Source: an uncultured Roseburia sp. (GTDB lineage: Bacteria > Bacillota > Clostridia > Lachnospirales > Lachnospiraceae). Taken from it: 40,524 bases of DNA. Location of the stretch: NCBI GenBank assembly GCA_944380515.1, contig CALWHT010000022.1, forward strand, positions 1 to 40,524, in the 5' to 3' direction. The position numbers were made by a program, and so were the translations under genes. A model generated the notes under the pieces. That model worked only from the letters and a program-made list of their open reading frames with translations. It was not told where the DNA came from and searched no databases. This document shows positions 1 through 40,524 of the stretch, one piece after another; position 1 is the stretch's first letter; each line of letters begins with the position of its first letter.

Positions 1-96
1 CTGGTTGCCCTCTTTGAACCCCTGCACAAGCTGCTCAATCGCCTGGGGCTGGTCGCCGGTGGGGGCGTACTGCGATACTAATTTGAAATGATCCAC
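1..96 (-). CDS. uvrB: Excinuclease ABC subunit B (UvrB), N-terminal 32 codons only
   Basis: UvrB is the DNA-damage verification helicase of nucleotide excision repair, acting with UvrA and UvrC in the cytoplasm. Only the first 32 codons lie in the window; the gene continues past base 1. Reading from a GTG at 96 gives a peptide beginning MDHFKLVSQY and then APTGDQPQAIEQL, the conserved UvrB N-terminus (F-x-L-V-S-x-Y-x-P-T-G-D-Q-P-x-A-I). The GTG start is supported by AAGGAG at 105-110, eight bases upstream, and by the family's usual N-terminus. The nearby ATG (98-96) opens another frame that stops after six codons. The neighbour upstream is a decayed fragment, so uvrB probably starts its own transcript. 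Confidence 0.9.
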   Translation of the reverse strand, partial: MDHFKLVSQYAPTGDQPQAIEQLVQGFKEGNQ

Positions 97-134
97 ATCG
101 AACTCTCCTTTCATTCCATGAGAGAAAATCATAA

Positions 135-163
135 TATATAATAAAAAATGCTTCGTCCTTCAA
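135..163 (-). promoter_or_regulatory. Candidate sigma-A promoter for uvrB
   Basis: TTGAAG (163-158) and TATATA (140-135) are separated by 17 bases, about 40 bases upstream of the uvrB GTG. The area is very AT-rich, so other hexamer pairs are possible. Confidence 0.4.
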
Positions 164-212
164 AAATATAATCCTGATAATTTATACTACTTTTCCTCAT
201 TAGGCTCAGCTT

Positions 213-317
213 CTACATATTTTTTAAGTGATAGTTAACAGTATGAGTTCCTACGTTATAAAGAAGCCTCATCATTTTCTGAGTAAGCCAGACATTTTCA
301 TTGAAGTCGCATGTCAT
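213..317 (-). pseudogene. Fragment of a RhuM-family protein (remnant)
   Basis: A 34-codon ORF reads MTCDFNENVWLTQKMMRLLY, then NVGTHTVNYHLKNM and a stop. The pattern D-x-x-x-x-V-W-L-T-Q-x-x-M-x-x-L-(Y/F)-x-V-x-x-x-T-(V/I)-N-x-H-L-K is the N-terminal signature of RhuM (virulence RhuM / Fic-associated) proteins, as I remember the family. The rest of a normal protein of roughly 300 residues is missing. Just past the stop another frame continues for about ten codons (YVEAEPNEEK), which suggests a frameshift followed by a large deletion. A weak GAGGG precedes the ATG. I read this as the stub of a lost accessory gene, not a functional peptide. The match is from memory and rests on about 25 residues. 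Confidence 0.5.
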
Positions 318-411
318 CTCTTAGTCCCTCACAATATATCACATAGGGTCTCTATAAGCAAACAAATGTTTGCCACGCAAAGGACATTCGGGCTTAAAAG
401 CCAAAAAGCCA

Positions 412-447
412 AAAACCGGCCGCTCCCCTTTCGGAAGCCGGCCGGCT
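412..447 (-). terminator. Intrinsic terminator of the fprA-nirA operon
   Basis: On the minus strand CCGGCCG and CTTCC pair with GGGAG and CGGCCGG around a GAAAG loop (one bulged G), followed by TTTTTGGCTTTTTGG. It begins a few bases after the reductase stop codon. Confidence 0.8.
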
Positions 448-451
448 TTTC

Positions 452-1987
452 CTACAAATACTTTTCCGCAATTTTCCTGAGTTTCCCGGGATCTTCCCCG
501 AACCATTCCTCAAAGGTTTTATTTTCTGCCGCAACCGCCTGTCCCAGTTCCGCAAAAAACGCGGGCATATCGCGCTCGAGCATCATACCCCAGGCCTCGC
601 CGAAGCGCTCCTGCCCCTGCCGGTCACTGCCGTTTACATGAAGCTCAAACGCCGGCTCCGACACATCGCCCACACGCTTTACTACGCCCCGGAAACCAAG
701 TGTTCCGATCTGATGGGTTCCGCAGGAGGAAAGACAGCCGGAAATATGGATCCTCGGCAGCACTCCATCCGCAAAATCATATTTCCGCATTTCCTCAATC
801 ACACGGGCAAGCGCTCCCTGGGAATCACGCAGCCCAATCTGGCAGATGGTGTTTCCGATACAGGACACGGAAGTTTCAAACAGGTTGTCCGCCCCGTCGT
901 CAGTCACCGCAAGCACTCTTTCTGCCTCACTGCCGGTAAGGTTGATTACATAAATAGTCTCATCCGGCCCAATCCGAACCTCCGTCTCGTCCATGTCCCG
1001 AATTGTCTCGTAAAGCTCGGCAAACTTCGTGACTGCCGGAACGCCTCCGATGGGATGATACGCCACCGCGTAAAGTCCCCGCTGTTTCTGCGGAATCACT
1101 CGTTTTCCCTCTGCCGCAGACCCGTCTCCCTGTTTTGCAGCGGGCTTTACCTCCACAGATAAATCCAGTGTCTCATTCGCCTTTACCTGTGCGAGTTTCT
1201 CAAGATACGCCTTTTTATAGCCATCCTCTCCAAGCGTCTGCTGCATGTAGCGGGTTCTCGCCTGTGTACGTTTCTCATAATTCCCATAGGCAGTGAACGT
1301 CTCCACCATCGCCTTGATATAATAAAGAATTTCCGTCGGGGGCACCTGCCGTGCCACACAAAGGCCCATGCGGGGGTTATTTCCCAGACCGCCGGCACTG
1401 TATACGTCAAAGGTTCCGTCCTCCCTTGCCGCAAACCCAAGGTCACGGAAAGTGGCATGCGTTTCGTTTGCGGGGGAATTGGAGAATCCTACCTTAAGCT
1501 TTCTCGGAAGCTTTACGCTCTTAATAAAGCCCAAGAGATACTCGGATGCCGCCTCGGCATAGGGAAGCACGTCAAAATATTCCCCCTGCTCCACACCGGC
1601 CAGCGGCGAAACCATGACATTGCGCGGAAAATCTCCGCCGCCGCCCCGCGTAATAATCCCAACATCAAACGCCTTTTCCATAATGCCGCAGACTGCCGCT
1701 GCATTCAGATTATGAAGCTGAATCGTCTGGCAGGTCGTAAAATGTGCCTTATCAACCTGGTATTCCGCAATCACATCGGCCACAAATTTTAATTTTTCCT
1801 TCGTCAGCCGTCCGCCCGGAATCCTGAGACGAAGCATACTTTTTTCACCGCCGCGCTGAGCATAGCTTCCAAAACCGCCGGAAAAGCCCTTGTATTCCGC
1901 AACGCTGACCTCTTTTGCATAAAATTTATCCGTCATGTCGCGAAAATCCGCAAGGTCCTCCCGAAACTCTTTCATTAACTCATTCAT
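452..1987 (-). CDS. Siroheme [4Fe-4S] nitrite/sulfite reductase
   Basis: A 511-residue single-chain assimilatory-type hemoprotein reductase that reduces nitrite to ammonia or sulfite to sulfide with six electrons, probably from ferredoxin. Two ferredoxin-like half domains are seen at about 45-115 and 300-365. The coupled siroheme/[4Fe-4S] cysteines fit the family pattern C-X5-C and C-X3-C: Cys376 and Cys382 (SCIGNTICQ), Cys418 and Cys422 (ISGCLSSCGT). A GGGAG sits six bases before the ATG. The gene lies 35 bases downstream of the flavodiiron gene on the same strand and ends at a strong terminator, so the two form an operon. The cysteines do not separate nitrite from sulfite use. The flavodiiron partner favours a nitrite/NO role, while the sulfur-uptake genes nearby would fit sulfite. 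No NAD(P)H-flavin subunit gene is adjacent. Confidence 0.88.
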   Translation of the reverse strand: MNELMKEFREDLADFRDMTDKFYAKEVSVAEYKGFSGGFGSYAQRGGEKSMLRLRIPGGRLTKEKLKFVADVIAEYQVDKAHFTTCQTIQLHNLNAAAVCGIMEKAFDVGIITRGGGGDFPRNVMVSPLAGVEQGEYFDVLPYAEAASEYLLGFIKSVKLPRKLKVGFSNSPANETHATFRDLGFAAREDGTFDVYSAGGLGNNPRMGLCVARQVPPTEILYYIKAMVETFTAYGNYEKRTQARTRYMQQTLGEDGYKKAYLEKLAQVKANETLDLSVEVKPAAKQGDGSAAEGKRVIPQKQRGLYAVAYHPIGGVPAVTKFAELYETIRDMDETEVRIGPDETIYVINLTGSEAERVLAVTDDGADNLFETSVSCIGNTICQIGLRDSQGALARVIEEMRKYDFADGVLPRIHISGCLSSCGTHQIGTLGFRGVVKRVGDVSEPAFELHVNGSDRQGQERFGEAWGMMLERDMPAFFAELGQAVAAENKTFEEWFGEDPGKLRKIAEKYL

Positions 1988-2022
1988 TTTTTTCTCCCAT
2001 TTGCCCGAAACTGTTTTCTTTT

Positions 2023-3222
2023 TTAAAGTGTACCCACGATTGCATCCGCCAATACATCCAAATCCTTCTGCTGCTCCGCATGCATTGCCGACTTTACGGT
2101 AACCTGCGTATCCAATATTGTCATATCCTTCAGCTCACTGATTTTCTCCCGCACCTGCTTTGCGGCAGTCGGAGCCCATGTACCATTTTCCATCACGGCC
2201 ACGGTCTTTTTCTGTACGGCAAGCGCTTTCATATCGGAAAGCAGATTTTCCATAATAGGATAAATACCTCCGTTGTAGGTCGGCACTGCAAATACAAGAT
2301 GGCTCGCGCGGAAAATCTCACTGATCAGCTCGGATACATGGGTATTCGAAACATCATAGACCGCAATCTTTTTGATTCCTCTCACCGCCAGCGCTCCCGC
2401 AAGTGCATCGGCCGCGGAAGCCGTATTTCCGTACATGGAAGCGTACATAATCACAACTGCCTGATCCTCCGCCTCATAGGTACTCCACTTCTGATATTTT
2501 TCAAGGATATACCCCAGGTTTTCCCGCCAGACAGGGCCGTGCAGCGGACAAATCACCGCTATGTCAAGGCCGGCTGCCTTCTTTAACAATGCCTGCACCG
2601 AAGCGCCGTATTTTCCTACAATGTTGGTATAATAACGTCTTGCGTCATCGAGCCAGTCACGATCAAAATCCACCTCGTCCGCAAAAATATTGCCGTTTAA
2701 CGCCCCGAAGGTTCCAAAGCCGTCTGCGGAAAAGAGCACCTTATCCGCATCGTCGTAGGTCACCATAGCCTCCGGCCAGTGCACCATCGGCGCCATCACA
2801 AAATGAAGCGTATGCTTTCCGGTGGATAAGGTATCTCCCTCCTTTACCACCACGGAGCGGTCGGAAAAATCCGTTCCGAAAAACTGCGTCATCATACCGA
2901 AGGTTTTCGTATTACCGATAATCTTAACATCCGGATATCTGCGCACAATATCGCCGATCATCGCACAGTGGTCCGGCTCCATGTGGTTGACCACAAGATA
3001 ATCCAGCTTAGAATCTCCCAGCACAAATTCGAGGTTTTCAAAAAACTGTCCTGCCACGGACGCATCAACCGTATCGAGAAGAACCGTTTTCTCGTCCTTT
3101 AACACATAGGCATTGTAGGAAACACCTCTTTTTATCGGAAAAATATTTTCAAACAGTGCAAGCCTTCTGTCGCTCGCCCCAACCCAGGTGATGTCCTCCG
3201 TCACTTTTCTCACGTTGTACAT
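2023..3222 (-). CDS. fprA: Flavodiiron protein (FprA family A-type flavoprotein)
   Basis: A cytoplasmic O2- or NO-reductase that protects anaerobes, with an N-terminal metallo-beta-lactamase-like diiron domain and a C-terminal flavodoxin domain. Visible diiron ligands are His80, Glu82, Asp84 and His85 (NHMEPDHC), His148 (VHWPEAM), Asp167 (SADGFG) and His228 (PLHGPVW), a complete set. The FMN phosphate loop is at about 260-268 (YASMYGNTA). At 399 residues it has the normal class A length, with no extra rubredoxin domain. The ATG at 3222 is chosen because AAAAGGAG sits nine bases upstream; an earlier in-frame ATG falls directly on that ribosome site. It is the first gene of the operon with the siroheme reductase, behind its own promoter. 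Confidence 0.95.
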   Translation of the reverse strand: MYNVRKVTEDITWVGASDRRLALFENIFPIKRGVSYNAYVLKDEKTVLLDTVDASVAGQFFENLEFVLGDSKLDYLVVNHMEPDHCAMIGDIVRRYPDVKIIGNTKTFGMMTQFFGTDFSDRSVVVKEGDTLSTGKHTLHFVMAPMVHWPEAMVTYDDADKVLFSADGFGTFGALNGNIFADEVDFDRDWLDDARRYYTNIVGKYGASVQALLKKAAGLDIAVICPLHGPVWRENLGYILEKYQKWSTYEAEDQAVVIMYASMYGNTASAADALAGALAVRGIKKIAVYDVSNTHVSELISEIFRASHLVFAVPTYNGGIYPIMENLLSDMKALAVQKKTVAVMENGTWAPTAAKQVREKISELKDMTILDTQVTVKSAMHAEQQKDLDVLADAIVGTL

Positions 3223-3278
3223 AACTGTCATCTCCTTTTCTTTTACATTTGTCATTAACAATTTGTCTGTCCGCAGAA

Positions 3279-3307
3279 ATCATACCATATGGCATTTTCT
3301 GTTGCAA
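3279..3307 (-). promoter_or_regulatory. Sigma-A promoter for fprA-nirA
   Basis: TTGCAA (3307-3302), a 17-base spacer and TATGAT (3284-3279) give an expected start about 50 bases before the fprA ATG. No clear CymR- or Rex-like operator overlaps it. Confidence 0.6.
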
Positions 3308-3343
3308 TGACCTAAGTACTATTTTATAAAATTTTTGTAACAG

Positions 3344-3415
3344 TTCAGCCATAAGCTGTATGACAAGCAAATCATGCTTGCATGAAGTTGCTTGTTGTGC
3401 AGCTTATGAGCTGAG
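3344..3415. repeat. Long imperfect inverted repeat (about 27-bp arms)
   Basis: The left arm (3344-3370) and right arm (3388-3415) are near-complementary over about 27 bases: CATAAGCTG and ACAAGCAA face TTGCTTGT and CAGCTTATG. The 17-base loop itself contains the near-palindrome CATGCTTGCATG. There is no U-tract, so it is not a normal terminator. It lies between the secA terminator and the fprA promoter. A further stem (GCAGCA facing TGCTGC, about 3445-3478) lies beside it. It could be a small palindromic repeat or an RNA-processing site. Confidence 0.6.
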
Positions 3416-3477
3416 CGCCCGATAATGAGCAAAGATAGCTGCGCAGCAGCGGGAAAGCGCCTTTGGCACCTTGCTGC

Positions 3478-3533
3478 AAAAAAGCCGCATTCCGGCGCTT
3501 CGGGACAAAATCCCGCCGTCCGGAACGCAGCTT
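3478..3533 (-). terminator. Intrinsic terminator of secA
   Basis: On the minus strand AGCTGCGTTCCGG pairs with CCGGAATGCGGCT (two wobble pairs), an inner GGGA/TCCC extends the stem, and TTTTTT follows. It lies about 10 bases after the secA stop. Confidence 0.85.
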
Positions 3534-3541
3534 TCTGTAAG

Positions 3542-6112
3542 CTATGCCATTCTTCCGCAGCACTGTTTGTATTTTTTCCCCGAGCCGCAGGGACACGGGT
3601 CATTCGGATAAACCTTTGCGGCCGCGCGTTTCTTCGGCGTATTCGTCGCCGTTTCATCCTTATTGGTTCCGGTTACCTTGGCAACCTGCTCACGCTCTAC
3701 CTTCTGCTCAATCTTCACATGATACAGAAGACGGATGGTATCCTCCTGAATGTTCGCCGTCATATCGTCAAACATATCAAATCCGGCCATCTTGTATTCC
3801 ACGAGCGGATCCCTCTGCCCGTATGCCTGCAGACCGATACCCTGGCGAAGCTGGTCCATATCGTCGATGTGGTCCATCCACTTGCGGTCGATTACCTTTA
3901 ACAGCACAACTCGCTCCAGCTCACGGAACTGCTCCGGCTCCGGGAACTCTGTCTCTTTCGCCTCGTAAAGCTTGACTGCCCGCTCCTTCAAAAGATGCTT
4001 CAGCTCTTTATTGTTCTTCACACTCTCCACATCCGCGTCGTCCACCGGCTTTAACGGAATGATGGAGGTCAAAAGCTGGTTGAGTTCATTTAAGTCCCAT
4101 TCCTCTTTCGGAACATCCGGAGAAATGCAGGTATCCACACAGCTCTCCACACGGTCGGTAATCATCTTGAAAATCACGTCCCGCATGTTCTCGCCGTTTA
4201 ATACGCGCAACCTCTCCGCATAAATAATCTCCCTCTGGTCGTTCATGACCTGGTCGTATTCAAGCAGATTCTTTCGAATACCGAAGTTATTTCCCTCAAT
4301 CTTCTTCTGCGCCTTTTCGATGGCAGAGGTCAGCATCTTATGCTGAATCTGTTCATTTTCCGGCACTCCGAGCGTATTAAACACGTTCATAAGCTTCTCG
4401 GAGCCGAACAGGCGCATCAGATCATCCTCAAGGGAAATGAAGAACTGTGATTCACCCGGGTCTCCCTGACGCCCGGAACGTCCGCGGAGCTGATTATCAA
4501 TACGCCTGGACTCATGGCGCTCCGTACCGATTACCTTCAACCCGCCTGCCGCGCGCGCCTCGTCGTCGAGCTTGATATCCGTACCACGTCCGGCCATATT
4601 TGTCGCAATCGTAACCGCCCCGTGCTGTCCCGCACCCGCGACAATTTCCGCCTCCATCTCATGGAACTTGGCATTCAGCACTGTGTGCGGTATGCCCTCA
4701 CGCTTAAGCATCGCGCTGATGGTCTCGGACACCTCGATCGTAATCGTGCCGACCAGCACCGGCTGCCCCTTGGCATGGGCCGCCTTTACCTCCTCGACCA
4801 CGGCGCGGAATTTCTCTTTCTTGGTCTTATAAACCGCGTCCTGCTTATCCTCACGCACCACCGGCTTATTCGTCGGAATCTCAATGACGTCCATGCCGTA
4901 AATATCACGGAATTCCTTTTCCTCGGTCAGCGCCGTACCGGTCATGCCCGCCTTTTTCTCAAATTTATTAAAGAAGTTCTGGAAGGTAATCGTCGCCAGC
5001 GTTTTGCTCTCACGTTTTACCTTTACATGCTCCTTCGCCTCAATCGCCTGATGCAGACCGTCGGAATAGCGGCGGCCCGGCATAATACGGCCGGTAAATT
5101 CATCGACGATCAACACCTCGTCATCCTTCACCACATAATCCTGGTCACGGAACATCAGATTGTGCGCCCTCAGCGCCAGAATAATATTATGCTGAATTTC
5201 CAGGTTCTCGGCGTCTGCCAGGTTGTCTATTTTAAAGAACTGCTCTACCTTCTTCACACCCTCGGCAGTCAGACTTACAACCTTGTCCTTCTCATTGACG
5301 ATAAAATCTCCCGTTTCCTCCTGCTCCACGCCCATAATGGCGTCCATCTTGGAGTATTCCGGCATATCCTCGCCGCGCTTCATCTGCCTTGCCAGAATAT
5401 CACAGGCCTCATACAGCCGGGTAGATTTACCGCTCTGGCCGGATATGATCAGCGGTGTTCTCGCCTCGTCGATCAGCACCGAGTCAACCTCGTCGATGAT
5501 CGCGTAACGGAGTCCTCTCTGCACAAGCTGCTCCTTGTAAATCACCATGTTATCTCTCAGATAATCAAAGCCCAGCTCATTGTTCGTGACATAGGTAATA
5601 TCGCAGTTATAAGCCTCCCGGCGTTCGTCGTTATTCATGGAATTTAAGACCACGCCGACTTTTAAGCCCAAAAATTCGTGTACCTGGCCCATCCACTCGG
5701 CATCACGCTTTGCCAGATAGTCGTTGACCGTGACAATGCAGACACCCTTGCCCTCCAGCGCATTCAGATATGCCGGAAGCGTGGAAACCAGTGTCTTACC
5801 TTCACCGGTTTTCATCTCGGCAATACGCCCCTGGTGCAGGATAACACCTCCGATAATCTGTACCCGGTAATGCTCCATGCCAAGCACACGTCTCGCCGCC
5901 TCACGCACAGTCGCAAAGGCCTCCGGCAAAAGGTCGTCCAAAGTCTCCCCTTTCTCCAGCCGTTCCTTATATTCTCTGGTCTTGTTTCTTAATTCCTCAT
6001 CGGAAAGCGCTGTCATAGAATCCCGATAGGATTCCACCTTGTCAACGATGGGATTGATTCGCTTCAATTCCCGCTCGCTGTGGGTTCCGAAAATTTTTGT
6101 TATTGCGCTCAT
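3542..6112 (-). CDS. secA: Preprotein translocase ATPase SecA
   Basis: The ATP-driven motor that pushes unfolded preproteins through SecYEG at the cytoplasmic membrane. It has 856 residues, the normal full length. Walker A is MKTGEGKT (100-107) and Walker B DEVD (207-210) lies in [17 protein letters not shown]. The second nucleotide-binding domain has [11 protein letters not shown] and RGRSGRQGD motifs. The chain ends in a SEC-C zinc motif ([17 protein letters not shown]) that normally contacts SecB or ribosomes and lipid. The ATG at 6112 is chosen because TAGGAG lies five bases upstream and SecA normally starts near this MSAITKIFG segment; an upstream in-frame extension has no ribosome site. 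It is a single-gene unit between its own promoter and terminator. No second secA copy is in the window. Confidence 0.98.
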
Positions 6113-6197
6113 AAAAACTCCTATTCCTGACTTGTCTCTCAAATTTGCGGTCCTGCTTTTTCGCCGACAAAACGGTAAAACCCCGCACAATATTGAT

Positions 6198-6226
6198 ATT
6201 GTAACACTTTTCATGTTTCATCACAA
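6198..6226 (-). promoter_or_regulatory. Sigma-A promoter for secA
   Basis: TTGTGA (6226-6221), a 17-base spacer and TACAAT (6203-6198). The -10 lies within a small dyad (ACAATAT-CA-ATATTGT, about 6188-6203) that could be an operator or chance. Confidence 0.6.
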
Positions 6227-6285
6227 TAACAACCGGGGTAAATGTTTTGTGAATTTTTTATTAACTGACAGAAAACAGCGCCAAA

Positions 6286-6336
6286 ATCAAATGAAAGCCC
6301 GGAGCACGGCATTCTTCCGCCGTATGCTCCGGACTT
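6286..6336 (-). terminator. Intrinsic terminator of amtB-glnK
   Basis: On the minus strand CCGGAGCA(TA)CGGC pairs with GCCGTGCTCCGG, followed by GCTTTCATTTGATTTT. It lies about 35 bases beyond the glnK stop and just upstream of the secA promoter. Confidence 0.75.
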
Positions 6337-6369
6337 TCGTTCTTCCGAGGCGCGCTGTAACGGCGCCCG

Positions 6370-6717
6370 TTAATTCAACGCATCATATCCTGTTTCCTTC
6401 GTACGGATTTTCATAGCATTTCGGATTTCATAGCTGAAAATTTTTCCGTCTCCAACCTCTCCGGTAAACGCCGCCTCCTGAATTGCGTCAATCGTCTTTT
6501 TCTCCCATTCCTCGGAGGATACGATAATCTCAAACTTAATCTTCGGCTGCATCACCACATCCACTTCCGTGCCGCGCACCTGCTTTTTATAGCCGCGCTG
6601 CATTCCGCAGCCCATCACCTGTGAAACCGTCATGCCGTTCACGCCGACCGCGTCAAGGGCCGCCTTCACATCCTCAAATACCTCTTCCCTCACGATTGCT
6701 TCCACTTTTATCATCAT
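6370..6717 (-). CDS. glnK: PII nitrogen regulatory protein (GlnK-like)
   Basis: A small trimeric signal protein of about 115 residues that binds ATP/ADP and 2-oxoglutarate and normally blocks AmtB when nitrogen is plentiful. The PII fold is recognisable: an N-terminal MIKVEAIVR strand, a T-loop at about 37-58 and the C-terminal GEVGDGKIF motif (TGEVGDGKIFS), which binds the nucleotide. The T-loop reads RGTEVDVVMQPKIKFEI, so the usual uridylylated tyrosine (Y51 in enteric PII) is Val. Tandem ATGs at 6717 and 6714 both fit AAAGGAG 11-14 bases upstream; the upstream one is used here. It is 23 bases downstream of amtB on the same strand, the classic amtB-glnK pair, so AmtB is its likely target. 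Confidence 0.92.
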   Translation of the reverse strand: MMIKVEAIVREEVFEDVKAALDAVGVNGMTVSQVMGCGMQRGYKKQVRGTEVDVVMQPKIKFEIIVSSEEWEKKTIDAIQEAAFTGEVGDGKIFSYEIRNAMKIRTKETGYDALN

Positions 6718-6740
6718 AACTGCACTATCTCCTTTTCCCA

Positions 6741-7985
6741 TTATGAATCCAAACCGTTAAAGGTCGGATATGCGCTCTCGCCATGCTCTGCCAAATCCAG
6801 ACCGAGTTTCTCCTCCGCTGCGTCTACACGAAGCGGTGTAAAGATTCTTACAATCGCCAGACAAATACAGGTTCCGACAACCGCGACCACAATCGTTACA
6901 ACAATTCCGATCAACTGCGCCACAAACAGATGATAATCACCAAATACCAGGCCATCCCACTGTGCGACGGAATTGATGGAACTCTTTCCAAACAGTCCTG
7001 TTGCAATACCGCCCCAGATTCCTCCGATACCGTGGCAGCCGAAAGCGTCCAGCGCATCGTCGATCTTAAGCTTTCCTTTCAGGAAGGAAATCATAAACCG
7101 GCAAATGGGGCTGACCAGAGCGCCAATAATGATTGCAGACCAGATCGGCACAAAGCCCGCACCCGGCGTAATCGCCACCAGACCGACCACCAGACCGGTG
7201 GACGCGCCCACCAGCGTCGGCTTTTTATCCTTGATTACATCCAAAAGCATCCAGGAAAGCATCGCACTTGCCGAAGCCAAAGCCGTCGTCATAAATGCAT
7301 GTGCCGCAAGTCCGTTTGCCGCCAATGCGCTTCCCGCGTTAAAACCGAACCAGCCAAACCATAAAATAAACGCTCCCAGAGCCACAAACGGGATATTATG
7401 TATCCTGTACGCCGTATGCTCGTAGCCTCTTCTTCTGCCGAGCACCAGCGCAAATACGAGTGCGCTTACACCTGAGCTGATATGCACGACATTACCGCCC
7501 GCGAAATCAACCGAACCGATCGCCGCGAGGAAACCGCCCTCGCCCCATACCATATGCGCCATCGGATAATACACAACCACCGACCAGAGTGCGATAAACA
7601 GAAACATCGCCTTAAACTTCACACGCCCTACCAAAGAACCGGTAATCAGTGCCGGCGTAATCATTGCAAACATCATCTGGAATGCCGCAAACACGAGATG
7701 CGGGATATTATCCGCATAAGGCCCCGCCTCGTCCATCGCGATTCCGTTCAGACCGAACCAGCGAAAATCTCCGATAATCCCCGCATGATTGCCGCCGAAT
7801 GAAAGCGAATAGCCGAAAAGCACCCACATTACAACGGACAGTCCCATAATCGCCGTACATGCCATCATGGTATTCACCACATTTTTCCTTCGTACCAGGC
7901 CTCCGTAAAAAAACGCCAGTCCGGGCGTCATAAAAAACACCAGGGCCGTACACACCAACATAAATCCGGTATCTCCTGCATTCAT
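6741..7985 (-). CDS. amtB: Ammonium transporter AmtB
   Basis: A trimeric membrane channel for ammonium uptake. The 414-residue chain has about 11 hydrophobic helices, with no obvious cleaved signal. Family landmarks include TPGLAFFYGGLVRRKNV near the N-terminus, VHISSGVSALV with the conserved His and FGCHGIGGIWGG near the C-terminal third; the two pore histidines are visible in these motifs. The start ATG at 7985 has AAAGGTGG eight bases upstream; a 29-residue upstream extension would read through the leader terminator and is unlikely. It is the first gene of an operon with glnK and is preceded by a promoter and a terminator hairpin in the leader, so expression probably depends on readthrough. 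Confidence 0.96.
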   Translation of the reverse strand: MNAGDTGFMLVCTALVFFMTPGLAFFYGGLVRRKNVVNTMMACTAIMGLSVVMWVLFGYSLSFGGNHAGIIGDFRWFGLNGIAMDEAGPYADNIPHLVFAAFQMMFAMITPALITGSLVGRVKFKAMFLFIALWSVVVYYPMAHMVWGEGGFLAAIGSVDFAGGNVVHISSGVSALVFALVLGRRRGYEHTAYRIHNIPFVALGAFILWFGWFGFNAGSALAANGLAAHAFMTTALASASAMLSWMLLDVIKDKKPTLVGASTGLVVGLVAITPGAGFVPIWSAIIIGALVSPICRFMISFLKGKLKIDDALDAFGCHGIGGIWGGIATGLFGKSSINSVAQWDGLVFGDYHLFVAQLIGIVVTIVVAVVGTCICLAIVRIFTPLRVDAAEEKLGLDLAEHGESAYPTFNGLDS

Positions 7986-8020
7986 AATCTCATCCACCTT
8001 TCGTTTTGATTGAAAATAAC

Positions 8021-8066
8021 AAAAAAGGTGCCAGCAAAACAGTCTCCTGTTTTTCTGACACCTTTG
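8021..8066 (-). terminator. Leader terminator (attenuator) upstream of amtB
   Basis: On the minus strand AAAGGTGTCAG pairs with CTGGCACCTTT, and inside it AAAACAG pairs with CTGTTTT around GAGA. TTTTTTG follows. It starts within a few bases of the predicted transcription start and ends about 35 bases before the amtB ATG, so it would stop most transcripts at about 50 nt unless bypassed. A short alternative hairpin (GACA-AAGG-TGTC, 8057-8068) uses the same 5' arm and would compete with it. Confidence 0.75.
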
Positions 8067-8075
8067 TCGCACTTT

Positions 8076-8104
8076 ATTCTAGCAGAGTATTACAAATATA
8101 GCAA
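8076..8104 (-). promoter_or_regulatory. Sigma-A promoter for amtB-glnK
   Basis: TTGCTA (8104-8099), a 17-base spacer and TAGAAT (8081-8076). The expected start is at about 8070-8068, immediately before the attenuator hairpin. Confidence 0.65.
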
Positions 8105-8146
8105 GACCTTTTTTTCATCTTAGCGCTTTCTTAGCGCCAAGCCCTT

Positions 8147-9214
8147 CTACAAAGCCTCCACATCCACTCCCTCAAGCATCCTGTTTTTATAGATATGCGC
8201 GTCTTCCTCCTCCAGAATATACGCACGGTACACCAGCACACACATTTTTTCTCCGACCGAAACGGGCCGCCGCTCCAACGAGCGGTTCGCCGTGAGCAAA
8301 ATCCCGTTTACCTCAAGCGTAAGCGTAAGATAGCTTCCCCGGAAGGCAATCTCCCGGATTACGCCTTCCTCCGCCGCCGAAATCAGGCTTTTGAACTTCT
8401 CGTTATCACTCTTAAACGCTTCGACAAATTCCGGCCGCAGAATCGCCTGACGTCCCTTTGGTGCGTCCTCAAAGCCCTTAAAGCCGCTGAAATCCTCAAG
8501 AACAGAGGACGTACCGATAAACTGCGCCACAAATGAGGTTTTCGGTTTTTTGTAAATCTCCGTGGGCGCACCCATCTGCTCTAAGCTTCCCTCGTTGATA
8601 ATAATAATTTCATCCGCTACCTCAACCGCTTCCTCCTGGTCATGCGTCACGAAAATACTCGTAATCCCGACCTTCGCTATCATCTCCTTGAGCCAGCTTC
8701 TCAGCTCTTTGCGGACCTTCGCGTCGATTGCGGCAAACGGCTCGTCAAGCAGCAGAAGCTGCGGATTCGGTGCGAGCGCACGGGCAAACGCCACCCTCTG
8801 CCGCTGTCCTCCCGAGAGCTGATCCGGATAACGCTTCTCCAGGCCTTCCAGTCCTACGAGCTGCACCAGCTCCATCACACGCTTATGAATCTGCTCCTTC
8901 GGTTTCTTCTGCACCTTTAAGCCGAACGCAATATTTTCATATACCGTCATATAACGGAACAAGGCGTAATTCTGAAATACAAAGCCGATACCGCGCTCGC
9001 CCGCCGGAATATCGTTTACGACCTTCCCCTCAATCACCACATCTCCGCTGTCCTGATGCTCCAATCCCGCAATCATGCGCAAAATGGTGGTCTTTCCGCT
9101 TCCGCTCGGCCCCAGCAGTGCCACCAGCTTTCCCTGCTCCACGCCAAAGCTGATATCTCTGGCAGCCTGATAATCTCCAAAACTTTTATTAATATGTTTC
9201 ATTTCTACATACAT
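8147..9214 (-). CDS. cysA: Sulfate/thiosulfate ABC transporter ATP-binding protein
   Basis: The ATPase that powers sulfate import, working as a dimer under the CysT/CysW permeases. The 355-residue chain has Walker A GPSGSGKT (35-42), Q-loop Gln81, signature LSGGQ (133-137) and Walker B LLLLDEP (153-159), followed by THDQEEA. A C-terminal regulatory (TOBE-like) region at about 240-355 is shorter and divergent from the enteric one. An AGGA precedes the ATG by eight bases. It is the last gene of the sbp-cysT-cysW-cysA operon, 14 bases after cysW. Downstream is a 9-bp hairpin (8119-8141) without a U-tract, so termination here is unclear. Assignment to sulfate rests on the neighbouring permeases and binding protein; molybdate or thiosulfate cannot be excluded from this protein alone. 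Confidence 0.9.
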
Positions 9215-9228
9215 ACGTCTTTCCTCCG

Positions 9229-10086
9229 TTACTGCTCCCGTTTACCGCGATGTTCTACAATCTGCTTTAAAATGAGCATGACGACTGCCAGCAGCACAAG
9301 CAGGGACGATACGGCAAACGCCTGCGTGATAGAATCGGCGCTGCCCGCCATGTACAGCGCGTCAATCTCCAGCGGCAGGGTAAAGGTTTTCCCGCGCGCT
9401 TTGGAAACCGCATAAACCGCCCCGAACTCTCCAATCGCCCGGGCCGCGCAAAGAATAATGCCGTACAGCAGCGCCCAGCGGATATGTGGGAACGTCACCC
9501 GCCGCCAAATCGTAAATCCCTTTGCGCCCATCATGGCCGCCGCCTCCTCCTCGGAGGAACCCTGCGCCTGCAACACCGGAATCAGCTCCCGGGACACAAA
9601 CGGGAAGGTCACAAAAATAGTGGCAAGCACAACTCCCGGAACGGAAAATACAAGTGAGATGTCGGTTCCGAGTACCTCATTGAGCCAATCTATGGCAGGC
9701 GTCGCCCAGCCCATTCTTCCGAAGGTCATAATATATGCGAGTCCCGCAATTACCGGCGATATCGAAAATGGAATATCAATCAGCGCGGACAGCACCTGTT
9801 TTCCCTTAAACTCAAATTTCGTGAGCAGCCATGCCGCGCAGAGCCCGAAAAAGGTATTAACCGCCACAGCCGTGACCGTCGCAATCAACGTTACCCGCAA
9901 AGCGGAGAGCGTATTTTTTGCCGTAATTGCTTCCACATAAAGCGCTAGTCCGTCCTTTAACGAGCGGTAAAGTACCTCCACCAGCGGAAATACCAGCATA
10001 ATCAGAAAAAACACCACACTGATTCCGATCAGCAGACGGCGAACCCACGGTTTTTCTTCTCTGCCTGTCGTTTTCTGCTTTTTCAT
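9229..10086 (-). CDS. cysW: Sulfate ABC transporter permease CysW
   Basis: One of the two membrane channel subunits of the sulfate importer. The 285-residue chain has a basic N-terminus and six hydrophobic helices (first at about 18-40, last at about 255-275). The cytoplasmic EAA loop that docks on the ATPase is visible as [24 protein letters not shown], starting near residue 180, and [13 protein letters not shown] is a CysW hallmark. GGAGGG lies six bases before the ATG. It follows cysT by 15 bases and precedes cysA by 14, so the three are tightly co-translated. Confidence 0.93.
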
Positions 10087-10101
10087 TCTTTTCCCTCCTC
10101 C

Positions 10102-10935
10102 CTATTGCCTTGTTCTCCTGCCTGCCGCGATTTGAATAAGATTAATCACGAGCAGAAGAAGGAACGAAATGAGCAGCAGCACCAGCGCGATCGCGGCGGC
10201 CCCTTCATAATCCACGCTGCCGGAGTTTAATTTCTGCATAATGATATAAGAAACGACCTGCGTGCCTTCCTTCTGACTGTTTCCCGATATATAAATAACG
10301 CTTCCGTATTCCCCGATTCCCCGCGCGAGTGCAAGTCCGAAACCGGTCAGGAGCGCGGGCATCAGCTCGGGGAGAATGACACGGCGAAACGTGTAAAACC
10401 TTCCGGCGCCAAGCATCATACTTGCCTCCTCAAAGCTTTCGGGCAGCTTTTCCAGCACCGGCTGCAATGCCCGGACCACAAACGGAATTCCCACGAATAC
10501 CAGTGCGATGATAATTCCCAGCTTCGTATAAGAAGCCTGAATGCCAAACCGCTCCAAAAATCTTCCCAGCACACCCTGGTCGGAATACATGCGGGAGAGC
10601 GTAATGCCCGCAACCGCCGTGGGCAGGGCGAACGGAAGCTCAATCATTCCGTCCATCAGCCGCTTGCCCGGAAAATCATAGCGTACCAGCACCCACGCCA
10701 ACAGAAGCCCGAATACACAATTGATCAGCGCGGCAGCAAACGCGCAGCCGATGCTGGTGGCAAATGCCTGTATGACATTCGGACGCGTAATCAGCTCCCA
10801 AAACTCCGCCGGCGAAAGGCGAAAGGAATAGCCCAAAACCGATGCCAGCGGAATCAGGATAAAAATGGACAGCATGGCAACCGTAATTCCCATGGTCAGT
10901 CCAAATCCCGGTATCACACTCCTTTTGCTTTTCAT
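10102..10935 (-). CDS. cysT: Sulfate ABC transporter permease CysT (CysU)
   Basis: The other membrane channel subunit of the sulfate importer. The 277-residue chain has six predicted helices and the EAA loop EEASMMLGAGRFYTFRRVIL near 165-185, followed by LARGIGEYGSVIYISG, the typical CysT motif. Two in-frame ATGs lie at 10941 and 10935. AGGAGG is only two bases before the first but eight before the second, so 10935 is preferred. It is the first permease after the binding protein, with a 58-base gap that contains no clear terminator. Confidence 0.93.
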   Translation of the reverse strand: MKSKRSVIPGFGLTMGITVAMLSIFILIPLASVLGYSFRLSPAEFWELITRPNVIQAFATSIGCAFAAALINCVFGLLLAWVLVRYDFPGKRLMDGMIELPFALPTAVAGITLSRMYSDQGVLGRFLERFGIQASYTKLGIIIALVFVGIPFVVRALQPVLEKLPESFEEASMMLGAGRFYTFRRVILPELMPALLTGFGLALARGIGEYGSVIYISGNSQKEGTQVVSYIIMQKLNSGSVDYEGAAAIALVLLLISFLLLLVINLIQIAAGRRTRQ

Positions 10936-10993
10936 TCTCATTTCCTCCTAAGCTTTTCCTACTATTTTACCGGCATGCAGCCGCCGCTGTCCC

Positions 10994-12109
10994 TCAGCCG
11001 CCGTATATCTCATCAAAGATTGCGCCGTCGGTAAAGAAATCTTCATATGCCTGATCCCAGCCTCCGAAATCGTCAATCGTGCATAAATCCACGTTCAGAT
11101 CAAACATATCCGAGAAGCCCTGCAGAATTTCCTCGTTGCACGGACGGTAATAGTGCTCGCCGATGAGCTGCTGCGCCTCGTCAGAGTAAAGATACTCCAG
11201 ATATGCCTTTGCCACCTCCTGCGTGCCGTTCCTGTCCGCGTTCTCATCCACGATGGCAACCGACGGCTCCGCCTTAATGCTGACGCTCGGCGTTACCATT
11301 TCATACTCATCCGGATATTCCTCCAGTGTCAGGAGCGCTTCGTTCTCCCATGCGATCAGTACGTCGCCCTGTCCGTTTTCCACAAAGGTGGTCGTCGAGC
11401 CTCTCGCTCCCGAGTCCATCACCAGTACATTTTCGTATAACGCCTTTACAAACTCCTTCATCTTTGTCTCATCGCCGCCGTACTGCTGCTGGGCATAATA
11501 CCATGCGGCAAGGAAATTCCAGCAGGCTCCGCCGGACGACTTCGGGTCCGGGGTAATTACCTCTACCCCCGGCTCAATCAAATCATCCCAGTCCTCGATT
11601 CCCTTTTCATTTCCCTTACGGACAAGAAATACAATTGTTGACGTATACGGAGAGCTGTTGCTCTCAAGCTCGTCCATCCAGCCCGGCTCAATCATCCCGG
11701 CTTCCTCAAGAATCGTAATATCATGCGCCAGCGCCAGGGTCACCACATCCGCGTCATTTCCCTCCAGAACGGAACGCGCCTGGGAGCCGGAACCGCCGTG
11801 TGACTGCACCACCTCAACATTTTTCTGCGTCTGTTCCTTATAATACTCCGCAAACATGGAATTATACGCCTCGTAAAATTCTCTTGTGGGGTCATAGGAC
11901 ACGTTGGTAATCGTGATTGTGTCACTGTCTCCCTGACTCTCCGTGGACCCGCAGCCGGCAGCTCCTCCCACAAGCAGCATCGCCGCCATCGCCAGCGCTC
12001 CCACTCTTTTCATTCCGGCACCGCCGCGGAGCATCCCGGCTCCCAAGCGGCGGTTGACCTTCCGGCACAATGACAGGCAACTGTTTTTTACAGCGAATTT
12101 CATCTTCAT
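10994..12109 (-). CDS. sbp: Sulfate-binding lipoprotein (extracellular)
   Basis: The membrane-anchored receptor that delivers sulfate to CysTWA. The mature domain carries SHGGSGSQARSVLEGNDADV and VRKGNEKGIEDWDDL, with PDPKSSGGACWNFLAAWYYA and SGARGSTTTFVENGQGDVL in the ligand-closing parts, all typical of Sbp/CysP. A lipobox LLVGGAAGC sits after a hydrophobic stretch. The ATG at 12109 has GGAGGAG nine bases upstream, but it gives an unusually long basic pre-region of about 32 residues before MKRVGALAM. That internal Met (12013) would give a normal signal peptide but has a weak ribosome site. It heads the sulfate operon, and a palindromic operator (12131-12146) lies between promoter and ribosome site. 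Confidence 0.92.
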   Translation of the reverse strand: MKMKFAVKNSCLSLCRKVNRRLGAGMLRGGAGMKRVGALAMAAMLLVGGAAGCGSTESQGDSDTITITNVSYDPTREFYEAYNSMFAEYYKEQTQKNVEVVQSHGGSGSQARSVLEGNDADVVTLALAHDITILEEAGMIEPGWMDELESNSSPYTSTIVFLVRKGNEKGIEDWDDLIEPGVEVITPDPKSSGGACWNFLAAWYYAQQQYGGDETKMKEFVKALYENVLVMDSGARGSTTTFVENGQGDVLIAWENEALLTLEEYPDEYEMVTPSVSIKAEPSVAIVDENADRNGTQEVAKAYLEYLYSDEAQQLIGEHYYRPCNEEILQGFSDMFDLNVDLCTIDDFGGWDQAYEDFFTDGAIFDEIYGG

Positions 12110-12130
12110 TCGAATCTTCTCCTCCCAAGC

Positions 12131-12146
12131 AAGCAAACGTTTGCTT
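12131..12146. promoter_or_regulatory. LacI-type operator O1 (sulfate operon leader)
   Basis: AAGCAAACGTTTGCTT is a perfect 16-bp palindrome with the CG centre typical of LacI-family operators. It lies downstream of the sulfate promoter, just before the sbp ribosome site, where a bound repressor would block elongation. An identical 12-bp core recurs at 12241-12252. Confidence 0.75.
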
Positions 12147-12153
12147 ATTTTTA

Positions 12154-12182
12154 TTGATTTCTTTCCAAATTTTTGCTATAAT
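12154..12182 (+). promoter_or_regulatory. Sigma-A promoter for the LacI-family regulator
   Basis: TTGATT (12154-12159), a 17-base spacer and TATAAT (12177-12182). The transcript would run through operator O2 about 55 bases later, which suits autoregulation. Confidence 0.6.
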
Positions 12183-12200
12183 TTCATAAAAGCAAATAAA

Positions 12201-12229
12201 AATTAACCTATTTTGACGTGCTTTGTCAA
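12201..12229 (-). promoter_or_regulatory. Candidate promoter for the sulfate operon
   Basis: A consensus TTGACA (12229-12224), a 17-base spacer and a poor -10 TTAATT (12206-12201). Operator O2 lies about 12 bases upstream of the -35 and O1 downstream, so the promoter is bracketed. The weak -10 would suit an activated or tightly repressed promoter. Confidence 0.5.
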
Positions 12230-12240
12230 ATTCTTTTTAT

Positions 12241-12252
12241 GCAAACGTTTGC
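12241..12252. promoter_or_regulatory. LacI-type operator O2
   Basis: GCAAACGTTTGC is the same perfect 12-bp palindrome as in O1, 108 bp away centre to centre (about ten helical turns), in the leader of the regulator gene. Confidence 0.75.
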
Positions 12253-12287
12253 TTTTATATCACAAATTCTTATGATGGAGAAACATT

Positions 12288-13313
12288 ATGTCGCTCAAAG
12301 AAATTGCCGCCCGGGTAGGAACCTCGGTTTCCACCGTTTCCCGGGTTTTGAACAATACCTCCCCGACCTGTGCCTCAAAGGAATTACAGGACAGGATATG
12401 GGCCGCCGCCCGGGACATCGGTTATCAGCCCAACGAAGCCGCCCGCTCGCTCCAGAAGGCCGGGCGCAGCCCCGTAAAGGCTCCCCGCATATCGATTATC
12501 CTCGCCCGCATTACCTCCCTGGAACAGGAACCGTTTTTCGCGGAACTGTTCCGCAGCCTGGAAATGGAGCTGCTGCGGCAGAAAGCCGTCACCGGTCAGG
12601 TCATCTATGCGGAAGAATCCCTGACGCAGGACCTTTCCGGCTCTGACGGGGTCATCATTCTGGGACGGTGCTCCCCTCTCCTGCTGGAGCATATCGTCTC
12701 ACAGAACCGCAACGTGGTGGGCATCTGGCGCAATCCGATGAATTTTGACGTAGACGAGGTGGTATGCGACGGAAAGAAAGCCGCGGAACTGGCAATGGGT
12801 CATCTCATTTCCCTGGGGCATCGAAGAATCGCCTATATCGGTGACTGCTCCTATGAAAGCCGCTATGTAGGCTACTGCGATATGCTCATTCGCAACAATC
12901 TTCCGATGGATTACGACCTGATTAAACAGACCAACCAGACGAAAGAGGAGGCAGAGACCGCGTTCCATGAGCTGCTTGTGGAAAAGCTTTCCGGAAAAAC
13001 CGATTTCAGCGCTGTTTTCTGCGCCAACGACAGCACCGCTGTCCGTGTTTTGGAGCTGCTTGTGGAAAAAAAGCGGCTGCTGGGGAAACAACCGATTTCC
13101 GTCATTTCCATCGATGACATCGAGGAAGCCCAAAATACGAAGCCCTACCTGACCACCATCCGCATCCCCCGGGGTGAAATGGCCCATATGGCCGTCCTGC
13201 TGCTGCTGGACCGCATCGCTAAGGGACATGAAGAAATCGTGCGTATCGAATTTCCCTGCCGCATCGTACAGCGCGCAAGCTGCCATCCCCTCTCCCCCGA
13301 TACAGAAAATTAA
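12288..13313 (+). CDS. LacI/GalR-family transcriptional regulator, probable sulfate-operon regulator
   Basis: A DNA-binding repressor of 341 residues. The N-terminal helix-turn-helix is MSLKEIAARVGTSVSTVSRV followed by LNNTS, then the hinge helix NEAARSLQ at about 49-56. A periplasmic-binding-protein-like effector domain follows to the end, with the usual LGHRRIAYIG and VFCANDSTAVRVLELL and a C-terminal TTIRIPRGEM. GGAG lies about seven bases before the ATG. It is transcribed away from the sulfate operon, and two copies of GCAAACGTTTGC lie in the shared 178-bp region, so it most likely represses both directions. The effector is unknown: relatives bind sugars or purines, but no sugar genes lie nearby, so a sulfur metabolite is an inference only. 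Confidence 0.9.
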   Translation: MSLKEIAARVGTSVSTVSRVLNNTSPTCASKELQDRIWAAARDIGYQPNEAARSLQKAGRSPVKAPRISIILARITSLEQEPFFAELFRSLEMELLRQKAVTGQVIYAEESLTQDLSGSDGVIILGRCSPLLLEHIVSQNRNVVGIWRNPMNFDVDEVVCDGKKAAELAMGHLISLGHRRIAYIGDCSYESRYVGYCDMLIRNNLPMDYDLIKQTNQTKEEAETAFHELLVEKLSGKTDFSAVFCANDSTAVRVLELLVEKKRLLGKQPISVISIDDIEEAQNTKPYLTTIRIPRGEMAHMAVLLLLDRIAKGHEEIVRIEFPCRIVQRASCHPLSPDTEN

Positions 13314-13400
13314 AAAACACTTGCAGGAACAGCTTTCGGTGCTTATACTTTTACTGATAAGGCAACGGGCTGCCAAAGCACCCGGGAAAGGAAGGAAAAA

Positions 13401-13658
13401 ATGACCTATACATATAAGACAAAGGGAACCTGCTCAACAAAGATTGAGCTGGAGCTGGACGGTAACATCGTGCACAATGTAAAATTCACCGGAGGCTGCA
13501 ACGGCAATCTTCAGGCGATCCCGAAGCTGGTAGAAGGACTTACGGTAGAGCAGGTGGAGGAAAAAATCGGCGGCATCCACTGCGGCGGACGTCCGACGTC
13601 CTGCGGCGACCAGCTTGCAAAAGCCTGCCGGGAGGCTTATGAAGCCTCAAAAGGCTGA
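13401..13658 (+). CDS. TSCPD-domain small protein (TIGR03905-like)
   Basis: An 85-residue protein of the TIGR03905/TSCPD type, named for a conserved TSCPD motif; here it reads PTSCGDQLAKA, so the Pro-Asp is replaced by Gly-Asp. Four cysteines are visible (Cys11, the Cys of FTGGCNGN, IHCGG and TSCG), which could bind metal. Related domains sit at the C-terminus of some B12-dependent ribonucleotide reductases; the stand-alone function is not known to me. GGAAGG lies about five bases before the ATG. It follows the LacI-family gene by 87 bases on the same strand without a clear terminator and may share its transcript. A strong terminator follows. Confidence 0.82.
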   Translation: MTYTYKTKGTCSTKIELELDGNIVHNVKFTGGCNGNLQAIPKLVEGLTVEQVEEKIGGIHCGGRPTSCGDQLAKACREAYEASKG

Positions 13659-13680
13659 CGCGTGTCTCTGCGCACTCACG

Positions 13681-13744
13681 CAAAAAGCTCCGGCTTCCGC
13701 ATTTCCTTACGGAATGGCGGGAGTGCCGGGGCTTTTTATTTTTT
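13681..13744. terminator. Bidirectional terminator between TSCPD gene and dpaB
   Basis: A long stem pairs AAAAAGC and CCGGC with GCCGG and GCTTTTT, with an inner TTCC/GGAA arm. A-tract on the left and T-tract on the right serve the two converging genes. Confidence 0.85.
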
Positions 13745-13768
13745 CGGAACATCCGTTGTTCTTTTTCC

Positions 13769-14356
13769 TTATACGGGATTCTGTAAAATCGGCTGAATCT
13801 GCTTTCCCTGCATCGCAAGCTCAATCGTCTCCGGCAGAAGCTCCATTTTCGCAATCATAGAGTTCGGCTTACTCTTGTAATTATCCTGCCCAAAGGGCAC
13901 AAAATAAATATTTTTCATATTCATCAGCATACCGATATTCTTAAATCCCGCTCCAAGCGCATCATTGGTAGAAATCGCAATTACCAGGGGCTTTCCGTTC
14001 CTCATGTGCGCCTTTGCCGCCATCAGCACCGGCGTATCGGTAATTCCGTTGCAGAGCTTTGCCGCCGTATTCCCGGTACAGGGCGCGATCGCCATAATAT
14101 CAAGAAAATTATTCGGACCGATGGGCTCCGCTCCGCAGATGCTGCGGATTCCCTCATTCCCCGTAATCTCGCAAATTCCCTCCACATACTCCTTTGCACT
14201 GCCAAACCTCGTATCACAGGTCTGGGCATTAAATGAAAAAATCGGAATCACGTTGGCTCCCATTTCACAGAGCCTTTCAATTTCTTTTCTGGCCCTCGCG
14301 AACGTGCAGAAGGAGCCCGTGATTCCAAGCCCGATATTATATTTTGATAAATCCAT
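13769..14356 (-). CDS. dpaB: Dipicolinate synthase subunit B
   Basis: SpoVFB, the flavoprotein-like subunit of the mother-cell enzyme that oxidises dihydrodipicolinate to dipicolinic acid for spore core dehydration and heat resistance. The 195-residue chain starts MDLSKYNIGLGITGSFCTFA and carries the flavoprotein-family segment DIMAIAPCTGNTAAKLCNGI at about 90-110 and GKPLVIAISTNDALG at about 127-141. The ATG overlaps the dpaA stop by one base (TAATG) with GGGGGAGG upstream, so the two are translationally coupled. The in-frame upstream extension is within dpaA and not used. It supports a spore-forming host. Confidence 0.95.
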   Translation of the reverse strand: MDLSKYNIGLGITGSFCTFARARKEIERLCEMGANVIPIFSFNAQTCDTRFGSAKEYVEGICEITGNEGIRSICGAEPIGPNNFLDIMAIAPCTGNTAAKLCNGITDTPVLMAAKAHMRNGKPLVIAISTNDALGAGFKNIGMLMNMKNIYFVPFGQDNYKSKPNSMIAKMELLPETIELAMQGKQIQPILQNPV

Positions 14357-15207
14357 TATGCCTCCCCCTTGCGCCTTTCGTTCTCTACAAACCGCTCCAC
14401 GGAACGCTCCAGAATATACGCGCTTTCCTTCGGCGCGTATTTGCCCGGGATTCCAAGCACATGATCCGCGCGGATTCCGCACTCCTTCGCGCACGCAAAA
14501 TCAATGCCGCCCGCGCCCGATGCAATATCTATCATATACGCATCCCTCGGAAGCTCCCGTATAATTTTTTCCGTGACAACCGGAGCCGGAACCGTATTTA
14601 CCAGCATGGCAGCGCCCATTGCCTCCTCGGGCCCGAACGCGAAATCGGCCGCATAAAAGCCGTCCTGCTTCGCCGCCTTGCGCGCCTCCCGCCTTCTGGC
14701 AAGTACCGTCACCCGCGCTCCGAGTGCCTTTAAGCGTACGGCAATCGCCTTCCCGCAGCAGCCGTAGCCGGTCACAATAATTTTTGCCTCGTCAATATTA
14801 TACGGGCTCTTATTTACAAGCTCCGCGATGGTTCCCTCCGCCGTAGCAACGGCATTTTCCTCCGTCACAATACTGTCCTCCATAAAATCCAGATAATGGA
14901 TGTCTCTCCCTTCGAAAAGCTCTTTCTGCTCCTTTGAAAAGCATCCTCCCATAACCAGTGTTCCTCTCACCAGCTCTTTATTTAATATGTCATTCAAAAG
15001 CTTCTGTTCGGGAACCTTTGATACCGGAATCGGAAGTATCAGTATCTCTGCCTCCACCAGAAATCCTTTCAGTTTTTCCAACTGTTCCAGCGCCGTACCG
15101 CTGTTTCTGATATCCAGGCAGCGTACATTGTGACCCTTTTTTGTCAATATCTCCGCGAGATAAACCTGACGCATATCACTAATCAGAAGAATTGTCTGTT
15201 TATTCAT
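14356..15207 (-). CDS. dpaA: Dipicolinate synthase subunit A
   Basis: SpoVFA, the NAD(P)-binding subunit of dipicolinate synthase. The 283-residue chain has an N-terminal segment typical of the family (ISDMRQVYLAEILTKKGHNV, about 9-28) and a Rossmann motif IIVTGYGCCGKAIAVRLKAL at about 145-165. The ATG at 15207 is taken because AAGGGAG lies about ten bases upstream; an ATG seven codons earlier overlaps that site. It heads the dpaA-dpaB pair, coupled through a one-base overlap. A sigma-K-like promoter sits directly upstream, which fits late mother-cell expression. Confidence 0.94.
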   Translation of the reverse strand: MNKQTILLISDMRQVYLAEILTKKGHNVRCLDIRNSGTALEQLEKLKGFLVEAEILILPIPVSKVPEQKLLNDILNKELVRGTLVMGGCFSKEQKELFEGRDIHYLDFMEDSIVTEENAVATAEGTIAELVNKSPYNIDEAKIIVTGYGCCGKAIAVRLKALGARVTVLARRREARKAAKQDGFYAADFAFGPEEAMGAAMLVNTVPAPVVTEKIIRELPRDAYMIDIASGAGGIDFACAKECGIRADHVLGIPGKYAPKESAYILERSVERFVENERRKGEA

Positions 15208-15229
15208 AAAAATAACGCTCCCTTCCATA

Positions 15230-15258
15230 TATTATATGAAAGGAGCGCCCTGTGGTGT
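15230..15258 (-). promoter_or_regulatory. Candidate sigma-K promoter for dpaAB
   Basis: CATATAATA (15238-15230) fits the sigma-K -10 pattern CATA-N3-TA. An ACAC -35-like element (15258-15255) lies 16 bases upstream. The predicted start leaves about 15 bases before the dpaA ATG, enough for the GGAAGGGAG ribosome site. Confidence 0.45.
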
Positions 15259-15433
15259 TACCGCCCGTAGGTCCATACGCTGATAATACCGTTGAAACAT
15301 TCCGGTTTTTCCTCTTCTCTTTTTCTTAAGTCTATATATTTTTCAAAATTATCATTATTTTCTATTTATTTATACTTTTATATCTAATTAGAAAATTTAT
15401 TGGACTGATTTTTTAATTTTTTTCATTTTATGC

Positions 15434-15462
15434 TTGACTTTTTCTGTTTTGCCAGATATAAT
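15434..15462 (+). promoter_or_regulatory. Strong sigma-A promoter of the 15.5-kb transcript locus
   Basis: TTGACT (15434-15439), a 17-base spacer and a perfect TATAAT (15457-15462), in an AT-rich upstream region. No large ORF follows on this strand, so it probably drives a small-RNA or small-peptide transcript. Confidence 0.7.
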
Positions 15463-15525
15463 AAAGTTACAAACAAAGAAGAGAGAGAAGAAAGACAAAG
15501 AAATCGATTGTAAGGAAGGCAATCA

Positions 15526-15607
15526 GAAAGGAAGGTACAGACCACCAGAAACTTAACGATTTACCCCAAACGATATCAATGAAAGAGAGGTACGGACCAC
15601 CGAAAAC
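15526..15607 (+). repeat. Two direct repeats around GGTAC(A/G)GACCACC
   Basis: The 27-bp copies lie 55 bases apart. In the same register each could encode the end of a tiny peptide, KGRYRPPET and KERYGPPKT, both followed by TAA. Two of the differences are synonymous in this frame. Only the second copy has an ATG (MKERYGPPKT) and neither has a clear ribosome site, so RNA structure is as likely an explanation. Confidence 0.55.
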
Positions 15608-15648
15608 GTAAGTACATTCGATTTTTCTTTCAACCGGAAGAGGAAAAC

Positions 15649-15726
15649 ATGACATTCCAAATAATGGAAACAGGATTTAGTATCAGATGGAGAGATTCAG
15701 ATATGGTACACTTCCAAACGTCATAA
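15649..15726 (+). CDS. Possible 25-residue peptide
   Basis: The ORF reads MTFQIMETGFSIRWRDSDMV then HFQTS. AGAGG lies five bases before the ATG, a good ribosome site for this genome. The peptide is soluble in character with no signal or membrane segment, and I recognise no family. It sits in the middle of the putative 15.5-kb transcript, so that RNA may be a messenger, a dual-function RNA or non-coding with a chance ORF. A five-codon ORF (MDEIV) with AGAGG upstream lies near the 3' end at about 15818. Confidence 0.35.
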   Translation: MTFQIMETGFSIRWRDSDMVHFQTS

Positions 15727-15837
15727 GCAAATGATACGAAGGATGAGGGAAGAAGCGAAGAAGTCCAAAAGAATTTGAGTGAAATCTCAAAAAAACAAAA
15801 GAAAGAGGTAAAGTCCCATGGACGAAATAGTTTAGAG

Positions 15838-15873
15838 GGCGGCGTCGAATGAATGATTACATACGATGCCGCC
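15838..15873 (+). terminator. Stem-loop near the 3' end of the 15.5-kb transcript
   Basis: GGCGGCGTCG pairs with CGATGCCGCC (one wobble) around a 16-base loop. It has only a short TTCTTC tail, so it may be a structural end or a weak terminator. Confidence 0.5.
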
Positions 15874-15886
15874 TTCTTCATGCAAC

Positions 15887-15930
15887 AAAAGCAGAGATAT
15901 GGCACCATACGGTATCACCCCTCTGCTTTT
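15887..15930. terminator. Bidirectional terminator between the 15.5-kb transcript and lysC
   Basis: AAAAGCAGAG pairs with CTCTGCTTTT around a loop that itself pairs partly (TGGCACC near GGTATCA). T-tracts exist on both strands. It follows the lysC stop by about ten bases. Confidence 0.75.
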
Positions 15931-15940
15931 ACCTGTGACT

Positions 15941-17260
15941 TTATAACTGAGTCACCACAAAAATATCGTAAATCGCCCGAATTGCATTCTCAAAATCCGC
16001 ATTGCTTACGCCGATAATAATATTCAGCTCGGACGAACCCTGGTCTATCATCTTCACGTTGATGTTGGCATGTGCAAGTGCGGAAAAAATCCTTCCTGCG
16101 GTCCCTCTCGTGGACTTCATGCCGCGTCCCACCACCGCAATCAAAGCCAGATCTCCCTCCAGCTCAATGCTGTCCGGCTGTGCCAGACGGTGGATCGACG
16201 AAATTACGGCCTGCTCCTTGCCCTCAAACTCCGGCTGATGTACAAATACGGTCATTGTATCGATGCCGGACGGCATGTGCTCAAAGGAAATTCCATTCTC
16301 CTCGAAAGCGGAAAGTACTTTTCTCCCGAAGCCAACCTCCGAATTCATCATATCCTTATCAATATTCACGGAAACAAAGCCCTTCTTTCCGGCAATTCCC
16401 GTAATCGTATACTTGGACTGATGGCAGGTGCTTTCCACAATCCAGGTACCCTCGTCCTCCGGGGCATTGGTATTTCGGATATTAATCGGGATGCCCGCCT
16501 TACGCACCGGAAATACCGCATCCTCGTGAAGTACACTTGCCCCCATGTAGGACAGCTCTCTTAACTCACGGTAGGTAATCGTCTTAATTGTCTCGGGATT
16601 CTTAATAATTCTCGGGTCCGCAACAAGAAAGCCGGACACATCGGTCCAGTTCTCATAACAGCTTGCCCGAACGGCACGCGCCACGATAGAGCCTGTGATA
16701 TCGGAGCCTCCTCTGGAAAAGGTACGGATGCTGCCATCCGGATTGGAACCGTAAAAACCGGGGATTACCGCCCGCTCAATTTTTGCAAGGCGCTTGCTTA
16801 AGACCTGATTTGTTTTATCCGCGTCAAAGTTTCCGTTCTCATCAAAAAAAATAACTTCCGCGGCATCTACAAACGTGTATCCCAGATAATTTGCCATAAT
16901 GATGCCGTTTAAATATTCTCCGCGGGAAGCCGCATAATCCACGCCGGCCTTTTCCTTAAAATTCGCTGAAATCTTCTTAAATTCATCCTCAAGAGACAGC
17001 TTGAGGTTTAAACCATTGATAATGGTATCATAACGGTCCTTAATCTTCATCAGAGGAATCCGGAAATCCTCCTCCGCCTCCACGAGCTGATAGCAGGTAT
17101 ACAGCATATCCGTAACCTTCGTGTCCTTGGGGTTTCTCTTGCCCGGGGCGCTCGGTACGACATATCTTCTCTCTTTATCGGCGTTTATGATCTTTCCCAC
17201 CTTTGCAAACTGCTCGGCGCTTGCAAGGGAGCTGCCGCCAAATTTTACAACTTTAATCAT
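15941..17260 (-). CDS. lysC: Aspartate kinase
   Basis: Phosphorylates aspartate, the first step to lysine, threonine, methionine and diaminopimelate. The 439-residue monofunctional chain has the KFGGSS nucleotide motif (6-11), TFSRGGSDITGSIVA at about 185-200 and two C-terminal ACT domains (about 310-370 and 385-439) that bind feedback amino acids. The ATG has GGAGG about 11 bases upstream. It is a single-gene unit with its own promoter and a terminator. The leader of about 40 bases has no lysine riboswitch, so regulation by lysine, if any, is likely allosteric through the ACT domains. The spore gene dpaA lies beyond the 15.5-kb transcript and uses a product of the same pathway. Confidence 0.95.
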   Translation of the reverse strand: MIKVVKFGGSSLASAEQFAKVGKIINADKERRYVVPSAPGKRNPKDTKVTDMLYTCYQLVEAEEDFRIPLMKIKDRYDTIINGLNLKLSLEDEFKKISANFKEKAGVDYAASRGEYLNGIIMANYLGYTFVDAAEVIFFDENGNFDADKTNQVLSKRLAKIERAVIPGFYGSNPDGSIRTFSRGGSDITGSIVARAVRASCYENWTDVSGFLVADPRIIKNPETIKTITYRELRELSYMGASVLHEDAVFPVRKAGIPINIRNTNAPEDEGTWIVESTCHQSKYTITGIAGKKGFVSVNIDKDMMNSEVGFGRKVLSAFEENGISFEHMPSGIDTMTVFVHQPEFEGKEQAVISSIHRLAQPDSIELEGDLALIAVVGRGMKSTRGTAGRIFSALAHANINVKMIDQGSSELNIIIGVSNADFENAIRAIYDIFVVTQL

Positions 17261-17303
17261 TTTCTTTTGAACCTCCGATTACTTGTAACTGACCAATGAC
17301 TAT

Positions 17304-17331
17304 ATATTATCATAAATGGCGGCTCCGTCAA
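17304..17331 (-). promoter_or_regulatory. Promoter for lysC
   Basis: TTGACG (17331-17326), a 16-base spacer and TAATAT (17309-17304), with an expected start about 40 bases before the ATG. Confidence 0.6.
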
Positions 17332-17381
17332 ATCATTTTTTTGCTAAAATGCCAATTTCAGGCATTTATGTTATCTTCATT

Positions 17382-17458
17382 CCGGAGCGTTTTACGCGAC
17401 GGGGCGACGCAAATCTCAAATTTGCGTCTGCCATCAAGGCTTATTTGTGACGCTCCGG
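17382..17458. repeat. Nested inverted repeat downstream of the metallophosphoesterase gene
   Basis: The outer arms CCGGAGCGT (17382-17390) and (G)ACGCTCCGG (17449-17458) enclose a perfect inner hairpin GACGCAAAT/ATTTGCGTC (17406-17428). A mutually exclusive hairpin GGCTTATTTGTG/CACAAATAGCC (17438-17469) uses the right outer arm as its loop. Confidence 0.65.
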
Positions 17459-17469
17459 CACAAATAGCC

Positions 17470-17505
17470 GTGTGAAAAATAAGCTATCAAGCTTATTTTT
17501 CACAC
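17470..17505 (-). terminator. Perfect 16-bp hairpin overlapping the metallophosphoesterase stop
   Basis: GTGTGAAAAATAAGCT pairs perfectly with AGCTTATTTTTCACAC around ATCA (plus-strand reading). The gene's TGA lies inside the 5' arm on the minus strand, and the 3' arm supplies the U-rich stretch, so it probably terminates that operon. Confidence 0.65.
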
Positions 17506-18324
17506 TATCTCCACCGGACCGGCCAATACCTCTCTCGCCACATAAAGCGTCATATCGGGTCTGGTCGCCATCGTCCATTTTATGAGCGTCAGCCTCATAT
17601 TCTCAATCTCTATCCCCGTAATGCCCCACGGATGCACACAGCTCCCCGTATTCAGGTACAGTTCATCCTTTTCCGAAAGCCTCGGCCGATGGGAATGTCC
17701 CGCCGCAAGATAGCAGTTATTATTTCTTGTCCAGCGCACCAGACAATTTTCATACCGCTGGGTTTTCCTGTAATTCCGCGCCGCGCTGGTGGGATCGTTC
17801 ACGCCAAAGCGCTCCAGCGGCTTCCAGACATAGCGCACGAGGAAACGGGAAAGACGCCAGCATACGGAATTGAAAAAATCCGCCTGATGACCGTGAAGGA
17901 TACAGATGTCACGTCCGCCCTCCTGATTGTCAAGAATGACCGCCTCTCCAAGCTCCGATTTCAGCTCCATGTTGTGGTTTCCGTATATTCTGGTAATGCG
18001 GCACCTTTCTGCAAATTCTTCAAACTTACAATATACGTTGCTGTGGCACTCTTTAATCCTTCTCATGCTTCTGTTTTCCCAAAGCTCCTCTCCGTCCCCG
18101 AGCTCCAGATAATAAAAGCCTCTGGTAAAATAGTAGTCCAGCGCCGCATAGTATAAATGCTGGTTTTTCAGGAAATTGTCATTTTCGGTTCCCGTCCCCC
18201 GATGACAGTCACTGATCAGGATATAGCGGCTGCAGGCATTTAGCGGAAGATGCTCCGCCTCCAGAAACGCCCGGTTGATTCTGCCGTGGCAGGAAAGGCG
18301 GCCGTAATTTTTAACATCTGCCAT
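17500..18324 (-). CDS. Calcineurin-like metallophosphoesterase
   Basis: A 274-residue phosphoesterase with the complete dimetal motif set: ISDCHRG (Asp and His, about 37-43), LGDGEE with the second Asp at about 76, GNHNME (about 115-120), LHGHQAD (about 143-149) and AGHSHRP (about 208-214). It has no signal peptide or membrane segment and is presumably cytoplasmic. Substrate is unknown; the GDGEELWE variant resembles LpxH/UDP-diacylglucosamine-hydrolase-like enzymes only loosely, and a Gram-positive host argues against a lipid A role. GGAGG sits five bases before the ATG. The start overlaps the DUF4474 gene end by 14 bases, so the two are coupled and may act together at the envelope. Confidence 0.88.
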   Translation of the reverse strand: MADVKNYGRLSCHGRINRAFLEAEHLPLNACSRYILISDCHRGTGTENDNFLKNQHLYYAALDYYFTRGFYYLELGDGEELWENRSMRRIKECHSNVYCKFEEFAERCRITRIYGNHNMELKSELGEAVILDNQEGGRDICILHGHQADFFNSVCWRLSRFLVRYVWKPLERFGVNDPTSAARNYRKTQRYENCLVRWTRNNNCYLAAGHSHRPRLSEKDELYLNTGSCVHPWGITGIEIENMRLTLIKWTMATRPDMTLYVAREVLAGPVEIV

Positions 18325-19219
18325 GCCGTCCTCCCAACCGTCTGAGCATCCTCCGAAAACAGCCCGGAATTTGAAAATATAAAAACAGCAGCCGATCCTC
18401 GGTACAGCAGAACGGATATGTCACAAGCCTGTATAAACAGCAGTTTACGGCATTGACCGCCTGAACGGCAGCGCGGTGCAGCCTTGACGGCCAGCTTATT
18501 TCGGGCGAAAAATCCATTCTGACGTATACCTCGTTTCTGCATATACGGTATTTGTTTCCCGGTATCTTTGTCCCGCACCTTTGCAGGCCCTTATAAAATG
18601 CCATCGCCATGGCCTGACTGTCAAACATAAAGGTGGTAATCAGACGAAGGTCCGAAGGTCTGGAAAAGGTTCCCACACAAAAACCGGTCAGCCACCAGTG
18701 GCGCTTCTGCAAAAAGTATACCTTCTTGTGCTTTCGGTCAAGTCTGCACTGGATAAACGGCATTTCATCATCCGACGCCGCCTCAAAATGAGCCGCCGGA
18801 TAAAAAATTTCCGGAATGATTTCGTTTGCATGATACACGCCGACCTCTCCTCCGGTGGTGATTCCATACTGCCCCTTCCAAAGCTCGATGAGCCAGGTTT
18901 TTCCGCCGTATTCAAAATAGACCGGCAGCGCGTCGAATACCATATTCATCCCGACTGCAGCCTTGTCAAACAACGCCCCATAGCCCTGTGTTCTCTGCCA
19001 TGCGTCCTCCCGTGAGGTAAAAACCCCCTCACGCGGTACATAAGAAAAGCCGAATGGTTCCACGAGTTCCTCCAGCAACTGGATTTTCTCCTTTCTGCAC
19101 ATCCGGCGTACCTTCCTTTTACTTTTTTCCCTTCTGACAATTATCCCGACTGCCAATATACAAACAAGCAGAATCACTGCCGTAATCACTATTATTTTTA
19201 CGAGTCCGTAGTCCGGCAA
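18311..19219 (-). CDS. DUF4474-domain membrane-anchored protein
   Basis: A 302-residue protein with one N-terminal membrane segment (about 6-27, VKIIVITAVILLVCILAVGI) and a cytoplasm- or wall-facing DUF4474 domain (about 45-260), recognised from MVFDALPVYFEYGGKTWLIE and LWKGQYGITTGGEVGVYH. The function of the domain is unknown. The start is probably the TTG at 19219: AAAGGAGGG lies six bases upstream, whereas the upstream TTG of the open frame has none. A stable GC hairpin (about 19236-19265) precedes the ribosome site. The downstream metallophosphoesterase overlaps it by 14 bases. The C-terminal 50 residues are rich in Arg, Cys and aromatic residues and may be amphipathic. Confidence 0.78.
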   Translation of the reverse strand: MPDYGLVKIIVITAVILLVCILAVGIIVRREKSKRKVRRMCRKEKIQLLEELVEPFGFSYVPREGVFTSREDAWQRTQGYGALFDKAAVGMNMVFDALPVYFEYGGKTWLIELWKGQYGITTGGEVGVYHANEIIPEIFYPAAHFEAASDDEMPFIQCRLDRKHKKVYFLQKRHWWLTGFCVGTFSRPSDLRLITTFMFDSQAMAMAFYKGLQRCGTKIPGNKYRICRNEVYVRMDFSPEISWPSRLHRAAVQAVNAVNCCLYRLVTYPFCCTEDRLLFLYFQIPGCFRRMLRRLGGRHGRC

Positions 19220-19309
19220 ATTTTTCCCTCCTTTATCTTTCGGGCGCCGCCGCAAACGACGCCCGTACTCTGTAATATTAAGATATGCAGGAAAAATTGT
19301 TATGACTAT

Positions 19310-20155
19310 TTACCTTGCCAAAAGCCCCCGCACAAAATAGTCTGCCATTTCCAGCGCCTGTTTTTCAATGTCGCGGAATGTGTTGATACTCTGTCCGTAT
19401 TCTCCGTTGATCTGATGCTCAATCTCCTCCCTCGTAAGGTCAAGATGATTCAGCAGCATATTTCTTGTCTCCCTCGCTCCGAAATACGGATTCTGGTTCG
19501 CCAGAAGCGTCGCAATCTGATTCGCGTTCGCATACCATTCCTTTATCAGGGAATCATAATTTGTCATTTCTCCCGTCTTTAACGCACGGATAATCTCACC
19601 GCCGATTTCAATATGATCCACCAAAAGGTTCCGAAGCTGTCTTGTCACCGCCACCGGGAGGTATCTTGCAAACACATCGGTGATTTCATCCGCCGTCTCC
19701 ATCAGCCGCTCCTCGACGGCCTGCTGATCCGCGGCATCGGCTGCCACGCTCATCAGATACATCCGGGTCCAATATACATGGTCCAGCCATGCAAGACGCA
19801 TCTCTTCATTCAATTTCAGCACGGCGTTTTCTCTCTCGGACTCCGTCTCCGTCTGGGTTCCGCCCGTCTGGTTTTCCCCGGACATGTTTCCTCCGTTCTG
19901 ATTTCCCTGATTCTGGTTTCCTCCACTCTGGTTCCCGCCCGGATTCCCCGGCTCCTCGTACCCCTCGCCCGGGCAAATCGTAAGCTTCATCCCAATCTGA
20001 AGGTTATAGGGGTTGACACCGGGATTCCCGAGGATCAGCTCCGTCACCGTGGTCTTATACTGTCGTGATAATTTATACAGGGAGTCTCCCGCCTGTATCG
20101 TATGCACAATTTTGTTCTGACAATACATTCTGTTTCCATCACAATTCATTTTCAT
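19310..20155 (-). CDS. LysM-domain protein with a C-terminal four-helix domain
   Basis: A 281-residue protein. An N-terminal LysM domain (about 17-62, HTIQAGDSLYKLSRQYKTTV) would bind peptidoglycan or spore glycan. A low-complexity Gly/Asn/Gln linker follows (about 66-105), then a helical domain (about 110-281) with the repeated pattern H-x-x-W-T-R, L-L-x-x-H-x-x-x-x-G-E-I, W-x-x-N-A-x-x-I and H-L-D-L-T-x-E. I recall this domain in Bacillus and Clostridia proteins of unknown function, some also LysM-linked. There is no signal peptide, so export may be spore-associated or non-classical. No clear ribosome site precedes the first ATG; the Met at codon 10 (20128) is an alternative start. It lies 39 bases after the metal ATPase gene on the same strand. 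Confidence 0.75.
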   Translation of the reverse strand: MKMNCDGNRMYCQNKIVHTIQAGDSLYKLSRQYKTTVTELILGNPGVNPYNLQIGMKLTICPGEGYEEPGNPGGNQSGGNQNQGNQNGGNMSGENQTGGTQTETESERENAVLKLNEEMRLAWLDHVYWTRMYLMSVAADAADQQAVEERLMETADEITDVFARYLPVAVTRQLRNLLVDHIEIGGEIIRALKTGEMTNYDSLIKEWYANANQIATLLANQNPYFGARETRNMLLNHLDLTREEIEHQINGEYGQSINTFRDIEKQALEMADYFVRGLLAR

Positions 20156-20194
20156 AATATGATATGTGACAGAGAAGGGTGTGGTGCGTGCCTT

Positions 20195-22096
20195 TCACCG
20201 CACCGTACGTTTCCAGTTCAAAAGCAGCGCCGAGTTGACAATAACCAGGACGGAGCCGGCATTATGTACCAGCGCCCCGACAACCGGATTTAACACGCCG
20301 GTAATGGCAAGCGCGATTGCCAGAAAATTCAGGCCCATCGAAAAGCTCAGATTGCATTTAATTGTTACCATCATGCGCTTGGAAAGCGCAACCAAATGCG
20401 GCAATTCCTTCACCTCATCGTCCACCAGTGCGATATCCGCGGCATCCACCGCAATATCGCTTCCGATGCCGCCCATCGCAATCCCGACATTCGCCTTCTT
20501 AAGTGCCGGCGCGTCGTTCACGCCGTCGCCGATCATGCAGACAGACTGCCCGTTTTTCTGACAGGCCTCGATCCGGTTTAATTTGTCCTCCGGCAGGCAA
20601 TTCGCATAAACCTCCTCTATATGAAGCTGCGCGGCAATGGCAGACGCCGCGTTCTCATGGTCTCCCGTCAAAAGCACCGGCTCTGTCCCCAGCTTTTTCA
20701 GCTGCGCAATCATTCTGGCGCTCTCCTCCCTCACTGTGTCGGAAAGCACCAGATACCCCGCAGGTGTACCGTCCACCGCAACATATATGACCGTGCAGCC
20801 GTCGCCCAGATAACGCGCCGCCTCCGACCTCGTCTGCTCCGACAGCTCTGCCCCGGCATCGGCAAGCATTGCGGGATTTCCCGCCAGCACGCTTTTGCCG
20901 CCAACCCTGCAGGAAACGCCGCGTCCCGGAAGCATCTCAAACTGTTCCGCCGCCGGAAGCGTCTCTTTGTACTCCTGCTGAAAACAGCGGACAACGGCCC
21001 GTCCCAGCGGATGTTCGGAAAGCTGTTCCGCCGCGGCGCAGAGCGCATACAACTCTTTTTGGGGATATTCCGGCAGAAGACTTTCTACCGCCGTCACTCT
21101 CGGTGTCCCGTAGGTCAGCGTGCCGGTCTTGTCAAAGGTGATTTTCGACACTGAAGCCAGCCGTTCCAGAGCATCTCCCTCCCGGACTAAAAAACCGTGC
21201 TTCGTCGCATTTCCGATGGCCGCCATAATAGCGGTCGGTGTCGCCAGCACCAACGCGCAGGGGCAAAATACAACAAGAATCGTGACCGCACGGATGATTT
21301 CTCCTGTGAACAGCCAGGTTAAGGCTGCCGCTGACAGGGCTATCACCACGATCCAGGTCGCCCACCGGTCGGCAATTCCGACAATTTTTGCCTTCCCTGC
21401 ATCCGCGGACTGCACCAGCCGAATCATTCTCTGAATGGAGCTGTCCTCCCCCACCTTCGATGCTTTCATCTCAAACGCGCCGAATTGATTGACGGTACCG
21501 CTGCACACTTCATCGCCCGCCGTCTTATCCACCGGAAGAGACTCCCCGGTCATCACCGCCTGATTCACGGAGGTCTGACCCGATAAAATCACGCCGTCCA
21601 CCGGGATCGTCTCCCCCGGCAGCACGCGCAGGATGTCTCCGACCCTCACCTGTTCGGCGGGGACAATTTCTTCCCCGTCCTCCGACACAACGCGGGCAGT
21701 CTGCGGTGTTAAGTGCACCAGTTTTTCAATCCCCGCCCTTGCCTTCGCCACAGTCAAATCCTCCAGCAGCGCCCCAAGCTGCATGATAAACGCGACCTCG
21801 CCCGCCGCGAAATCCTCTCCGATACAGACCGACGCGACCAGCGCAATGGACACCAGCACATCCGCCTTGATGTCAAAGGCAGTGATAAGCCCGATTACCG
21901 CTTCCAGAATAATCGGAATGCCGCATAAAATAATGGCAATCCATGCCGCGTCAAACGGCAGCGGCAACAGTTCAAAAATGCTGCACAGCAGAGCGGCGCC
22001 CGAAATGACCAGCAGCGCGATGTCCTTTTTTGTGCCGCCCAATTCCAGCAGTTCTTCTACCTTTTCCAGAAAACCCATATGATTTTTTTCTTTCAT
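20195..22096 (-). CDS. Heavy-metal translocating P1B-type ATPase
   Basis: A 633-residue metal-export pump in the cytoplasmic membrane. Motifs: TGES (183-186), CPC metal-site motif in the sixth helix (278-280), phosphorylated Asp in DKTGTLT (322-328), EHPLGRA (His-Pro, 361-367), GDGVNDAP near 515 and a last helix HNAGSVLVIVNSALLL. No N-terminal heavy-metal (GMxCxxC) domain is present, so it is shorter than CopA or CadA. The last-helix motif is not that of classical CopA (copper) or ZntA (Asp), so the metal is open. AAAGGAGGGA precedes the ATG. Two CsoR-like dyads lie upstream and csoR is the previous gene, which favours Cu(I) or a related stress. Confidence 0.92.
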   Translation of the reverse strand: MKEKNHMGFLEKVEELLELGGTKKDIALLVISGAALLCSIFELLPLPFDAAWIAIILCGIPIILEAVIGLITAFDIKADVLVSIALVASVCIGEDFAAGEVAFIMQLGALLEDLTVAKARAGIEKLVHLTPQTARVVSEDGEEIVPAEQVRVGDILRVLPGETIPVDGVILSGQTSVNQAVMTGESLPVDKTAGDEVCSGTVNQFGAFEMKASKVGEDSSIQRMIRLVQSADAGKAKIVGIADRWATWIVVIALSAAALTWLFTGEIIRAVTILVVFCPCALVLATPTAIMAAIGNATKHGFLVREGDALERLASVSKITFDKTGTLTYGTPRVTAVESLLPEYPQKELYALCAAAEQLSEHPLGRAVVRCFQQEYKETLPAAEQFEMLPGRGVSCRVGGKSVLAGNPAMLADAGAELSEQTRSEAARYLGDGCTVIYVAVDGTPAGYLVLSDTVREESARMIAQLKKLGTEPVLLTGDHENAASAIAAQLHIEEVYANCLPEDKLNRIEACQKNGQSVCMIGDGVNDAPALKKANVGIAMGGIGSDIAVDAADIALVDDEVKELPHLVALSKRMMVTIKCNLSFSMGLNFLAIALAITGVLNPVVGALVHNAGSVLVIVNSALLLNWKRTVR

Positions 22097-22109
22097 TTCT
22101 CCCTCCTTT

Positions 22110-22151
22110 TATACCTATAGGGGTATACGCATATTATACATATGGGGGTAT
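22110..22151. promoter_or_regulatory. Two CsoR-like operators upstream of the metal ATPase
   Basis: ATACCTATAGGGGTAT (22111-22126) and ATACATATGGGGGTAT (22136-22151) resemble CsoR boxes with G-rich arms flanked by ATAC/GTAT. A third copy sits before csoR. Confidence 0.6.
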
Positions 22152-22177
22152 GGGTTGTCAATGTGTGTTTCATGCCA

Positions 22178-22221
22178 TAAAAAAACAGACGATTTGATAG
22201 AAATCTCAAACCGCCTGTCTT
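22178..22221 (-). terminator. Intrinsic terminator of csoR
   Basis: On the minus strand ACAGGCGGTTTGA pairs with TCAAATCGTCTGT (a bulge and wobble) and TTTTTTT follows. It separates csoR from the ATPase promoter region. Confidence 0.75.
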
Positions 22222-22242
22222 ATTTTTTCCTGCTTCCCGCTA

Positions 22243-22518
22243 TTATTTCATATTGGCAAACCGCTCTACCGCCTTGGTAAAGCTCTCAATCGTTTTATCC
22301 GCGTCGCCGTGCTCGATTCCGTCGCGGACACAGTGCTTAATATGTCCCTCCAGCACAACCTGCCCCACCTTGTGAAGCGCCGATTTTGCCGCGTTTATCT
22401 GTGCCAGCACATCCTCGCAGGGCACATCCTCGTCCACCATCCGGTCGATGGCCTGCACCTGTCCGATAATTTTTGCCAGTCTGCGGTGCAGATTGTCCGC
22501 ATCCATACATTGCCTCAT
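22243..22518 (-). CDS. csoR: CsoR-family metal-sensing repressor
   Basis: A 91-residue all-helical DNA-binding repressor (DUF156 family) that releases DNA when metal binds. The Cu(I) ligand pattern Cys-His-Cys is present as Cys34 (VPCED), His59 and Cys63 (EGHIKHC), the CsoR arrangement rather than the formaldehyde-type FrmR or nickel-type RcnR. The ATG at 22518 has GGAGG five bases upstream; an upstream open extension is not translated. The gene sits directly before a metal ATPase with a terminator and two dyads between, and carries its own dyad in front, so it probably represses both. Persulfide sensing (CstR) is less likely because the His ligand is kept. Confidence 0.92.
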   Translation of the reverse strand: MRQCMDADNLHRRLAKIIGQVQAIDRMVDEDVPCEDVLAQINAAKSALHKVGQVVLEGHIKHCVRDGIEHGDADKTIESFTKAVERFANMK

Positions 22519-22530
22519 ATTCACCTCCAT

Positions 22531-22546
22531 ATACCATAAGGGGTAT
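22531..22546. promoter_or_regulatory. CsoR-like operator in front of csoR
   Basis: ATACCATAAGGGGTAT is a close relative of the two dyads before the ATPase and overlaps the csoR leader 12 bases upstream of the ATG. Confidence 0.55.
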
Positions 22547-22597
22547 ATGGATATTATAGGAAGACTCGTTTTTTGTGTCAAGGGAGAAGCCCCTTGC

Positions 22598-22629
22598 GTT
22601 TCCGCATTTTTATTTTACAGTGCCAAAAG
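22598..22629 (+). repeat. Partial copy of the degV-leader palindrome
   Basis: GTTTCCG (22598-22604) and TTTTACAGTGCCAAAAG (22613-22629) are shared with the palindromic leader of degV at 25268-25342. The 17-base core is identical, but the second half is missing. It lies 12 bases beyond the lrgB stop. Confidence 0.6.
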
Positions 22630-22640
22630 GACAGCAACAA

Positions 22641-23333
22641 TTACAGGAAATTCGCGAACACCGGAGCCGCAATCACCGTCAAAATTCCCGCAACCGCAAT
22701 CGACAGGCTGCTCATGGCACCCTCAATCTCTCCCATTTCCAGCGCCCTGGCCGTTCCGAGAGCATGTGCGGAGGAACCGATTGCGATACCCTTCGCCACA
22801 GGTTCCTCGATTTTAAACACGCGGCAGACGGTCTCCGCCATCACGTTTCCGATAATTCCCGTGATGATGATGACCGCCACGGTAATCGTCACATAACCAC
22901 CGAGTTCTTCGGAAACACCCATGCCGATTGCGGTCGTGATGGATTTCGGAAGCAGCGTCACATACTGGGAATGTTCAAGCCGAAACAGCGCCGCCATCGC
23001 CAGTACGCAGACAGCACTTGTGAGCACACCCGAAACCAGACCGGCAAAAATAGCCGCGACATTTTTCTTTAACAGCTCAAACTGCTCATAAAGCGGTATC
23101 GCAAGGCAGACTGTCGCAGGAGTTAACAGATAGCTTAAATATTTTGCCCCCTCGTTATAGCTCTCATAGGGAATGCGAAAAGCCAGCAAAAAGACGATAA
23201 CCGCCGCAATCGCCATCAAAAGAGGATTAAATACCGCCAGCTTGAGCTTTTTTTTCAGAAACACGCCCAGCTCATAGGCAAAAATACTCACTGCCACACC
23301 AAAAAATACGGAATCACATAAAAATTCTTTCAT
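22641..23333 (-). CDS. lrgB: LrgB-family membrane protein
   Basis: A 230-residue multi-helix membrane protein of the LrgB/CidB type, a partner of LrgA. Family members are tied to control of murein hydrolase activity or pyruvate transport. Seven or more hydrophobic segments are seen, with the conserved [15 protein letters not shown] near 130 and [20 protein letters not shown] near 180-200. The ATG at 23333 overlaps the lrgA stop by four bases (ATGA), with GGAGG about ten bases upstream. An upstream in-frame region lies inside lrgA and is not used. Confidence 0.93.
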
Positions 23334-23695
23334 TGCCGTTTGTCCTCCCTGTTTTTTCTGCGCATCATAAACTGCGTGACATGACCCGAAACCACCATAA
23401 CAATCAGTGTGGAAACCACCATAATCACAAGCAGCGGAAGAAATATCGGTTTTAACGCATCCCATGCGTCTATCAGTCCCGCCCCCGCGGGAATAAACAA
23501 AAGCGGCATAATTTCAATCAGAAAGTTCCCGGCATCCCGCACGGCATCGAGCCGGACAATCCGAAGCTCCAGCGCCAAAAACAGCAGTACCAGTCCGTAA
23601 ATACTTGCCGGAACCGGAAACGGGAGCAGATATTTAAGCAGCTCTCCCAAAAAAGAAAAAAACAGTATCAGCAAAAATTGTCTTACGTATTTCAT
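23330..23695 (-). CDS. lrgA: CidA/LrgA-family holin-like protein
   Basis: A 121-residue holin-like membrane protein with four hydrophobic segments and a charged C-terminus ([12 protein letters not shown]). Its segment PVPASIYGLVLLFLALEL and the IEIMPLLFIPAGAGLID motif are typical of the CidA/LrgA family. GGGGA lies about six bases before the ATG. It is the first gene of lrgAB with a four-base overlap, behind a promoter that starts inside the end of the upstream oxidoreductase gene. No LytTR-type or LysR regulator is adjacent. Confidence 0.92.
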   Translation of the reverse strand: MKYVRQFLLILFFSFLGELLKYLLPFPVPASIYGLVLLFLALELRIVRLDAVRDAGNFLIEIMPLLFIPAGAGLIDAWDALKPIFLPLLVIMVVSTLIVMVVSGHVTQFMMRRKNREDKRQ

Positions 23696-23735
23696 GATAA
23701 TTCCCCGGAATCCTTTTATTTTTTAACCGGATATA

Positions 23736-23763
23736 ATCATAGCACTTTTTTCCATAATATCAA
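23736..23763 (-). promoter_or_regulatory. Promoter for lrgAB
   Basis: TTGATA (23763-23758), a 16-base spacer and TATGAT (23741-23736), overlapping the last codons of the oxidoreductase gene. Confidence 0.55.
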
Positions 23764-25094
23764 CCGTCCGCGTGCTCTTTTTTCATTTTTCCGAAACGCT
23801 TCATCTGATGGAGCGCCGGATTGTCAAGCACCTCTCCCGTGTATGCAAACCGTGAGCCGTGACACGGGCAGTCCCAGGTCTGCTCTCCCGCGTTCCATTG
23901 CAGGACACAGCCCATATGGGAGCAGCGACAACCTCCATAAGGTCTTAGGATTCCCTTCATCGCCTCCCAGGCATTGATGGCAAGCTGGGGTTTTAAGATA
24001 TTGCGCGAAGGGGAAAAAATAAGGGCAAATTCGTTTTCTCTCCCCTGTACAAGATCCGATAAAACGATTGCGGAGAGCATCGCACCGGTCATTCCCCACT
24101 TATGAAAACCGCTTGCCACAAATAAATCGGGGGTATGGGAGGAATATCTTCCGATATAGGGCATTCCGTCCAGCGACATGCAGTCCTGCGTTGCCCACTC
24201 GGTCACAATTTCCGCATCCGGGTAATATCTGCGTGCCGCCTCTCGAAGCTGTTCAAAGCCGTCCTTTTTCTTCCCGGTCCGCTCACTGCCTCCGCCAAAA
24301 AGCAGGTAATCTCCGTAGTTTCGGAAGGACAGCCCTCCTTTTTCCCCGTCAATATACATCCCGTCCACCCTGGCGGCCTGCTTGAGCGCCAGCACATAGG
24401 AGCGCTCCTGATACATTTTCAGATAATAGTTTCCCCTGCGGTTGATAAATGGAAAGTGGGTCGCCACAATAACCTTTTCCGCCGCCACGGAGCCTTTGTC
24501 CGTCAGCGCAAAATATTCCGTCATTTCGCGCACCGGCGAATGCTCATAAATATGGAGATTTTTCGCGATCGCCGCCGCAAATTTAAGGGGATGAAACTGC
24601 GCCTGCTTTTCAAACCGCACGGCCCCCACCGTCTCAAACGGAAGGTTCGGATGCTCTATCAATTCCGCCGGATAACCGAGATGCTCTAATGCCCGCACCT
24701 CCCGCTCCAGCTTTTTCCTGTTTTCCCTTTCATAGACAAACGCGTCCGCTTCCTCCATGTCGCAGTCGATCAGCCAGCCCAAATCCCGGTAGCGCTTTAC
24801 CGCAAGCTGATTTGCCTTCAGAAACAGCCCCGCTTTCTCCCTGCCCCCGTATCTTAGCAGCTTATCATAAATCAACCCGTGCTGCGCCGTTATCTTGGCC
24901 GTTGTGTTCCGTGTCACACCGCTGCAAATTTCCCTGCCCTCCAGCAGACAGTAATCGACGCCCGCCTGCTGCAAAAAATACGCACAGAGTATTCCCGCCA
25001 TTCCGCCCCCGATAATCAGCACGTTGGTGCGGATATCTCTCTTTAACGTCCCAAACTCCGGCATTTTCACCGTTTCCGTCCATACAGAACTCAT
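23760..25094 (-). CDS. FAD-dependent oxidoreductase with C-terminal Rieske domain (YhfW-like)
   Basis: A 444-residue cytoplasmic flavoprotein. Residues about 24-60 form the FAD-binding Rossmann motif VLIIGGGMAGILCAYFL within a DAO-type oxidase domain. The C-terminus (about 380-430) is a Rieske [2Fe-2S] domain with CSHMGC and CPCHGS, giving the two Cys/His ligand pairs. The layout matches B. subtilis YhfW, whose substrate is not known to me. AGGAGG lies about six bases before the ATG. It is read on the same strand just before lrgAB but has its own start region facing the degV promoter. Confidence 0.9.
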   Translation of the reverse strand: MSSVWTETVKMPEFGTLKRDIRTNVLIIGGGMAGILCAYFLQQAGVDYCLLEGREICSGVTRNTTAKITAQHGLIYDKLLRYGGREKAGLFLKANQLAVKRYRDLGWLIDCDMEEADAFVYERENRKKLEREVRALEHLGYPAELIEHPNLPFETVGAVRFEKQAQFHPLKFAAAIAKNLHIYEHSPVREMTEYFALTDKGSVAAEKVIVATHFPFINRRGNYYLKMYQERSYVLALKQAARVDGMYIDGEKGGLSFRNYGDYLLFGGGSERTGKKKDGFEQLREAARRYYPDAEIVTEWATQDCMSLDGMPYIGRYSSHTPDLFVASGFHKWGMTGAMLSAIVLSDLVQGRENEFALIFSPSRNILKPQLAINAWEAMKGILRPYGGCRCSHMGCVLQWNAGEQTWDCPCHGSRFAYTGEVLDNPALHQMKRFGKMKKEHADG

Positions 25095-25202
25095 TGCTTC
25101 CTCCTGCCCCGCCGCCTTTCCGGTATCGTACGCCGGCGCAGCGGTCTGAATGCTTTTCCGTTAGTATGAACCTTTTTTCCAAAAACTATCCAAATTTTGC
25201 TA

Positions 25203-25231
25203 TTGACATTCCGATTTGTTTTGAGTATAGT
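25203..25231 (+). promoter_or_regulatory. Strong promoter for degV
   Basis: A consensus TTGACA (25203-25208), 17-base spacer and TATAGT (25226-25231). The transcript has a leader of about 160 bases containing a large palindrome. Confidence 0.7.
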
Positions 25232-25267
25232 CATTTAATAGTTTGATAATCAAAGTATTTTGTTTCA

Positions 25268-25342
25268 GTTTCCGTACTTTTTACAGTGCCAAAAGCACCT
25301 GCCATGTTCTTTTGGCACTGTAAATATCAAGTTTACGGAAAC
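25268..25342 (+). repeat. Large palindromic leader of degV
   Basis: A perfect 16-bp inverted repeat, TTTACAGTGCCAAAAG (25280-25295) and its complement (25309-25324), surrounds a 13-base loop. Outer arms GTTTCCGTA and TACGGAAAC extend the stem to nearly the whole element. A U-tract is absent after the stem. It lies in the transcribed leader, 58 bases before the ATG. Confidence 0.75.
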
Positions 25343-25399
25343 GCGATATTTTCAGGCTGCGGAAGCGGCCTTGCCGGACAACGGCAGGAAAGGACAGTT

Positions 25400-26251
25400 A
25401 TGAGTGTGAAAATTGTGGTTGACTCGGCCTGCGACCTCACAAAACAGCGTGCGGACGCTCTGGACCTTACGTTTCTTTCACTGAAGACGATTTTCGGCGG
25501 GGAAGAATATTCCGACGGAATTACAATGTCCCACCGGGAATTTTATGAAAAGCTGATCGAAAGCGGCGATATGCCAAGCACCAGCCAGATACCGCCTCAT
25601 GATTTTGAGGAGGTATTTGCACAAATCAAAAAAGACGGCGATACAGCCGTTGTCATTACCCTGTCCGCAAAGCTCTCGGGAACCTTCCAGAGCGCAGCGA
25701 TTGCGCAGGAGGGCTATGAGGACTGTGTTTTTCTGGTAGACAGCGAAACTGTCTCTCTCGGGGAACAGATTCTCGTGCTGCTCGCCTGCCGTCTTCGGGA
25801 CGAGGGGCGTTCCGCCGCCGATATTGCCCAGATACTGGAGGAACGCAAACGTGATATCCGGCTGATCGCCCTTTTAGATACGCTGGAATATCTGCGCCGG
25901 GGCGGACGCATTTCGGGCGCCGCCGCCATCGCGGGAAATCTGCTTTCCATTAAACCGGTCATTACCGTTAAGGACGGCGAGGTCGCCATCTTAGGGAAGG
26001 CCCGCGGTTCCAAAAACGGCAATAACATGCTGATCCAGGAAATCAATAAAACAAACGGCATCGACTTTTCCCTTCCGTTTGTGCTCGGCTATACCGGTCT
26101 TGACGACAGCCTGCTGCAAAAATATATTGCAGACAGCGAGGCACTGTGGAAGGGGCAGGTATCTGACCTTCCGATTACCACCATCGGCAGCACGATCGGA
26201 ACCCATGCCGGCCCGGGCGCCATCGGCGTCGCATTCTTCGCCAGGGCATAG
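25400..26251 (+). CDS. degV: DegV-family fatty-acid-binding protein (FakB-like)
   Basis: A 283-residue cytoplasmic protein of the DegV family, which binds fatty acids; relatives act with the kinase FakA to activate exogenous fatty acids. The family signature is visible: VDSACDLT at the start, MPSTSQIPP (about 57-65), LSAKLSGTFQSA (about 87-98), VDSETVSLGEQ (about 111-121) and GTHAGPGAIGVAF at the end. The ATG at 25400 has AAAGGA about six bases upstream and gives the typical N-terminus; an upstream open frame reads through the leader palindrome. No fakA lies in the window. It follows a strong promoter and a structured leader. Confidence 0.92.
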   Translation: MSVKIVVDSACDLTKQRADALDLTFLSLKTIFGGEEYSDGITMSHREFYEKLIESGDMPSTSQIPPHDFEEVFAQIKKDGDTAVVITLSAKLSGTFQSAAIAQEGYEDCVFLVDSETVSLGEQILVLLACRLRDEGRSAADIAQILEERKRDIRLIALLDTLEYLRRGGRISGAAAIAGNLLSIKPVITVKDGEVAILGKARGSKNGNNMLIQEINKTNGIDFSLPFVLGYTGLDDSLLQKYIADSEALWKGQVSDLPITTIGSTIGTHAGPGAIGVAFFARA

Positions 26252-26306
26252 CATGGCAAAGCCGCCAAGGGCTTCTCTCCGCCGGGATATTTTCCCAACT
26301 CAATTC

Positions 26307-26978
26307 TCACGGAACGCCCGCCAGCCCGAATGCGCCCTTCGCCTCACGAAGCCGCTCGTAAAACTGCGGGTAAAAATCGCTGTCCGTATCGTACGGCTTT
26401 ACAAAAAACTGATTCAAAAGGAACATGGCGACGGTCTTTGCCGCCTGTTCCCCCTGTGCCGTATCCAGATATTGTATCAGCTCCTTTTTCAAGGAATGCC
26501 AGTCCGCCAAAAACTTCTGGTATGCTTTCGGCTCTTTGGTATCCAGCCATTTCACAACCTTAACCTTAGAGCGGTTTTCCTTGCGGCAGGCCCCGTTCTG
26601 TAAAAAGTAGGATACTCCGTCCTCGCCGTAGATTCTGCCAAGCGGGAACAGCCGGCAGATACCGGGACGGAAGGCGTGTATGGAGCACCTTCCTTCCTTA
26701 TTTAAAAACACACAGCGCTCCGTACCCTCTGCCATTTTCAGATTCGGGACAACCAGCCCATCCTCCACATGCAGCTCCACCGTTCCTGCCATCAGCTCCT
26801 GAAATGTTTTTCCGAGCCCCTTTGTCAGCCGGAATACATCCAGCGGGTCAAGCAGCACGGTGGTTCCCATCTGTTCACAGCATGCGTGGCAGCCTTCGCA
26901 GTCATTGCATGACACCCGGACCATATCGTGAAGACCGTAGATTTTTCCGTCCGAAATCTCATTGATATCCTGTAGCAT
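26307..26978 (-). CDS. YkgJ-family cysteine-cluster protein
   Basis: A 223-residue protein with the conserved cysteine cluster of the YkgJ (UPF0153) family, thought to bind zinc or iron-sulfur. The cluster is CNDCEGCHACC near 24-34, followed by CVFLNKEGRCSIHAFRPGIC near 88-107, then CRLFPLG. No signal peptide. GGAAGG lies about nine bases before the ATG. It converges with degV, with only 55 bases between the stops, and no strong terminator is seen there. The function is not established in the family. Confidence 0.82.
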   Translation of the reverse strand: MLQDINEISDGKIYGLHDMVRVSCNDCEGCHACCEQMGTTVLLDPLDVFRLTKGLGKTFQELMAGTVELHVEDGLVVPNLKMAEGTERCVFLNKEGRCSIHAFRPGICRLFPLGRIYGEDGVSYFLQNGACRKENRSKVKVVKWLDTKEPKAYQKFLADWHSLKKELIQYLDTAQGEQAAKTVAMFLLNQFFVKPYDTDSDFYPQFYERLREAKGAFGLAGVP

Positions 26979-27075
26979 AATGCCGCATCCTTCCCGCCCG
27001 CGCCCCTGGCGCGGCCTTTTCTATCTAACGGCATTTTACTTTATTTTAAGGAAAGAATCAATCCCGGACGGGGTT

Positions 27076-27963
27076 TTAATCCTCAAACGGAATCACGGCT
27101 CCGTCATAAGTATCGTTGATGTACTGGCGGATTGCATCAGATTTTAGTACCTCCACAAGCGCCCGGATACCCGCCGCGTTTTCATTGCCTTCCTTCACGG
27201 CAATCACGTTTACATATGTCTGTGCCGCCTCGGAATCCGAGGTTTCATAGGCGATGGCATCCTCCCGCACGGAATAGCCCGCCTGAAGCGCATAGTTTCC
27301 GTTGAGCACTACGAACGCGACCTCCGGCGCGACCCTCGCCACCTGCTCTGCCGCCAGCTCCTGAATCTTTACGTTTGAGGGATTTTCCACAATATCGTTG
27401 ACGGTCGCCTCAAGTCCCGCGTCCTCCCGCAGCGTAATGATACCGTTTGCCTCAAGCAGCAGCAGTGCCCGTGCCTCATTGGTCGTGTCGTTTGGCACCG
27501 CAATCGTATCACCCTCTGCCAGCTCCGAAAGGCTGCTTTTCGTTCCCGGATAAATTCCGAACGGCTCATAGTGGATGCCTCCCGCGTTGACTAAATGCGT
27601 TCCTTTTTCCGCATTGAAATTTTCAAGATAGGGAATGTGCTGAAAATAATTTGCGTCAAATTCCCCGCTTTCGACCACCTCATTTGGCAGAACATAGTCA
27701 TCAAAAATAGTGATTTCCAAATCCCAGCCCTCGTCTGCAAGAATTTTCTTTGCCTCCTCCAAAATCTCGGCGTGCGGCGTCGCTGAAGCCGCGACAGTAA
27801 TCACGCCTTCTTCTGTCTGCGTATCACTTTCCAAAGTCTCGGTCTTAACTCCGCCGTTATCCGTGGCGCCGCCCGCATTTTCCCCGGCCGCATTGCCGCA
27901 GCCCGCAAACGCCGCTGCCGCAAGCGCTCCCGTCAAAATCAATGTGAATACTTTTTTCTTCAT
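27076..27963 (-). CDS. metQ: Methionine-binding lipoprotein MetQ
   Basis: The extracellular substrate-binding lipoprotein of the methionine ABC importer (NlpA family). The 295-residue chain has a signal peptide MKKKVFTLILTGALAAAAFA with lipobox FAGC, Cys22, then a linker rich in Gly/Asn/Thr. The binding domain starts near ITVAASATPHAEILE and shows FDANYFQHIPYLENFN, typical of MetQ. The ATG at 27963 has GGAGGAG about eight bases upstream; the earlier ATG lies over the ribosome site. It is last in metN-metI-metQ, 20 bases after metI. No U-rich terminator is obvious after it. Confidence 0.93.
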   Translation of the reverse strand: MKKKVFTLILTGALAAAAFAGCGNAAGENAGGATDNGGVKTETLESDTQTEEGVITVAASATPHAEILEEAKKILADEGWDLEITIFDDYVLPNEVVESGEFDANYFQHIPYLENFNAEKGTHLVNAGGIHYEPFGIYPGTKSSLSELAEGDTIAVPNDTTNEARALLLLEANGIITLREDAGLEATVNDIVENPSNVKIQELAAEQVARVAPEVAFVVLNGNYALQAGYSVREDAIAYETSDSEAAQTYVNVIAVKEGNENAAGIRALVEVLKSDAIRQYINDTYDGAVIPFED

Positions 27964-27983
27964 TATTTTCTCCTCCATCTTTT

Positions 27984-28643
27984 CTATTTTCTTTTATCCA
28001 GGTGCGAGGCAAGCTTCATGCCTGCCGTCTGGAAAATCTGAAACAAAATCACCAGTAAAATGACTGTCACAACCATGATGTCTGTCTGCCATCTGGTATA
28101 GCCATAGCGGATCGCGATATCGCCGAGACCTCCGCCGCCGACGGTTCCCGCCATCGCGGAATATCCGAGTATGGTTCCAAGTGAAATGGTCGCTCCGACA
28201 ATCAGTGATGTCCGCGCCTCCACCAGCATCACCCGGGTAATCACCGCAAAATCCGACGCTCCCATCGAGCGCGCCGCCTCGATGACGCCCGCATCCACCT
28301 CCTTTAAGGAGGATTCGACCATCCTCGCAATGTAAGGCGCCGCCGCAATCACAAGCGGCACAATGGTCGCCGTCGGCCCGTAGCTTTTTCCCACCACAAA
28401 TCTGGTAAACGGAATCAGCACAATCAGTAAAATGAGGAACGGCACGCTCCGAATCAGATTTGCCGTTACGTCGAGCAGCTTATAAATCACGGCGTTTGGA
28501 CGGATGCCGTCCCTGTCGGTCACCGCCAGGAGGATTCCCATCGGAAGCCCTATCACGTAACCGATTACGGTAGACATCAGCGTCATGTAAAGCGTATCGC
28601 GGATGCCCTCCAGCAGCATGATGATTACCTGATTATTCCACAT
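27984..28643 (-). CDS. metI: Methionine ABC transporter permease MetI
   Basis: The membrane channel subunit of the MetNIQ importer, 219 residues with five hydrophobic helices. The EAA loop IEAARSMGASDFAVITRVML (about 120-139) docks on MetN. GTVGGGGLGDIAIRYGY near the C-terminus is the MetI hallmark. GGAGG lies about nine bases before the ATG. It overlaps metN by 11 bases, so translation is coupled. Confidence 0.94.
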   Translation of the reverse strand: MWNNQVIIMLLEGIRDTLYMTLMSTVIGYVIGLPMGILLAVTDRDGIRPNAVIYKLLDVTANLIRSVPFLILLIVLIPFTRFVVGKSYGPTATIVPLVIAAAPYIARMVESSLKEVDAGVIEAARSMGASDFAVITRVMLVEARTSLIVGATISLGTILGYSAMAGTVGGGGLGDIAIRYGYTRWQTDIMVVTVILLVILFQIFQTAGMKLASHLDKRK

Positions 28644-29670
28644 CTCCCGTCACCTCCTCAATCTCCAGTCCTTTTTCCTTTAGATATTTTTCGATATCAA
28701 TTTGAAGATGTCCGTCCTCGGGCAGCCCGAGAATCATCTCCCCCTTCGCGACCCCGCCGACATTTTTGGTGTCCGCCCGCAGGATATTGACCGGAGCCCC
28801 GAATTTCAAAATCATATTTGCAATCAGCGGTTCAAACGCCGAATTTTCCGAAAAAACAATACGCAGCTTTTTGCCGCCCGACATCCGCTCCGGAAGCACC
28901 GGTCTGTCTCCCTCGCCCGCGCCGCCCGGCCCGTCACGCAGGATTAATTCCCGCGCCGCCCGCGATTTCGGATGGGAAAAAATTTCCTCCACCCGTCCGT
29001 TTTCCACAAGCACGCCGCGCTCAATGATGGCGACACGGTTACAGACCTCCCGAATTACCGACATCTGGTGAGTAATGATGATAATCGTGATTCCCAGACT
29101 GCGGTTGATTTCCCGCAGCAGCTCCAGTATGGCGGCCGTCGTCTGCGGGTCGAGCGCGCTGGTTGCCTCGTCACAGAGCAGGATTTTCGGCTCACATGCC
29201 AGCGCCCTCGCGATGGCGACACGCTGTTTCTGTCCGCCGGAAAGCTGCGCCGGATATGCCCGCTCCTTTTCCGCAAGCCCGACCATCGCAAGCAGCTCGC
29301 GCGCCCGCTGCCTCGCCTCGGATTTCTTTTTCCCGGAAAGCCGCATCGGGAAACAGATATTATCGAGCACATTTTTCTGCATCAGCAGATTAAAATTCTG
29401 AAATATCATTGCAATCTCACTGCGCTGTACACGCAGCTCTTTTTCCGTGAGACTGCCGAGCTCCCTGCCCTCGATGAGTACCTGCCCGTCGGTGGGACGC
29501 TCCAGATAATTGAAGCACCGCACCAACGTGCTTTTTCCCGCGCCGGACATTCCGATGATTCCATAGATGTCCCCCTGCTCCACGGTCAGATTGATGTCGC
29601 TTAACGCCTCCACGGTCATCCCTTTTTGTGTAAAGCTTTTATATAAATGCCTGACTTCTATCGCCGCCAT
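28633..29670 (-). CDS. metN: Methionine ABC transporter ATP-binding protein MetN
   Basis: The ATPase of the methionine importer, 345 residues. Walker A GMSGAGKS (40-47), LSGGQ followed by KQRVAIARA (about 140-155), Walker B ILLCDEATSAL (about 157-167) and an H-loop in IIITHQM are all present. The C-terminal NIL/ACT-like domain (about 265-345), through which methionine inhibits the transporter in relatives, is present. GGGAGG lies six to eight bases before the ATG. It is first in metNIQ, directly after the leader peptide and terminator described below. Its regulation by a leader peptide is inferred from sequence only. Confidence 0.95.
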   Translation of the reverse strand: MAAIEVRHLYKSFTQKGMTVEALSDINLTVEQGDIYGIIGMSGAGKSTLVRCFNYLERPTDGQVLIEGRELGSLTEKELRVQRSEIAMIFQNFNLLMQKNVLDNICFPMRLSGKKKSEARQRARELLAMVGLAEKERAYPAQLSGGQKQRVAIARALACEPKILLCDEATSALDPQTTAAILELLREINRSLGITIIIITHQMSVIREVCNRVAIIERGVLVENGRVEEIFSHPKSRAARELILRDGPGGAGEGDRPVLPERMSGGKKLRIVFSENSAFEPLIANMILKFGAPVNILRADTKNVGGVAKGEMILGLPEDGHLQIDIEKYLKEKGLEIEEVTGDVE

Positions 29671-29690
29671 TTTTCATCCTCCCTCGCAAT

Positions 29691-29727
29691 AAAAAAAACA
29701 GGCTGCCGCGCGTGCATACCTGTTTTT
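29691..29727 (-). terminator. Leader terminator (attenuator) of metNIQ
   Basis: On the minus strand AAAAAACAGG pairs with CCTGTTTTTT, with an inner TGC/GCA, and a run of eight Ts completes it. It lies about 20 bases upstream of the metN ATG and 30 bases after the leader-peptide stop. Its loop GCACGC (29710-29715) is complementary to GCGTGC in the last codons of the leader peptide. Confidence 0.8.
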
Positions 29728-29758
29728 TCAAACGTTTTTTCCGAAACGATTCCCCAAA

Positions 29759-29878
29759 TCAGATATTCAAACGCACGCAAAAATCCCTTATGCTGCACAT
29801 ACACATCCTGCCGCACATGGTCCCGTTCTCACACATCATCATTGTTAAGCTTGTGTCTGCCGCATGTTTTGTATGCAT
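29759..29878 (-). CDS. Met/Cys-rich leader peptide of metNIQ (39 residues)
   Basis: This 39-codon ORF lies between the metNIQ promoter and its leader terminator. AAAGGAG is eight bases before the ATG, a near-perfect ribosome site. The peptide begins MHTKHAADTSLT and residues 13-28 are MMMCENGTMCGRMCMC: six Met and four Cys in 16 residues. It ends SIRDFCVRLNI and stops at 29759. No signal peptide or family match is apparent. The composition, position and following terminator fit a leader peptide whose slow translation, when charged Met- or Cys-tRNA is scarce, allows readthrough into metN. An S-box or T-box, the usual Firmicutes devices, is not seen. A functional metal-binding peptide is the main alternative. 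Confidence 0.8.
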   Translation of the reverse strand: MHTKHAADTSLTMMMCENGTMCGRMCMCSIRDFCVRLNI

Positions 29879-29923
29879 ATCTGATTCTCCTTTCCATGAA
29901 TAGTTGTCTGCTTCGATATTGCT

Positions 29924-29953
29924 ATTATAGCAACCGCAAAGAAAATGTGTTAA
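29924..29953 (-). promoter_or_regulatory. Promoter for the metNIQ leader
   Basis: TTAACA (29953-29948), an 18-base spacer and a perfect TATAAT (29929-29924). The start near 29917 leaves about 25 bases before the leader-peptide ribosome site. Confidence 0.65.
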
Positions 29954-29963
29954 TACCGGAAAC

Positions 29964-30002
29964 CTTGAGTTGGTTATAGGGTAAACCTATAGCCAACTCA
30001 AG
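29964..30002. repeat. Perfect 17-bp palindrome with mirrored promoter-like hexamers
   Basis: CTTGAGTTGGTTATAGG and CCTATAGCCAACTCAAG pair around GTAAA with one G-U. Each strand contains TTGAGT, 17 bases and TATA(A/G)C, so the palindrome could be a two-way promoter or an operator. It lies between metNIQ and the XRE regulator. Confidence 0.6.
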
Positions 30003-30066
30003 AACATAGCGTCACTCTAATGATGTACAGGAAACAACATACGCAATAGAAAGCTTCCCGAACGCA

Positions 30067-30075
30067 TGATATAAT
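30067..30075 (+). promoter_or_regulatory. Extended -10 promoter for the XRE/lipoprotein operon
   Basis: TGATATAAT gives a TG-N-TATAAT extended -10; the -35 is weak. The leader of about 85 bases contains a GGTGG-TCTG-CCACC hairpin (about 30113-30128) with flanking A/T arms. Confidence 0.5.
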
Positions 30076-30168
30076 GAATGCAACCAGCTGTAGCGCAGTT
30101 GCAACCGTATTTTGGTGGTCTGCCACCCTTAAAAATGGTATTCTGACAGCGAAAGGAGAAGTAAGATT

Positions 30169-30918
30169 ATGACATTTGGAGAAAAAATTCAAAAGCTGCG
30201 AAAGGAAGCCGGGTTGTCACAGGAGGAATTATCCTATCAATTAGGAGTTTCCCGACAGGCCATCAGCAAGTGGGAGCGCGACAACGGCTATCCGGAAACA
30301 GAAAAAATCGTGCGCATGAGCAAAATATTCCATGTAACACTCGACTATCTTCTGAACGAAGAAGATACAACATCACATGAGACATTTGATGCGGAGCAGG
30401 GACTATATGTCAGCCGGGAAACGGCGGACGGCTTTCTCTCCTATCAAAAACGAAAATTCCTTAAAACAGCGGCTGCCGCCGGCTTAATGGTTGGATCCCT
30501 TTCCTTATCGTTTTTATTTTCAGACCTTTCGATGCTCCTGTTTATGCTGATCATCATTATAGGAATTGTTCTTTTATTTTCGGTAAAGCTGTCCGATAAT
30601 CCTTATCGGAAGCTTTGGAAGGAACCGCTGCTGTTTGATAAAGCCGTAAAGACCGAATTAAACACGATTTATGCCGAAAAGAAGAAAGCGCTGCAATTAT
30701 TCAATCTTCTCGGCATCGCTTTTATCGCTTTGGGCTTTCTGTTTTTCCCACTCATTGTTCCGGCGGAATTGTACATTGCAGACGCGATCGCTTTGGCCTC
30801 CGGAATGCTGCTGGCGGGAATCGGAACGTTTTTATGTATCTATACGTCCGGTCTAATCCGCGCGTACCGGCTGCTTATTATGAATGAAGACTATCGTAAA
30901 AAAGGATGTAGCATATGA
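30169..30918 (+). CDS. XRE-family regulator with C-terminal membrane segments
   Basis: A 249-residue protein with an N-terminal XRE helix-turn-helix (about 5-60, EKIQKLRKEAGLSQEELSYQ and RQAISKWERDNGYPETEKIV) and a C-terminal membrane part with about four hydrophobic segments (about 104-120, 122-142, 178-200, 205-230). Fusions of this kind are membrane-tethered regulators in many Firmicutes; the signal is unknown. AAAGGAG lies ten bases before the ATG. Its stop overlaps the start of a lipoprotein gene by four bases, so the two are one unit, possibly a sensor and its surface partner. Confidence 0.88.
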   Translation: MTFGEKIQKLRKEAGLSQEELSYQLGVSRQAISKWERDNGYPETEKIVRMSKIFHVTLDYLLNEEDTTSHETFDAEQGLYVSRETADGFLSYQKRKFLKTAAAAGLMVGSLSLSFLFSDLSMLLFMLIIIIGIVLLFSVKLSDNPYRKLWKEPLLFDKAVKTELNTIYAEKKKALQLFNLLGIAFIALGFLFFPLIVPAELYIADAIALASGMLLAGIGTFLCIYTSGLIRAYRLLIMNEDYRKKGCSI

Positions 30919-31355
30919 AAAAATTATTTATGTTCCTGGTTTTGTTTTCTGTCCTGCTCTGCGGCTGCCGGGCTGACGCAGATTCGGATGTATCGGAATA
31001 TTATGAAAAACTCGCAAAGGCGCAGGAAATTGCCGCTTTTGCCGTGGATACGGAAACGGCGGTGAAAACCTTTACCTCCAAAGAGGATATCGATGGCTTT
31101 GTGACAGCTCTGGAAATAGACGAATGGGAATTGGCAGATCTGCCGCAGAACGCGAAGGAGATTGGCCATTTTGATTTTGCGCAGGAAGAAACTCTGTCAT
31201 TGGGACAGACGGAAACCGACGGAAATTTATATGAAGTTTGCAAAATCACCCTGTACGACGGTTCCTTTATTGATTTTGAAATTGCGGGACTTCGCATGTC
31301 ATTTGAGGTAACCCGGGACACGGCGGATTACCTCAGCGGATTACTGACGCAATAA
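30915..31355 (+). CDS. Small lipoprotein of unknown function
   Basis: A 146-residue lipoprotein. The signal peptide MKKLFMFLVLFSVLLCGC ends in a lipobox (LLCGC, Cys18), followed by an acidic mature domain (charged residues at both ends, sequence EKLAKAQEIAAFAVDTE). No family is recognised. It overlaps the membrane regulator by four bases (ATGA) and ends at a strong hairpin, so the pair likely works together in envelope sensing. The mature domain is short and without membrane segments. Confidence 0.75.
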   Translation: MKKLFMFLVLFSVLLCGCRADADSDVSEYYEKLAKAQEIAAFAVDTETAVKTFTSKEDIDGFVTALEIDEWELADLPQNAKEIGHFDFAQEETLSLGQTETDGNLYEVCKITLYDGSFIDFEIAGLRMSFEVTRDTADYLSGLLTQ

Positions 31356-31394
31356 AACGTATAAGCGGCTGCTGTTTAACGCTTCCGCCGTCAC

Positions 31395-31428
31395 GGCCCT
31401 GCCAGATTACCGTCTGACGGGCCATTTT
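31395..31428 (+). terminator. Terminator after the lipoprotein gene
   Basis: GGCCC and CAGA pair with TCTG and GGGCC around a short loop, then A-TTTTC. It also lies eight bases before the stop of the converging LysR gene. Confidence 0.6.
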
Positions 31429-31435
31429 CATATCT

Positions 31436-32344
31436 TCATTTCATCACATGAACCTTATATTTTTGCAGTTCTTCTATATACAGCTCGCCGATGTGGCTGA
31501 CCTTTGCCCCCTTGCGCTTCACATAGCCGATACGCATCTTTTCGCTCTCCTTTAGCGGTATGGCAATGTAATCGCTGCCGTTTAATTCCTCACAGATAAT
31601 ACCGGAGCAAAGCGTGTAGGCGTTAATCCCAACCATAAGATTCAAAAGCGTCGCGCGGTCGTTCGCCTTGATCAGCCGCTTATATTCATAGGTGCTTTTC
31701 ATTTCCTCGGCAAGATAAAGCGAATTGTTTTTCCCCTGGTCAAAGGACAGGCAGGGGTATTCGTCCAGCTCAGCCATGCAGATGACATCCTTTCCCGCCA
31801 GCGGATGGCCAGACCAGAGATAGACATAGGTGTCACAGGAAAACAGCTCGATAAATTCCAGCCCGTGCTCCCGAATGATTTTCGTCATCACCTTTTCATT
31901 AAACCCGTTCAGATACAAAACGCCGATTTCGCTTTTAAAATCGCGGACATTCTCCACCACGTCATAGGTGGTCGTCTCATGCACCGCAAATTCGTACTGC
32001 TCCATGCCGGCTTTTTTGACGGTCTCCACAAACGCTTTGACCGCGAAGGTGTAGTGCTGCATGGAAACACTGAATTTTTCCCGCGTCTGCTTGTCGATGT
32101 ATTTGGAGGAAAGCAGGGCAAACTGCTCGGTCACCTGTCTGGCATAGCCGAGAAACTCCTCTCCCTCCGGTGTGACGATAATTCCCCGGTTGGAGCGCAG
32201 AAAAATATCCAGCCCGATTTCCGCTTCCAGTTCACGTATGGTTTCGGAAAGACTGGGCTGGGAGATAAAAAGCTTTTTTGCCGCCTCGTTCATGGAACCG
32301 CAGTCCGCGATGGCAAGCGCGTATTTTAACTGTTGCAGCGTCAT
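31436..32344 (-). CDS. LysR-family transcriptional regulator
   Basis: A 302-residue regulator with the N-terminal winged helix-turn-helix (about 1-60, MTLQQLKYALAIADCGSMNE and EAAKKLFISQPSLSETIREL) and a periplasmic-binding-like effector domain from about 90. The helix contains the usual S-Q-(P/S)-x-L-S pattern. AAGGA lies about six bases before the ATG. Its ATG overlaps the YitT stop by four bases, so it is the last gene of a 33222-31436 operon. Target and effector are unknown; the neighbours are membrane proteins, not a metabolic operon. Confidence 0.9.
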   Translation of the reverse strand: MTLQQLKYALAIADCGSMNEAAKKLFISQPSLSETIRELEAEIGLDIFLRSNRGIIVTPEGEEFLGYARQVTEQFALLSSKYIDKQTREKFSVSMQHYTFAVKAFVETVKKAGMEQYEFAVHETTTYDVVENVRDFKSEIGVLYLNGFNEKVMTKIIREHGLEFIELFSCDTYVYLWSGHPLAGKDVICMAELDEYPCLSFDQGKNNSLYLAEEMKSTYEYKRLIKANDRATLLNLMVGINAYTLCSGIICEELNGSDYIAIPLKESEKMRIGYVKRKGAKVSHIGELYIEELQKYKVHVMK

Positions 32345-33225
32345 AATTCTTCCTTTTTTTCAATATAGCGTTTTTTGCTGGAAAAGCCCCTGCCGGACAC
32401 CTCGCTGACGCGGCTGATCATCACAAACGCGTTCTCGTCCACACTGTGTATCAGCTTCTCCGTCTTTGCCAGCTCCCGCATGGAAACCACCGTAAGCAGC
32501 ATGTTTGTCTCTTTTCCCATATAACCGGTCTCGCTCTTTAGCATCGTCACGCCCCGGTCAATATCCTTTAACACCGCTGCCCGGATTTCCTCAATTTTTG
32601 TGCTGACAACTTTAATCTGCATCTTCGCGGTTCCGAGCATTAAACACCGATCCAGCACGGAACTGTAGACAATGACGAGCAAAATGCCGTACAAAATCTG
32701 CTCCCCGGTGCTGTGAAATACCTGAAGCAGCAAAATCAGCATGTCAAATACATAAATAGATTTTGATACCGGTATTTTGAAATATCGGTTCAGTATAAGC
32801 GGCGGAATATCCATGCCTCCGGTGGACGCCCCTATCCGAATGACAATCCCGATTCCGACTCCGATGCAGATTCCTCCGAATACCGTGCACAAAATCAAAT
32901 CCTGCGTGATACGGTAATCTCCCAGCAGTCTTGTAATACATTCAAGCGCAATCGGGTAGCTGAAGGTACTGACAATCGTGTTTGCCGCAAATTTCCACCC
33001 AAAAACAAAAAGACCCACGAAAAACATTGCCGTGTTAAATACAAAAACAAACGCCGTGACCGGAATCCCCCAAATATCATTGACAAAAAGCGCAATACCG
33101 GTAGTACCGCCCGTGATCACCCCGCCCGGCAGAATGAACATTGCAATCCCGAACGCATACAGACAGTTTCCAAGAATGACAACGCAGGTTTCCGCGACTC
33201 GTTTTACAAATTTTTCCATTATCAT
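32341..33225 (-). CDS. YitT-family membrane protein
   Basis: A 294-residue protein with five to six hydrophobic segments (about 1-205) and a C-terminal soluble DUF2179 domain (about 210-270, VVSTKIEEIRAAVLKDIDRG). The family is common in Firmicutes and lacks an agreed function. The N-terminus reads ILGNCLYAFGIAMFILPGGV and GGTTGIALFVN, typical of YitT. The start overlaps the stop of the upstream membrane gene (ATGA), and its stop overlaps the LysR start, so the three genes are coupled. The charged C-terminus ends in KKRYIEKKEEL. Confidence 0.9.
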   Translation of the reverse strand: MIMEKFVKRVAETCVVILGNCLYAFGIAMFILPGGVITGGTTGIALFVNDIWGIPVTAFVFVFNTAMFFVGLFVFGWKFAANTIVSTFSYPIALECITRLLGDYRITQDLILCTVFGGICIGVGIGIVIRIGASTGGMDIPPLILNRYFKIPVSKSIYVFDMLILLLQVFHSTGEQILYGILLVIVYSSVLDRCLMLGTAKMQIKVVSTKIEEIRAAVLKDIDRGVTMLKSETGYMGKETNMLLTVVSMRELAKTEKLIHSVDENAFVMISRVSEVSGRGFSSKKRYIEKKEEL

Positions 33226-33686
33226 ATTTCATCGTCCTCGTCGTCTTCTTCGTACCCGGAAACGCGCCCGCCGTTTTTCGAAGCGTTTTTGTACATTCTG
33301 CGGGCAAGCCTCCGAATGGCCTTATAAATTTCCCGCACAATTCCAAAAATAAAGAACATGACGATAAATCCGAATACACCGAACATGATGTCAACAAACT
33401 CCATGTTGCCGGTATTTGTCACCTTCTGTCCGATCTCAATGGCAAAGGTAATCACAATAATCAGGGTAAAAACATAAATCCATGCAATCACCATCACATG
33501 GTCATTTTTCGCCAGCCACTTAAAGATTGGATAAACCACAAAAATAAACGCCATGCCCATAATGCCAATTACCAGGAAATGCAGCTCCTTATCGGTGAAA
33601 TTGTACTCGTACGCATCGTTGAGCTGCAGCAGATGGCTGTGGATTTTCGCAATCAGCTCCACAATGCCGTATAAAAATTCTCTCAT
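33222..33686 (-). CDS. Membrane protein of unknown function
   Basis: A 154-residue protein with three hydrophobic segments (about 38-58, 68-90, 99-118) and a basic, then acidic, cytoplasmic tail ending EEDDEDDEI. I recognise no family. GAGGG lies about seven bases before the ATG. It heads the overlapping YitT-LysR operon, and overlap at the ATGA junction points to translational coupling. It may be an accessory subunit of the YitT protein. Confidence 0.7.
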   Translation of the reverse strand: MREFLYGIVELIAKIHSHLLQLNDAYEYNFTDKELHFLVIGIMGMAFIFVVYPIFKWLAKNDHVMVIAWIYVFTLIIVITFAIEIGQKVTNTGNMEFVDIMFGVFGFIVMFFIFGIVREIYKAIRRLARRMYKNASKNGGRVSGYEEDDEDDEI

Positions 33687-33803
33687 CGCTTCCCTCTCTT
33701 TTTGTATGCTACGCCAAAGGTTTTTACATTTTTCCTGCTGATTGTAATATATCCGGCCCGTATTTTCAATATGATTTTGTGCTTTCGCCTTCTCTTATAA
33801 ATA

Positions 33804-33851
33804 GAAAAGGGCTGTTTCACATGGCAGCTTTCCATGTAAAACGCCCTTTGT
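33804..33851 (-). terminator. Terminator of the GyrI-like gene
   Basis: On the minus strand AAAGGGC and GTTTTACATGG pair with CCATGTGAAAC and GCCCTTT, then TC-TATTT. It lies about 15 bases beyond the stop. Confidence 0.75.
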
Positions 33852-33864
33852 CCGTGTACAAAGC

Positions 33865-34497
33865 TTAAGCCTTTCGAATCGGATGACGAAGAACGGTTTT
33901 CAGTTTCCCGGGAGCTGCCCGCCTCGGGTCTCCGAGATAAATTTCATGGTGATAACGGTTGTCGGAAAAGTCCGGCAGATACCCCTGCTCCGCAATAAAC
34001 CGCTCCATTTTTTCCACGGTTTCCGGCTCCATGTCATAGGGTCCGATGTGCATACACTGCACGCACAGTCCTTCCTGCCAGGTAAAAAATTCTACCGATG
34101 AGAAATCCTCCTGTTTTTTCCGCGAAGCTTCCTCCACTGCCCATTCAAAAGCTTTTTTATCCACAAAATCGGGCAGTCTTATCATAGAAATCCACTGAAA
34201 TTTCTCTTTCCGTGTGTAATCCACGCCGCATACGCCTTCCTGCCACCAGAGTCCTTCTAACGGCGGCACCACATACGAAAAATAACCTTCGATTTTGTGC
34301 CCGGCCTTTTCGCTCATTTTTAAGGTAAACGCGACTCCGTATAAAAGCCCGATGGCACGCTTATATGCGCCGTCCTCCTCGTTCGGATCTCCGGCGCCGC
34401 GCACAGCCGCAAAATTCATTGCGGGAATTTCTACGATACCCGGTTTTTTCGGTGGGAGATAATATTCCCTGTATTCCTTTTTGTAATCAAACGCCAT
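33865..34497 (-). CDS. GyrI-like small-molecule-binding domain protein
   Basis: A 210-residue protein of the GyrI-like/AraC effector-binding superfamily, without a DNA-binding domain. The N-terminus reads MAFDYKKEYREYYLPPKKPG and the domain has the usual paired beta-alpha units; GYFSYVVPPLEGLWWQEG and CMHIGPYDMEPETVEKMERF near 150-170 are typical. Such proteins bind hydrophobic cations or drugs. AAAAAAGGAGG precedes the ATG. It follows the BlaI-like regulator by 71 bases on the same strand, suggesting a drug- or wall-stress-responsive pair. Confidence 0.85.
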   Translation of the reverse strand: MAFDYKKEYREYYLPPKKPGIVEIPAMNFAAVRGAGDPNEEDGAYKRAIGLLYGVAFTLKMSEKAGHKIEGYFSYVVPPLEGLWWQEGVCGVDYTRKEKFQWISMIRLPDFVDKKAFEWAVEEASRKKQEDFSSVEFFTWQEGLCVQCMHIGPYDMEPETVEKMERFIAEQGYLPDFSDNRYHHEIYLGDPRRAAPGKLKTVLRHPIRKA

Positions 34498-34568
34498 ATG
34501 ATAAGCCTCCTTTTTTCTCAGGATAACATATGGAACAGGACAACTGTATGTCGTGTTATTCCCGCCGC

Positions 34569-34817
34569 CTACCGCACTTCCTCCGCGCCGAGTGCGATAT
34601 AGTAAACCTTAACGCCATGACGCCGCCTCTGTACATAGCCCTGCCGAACCAGCAGATTGGCATTTTCCCGGATTACCCGCGGCTCCAAATTTCTTTGATA
34701 GACCTCTTTTACGGCTTCCGACAGCTCGTCCGCAGCCATTTCACGGTTCCTGTCCCAGAGAATATTTAAAATCATATTTCCCGCATCTGATAAATTATCC
34801 AAAAATACACCGTCCAT
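34569..34817 (-). CDS. BlaI/MecI/CopY-like winged-helix regulator
   Basis: An 82-residue winged-helix protein resembling the penicillinase-repressor family (LSDAGNMILNILWDRNREMA and DELSEAVKEVY at the front), but shorter than BlaI (about 125), with the C-terminal dimerisation helices missing. The ATG at 34817 has a GAAGGA about six bases upstream; a GTG 11 codons earlier is open but lacks a site. It precedes the GyrI-like gene. No blaR or penicillinase gene lies nearby. Confidence 0.7.
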   Translation of the reverse strand: MDGVFLDNLSDAGNMILNILWDRNREMAADELSEAVKEVYQRNLEPRVIRENANLLVRQGYVQRRRHGVKVYYIALGAEEVR

Positions 34818-35190
34818 CGTGCTTCCTTCATCCTTTGTATAAACTTTCACATTTTCAATTCCAAACGCTCGTCAACTATGATTGTAGCACAGATATTGTA
34901 TTTTTAAAACGAATTGTTTCATAAATTCAGTAAATTCTTTTTATTAAAGAAATTTTATTATTCAATTCTTTATTTTTCAGACTTTCTTGTGGGCACAATG
35001 AGCGGCGCCTGTCATCAGAGGTCATTTCGGACTGCTATCGTAATTCCGCTGTAATCATAATGAATGGCAGCCAAAATACGCGTTATCATAATCCGAAGCA
35101 GGGATTCCGTTGCTGACGTCTGTAAATTTACGGGAATTTATGATATGATATACAGGAAATTGTCGATTTGTTTTTATTACAGAGGTGCCT
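34818..35190. other. AT-rich divergent intergenic region
   Basis: I see no gene in these 373 bases between the BlaI-like gene and the DNA glycosylase. The left part is AT-rich and holds -10-like TACAAT on the minus strand (34886-34881). The right part holds TTTACG and TGATATGAT (about 35127-35148) as a candidate promoter for the glycosylase gene. The middle is more GC-balanced and might be a decayed gene, but I recognise nothing. Confidence 0.4.
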
Positions 35191-35775
35191 ATGTATACTT
35201 ACGAAGAATTAAAGAAGTTTGTAGAGCATTGCTCACGCTGCCCGCTGTCACAGACCAGAAATAAGGCCGTGATGGGAAAAGGAAATTTAAAATCACCGGT
35301 TCTTTTTGTCGCGGAAGCGCCCGGAAGAAACGAGGACAGAGACGGCGTGCCGTTTACCGGAAAATCGGGCGTACTATTTGACCGGCTGCTTTCCGAAATC
35401 AACCTGTCCCGCGAAGAAGTCTACATCACAAATGTTGTCAAATGCAACCCTCCCGGCAACCGTGATCCGCAGCCGAGCGAACAGGAGCTTTGCATTCCTT
35501 ATCTGAAATATGAAACGCTTATGCTGCGCCCAAAAATCATTGTCTGCCTGGGGAGAATCGCGGCTCAGCGGCTGATTGACCCGCACTATAAAATCACAAG
35601 GGAGCATGGTACCTTCCTGTTTCGAAAAAACACCTGGCTCACGGCATTTTACCACCCCTCCGCCGTTTTAAGGGATGAGGGAAAGCTGGGGGAGATGCAG
35701 GCGGATTTTCAGAAACTAAAGGAAAAGCTGGGGGAAATCGATGCCTGTGATTTTACATCTAACAGTCCAAACTAA
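35191..35775 (+). CDS. Family 4 uracil-DNA glycosylase ([4Fe-4S])
   Basis: Removes uracil from DNA. The 194-residue chain has the family 4 [4Fe-4S] cysteines Cys14, Cys17, Cys85 and Cys101, the active-site motif AEAPGRNEDRDGVPFTGKSG (41-60) and the C-terminal FYHPSA. The ATG at 35191 has AGAGG five bases upstream; a GTG two codons earlier is open but lies too close to that site. It is a single-gene unit. The family 4 enzyme is typical of Clostridia, archaea and thermophiles. Confidence 0.93.
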   Translation: MYTYEELKKFVEHCSRCPLSQTRNKAVMGKGNLKSPVLFVAEAPGRNEDRDGVPFTGKSGVLFDRLLSEINLSREEVYITNVVKCNPPGNRDPQPSEQELCIPYLKYETLMLRPKIIVCLGRIAAQRLIDPHYKITREHGTFLFRKNTWLTAFYHPSAVLRDEGKLGEMQADFQKLKEKLGEIDACDFTSNSPN

Positions 35776-35838
35776 CATAAATCATAAAAGAAGGGCGAAA
35801 GCATGTACAGTTTTCTTTCTGCCATTCAGAATTAATAC

Positions 35839-36048
35839 TTATCCGGTAATGCCAAACCATACGAACAAAATCACACCAATTATTCCCAGCCCAATACCAA
35901 CCTGAATATATGGCTTTTCCTCATATTTATCATACTTATAAAATAATTGTGCAGCTATCATAAAATCCAACGCTGCACTTCTGGAATGCATATCTATCTG
36001 CTCATCCCGTTCATCTTTTACAGGTCTTTGTTTCGGCGGCTGTTTCAT
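35839..36048 (-). CDS. Small membrane protein, last gene of the XRE operon
   Basis: A 69-residue protein, MKQPPKQRPVKDERDEQIDM at the N-terminus, with a hydrophobic C-terminal helix (VGIGLGIIGVILFVWFGI). It resembles a small-protein family (perhaps DUF6442) that I recall beside small XRE regulators. The ATG at 36048 has AGGAGGG nine bases upstream; an earlier open extension is inside the preceding gene. It is the third gene after the XRE regulator. Confidence 0.65.
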   Translation of the reverse strand: MKQPPKQRPVKDERDEQIDMHSRSAALDFMIAAQLFYKYDKYEEKPYIQVGIGLGIIGVILFVWFGITG

Positions 36049-36061
36049 ATCACAATCCCTC

Positions 36062-36481
36062 CTAATTCCTGGCTTCATAATACAAATATGTGAATAATTC
36101 CGCAAACAAGGATATCGCAACCGCAAATGCCAGTCCTACCCCCATCGCCGTAAAGCCATCATAGCCGGATACTTTTCCCATTATTAACGATGCAAGCATC
36201 AGCACAAAGGAGATCGCCTGCGTCAGTCTGAAAGCTTTGCTTTTCGATTTCAATTCAATTAACCGATTGCGTTCATCAAATTCTTCCACTCTGTCTTCTT
36301 TTGATAATCTTTGAGATAAGCTGCGCATTATCATGCCAACGCCTAAAAAGAGCAAAACCGCTATGAGGATAATCCCGTTTATATCAACCTTCTTGCCGGA
36401 AATATCCGCAATGAGATTTAAAACGCCCAAAGCTGCCATAAAAACGCCGGAAGCAAACACCTTTTTGTTATAAATCTTCAT
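36062..36481 (-). CDS. Four-helix membrane protein of an XRE operon
   Basis: A 139-residue protein with four membrane segments (about 9-28, 34-52, 86-105, 112-134) and a charged cytoplasmic loop (RLSKEDRVEEFDERNRLIEL) between helices two and three. It resembles DUF2178-like proteins that I recall beside small XRE repressors in Firmicutes; no function is known to me. The start overlaps the XRE gene by 14 bases. Confidence 0.7.
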   Translation of the reverse strand: MKIYNKKVFASGVFMAALGVLNLIADISGKKVDINGIILIAVLLFLGVGMIMRSLSQRLSKEDRVEEFDERNRLIELKSKSKAFRLTQAISFVLMLASLIMGKVSGYDGFTAMGVGLAFAVAISLFAELFTYLYYEARN

Positions 36482-36698
36482 ACTGCCGATCCTCCAACTC
36501 TTTATTTTCTTTCAGACAGCACAATTCCTCCACACTCACGTCAAATACTTCCGCTAACCGATATGCCAGCATAAGAGATGGGCTGTATTGCTCCTTTTCG
36601 ATGGAAATAATTGTTCTTGAAGAAACATGAACCAAATCCGCTAATTGCTGCTGTGTCATTTTTGCTGCTGTCCGAAATTCTTTTACTTTCGTTTTCAT
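36468..36698 (-). CDS. Small XRE-family repressor
   Basis: A 76-residue Cro/CI-type helix-turn-helix protein with almost no extra domain: KEFRTAAKMTQQQLADLVHV and SSRTIISIEKEQYSPSLMLA. GGGAG lies about seven bases before the ATG. Two TGAAG-N4-CTTCA dyads overlap its promoter region, so it is probably autoregulated. The first gene of a three-gene operon with two membrane proteins. Confidence 0.85.
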   Translation of the reverse strand: MKTKVKEFRTAAKMTQQQLADLVHVSSRTIISIEKEQYSPSLMLAYRLAEVFDVSVEELCCLKENKELEDRQYEDL

Positions 36699-36717
36699 GC
36701 ACTTTCTCCCGAAAACA

Positions 36718-36747
36718 TGAAGTTTGCTTCATATGAAGGTAGCTTCA
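36718..36747. promoter_or_regulatory. Tandem XRE operators TGAAG-N4-CTTCA
   Basis: TGAAGTTTGCTTCA (36718-36731) and TGAAGGTAGCTTCA (36734-36747) are two perfect dyads, 16 bp apart centre to centre, directly downstream of the XRE -10. A bound dimer pair would block initiation. Confidence 0.7.
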
Positions 36748-36775
36748 TGCTATCACATAGATATTATATTGTCAA
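36747..36775 (-). promoter_or_regulatory. Promoter for the XRE operon
   Basis: TTGACA (36775-36770), a 17-base spacer and TAGCAT (36752-36747). The -10 touches the upstream operator dyad. Confidence 0.65.
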
Positions 36776-36811
36776 TAACTGCCGCCTGTTTTTACAAACA
36801 GCAGACAGAAT

Positions 36812-36958
36812 CTAAATTACCCTGCTCATATATGTCACCTTCCAGATACTTTGCGGATTTATAAGAGCCTTTCTGATTTTTTCCCCTGCTTCTCTCTTAA
36901 AATACTCCCAGTTTATTCCGGCTTTTCGCCCATTCGCATATGCCGTAGTTTGTTCCAT
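36812..36958 (-). CDS. Possible 48-codon ORF of unknown nature
   Basis: An ORF reading MEQTTAYANGRKAGINWEYF then a charged middle (KREAGEKIRKAL) and ending in MSRVI. There is no convincing ribosome site before the ATG, and I recognise no family. It lies in the AT-rich stretch between the XRE promoter and the acetyltransferase gene, so it could be the remnant of a lost gene. The rest of 36776-37055 shows TATAAT (36965-36970) as a possible promoter for the next gene. Confidence 0.25.
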   Translation of the reverse strand: MEQTTAYANGRKAGINWEYFKREAGEKIRKALINPQSIWKVTYMSRVI

Positions 36959-37055
36959 ATATAAGTACTATAATTCGTTTGATTATTTTCAATGGTTATG
37001 TCAAAATACAAATATCAGCTTTGTTTCGGAAAATTATTTTGTAAAGAGGTACTCT

Positions 37056-37832
37056 ATGATATATGAAATTTCAAACACAAATACAGCTGCAGCTTTGTTC
37101 GGCAAATGGGACGAAACACTTATCTGGTCCTGTTTGCAGGGGGTAATGGGAAAAATCTATGCGGATGATTGGAACAATCCAACCGCGGCAATGGCTGTGA
37201 TTGGGGATTTCACCTTTTTTGCCGGTGAACCGAATGCAGAATTAGTGTCTTATAAACCGGATCGGTGTACTCAAAATTTTATGATCATGGTTCCGCCGAA
37301 TGAGTACTGGCAGCATATGATTACACAGGTTTACGGCAATAAAGCCAAAATTGTTTCCCGCTATGCAATCAAAAAGGAGCCGGGTATTTTTCATCAGGAA
37401 GAACTGGAAAAAGCCGTTGCTTCTCTACCGGAGGGATATCAAATTTCCATGATTGATGAACCACTTTACAACATGTGTCGGTCAGAAGCATGGAGCGCTG
37501 ATCTGGTGTCACAGTTTCCGACCTATGAAAATTATCAGAAACTCGGACTCGGCGCAGTAATTCTCAAAAACAATGTGATTGTGTCCGGCGCATCCTCTTA
37601 TTCCAGGTACCGTGAGGGCATAGAAATAGAAATTGATACCAGAGAAGATTGCAGGCGAATGGGATTCGCCTATGCCTGCGGGGCAAAACTGATTTTAGAG
37701 TGCTTAAAACGGAATTTATATCCCAGTTGGGACGCGCAAAATAAGGCCTCTGTCGCACTGGCAGAAAAATTGGGGTATCATTACAGCCATAGCTATACGG
37801 CAATCGAGGTGTGGGGATATGGAAAACTGTAG
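37056..37832 (+). CDS. GNAT-family acetyltransferase (GNAT_acetyltran type)
   Basis: A 258-residue acetyltransferase of the long GNAT type. The C-terminal acetyl-CoA domain is visible from VSGASSYSRYREGIEIEIDT to LYPSWDAQNKASVALAEKLG and Y, typical of this family. The N-terminal half is a substrate-binding or structural domain. AAAGAGG lies about eight bases before the ATG. It starts an AT-richer run of accessory acetyltransferase genes. Substrate unknown. Confidence 0.82.
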   Translation: MIYEISNTNTAAALFGKWDETLIWSCLQGVMGKIYADDWNNPTAAMAVIGDFTFFAGEPNAELVSYKPDRCTQNFMIMVPPNEYWQHMITQVYGNKAKIVSRYAIKKEPGIFHQEELEKAVASLPEGYQISMIDEPLYNMCRSEAWSADLVSQFPTYENYQKLGLGAVILKNNVIVSGASSYSRYREGIEIEIDTREDCRRMGFAYACGAKLILECLKRNLYPSWDAQNKASVALAEKLGYHYSHSYTAIEVWGYGKL

Positions 37833-37883
37833 AAAGGACTTATGGGAGCCTGTGGCGTAAAACGCTTTGGAATGGAGATTGAT

Positions 37884-38207
37884 ATGATTGGCGATATTGT
37901 GAAAGTTACGGTAGACAGGCCGCTTGGCAGTTATCACCCGGAACATAAAGATATGTATTATCCTGTCAATTACGGATATGTAAAGGGAATTATAGCACCA
38001 GATGGAGAAGAACAGGATGCTTATATTTTAGGTGTGGATAAGCCTGTAACGGAATTTGTAGGCAAAATCATTGCCGTTGTACATAGATTTGATGATGTGG
38101 AAGAAAAATGGGTTGTCGCACCTGAGCATCTGTTTTTCAGCAAAGAGGAGATTATGAAACAGATTCATTTTCAGGAACAATACTACCATTCTGAAATTCG
38201 GATGTAA
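37884..38207 (+). CDS. Inorganic-pyrophosphatase-like protein
   Basis: A 107-residue protein with MYYPVNYGYVKGIIAPDGEE and a following QDAYILGVDKPVTEF; the Y-P-V-N-Y-G-Y and D-G-x-x-x-D-(A/P) stretches recall the type I inorganic pyrophosphatase core, but the chain is shorter than the normal enzyme of about 170 residues. Catalysis is therefore doubtful. The ATG at 37884 has TGGAG six bases upstream and matches the usual N-terminus (MIGDIVKVTVDRPLGSYHP); an open extension of 14 codons exists. It sits between two acetyltransferase genes and could be a modified phosphate-binding relative. Confidence 0.75.
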   Translation: MIGDIVKVTVDRPLGSYHPEHKDMYYPVNYGYVKGIIAPDGEEQDAYILGVDKPVTEFVGKIIAVVHRFDDVEEKWVVAPEHLFFSKEEIMKQIHFQEQYYHSEIRM

Positions 38208-38232
38208 ACGAAAATATATGGAGGATTGCCCT

Positions 38233-38674
38233 ATGGTTCGTGAAGCGACGGAAAATGATTTACAGGAAATATTAGAATTATATCTATATTTGCACGAAAA
38301 GGCTGTTCCGGAAATGTCGGTGCATCTGGCCGATACATGGAGGCAGATTTTACAGGATGAAAATCATCATCTTATTGTAAACGTAGTGGATGGAAAAATT
38401 GTATCTTCATGTGTTTGTGTTATTATTCCAAATCTGACTAGAAATGTGCGCCCTTACGCATTTGTGGAGAATGTTGTCACCCATTCTGATTACAGACAAA
38501 AAGGGTATGCATCGGAATGTTTGAATTATGCAAAAAAAAATTGCAGAAAAACAGAATTGTTATAAGATGATGTTATTAATTGGTTCGAGGGAACAAAAAA
38601 CATTGGATTTTTATAAAAACGCCGGATATAACAGTACAGATAAAATTGCATTTATTCAATGGATTGATCGGTAG
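38233..38674 (+). pseudogene. GNAT acetyltransferase split by a frameshift in an A9 tract
   Basis: The first frame encodes MVREATENDLQEILELYLYL to about residue 110, with acetyl-CoA-site sequence VVTHSDYRQKGYASECLNYA. A homopolymer of nine As (38532-38540) then shifts the frame to an early stop. With eight As the frame would continue KKIAEKQNCYKMMLLIGSRE, QKTLDFYKNAGY and end ...AFIQWIDR at 38674, a normal GNAT C-terminus. So the gene is intact apart from one inserted A. A sequencing error, phase variation or transcriptional slippage could each explain this. The start with GGAGG eight bases upstream is chosen over an ATG that overlaps it. Confidence 0.75.
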
Positions 38675-38695
38675 GTCGGATTGGAGAAAATTGAA

Positions 38696-39130
38696 ATGGT
38701 AAAGAAAGCAGAAGAGAAAGATTTGAGAGCAGCTGCGGAAATGGCAGTTATGATGTGGAGCAGTCATTCCGTGGAAGATTTATTGAGTGAGTTTGCCGAA
38801 ACCGTTAATAGCGAAAAAGCGCAAGTCTTTTTGAAACATGTTCAGGATATTCCGGCAGGCTTTGCTCAATGCGGATTACGGCATGATTATGTTGAAGGGA
38901 CAAACAGCTCCCCCGTCGGCTATTTGGAGGGTATATTCGTGAAAGAAGAATATCGGAAACGTGGTTATGCAAAGGAATTATTATCGGCCTGTGAAAATTG
39001 GGCGAAAAAACAGGGCTGTACGGAGTTCGCAAGCGATTGTGAATTGAATAATAAGGGGAGTTTTGATTTTCACAAAAGCATGGGATTTAAAGAGGCGAAT
39101 CGGGTGATTTGTTTTACCAAGAGGTTGTAA
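38696..39130 (+). CDS. Aminoglycoside 6'-N-acetyltransferase-like GNAT protein
   Basis: A 144-residue GNAT protein. The run VEGTNSSPVGYLEGIFVKEE and YRKRGYAKELLSACENWA, then TEFASDCELNNKGSFDFHKS and a final RVICFTKRL, fits the AAC(6')-I family of aminoglycoside acetyltransferases as I know it. This is a family-level call; activity and resistance cannot be inferred. The ATG at 38696 has TTGGAG about nine bases upstream. It follows the frameshifted GNAT gene by 22 bases on the same strand. This acetyltransferase cluster precedes an IS3-family remnant, which suggests acquisition. Confidence 0.7.
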   Translation: MVKKAEEKDLRAAAEMAVMMWSSHSVEDLLSEFAETVNSEKAQVFLKHVQDIPAGFAQCGLRHDYVEGTNSSPVGYLEGIFVKEEYRKRGYAKELLSACENWAKKQGCTEFASDCELNNKGSFDFHKSMGFKEANRVICFTKRL

Positions 39131-39155
39131 TTTGGGGAAAATCCGAGAGGGGGGG

Positions 39156-39464
39156 TGCGGACAAAAAGTTGGACCACCTAAGGGCTCCGAAAGGAGCTGA
39201 ATTAAAATGTATTCGCAGGACAAAATTGATGTTGCCTTAAAAGTATTTCATCAGTGCGGATCGGTAACCACCACCATTCGAGTCCTTGGTTATCCCACCA
39301 GAAGGGCACTTTACACCTGGATAGCCAATGAAAGATCCGTCAAGTCGGAACGCTACACCAGAGCCAGTCTAAACGGCTGTACCCCGTTTGAACTGGCTCT
39401 TCACCTTTATACTGTCCTTGTATCATGGAGATGTTTTCATATATTTACTGAAATTCTTTTCTAA
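39156..39464 (+). mobile_element. IS3-family insertion sequence remnant
   Basis: TGCGGACAAAAAGTTGGACC (from 39156) looks like the terminal repeat of an IS3-family element, followed by a ribosome site (AAAGGAG) and the start of orfA at 39207. The ORF reads MYSQDKIDVALKVFHQCGSV, TTTIRVLGYPTRRALYTWIA, a transposase helix-turn-helix, then departs from orfA after about 45 residues. The following SLNGCTPFELA resembles the C-terminal LNGxTPxE motif of orfB, so an internal deletion may have joined the two ends. A hairpin (AGAGCCAGT facing ACTGGCTCT) covers that part. No matching right-end repeat is seen. The element is inactive. Confidence 0.65.
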
Positions 39465-39777
39465 GTACTTCATGGGGAGCTTCGATTTCGTTGGCAATCG
39501 TATGCTCTGTTAATTCAGATAACAGCTTTATCTTTGCATTGATAATCGGTCTCATACAGTTTGGAACGTGTTCCTGATGCGCTCTGTGTATCGCAACACA
39601 TTCTTTACAATTACCATGATAGCGGCAAGCCTTTTTACAGGGGCAATGATCTTTATCTTTATATTCTTCTCTAAAAGCAGCGGCAAATTCTTCTTGTAAT
39701 CGCAGCCCCTCCTGCCGATTTCCTTTATGAAATTGTTCCATTGCCTCTATTTCTTTTTTATTGCCTTCAATAATCAT
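39445..39777 (-). CDS. Cysteine-rich small protein of unknown function
   Basis: A 110-residue protein with a compact cysteine cluster, CPCKKACRYHGNCKECVAIH then RAHQEHVPNC at about 44-74, probably binding zinc or an iron-sulfur cluster. Similar Clostridia proteins are sometimes labelled LPS biosynthesis protein, which is not supported by any motif here. The ATG at 39777 has GGAGG seven bases upstream; an upstream TTG-started extension lacks a site. It lies 72 bases after the flavin reductase gene on the same strand. Its 3' end overlaps the IS remnant ORF in the opposite orientation. Confidence 0.7.
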   Translation of the reverse strand: MIIEGNKKEIEAMEQFHKGNRQEGLRLQEEFAAAFREEYKDKDHCPCKKACRYHGNCKECVAIHRAHQEHVPNCMRPIINAKIKLLSELTEHTIANEIEAPHEVLRKEFQ

Positions 39778-39848
39778 ATATGTACCTCCGCAAATCCCAG
39801 GTCTGGTTGAACCGATGATGCGGTTATCCAGTATCTCAGGATTTTTCT

Positions 39849-40496
39849 TCAATCGTATTTTTCAATATTTACAGTAGCAATCGCAGATTGATTTGGTTCC
39901 CCGGTAACAAGGTCCTGTGGTGCCGGGATTAACATCATAAAACCATCTTTCCCATATCTTTGCTCATAGCCTTGTGCATATTTTCTCTCAACGGAAATGT
40001 GCTGCACCTGACCGATAACCATAACAGTTATTCCTGCGCCGCTTAAATCCTGCATTTCCTTCAAGGTGCATTCCATATTGATAAATGCCTCCTGGATAAC
40101 TGGCGCATGAATAGTTTTTGCATTTGAAAGTGTAAATTGACCTGCTGCAAATTCGTCTGTTTCCATCTCGTTGTGTTTGATGGTATTTACCAGCTTATCA
40201 TAATCGCTTATGGGGAGAAAATTGATGCAAAAACATTTTTCTCTTTTGATATTGGCGTAGGTGTGGGTATGCTGATATAGATTTCCCATCACAGCAAAGA
40301 AAGCCGTTTTATCCCCGTGAAAGCAGCTCCATGAATGGAAACAGACATTCGGTTTTCCAGTTTCTTTCCATGTGGTGATTGCGAACAAAACCGTTGGTAT
40401 CCCTGCGGTTACTTCAAGATGTGAAAACAATTCCAATTCTTCTGGATATAAAGACTTAAAATACTGGGGAAAATCTTTTCCAATCTCTATCTTCAT
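39849..40496 (-). CDS. Flavin reductase-like (FMN-binding split-barrel) protein
   Basis: A 215-residue flavoprotein-fold protein. The segment FHSWSCFHGDKTAFFAVMGN and the following YANIKREKCFCINFLP are typical of flavin reductase-like split-barrel proteins, which bind FMN and reduce flavins or act on unknown small molecules. GGAGG lies seven bases before the ATG. It is followed by the Cys-rich protein gene, and the pair may be an electron-transfer couple. The last 28 bases of the window (40497-40524) hold only its ribosome site. Confidence 0.82.
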   Translation of the reverse strand: MKIEIGKDFPQYFKSLYPEELELFSHLEVTAGIPTVLFAITTWKETGKPNVCFHSWSCFHGDKTAFFAVMGNLYQHTHTYANIKREKCFCINFLPISDYDKLVNTIKHNEMETDEFAAGQFTLSNAKTIHAPVIQEAFINMECTLKEMQDLSGAGITVMVIGQVQHISVERKYAQGYEQRYGKDGFMMLIPAPQDLVTGEPNQSAIATVNIEKYD

Positions 40497-40524
40497 TGCA
40501 CTACCTCCATCAGATAAAACCTGC

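Follow-up and report, generated by a model that had tools for sequence, protein, structure and literature searches.

What controls the metNIQ operon of an uncultured Roseburia species? The question is raised by a 40,524-nucleotide stretch of its DNA (the window), in which the operon is preceded by a short open reading frame crowded with methionine and cysteine codons. We consider it highly likely, from comparison of related loci, that this region is a transcription attenuator of the trp type, worked by a translating ribosome, and that it is probably preceded in action by a CmhR/MtaR-like activator of the LysR type. The amino acids sensed would be methionine and, probably, cysteine too.

The features of the locus are collected in Table 1. 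The original prediction had placed here a promoter, a Shine-Dalgarno site, a 39-codon reading frame with six Met and four Cys in residues 13-28, and a terminator with eight Ts about 20 bases before metN; direct reading of the minus strand finds each of them. The promoter agrees with consensus at 11 of 12 positions and has a spacer of 18. The leader ORF translates as MHTKHAADTSLTMMMCENGTMCGRMCMCSIRDFCVRLNI, and among the 354 ATG-initiated ORFs of at least 20 amino acids in the window it has the highest density of Met plus Cys (10 in 20 residues; the next have 7 and 6). The metN ATG, at 29670, lies 20 nt past the T run. The second strand of the putative antiterminator is CAGGUAUGCACGCG, which in the terminator makes up the 5' arm with the loop. 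A simple terminator scan (loop limit 8) listed none at the leader, probably because the hairpin, which is visible in folds, is bulged, so that its uninterrupted stem leaves a loop above that limit. The products of the operon match NCBIfam models for MetN, MetI and MetQ, with only MetI above the cut-off. Elsewhere in the window, positions 23760-25094 of the minus strand appear to encode an FAD oxidoreductase that ends in a Rieske-like segment at its C-terminus; its NCBIfam scores fall far short of the cut-offs.

Table 1. Positions of features at and around the metNIQ leader, in window coordinates
Feature	Positions	Strand	Basis and remarks
Inverted repeat CTTGAGTTGG...CCAACTCAAG	29964..30002	.	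Direct reading; encloses the 17-bp LysR-type box TATAGGTTTACCCTATA (29975-29991)
Gene for a LysR-type regulator that may be the partner of the box	31436..32344	-	Pfam HTH_1 and LysR_substrate above cut-off
Promoter TTAACA-18-TATAAT	29924..29953	-	Direct reading; -35 TTAACA 29953-29948, -10 TATAAT 29929-29924
Shine-Dalgarno site of leader ORF, AAAGGAG	29887..29893	-	Direct reading
Leader ORF, 39 codons and stop	29759..29878	-	Direct reading; recurrence in relatives
Codons 13-28, rich in Met and Cys, where the ribosome is proposed to stall	29795..29842	-	Direct reading and comparison
Putative antiterminator strand (GCGUGCG ... AUAUCUGAUUU)	29755..29778	-	Duplex and cognate test; overlaps the last codons and stop of the leader
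Intrinsic terminator	29691..29729	-	Folds; hairpin 29729-29692, 8-T run to 29691
metN ribosome site GGGAGG	29678..29683	-	Direct reading
metN, methionine ABC transporter ATPase	28633..29670	-	TIGR02314 353 bits, below curated cut-off 499.7
metI, permease	27984..28643	-	NF008049 217.5 bits, above curated cut-off 212
metQ, substrate-binding lipoprotein	27076..27978	-	NF008285 and TIGR00363, both below cut-offs

Two established RNA devices for methionine genes were considered and rejected for this locus. Rfam includes a T-box model, and neither it nor the S-box model (RF00162) has a match in the window at the gathering score (the original prediction had seen neither element here); 20 leader loci likewise gave no Rfam match at that score. 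The single S-box (SAM-I riboswitch) found in this genome lies on contig C50 (L284), upstream of a SAM synthetase gene identified with Pfam.

Leaders of this kind recur upstream of metN. Upstream regions were drawn from same-genus genomes, from genomes of named species and from a family survey of 250 genomes, nearly one per genus, of which 116 have metN at E 1e-90 or better. Of 229 loci, 5 were set aside because no metN start could be used; removal of 10 duplicate or too short regions from the other 224 left 214 distinct ones. Under a strict rule (an ATG, a Shine-Dalgarno-like site and at least 6 Met plus Cys within 20 residues), 44 of the 214 carry a leader. The reverse strand yields 1, and ten dinucleotide shuffles yield 1, 0, 0, 0, 0, 0, 0, 0, 0 and 2; a GTG-started leader at L144 stands outside this count. 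Applied to other pairs of residues, the rule gave forward and reverse counts of 38 and 2 for MH (Met again), 4 and 0 for WC, 6 and 0 for DE, 5 and 5 for KN, 5 and 5 for PH, 25 and 16 for IL, 27 and 13 for ST, and 27 and 8 for RK. Chance enrichment in Met and Cys was rejected on the shuffles and the reverse strand, together with the leader's top rank among the ORFs of the window.

The leader is conserved in part and its occurrence is patchy. It was found in 30 of 115 regions from the family survey, 6 of 71 from named genomes and 9 of 29 from the genus (the window belongs to both the first and the last count), so the proposal that the ORF and its Met/Cys codons would be conserved in close relatives held for those nine and failed for the other 20. 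Leader peptide and last 120 nt are identical in the same-genus region L033 and in L052, a Roseburia hominis MAG. A MetN tree of 145 rows, built by a quick method, cannot account for the distribution of leaders with fewer than 16 gains or losses, of which well-supported branches force 12; shuffled labels need 33; family A rows had been chosen by profile, which favours clustering. These step counts indicate that leaders are inherited in places and have been gained or lost often. Two types are prominent among the leaders, labelled here for the present analysis: the window's type, approximately MMMCxxGxMCxxMCM, and family A, MQMNMxMMxGMxxMCRM. After the start codon, Met makes up 20.8% of the residues of the 44 leaders and Cys 10.1%. 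Met outnumbers Cys in 39 of the 44. All 44 contain Cys, but the two residues had been counted together in the rule that selected them.

Three further loci deserve description in their own right. A DNA search of 60 genomes with the leader gave one strong match besides the window, in genome G006, on a contig that ends soon afterwards. There (L003) the promoter region is nearly identical, 97% over 71 nt; the likeness breaks off at the Shine-Dalgarno site of the leader, beyond which the end of the contig shows no relation to the window. No metI was found in this genome, which is 84% complete, and loss of the operon or a fault of assembly is possible. In two same-genus loci that have no Met/Cys ORF (L031 and L029), long imperfect inverted repeats, spotted by eye, fill the metN leader and look like small mobile repeats.

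If the region is an attenuator, its RNA should be able to adopt two exclusive structures, and comparison of the leaders supports this prediction. A hairpin followed by a U run stands between leader and metN in 43 of the 44 (L098 has none by the rule used; those of L069, L070 and L082 are weak or distant and were excluded from tests with n = 40). In a cognate test, duplexes were computed between the segment around each leader's stop codon and each terminator's 5' arm plus loop. After centring, a leader's pairing with its own terminator was 2.41 kcal/mol stronger than that with the terminators of other leaders (n = 40, z -5.75), a value as low being reached in 0 of 100,000 permutations; with the three excluded leaders kept, z was -6.21 (n = 43). 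Relatedness inflates the overall figure, and the values within sub-groups are therefore safer: P 0.0375 (18 leaders), 0.028 (11) and 0.015 (11). The same test applied to control segments gave P 0.97 for the 5' UTR and P 0.45 for the Met cluster. In a simple duplex test against shuffles, 14 of 43 single leaders reached p 0.05, with a mean z of -1.48. Taken across leaders, these results show that the 3' segment of the leader is predicted to be able to capture the 5' side and loop of the terminator, in place of the terminator itself.

Base changes that preserve pairing were sought within the two leader types. For family A, the antiterminator was counted on 11 of 18 leaders with the structure taken from L197; the other seven (L198, L220, L225, L226, L230, L232 and L247) were excluded by eye as not alignable. 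In the 11, 93.0% of cells are paired, against 25-50% when the structure is slid. Its covariation score was reached by 2 of 500 shuffles, and its 3 pairs changed on both sides by 42 of 500. The terminator of the same 11 is 99.2% paired, with 6 pairs changed on both sides, a number reached by 0 of 500 shuffles. The family A motif UGUAUGGAUUGUGA lies within the ORF in some members and past the stop in others, which argues that it is kept as RNA and not as peptide. It begins between -22 and 0 of the end of the stop codon in 11 of 16 members, 8-11 nt past the stop, at or beyond the edge of the ribosome, in 4, and 42 nt before the stop in one.

For the window's type, six leaders chosen by eye (the window, L023, L134, L136, L158 and L147) share the layout of the helix while differing in letters. 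A AUCUGAUU-like segment, found at -6 to +15 of the end of the stop in five of the six, pairs with a CAGGU-like stretch of the terminator arm; the bases that precede the segment pair with the terminator loop. Such motifs occur 7 times in 84,009 nt of 170 upstream regions that have no leader. In the window, the antiterminator duplex reaches -17.5 kcal/mol over the terminator arm and loop (shuffle p 0.06); the local hairpin that lacks the 3' arm has -21.4. The original prediction had proposed pairing of GCGTGC near the end of the ORF with GCACGC in the terminator loop. That complementarity is present (29778-29773 with 29715-29710), but six bases is too short, and the pairing spans both arm and loop. 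Base changes among relatives preserve the predicted competition of the leader's end with the terminator. A trp-leader-style device for Met and probably Cys is supported by comparison, with two amendments to what had been drawn: the antiterminator helix would be larger and made of two parts, and a LysR box is present at the promoter as well.

The proposed device would work as follows. When methionine (or cysteine) is short, the ribosome would stall at codons 13-28, leaving the segment around the stop codon free, so that the antiterminator would form first and RNA polymerase would read into metNIQ. When both are ample, the ribosome would run to the stop and cover that segment, and the terminator would end transcription. 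Folds of the window leader with the ribosome footprint blocked follow this scheme: a ribosome placed at codon 28 leaves the antiterminator, and one placed at the stop leaves the terminator. When no footprint is blocked, the terminator forms in the complete RNA, and the antiterminator in RNA cut at the loop. The position of the antiterminator strand suits masking at the stop codon in the window. A position test over 40 leaders found the best automatic duplex overlapping the terminating ribosome in 23, a chance result (22.5 expected).

Folds over the 40 leaders covered two lengths of transcript. At full length and equilibrium (n = 40), the terminator forms with a value of 0.775 when the ribosome is stalled, 0.913 when it is at the stop and 0.885 in shuffled sequences (p 0.06 against shuffled). 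In the complete transcript the terminator is thus mostly intact even in the stalled state, falling below 0.5 in 5 of 40 leaders and standing at 0.55 in the window. We take the decisive stage to be the one before the 3' arm is made. There, sequestration of the 5' arm has a value of 0.72 for a stalled ribosome, 0.31 for one at the stop and 0.54 in shuffled sequences (n = 40; Wilcoxon 1.8e-7 against shuffles). The window taken alone gives borderline results (shuffle p 0.06 for the duplex and 0.10 for the fold before the 3' arm), and the z of its whole-leader fold is 0.22. The strength of the case for a predicted attenuator is comparative.

A second RNA structure lies within the sensing codons of family A. 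In 14 of its 18 leaders (for example L197, L202, L203 and L205) the codons around the second Met run fold into a 7-bp hairpin, with 98.0% of cells paired; the other four (L220, L225, L230 and L232), excluded from the count beforehand, have a hairpin of another register. Three of the seven pairs changed on both sides, a number reached by 35 of 500 shuffles, and the covariation score was reached by 0 of 500. This hairpin may be an RNA polymerase pause hairpin, as in the trp leader.

The same hairpin bears on a rival account, in which the ribosome is arrested by the nascent peptide, whose ligand might be Met, SAM or a metal, and not by empty Met or Cys tRNAs, with the same downstream RNA switch. 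Residues other than Met are indeed conserved in the family A consensus, and the Cys common to all 44 leaders, which the filter counted along with Met, could be read in the same way. However, in 14 of the 18 family A leaders the hairpin includes the codons for the conserved Gly, Cys and Arg, and its pairing is kept while residues change (GGC, GAC or AGC with TGC or TGT, and with CGT or TGT), which indicates that RNA pairing explains much of the residue conservation in this family. The C-termini of the leaders, moreover, are variable in length and sequence. We regard arrest by the peptide as unlikely.

Still less likely is that the ORF encodes a small protein with a task of its own, such as a metal-binding Met/Cys peptide, while the terminator merely tunes expression of the operon. 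Peptides rich in Met and Cys can bind soft metals, and of 26 leaders two have a weak match to a Pfam zinc ribbon (E 5.5e-4 at best). This was one of four unrelated Pfam models, each matching weakly in 1 or 2 of the 26; NCBIfam matched one of the 26, as an MFS transporter at E 0.012, and the leader of the window matched neither collection. A family A profile, built from 17 leaders and run over 250 whole genomes, has no match away from metN at E 0.01 or better. Besides the 17 rows from which it was built, it matches one leader, that of L200; all 18 lie on a metN contig and just upstream of metN; because 17 of them are the profile's own rows, the weight rests on the lack of matches elsewhere at that threshold. 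A mixed profile (A1), run over 62 same-genus genomes, gave 8 matches, 6 of them at metN and 2 elsewhere (E 0.04 and 0.05) that look like chance. This profile missed the window's own leader, although that is one of its rows, and it is thus insensitive. The metN-only matches of family A at E 0.01 and the stray nature of the NCBIfam and Pfam matches speak against a free-standing small protein family, and the antiterminator motif of family A, kept whether it falls inside or after the ORF, also speaks against a role for the peptide.

The attenuator that we favour probably works behind a promoter that is itself regulated. A palindrome absent from the original prediction, TATAGGTTTACCCTATA, lies just upstream of the -35 element. 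It is the sole exact TATAGG-N5-CCTATA site in its genome, where nine others have one mismatch and a reversed control pattern has 13. LysR-type boxes occur in 22 of the 214 metN upstream regions and in none of the regions in each of 5 mononucleotide shuffles, and downstream of the box the sequence ATTAACAC recurs in same-genus loci. In 13 of 19 same-genus loci (L251-L269), a counterpart of the LysR gene shares the strand of metN, and 123-535 nt separate its end from metN; in the window, two opposite-strand ORFs lie between the LysR gene and the metN locus. A CmhR/MtaR-like LysR activator probably sets promoter activity ahead of attenuation, and the presence of its putative box at the promoter would make attenuation the second layer of control. 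That the box alone regulates, leader and terminator being unimportant remnants, is hardly credible: the box does occur at metN with and without the leader, and most same-genus metN regions (20 of 29) have no leader, but pairing kept through base changes is unexpected of a remnant, and by the pattern used only 6 of the 44 leader loci have the box, so that leaders also stand without it.

A codon-counting attenuator for Met and Cys would be a further RNA device for methionine supply, one that would give an uptake operon in gut bacteria a readout of tRNA charging in place of SAM; its candidates recur across Lachnospiraceae and a few other Clostridia. A more specific reading, which we hold tentatively and incline slightly to doubt, is that of a dual Met-and-Cys gauge of a sort not described in Bacillota. 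The alternating codons would report the whole sulfur amino acid pool, the hairpin in the sensing codons of one sub-family may pause RNA polymerase and keep it in step with the ribosome, and the LysR activator would supply a second input.

How does this candidate compare with known systems? Excerpts of PMC4239095 place most methionine genes of Firmicutes under S-boxes, and those of Lactobacillaceae under T-boxes. Among the open-licence papers listed by literature searches, titles and opening lines of abstracts describe no Met or Met/Cys leader peptide in Bacillota, in agreement with the original prediction, which knew of no such device in this group. Leader-peptide attenuation with other amino acids and other genes is described in Bacillota, according to excerpts, for the His leader peptides of hisS and hisZ in bacilli (PMC2965389) and for a leucine-rich attenuator peptide of Staphylococcus aureus (PMC5794164). 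With trp-type attenuators such as that of ilvB1, as presented in the extract of PMC13236596, our candidate shares regulatory codons, a terminator and a predicted antiterminator that exclude each other, and, as proposed, masking of about 26 nt by a ribosome at the stop; it differs in the amino acids sensed, in the gene controlled and in family A's covarying hairpin within the sensing codons. The polycysteine leaderless ORFs of mycobacteria (Canestrari 2020, as cited in the extract of PMC13236596) also use Cys codons as a sensor; the process there is called translation attenuation of cysteine genes, and the title names cysteine only. The streptococcal CmhR/MtaR LysR regulon (excerpts of PMC5359408) has a 17-bp TATAG...CTATA palindrome at methionine genes, with the site TATAGTTTSAAACTATA; the outer bases of the putative site here agree with the streptococcal consensus, and the inner bases differ.

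The closest likeness is to metL of Streptomyces lividans TK24, a short ORF upstream of metNIQ proposed as an attenuator in the excerpted text of PMC8079986, so that a Met/Cys leader before this operon has already been predicted there, without a clear terminator. Its sequence holds CMCRRMC, in which the significance of Cys is our own reading, the excerpt naming methionines and threonines. That ORF belongs to an actinobacterium and has a leaderless start, and termination is called unclear in the excerpt, a typical Rho-independent terminator being missing. The present leader, by contrast, comes from Bacillota and combines an ORF led by a Shine-Dalgarno site with a terminator, a predicted antiterminator and a LysR box. 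With a similar mixture of codons before the same operon in two phyla, as far as the excerpt allows, comparison of the two leaders is invited.
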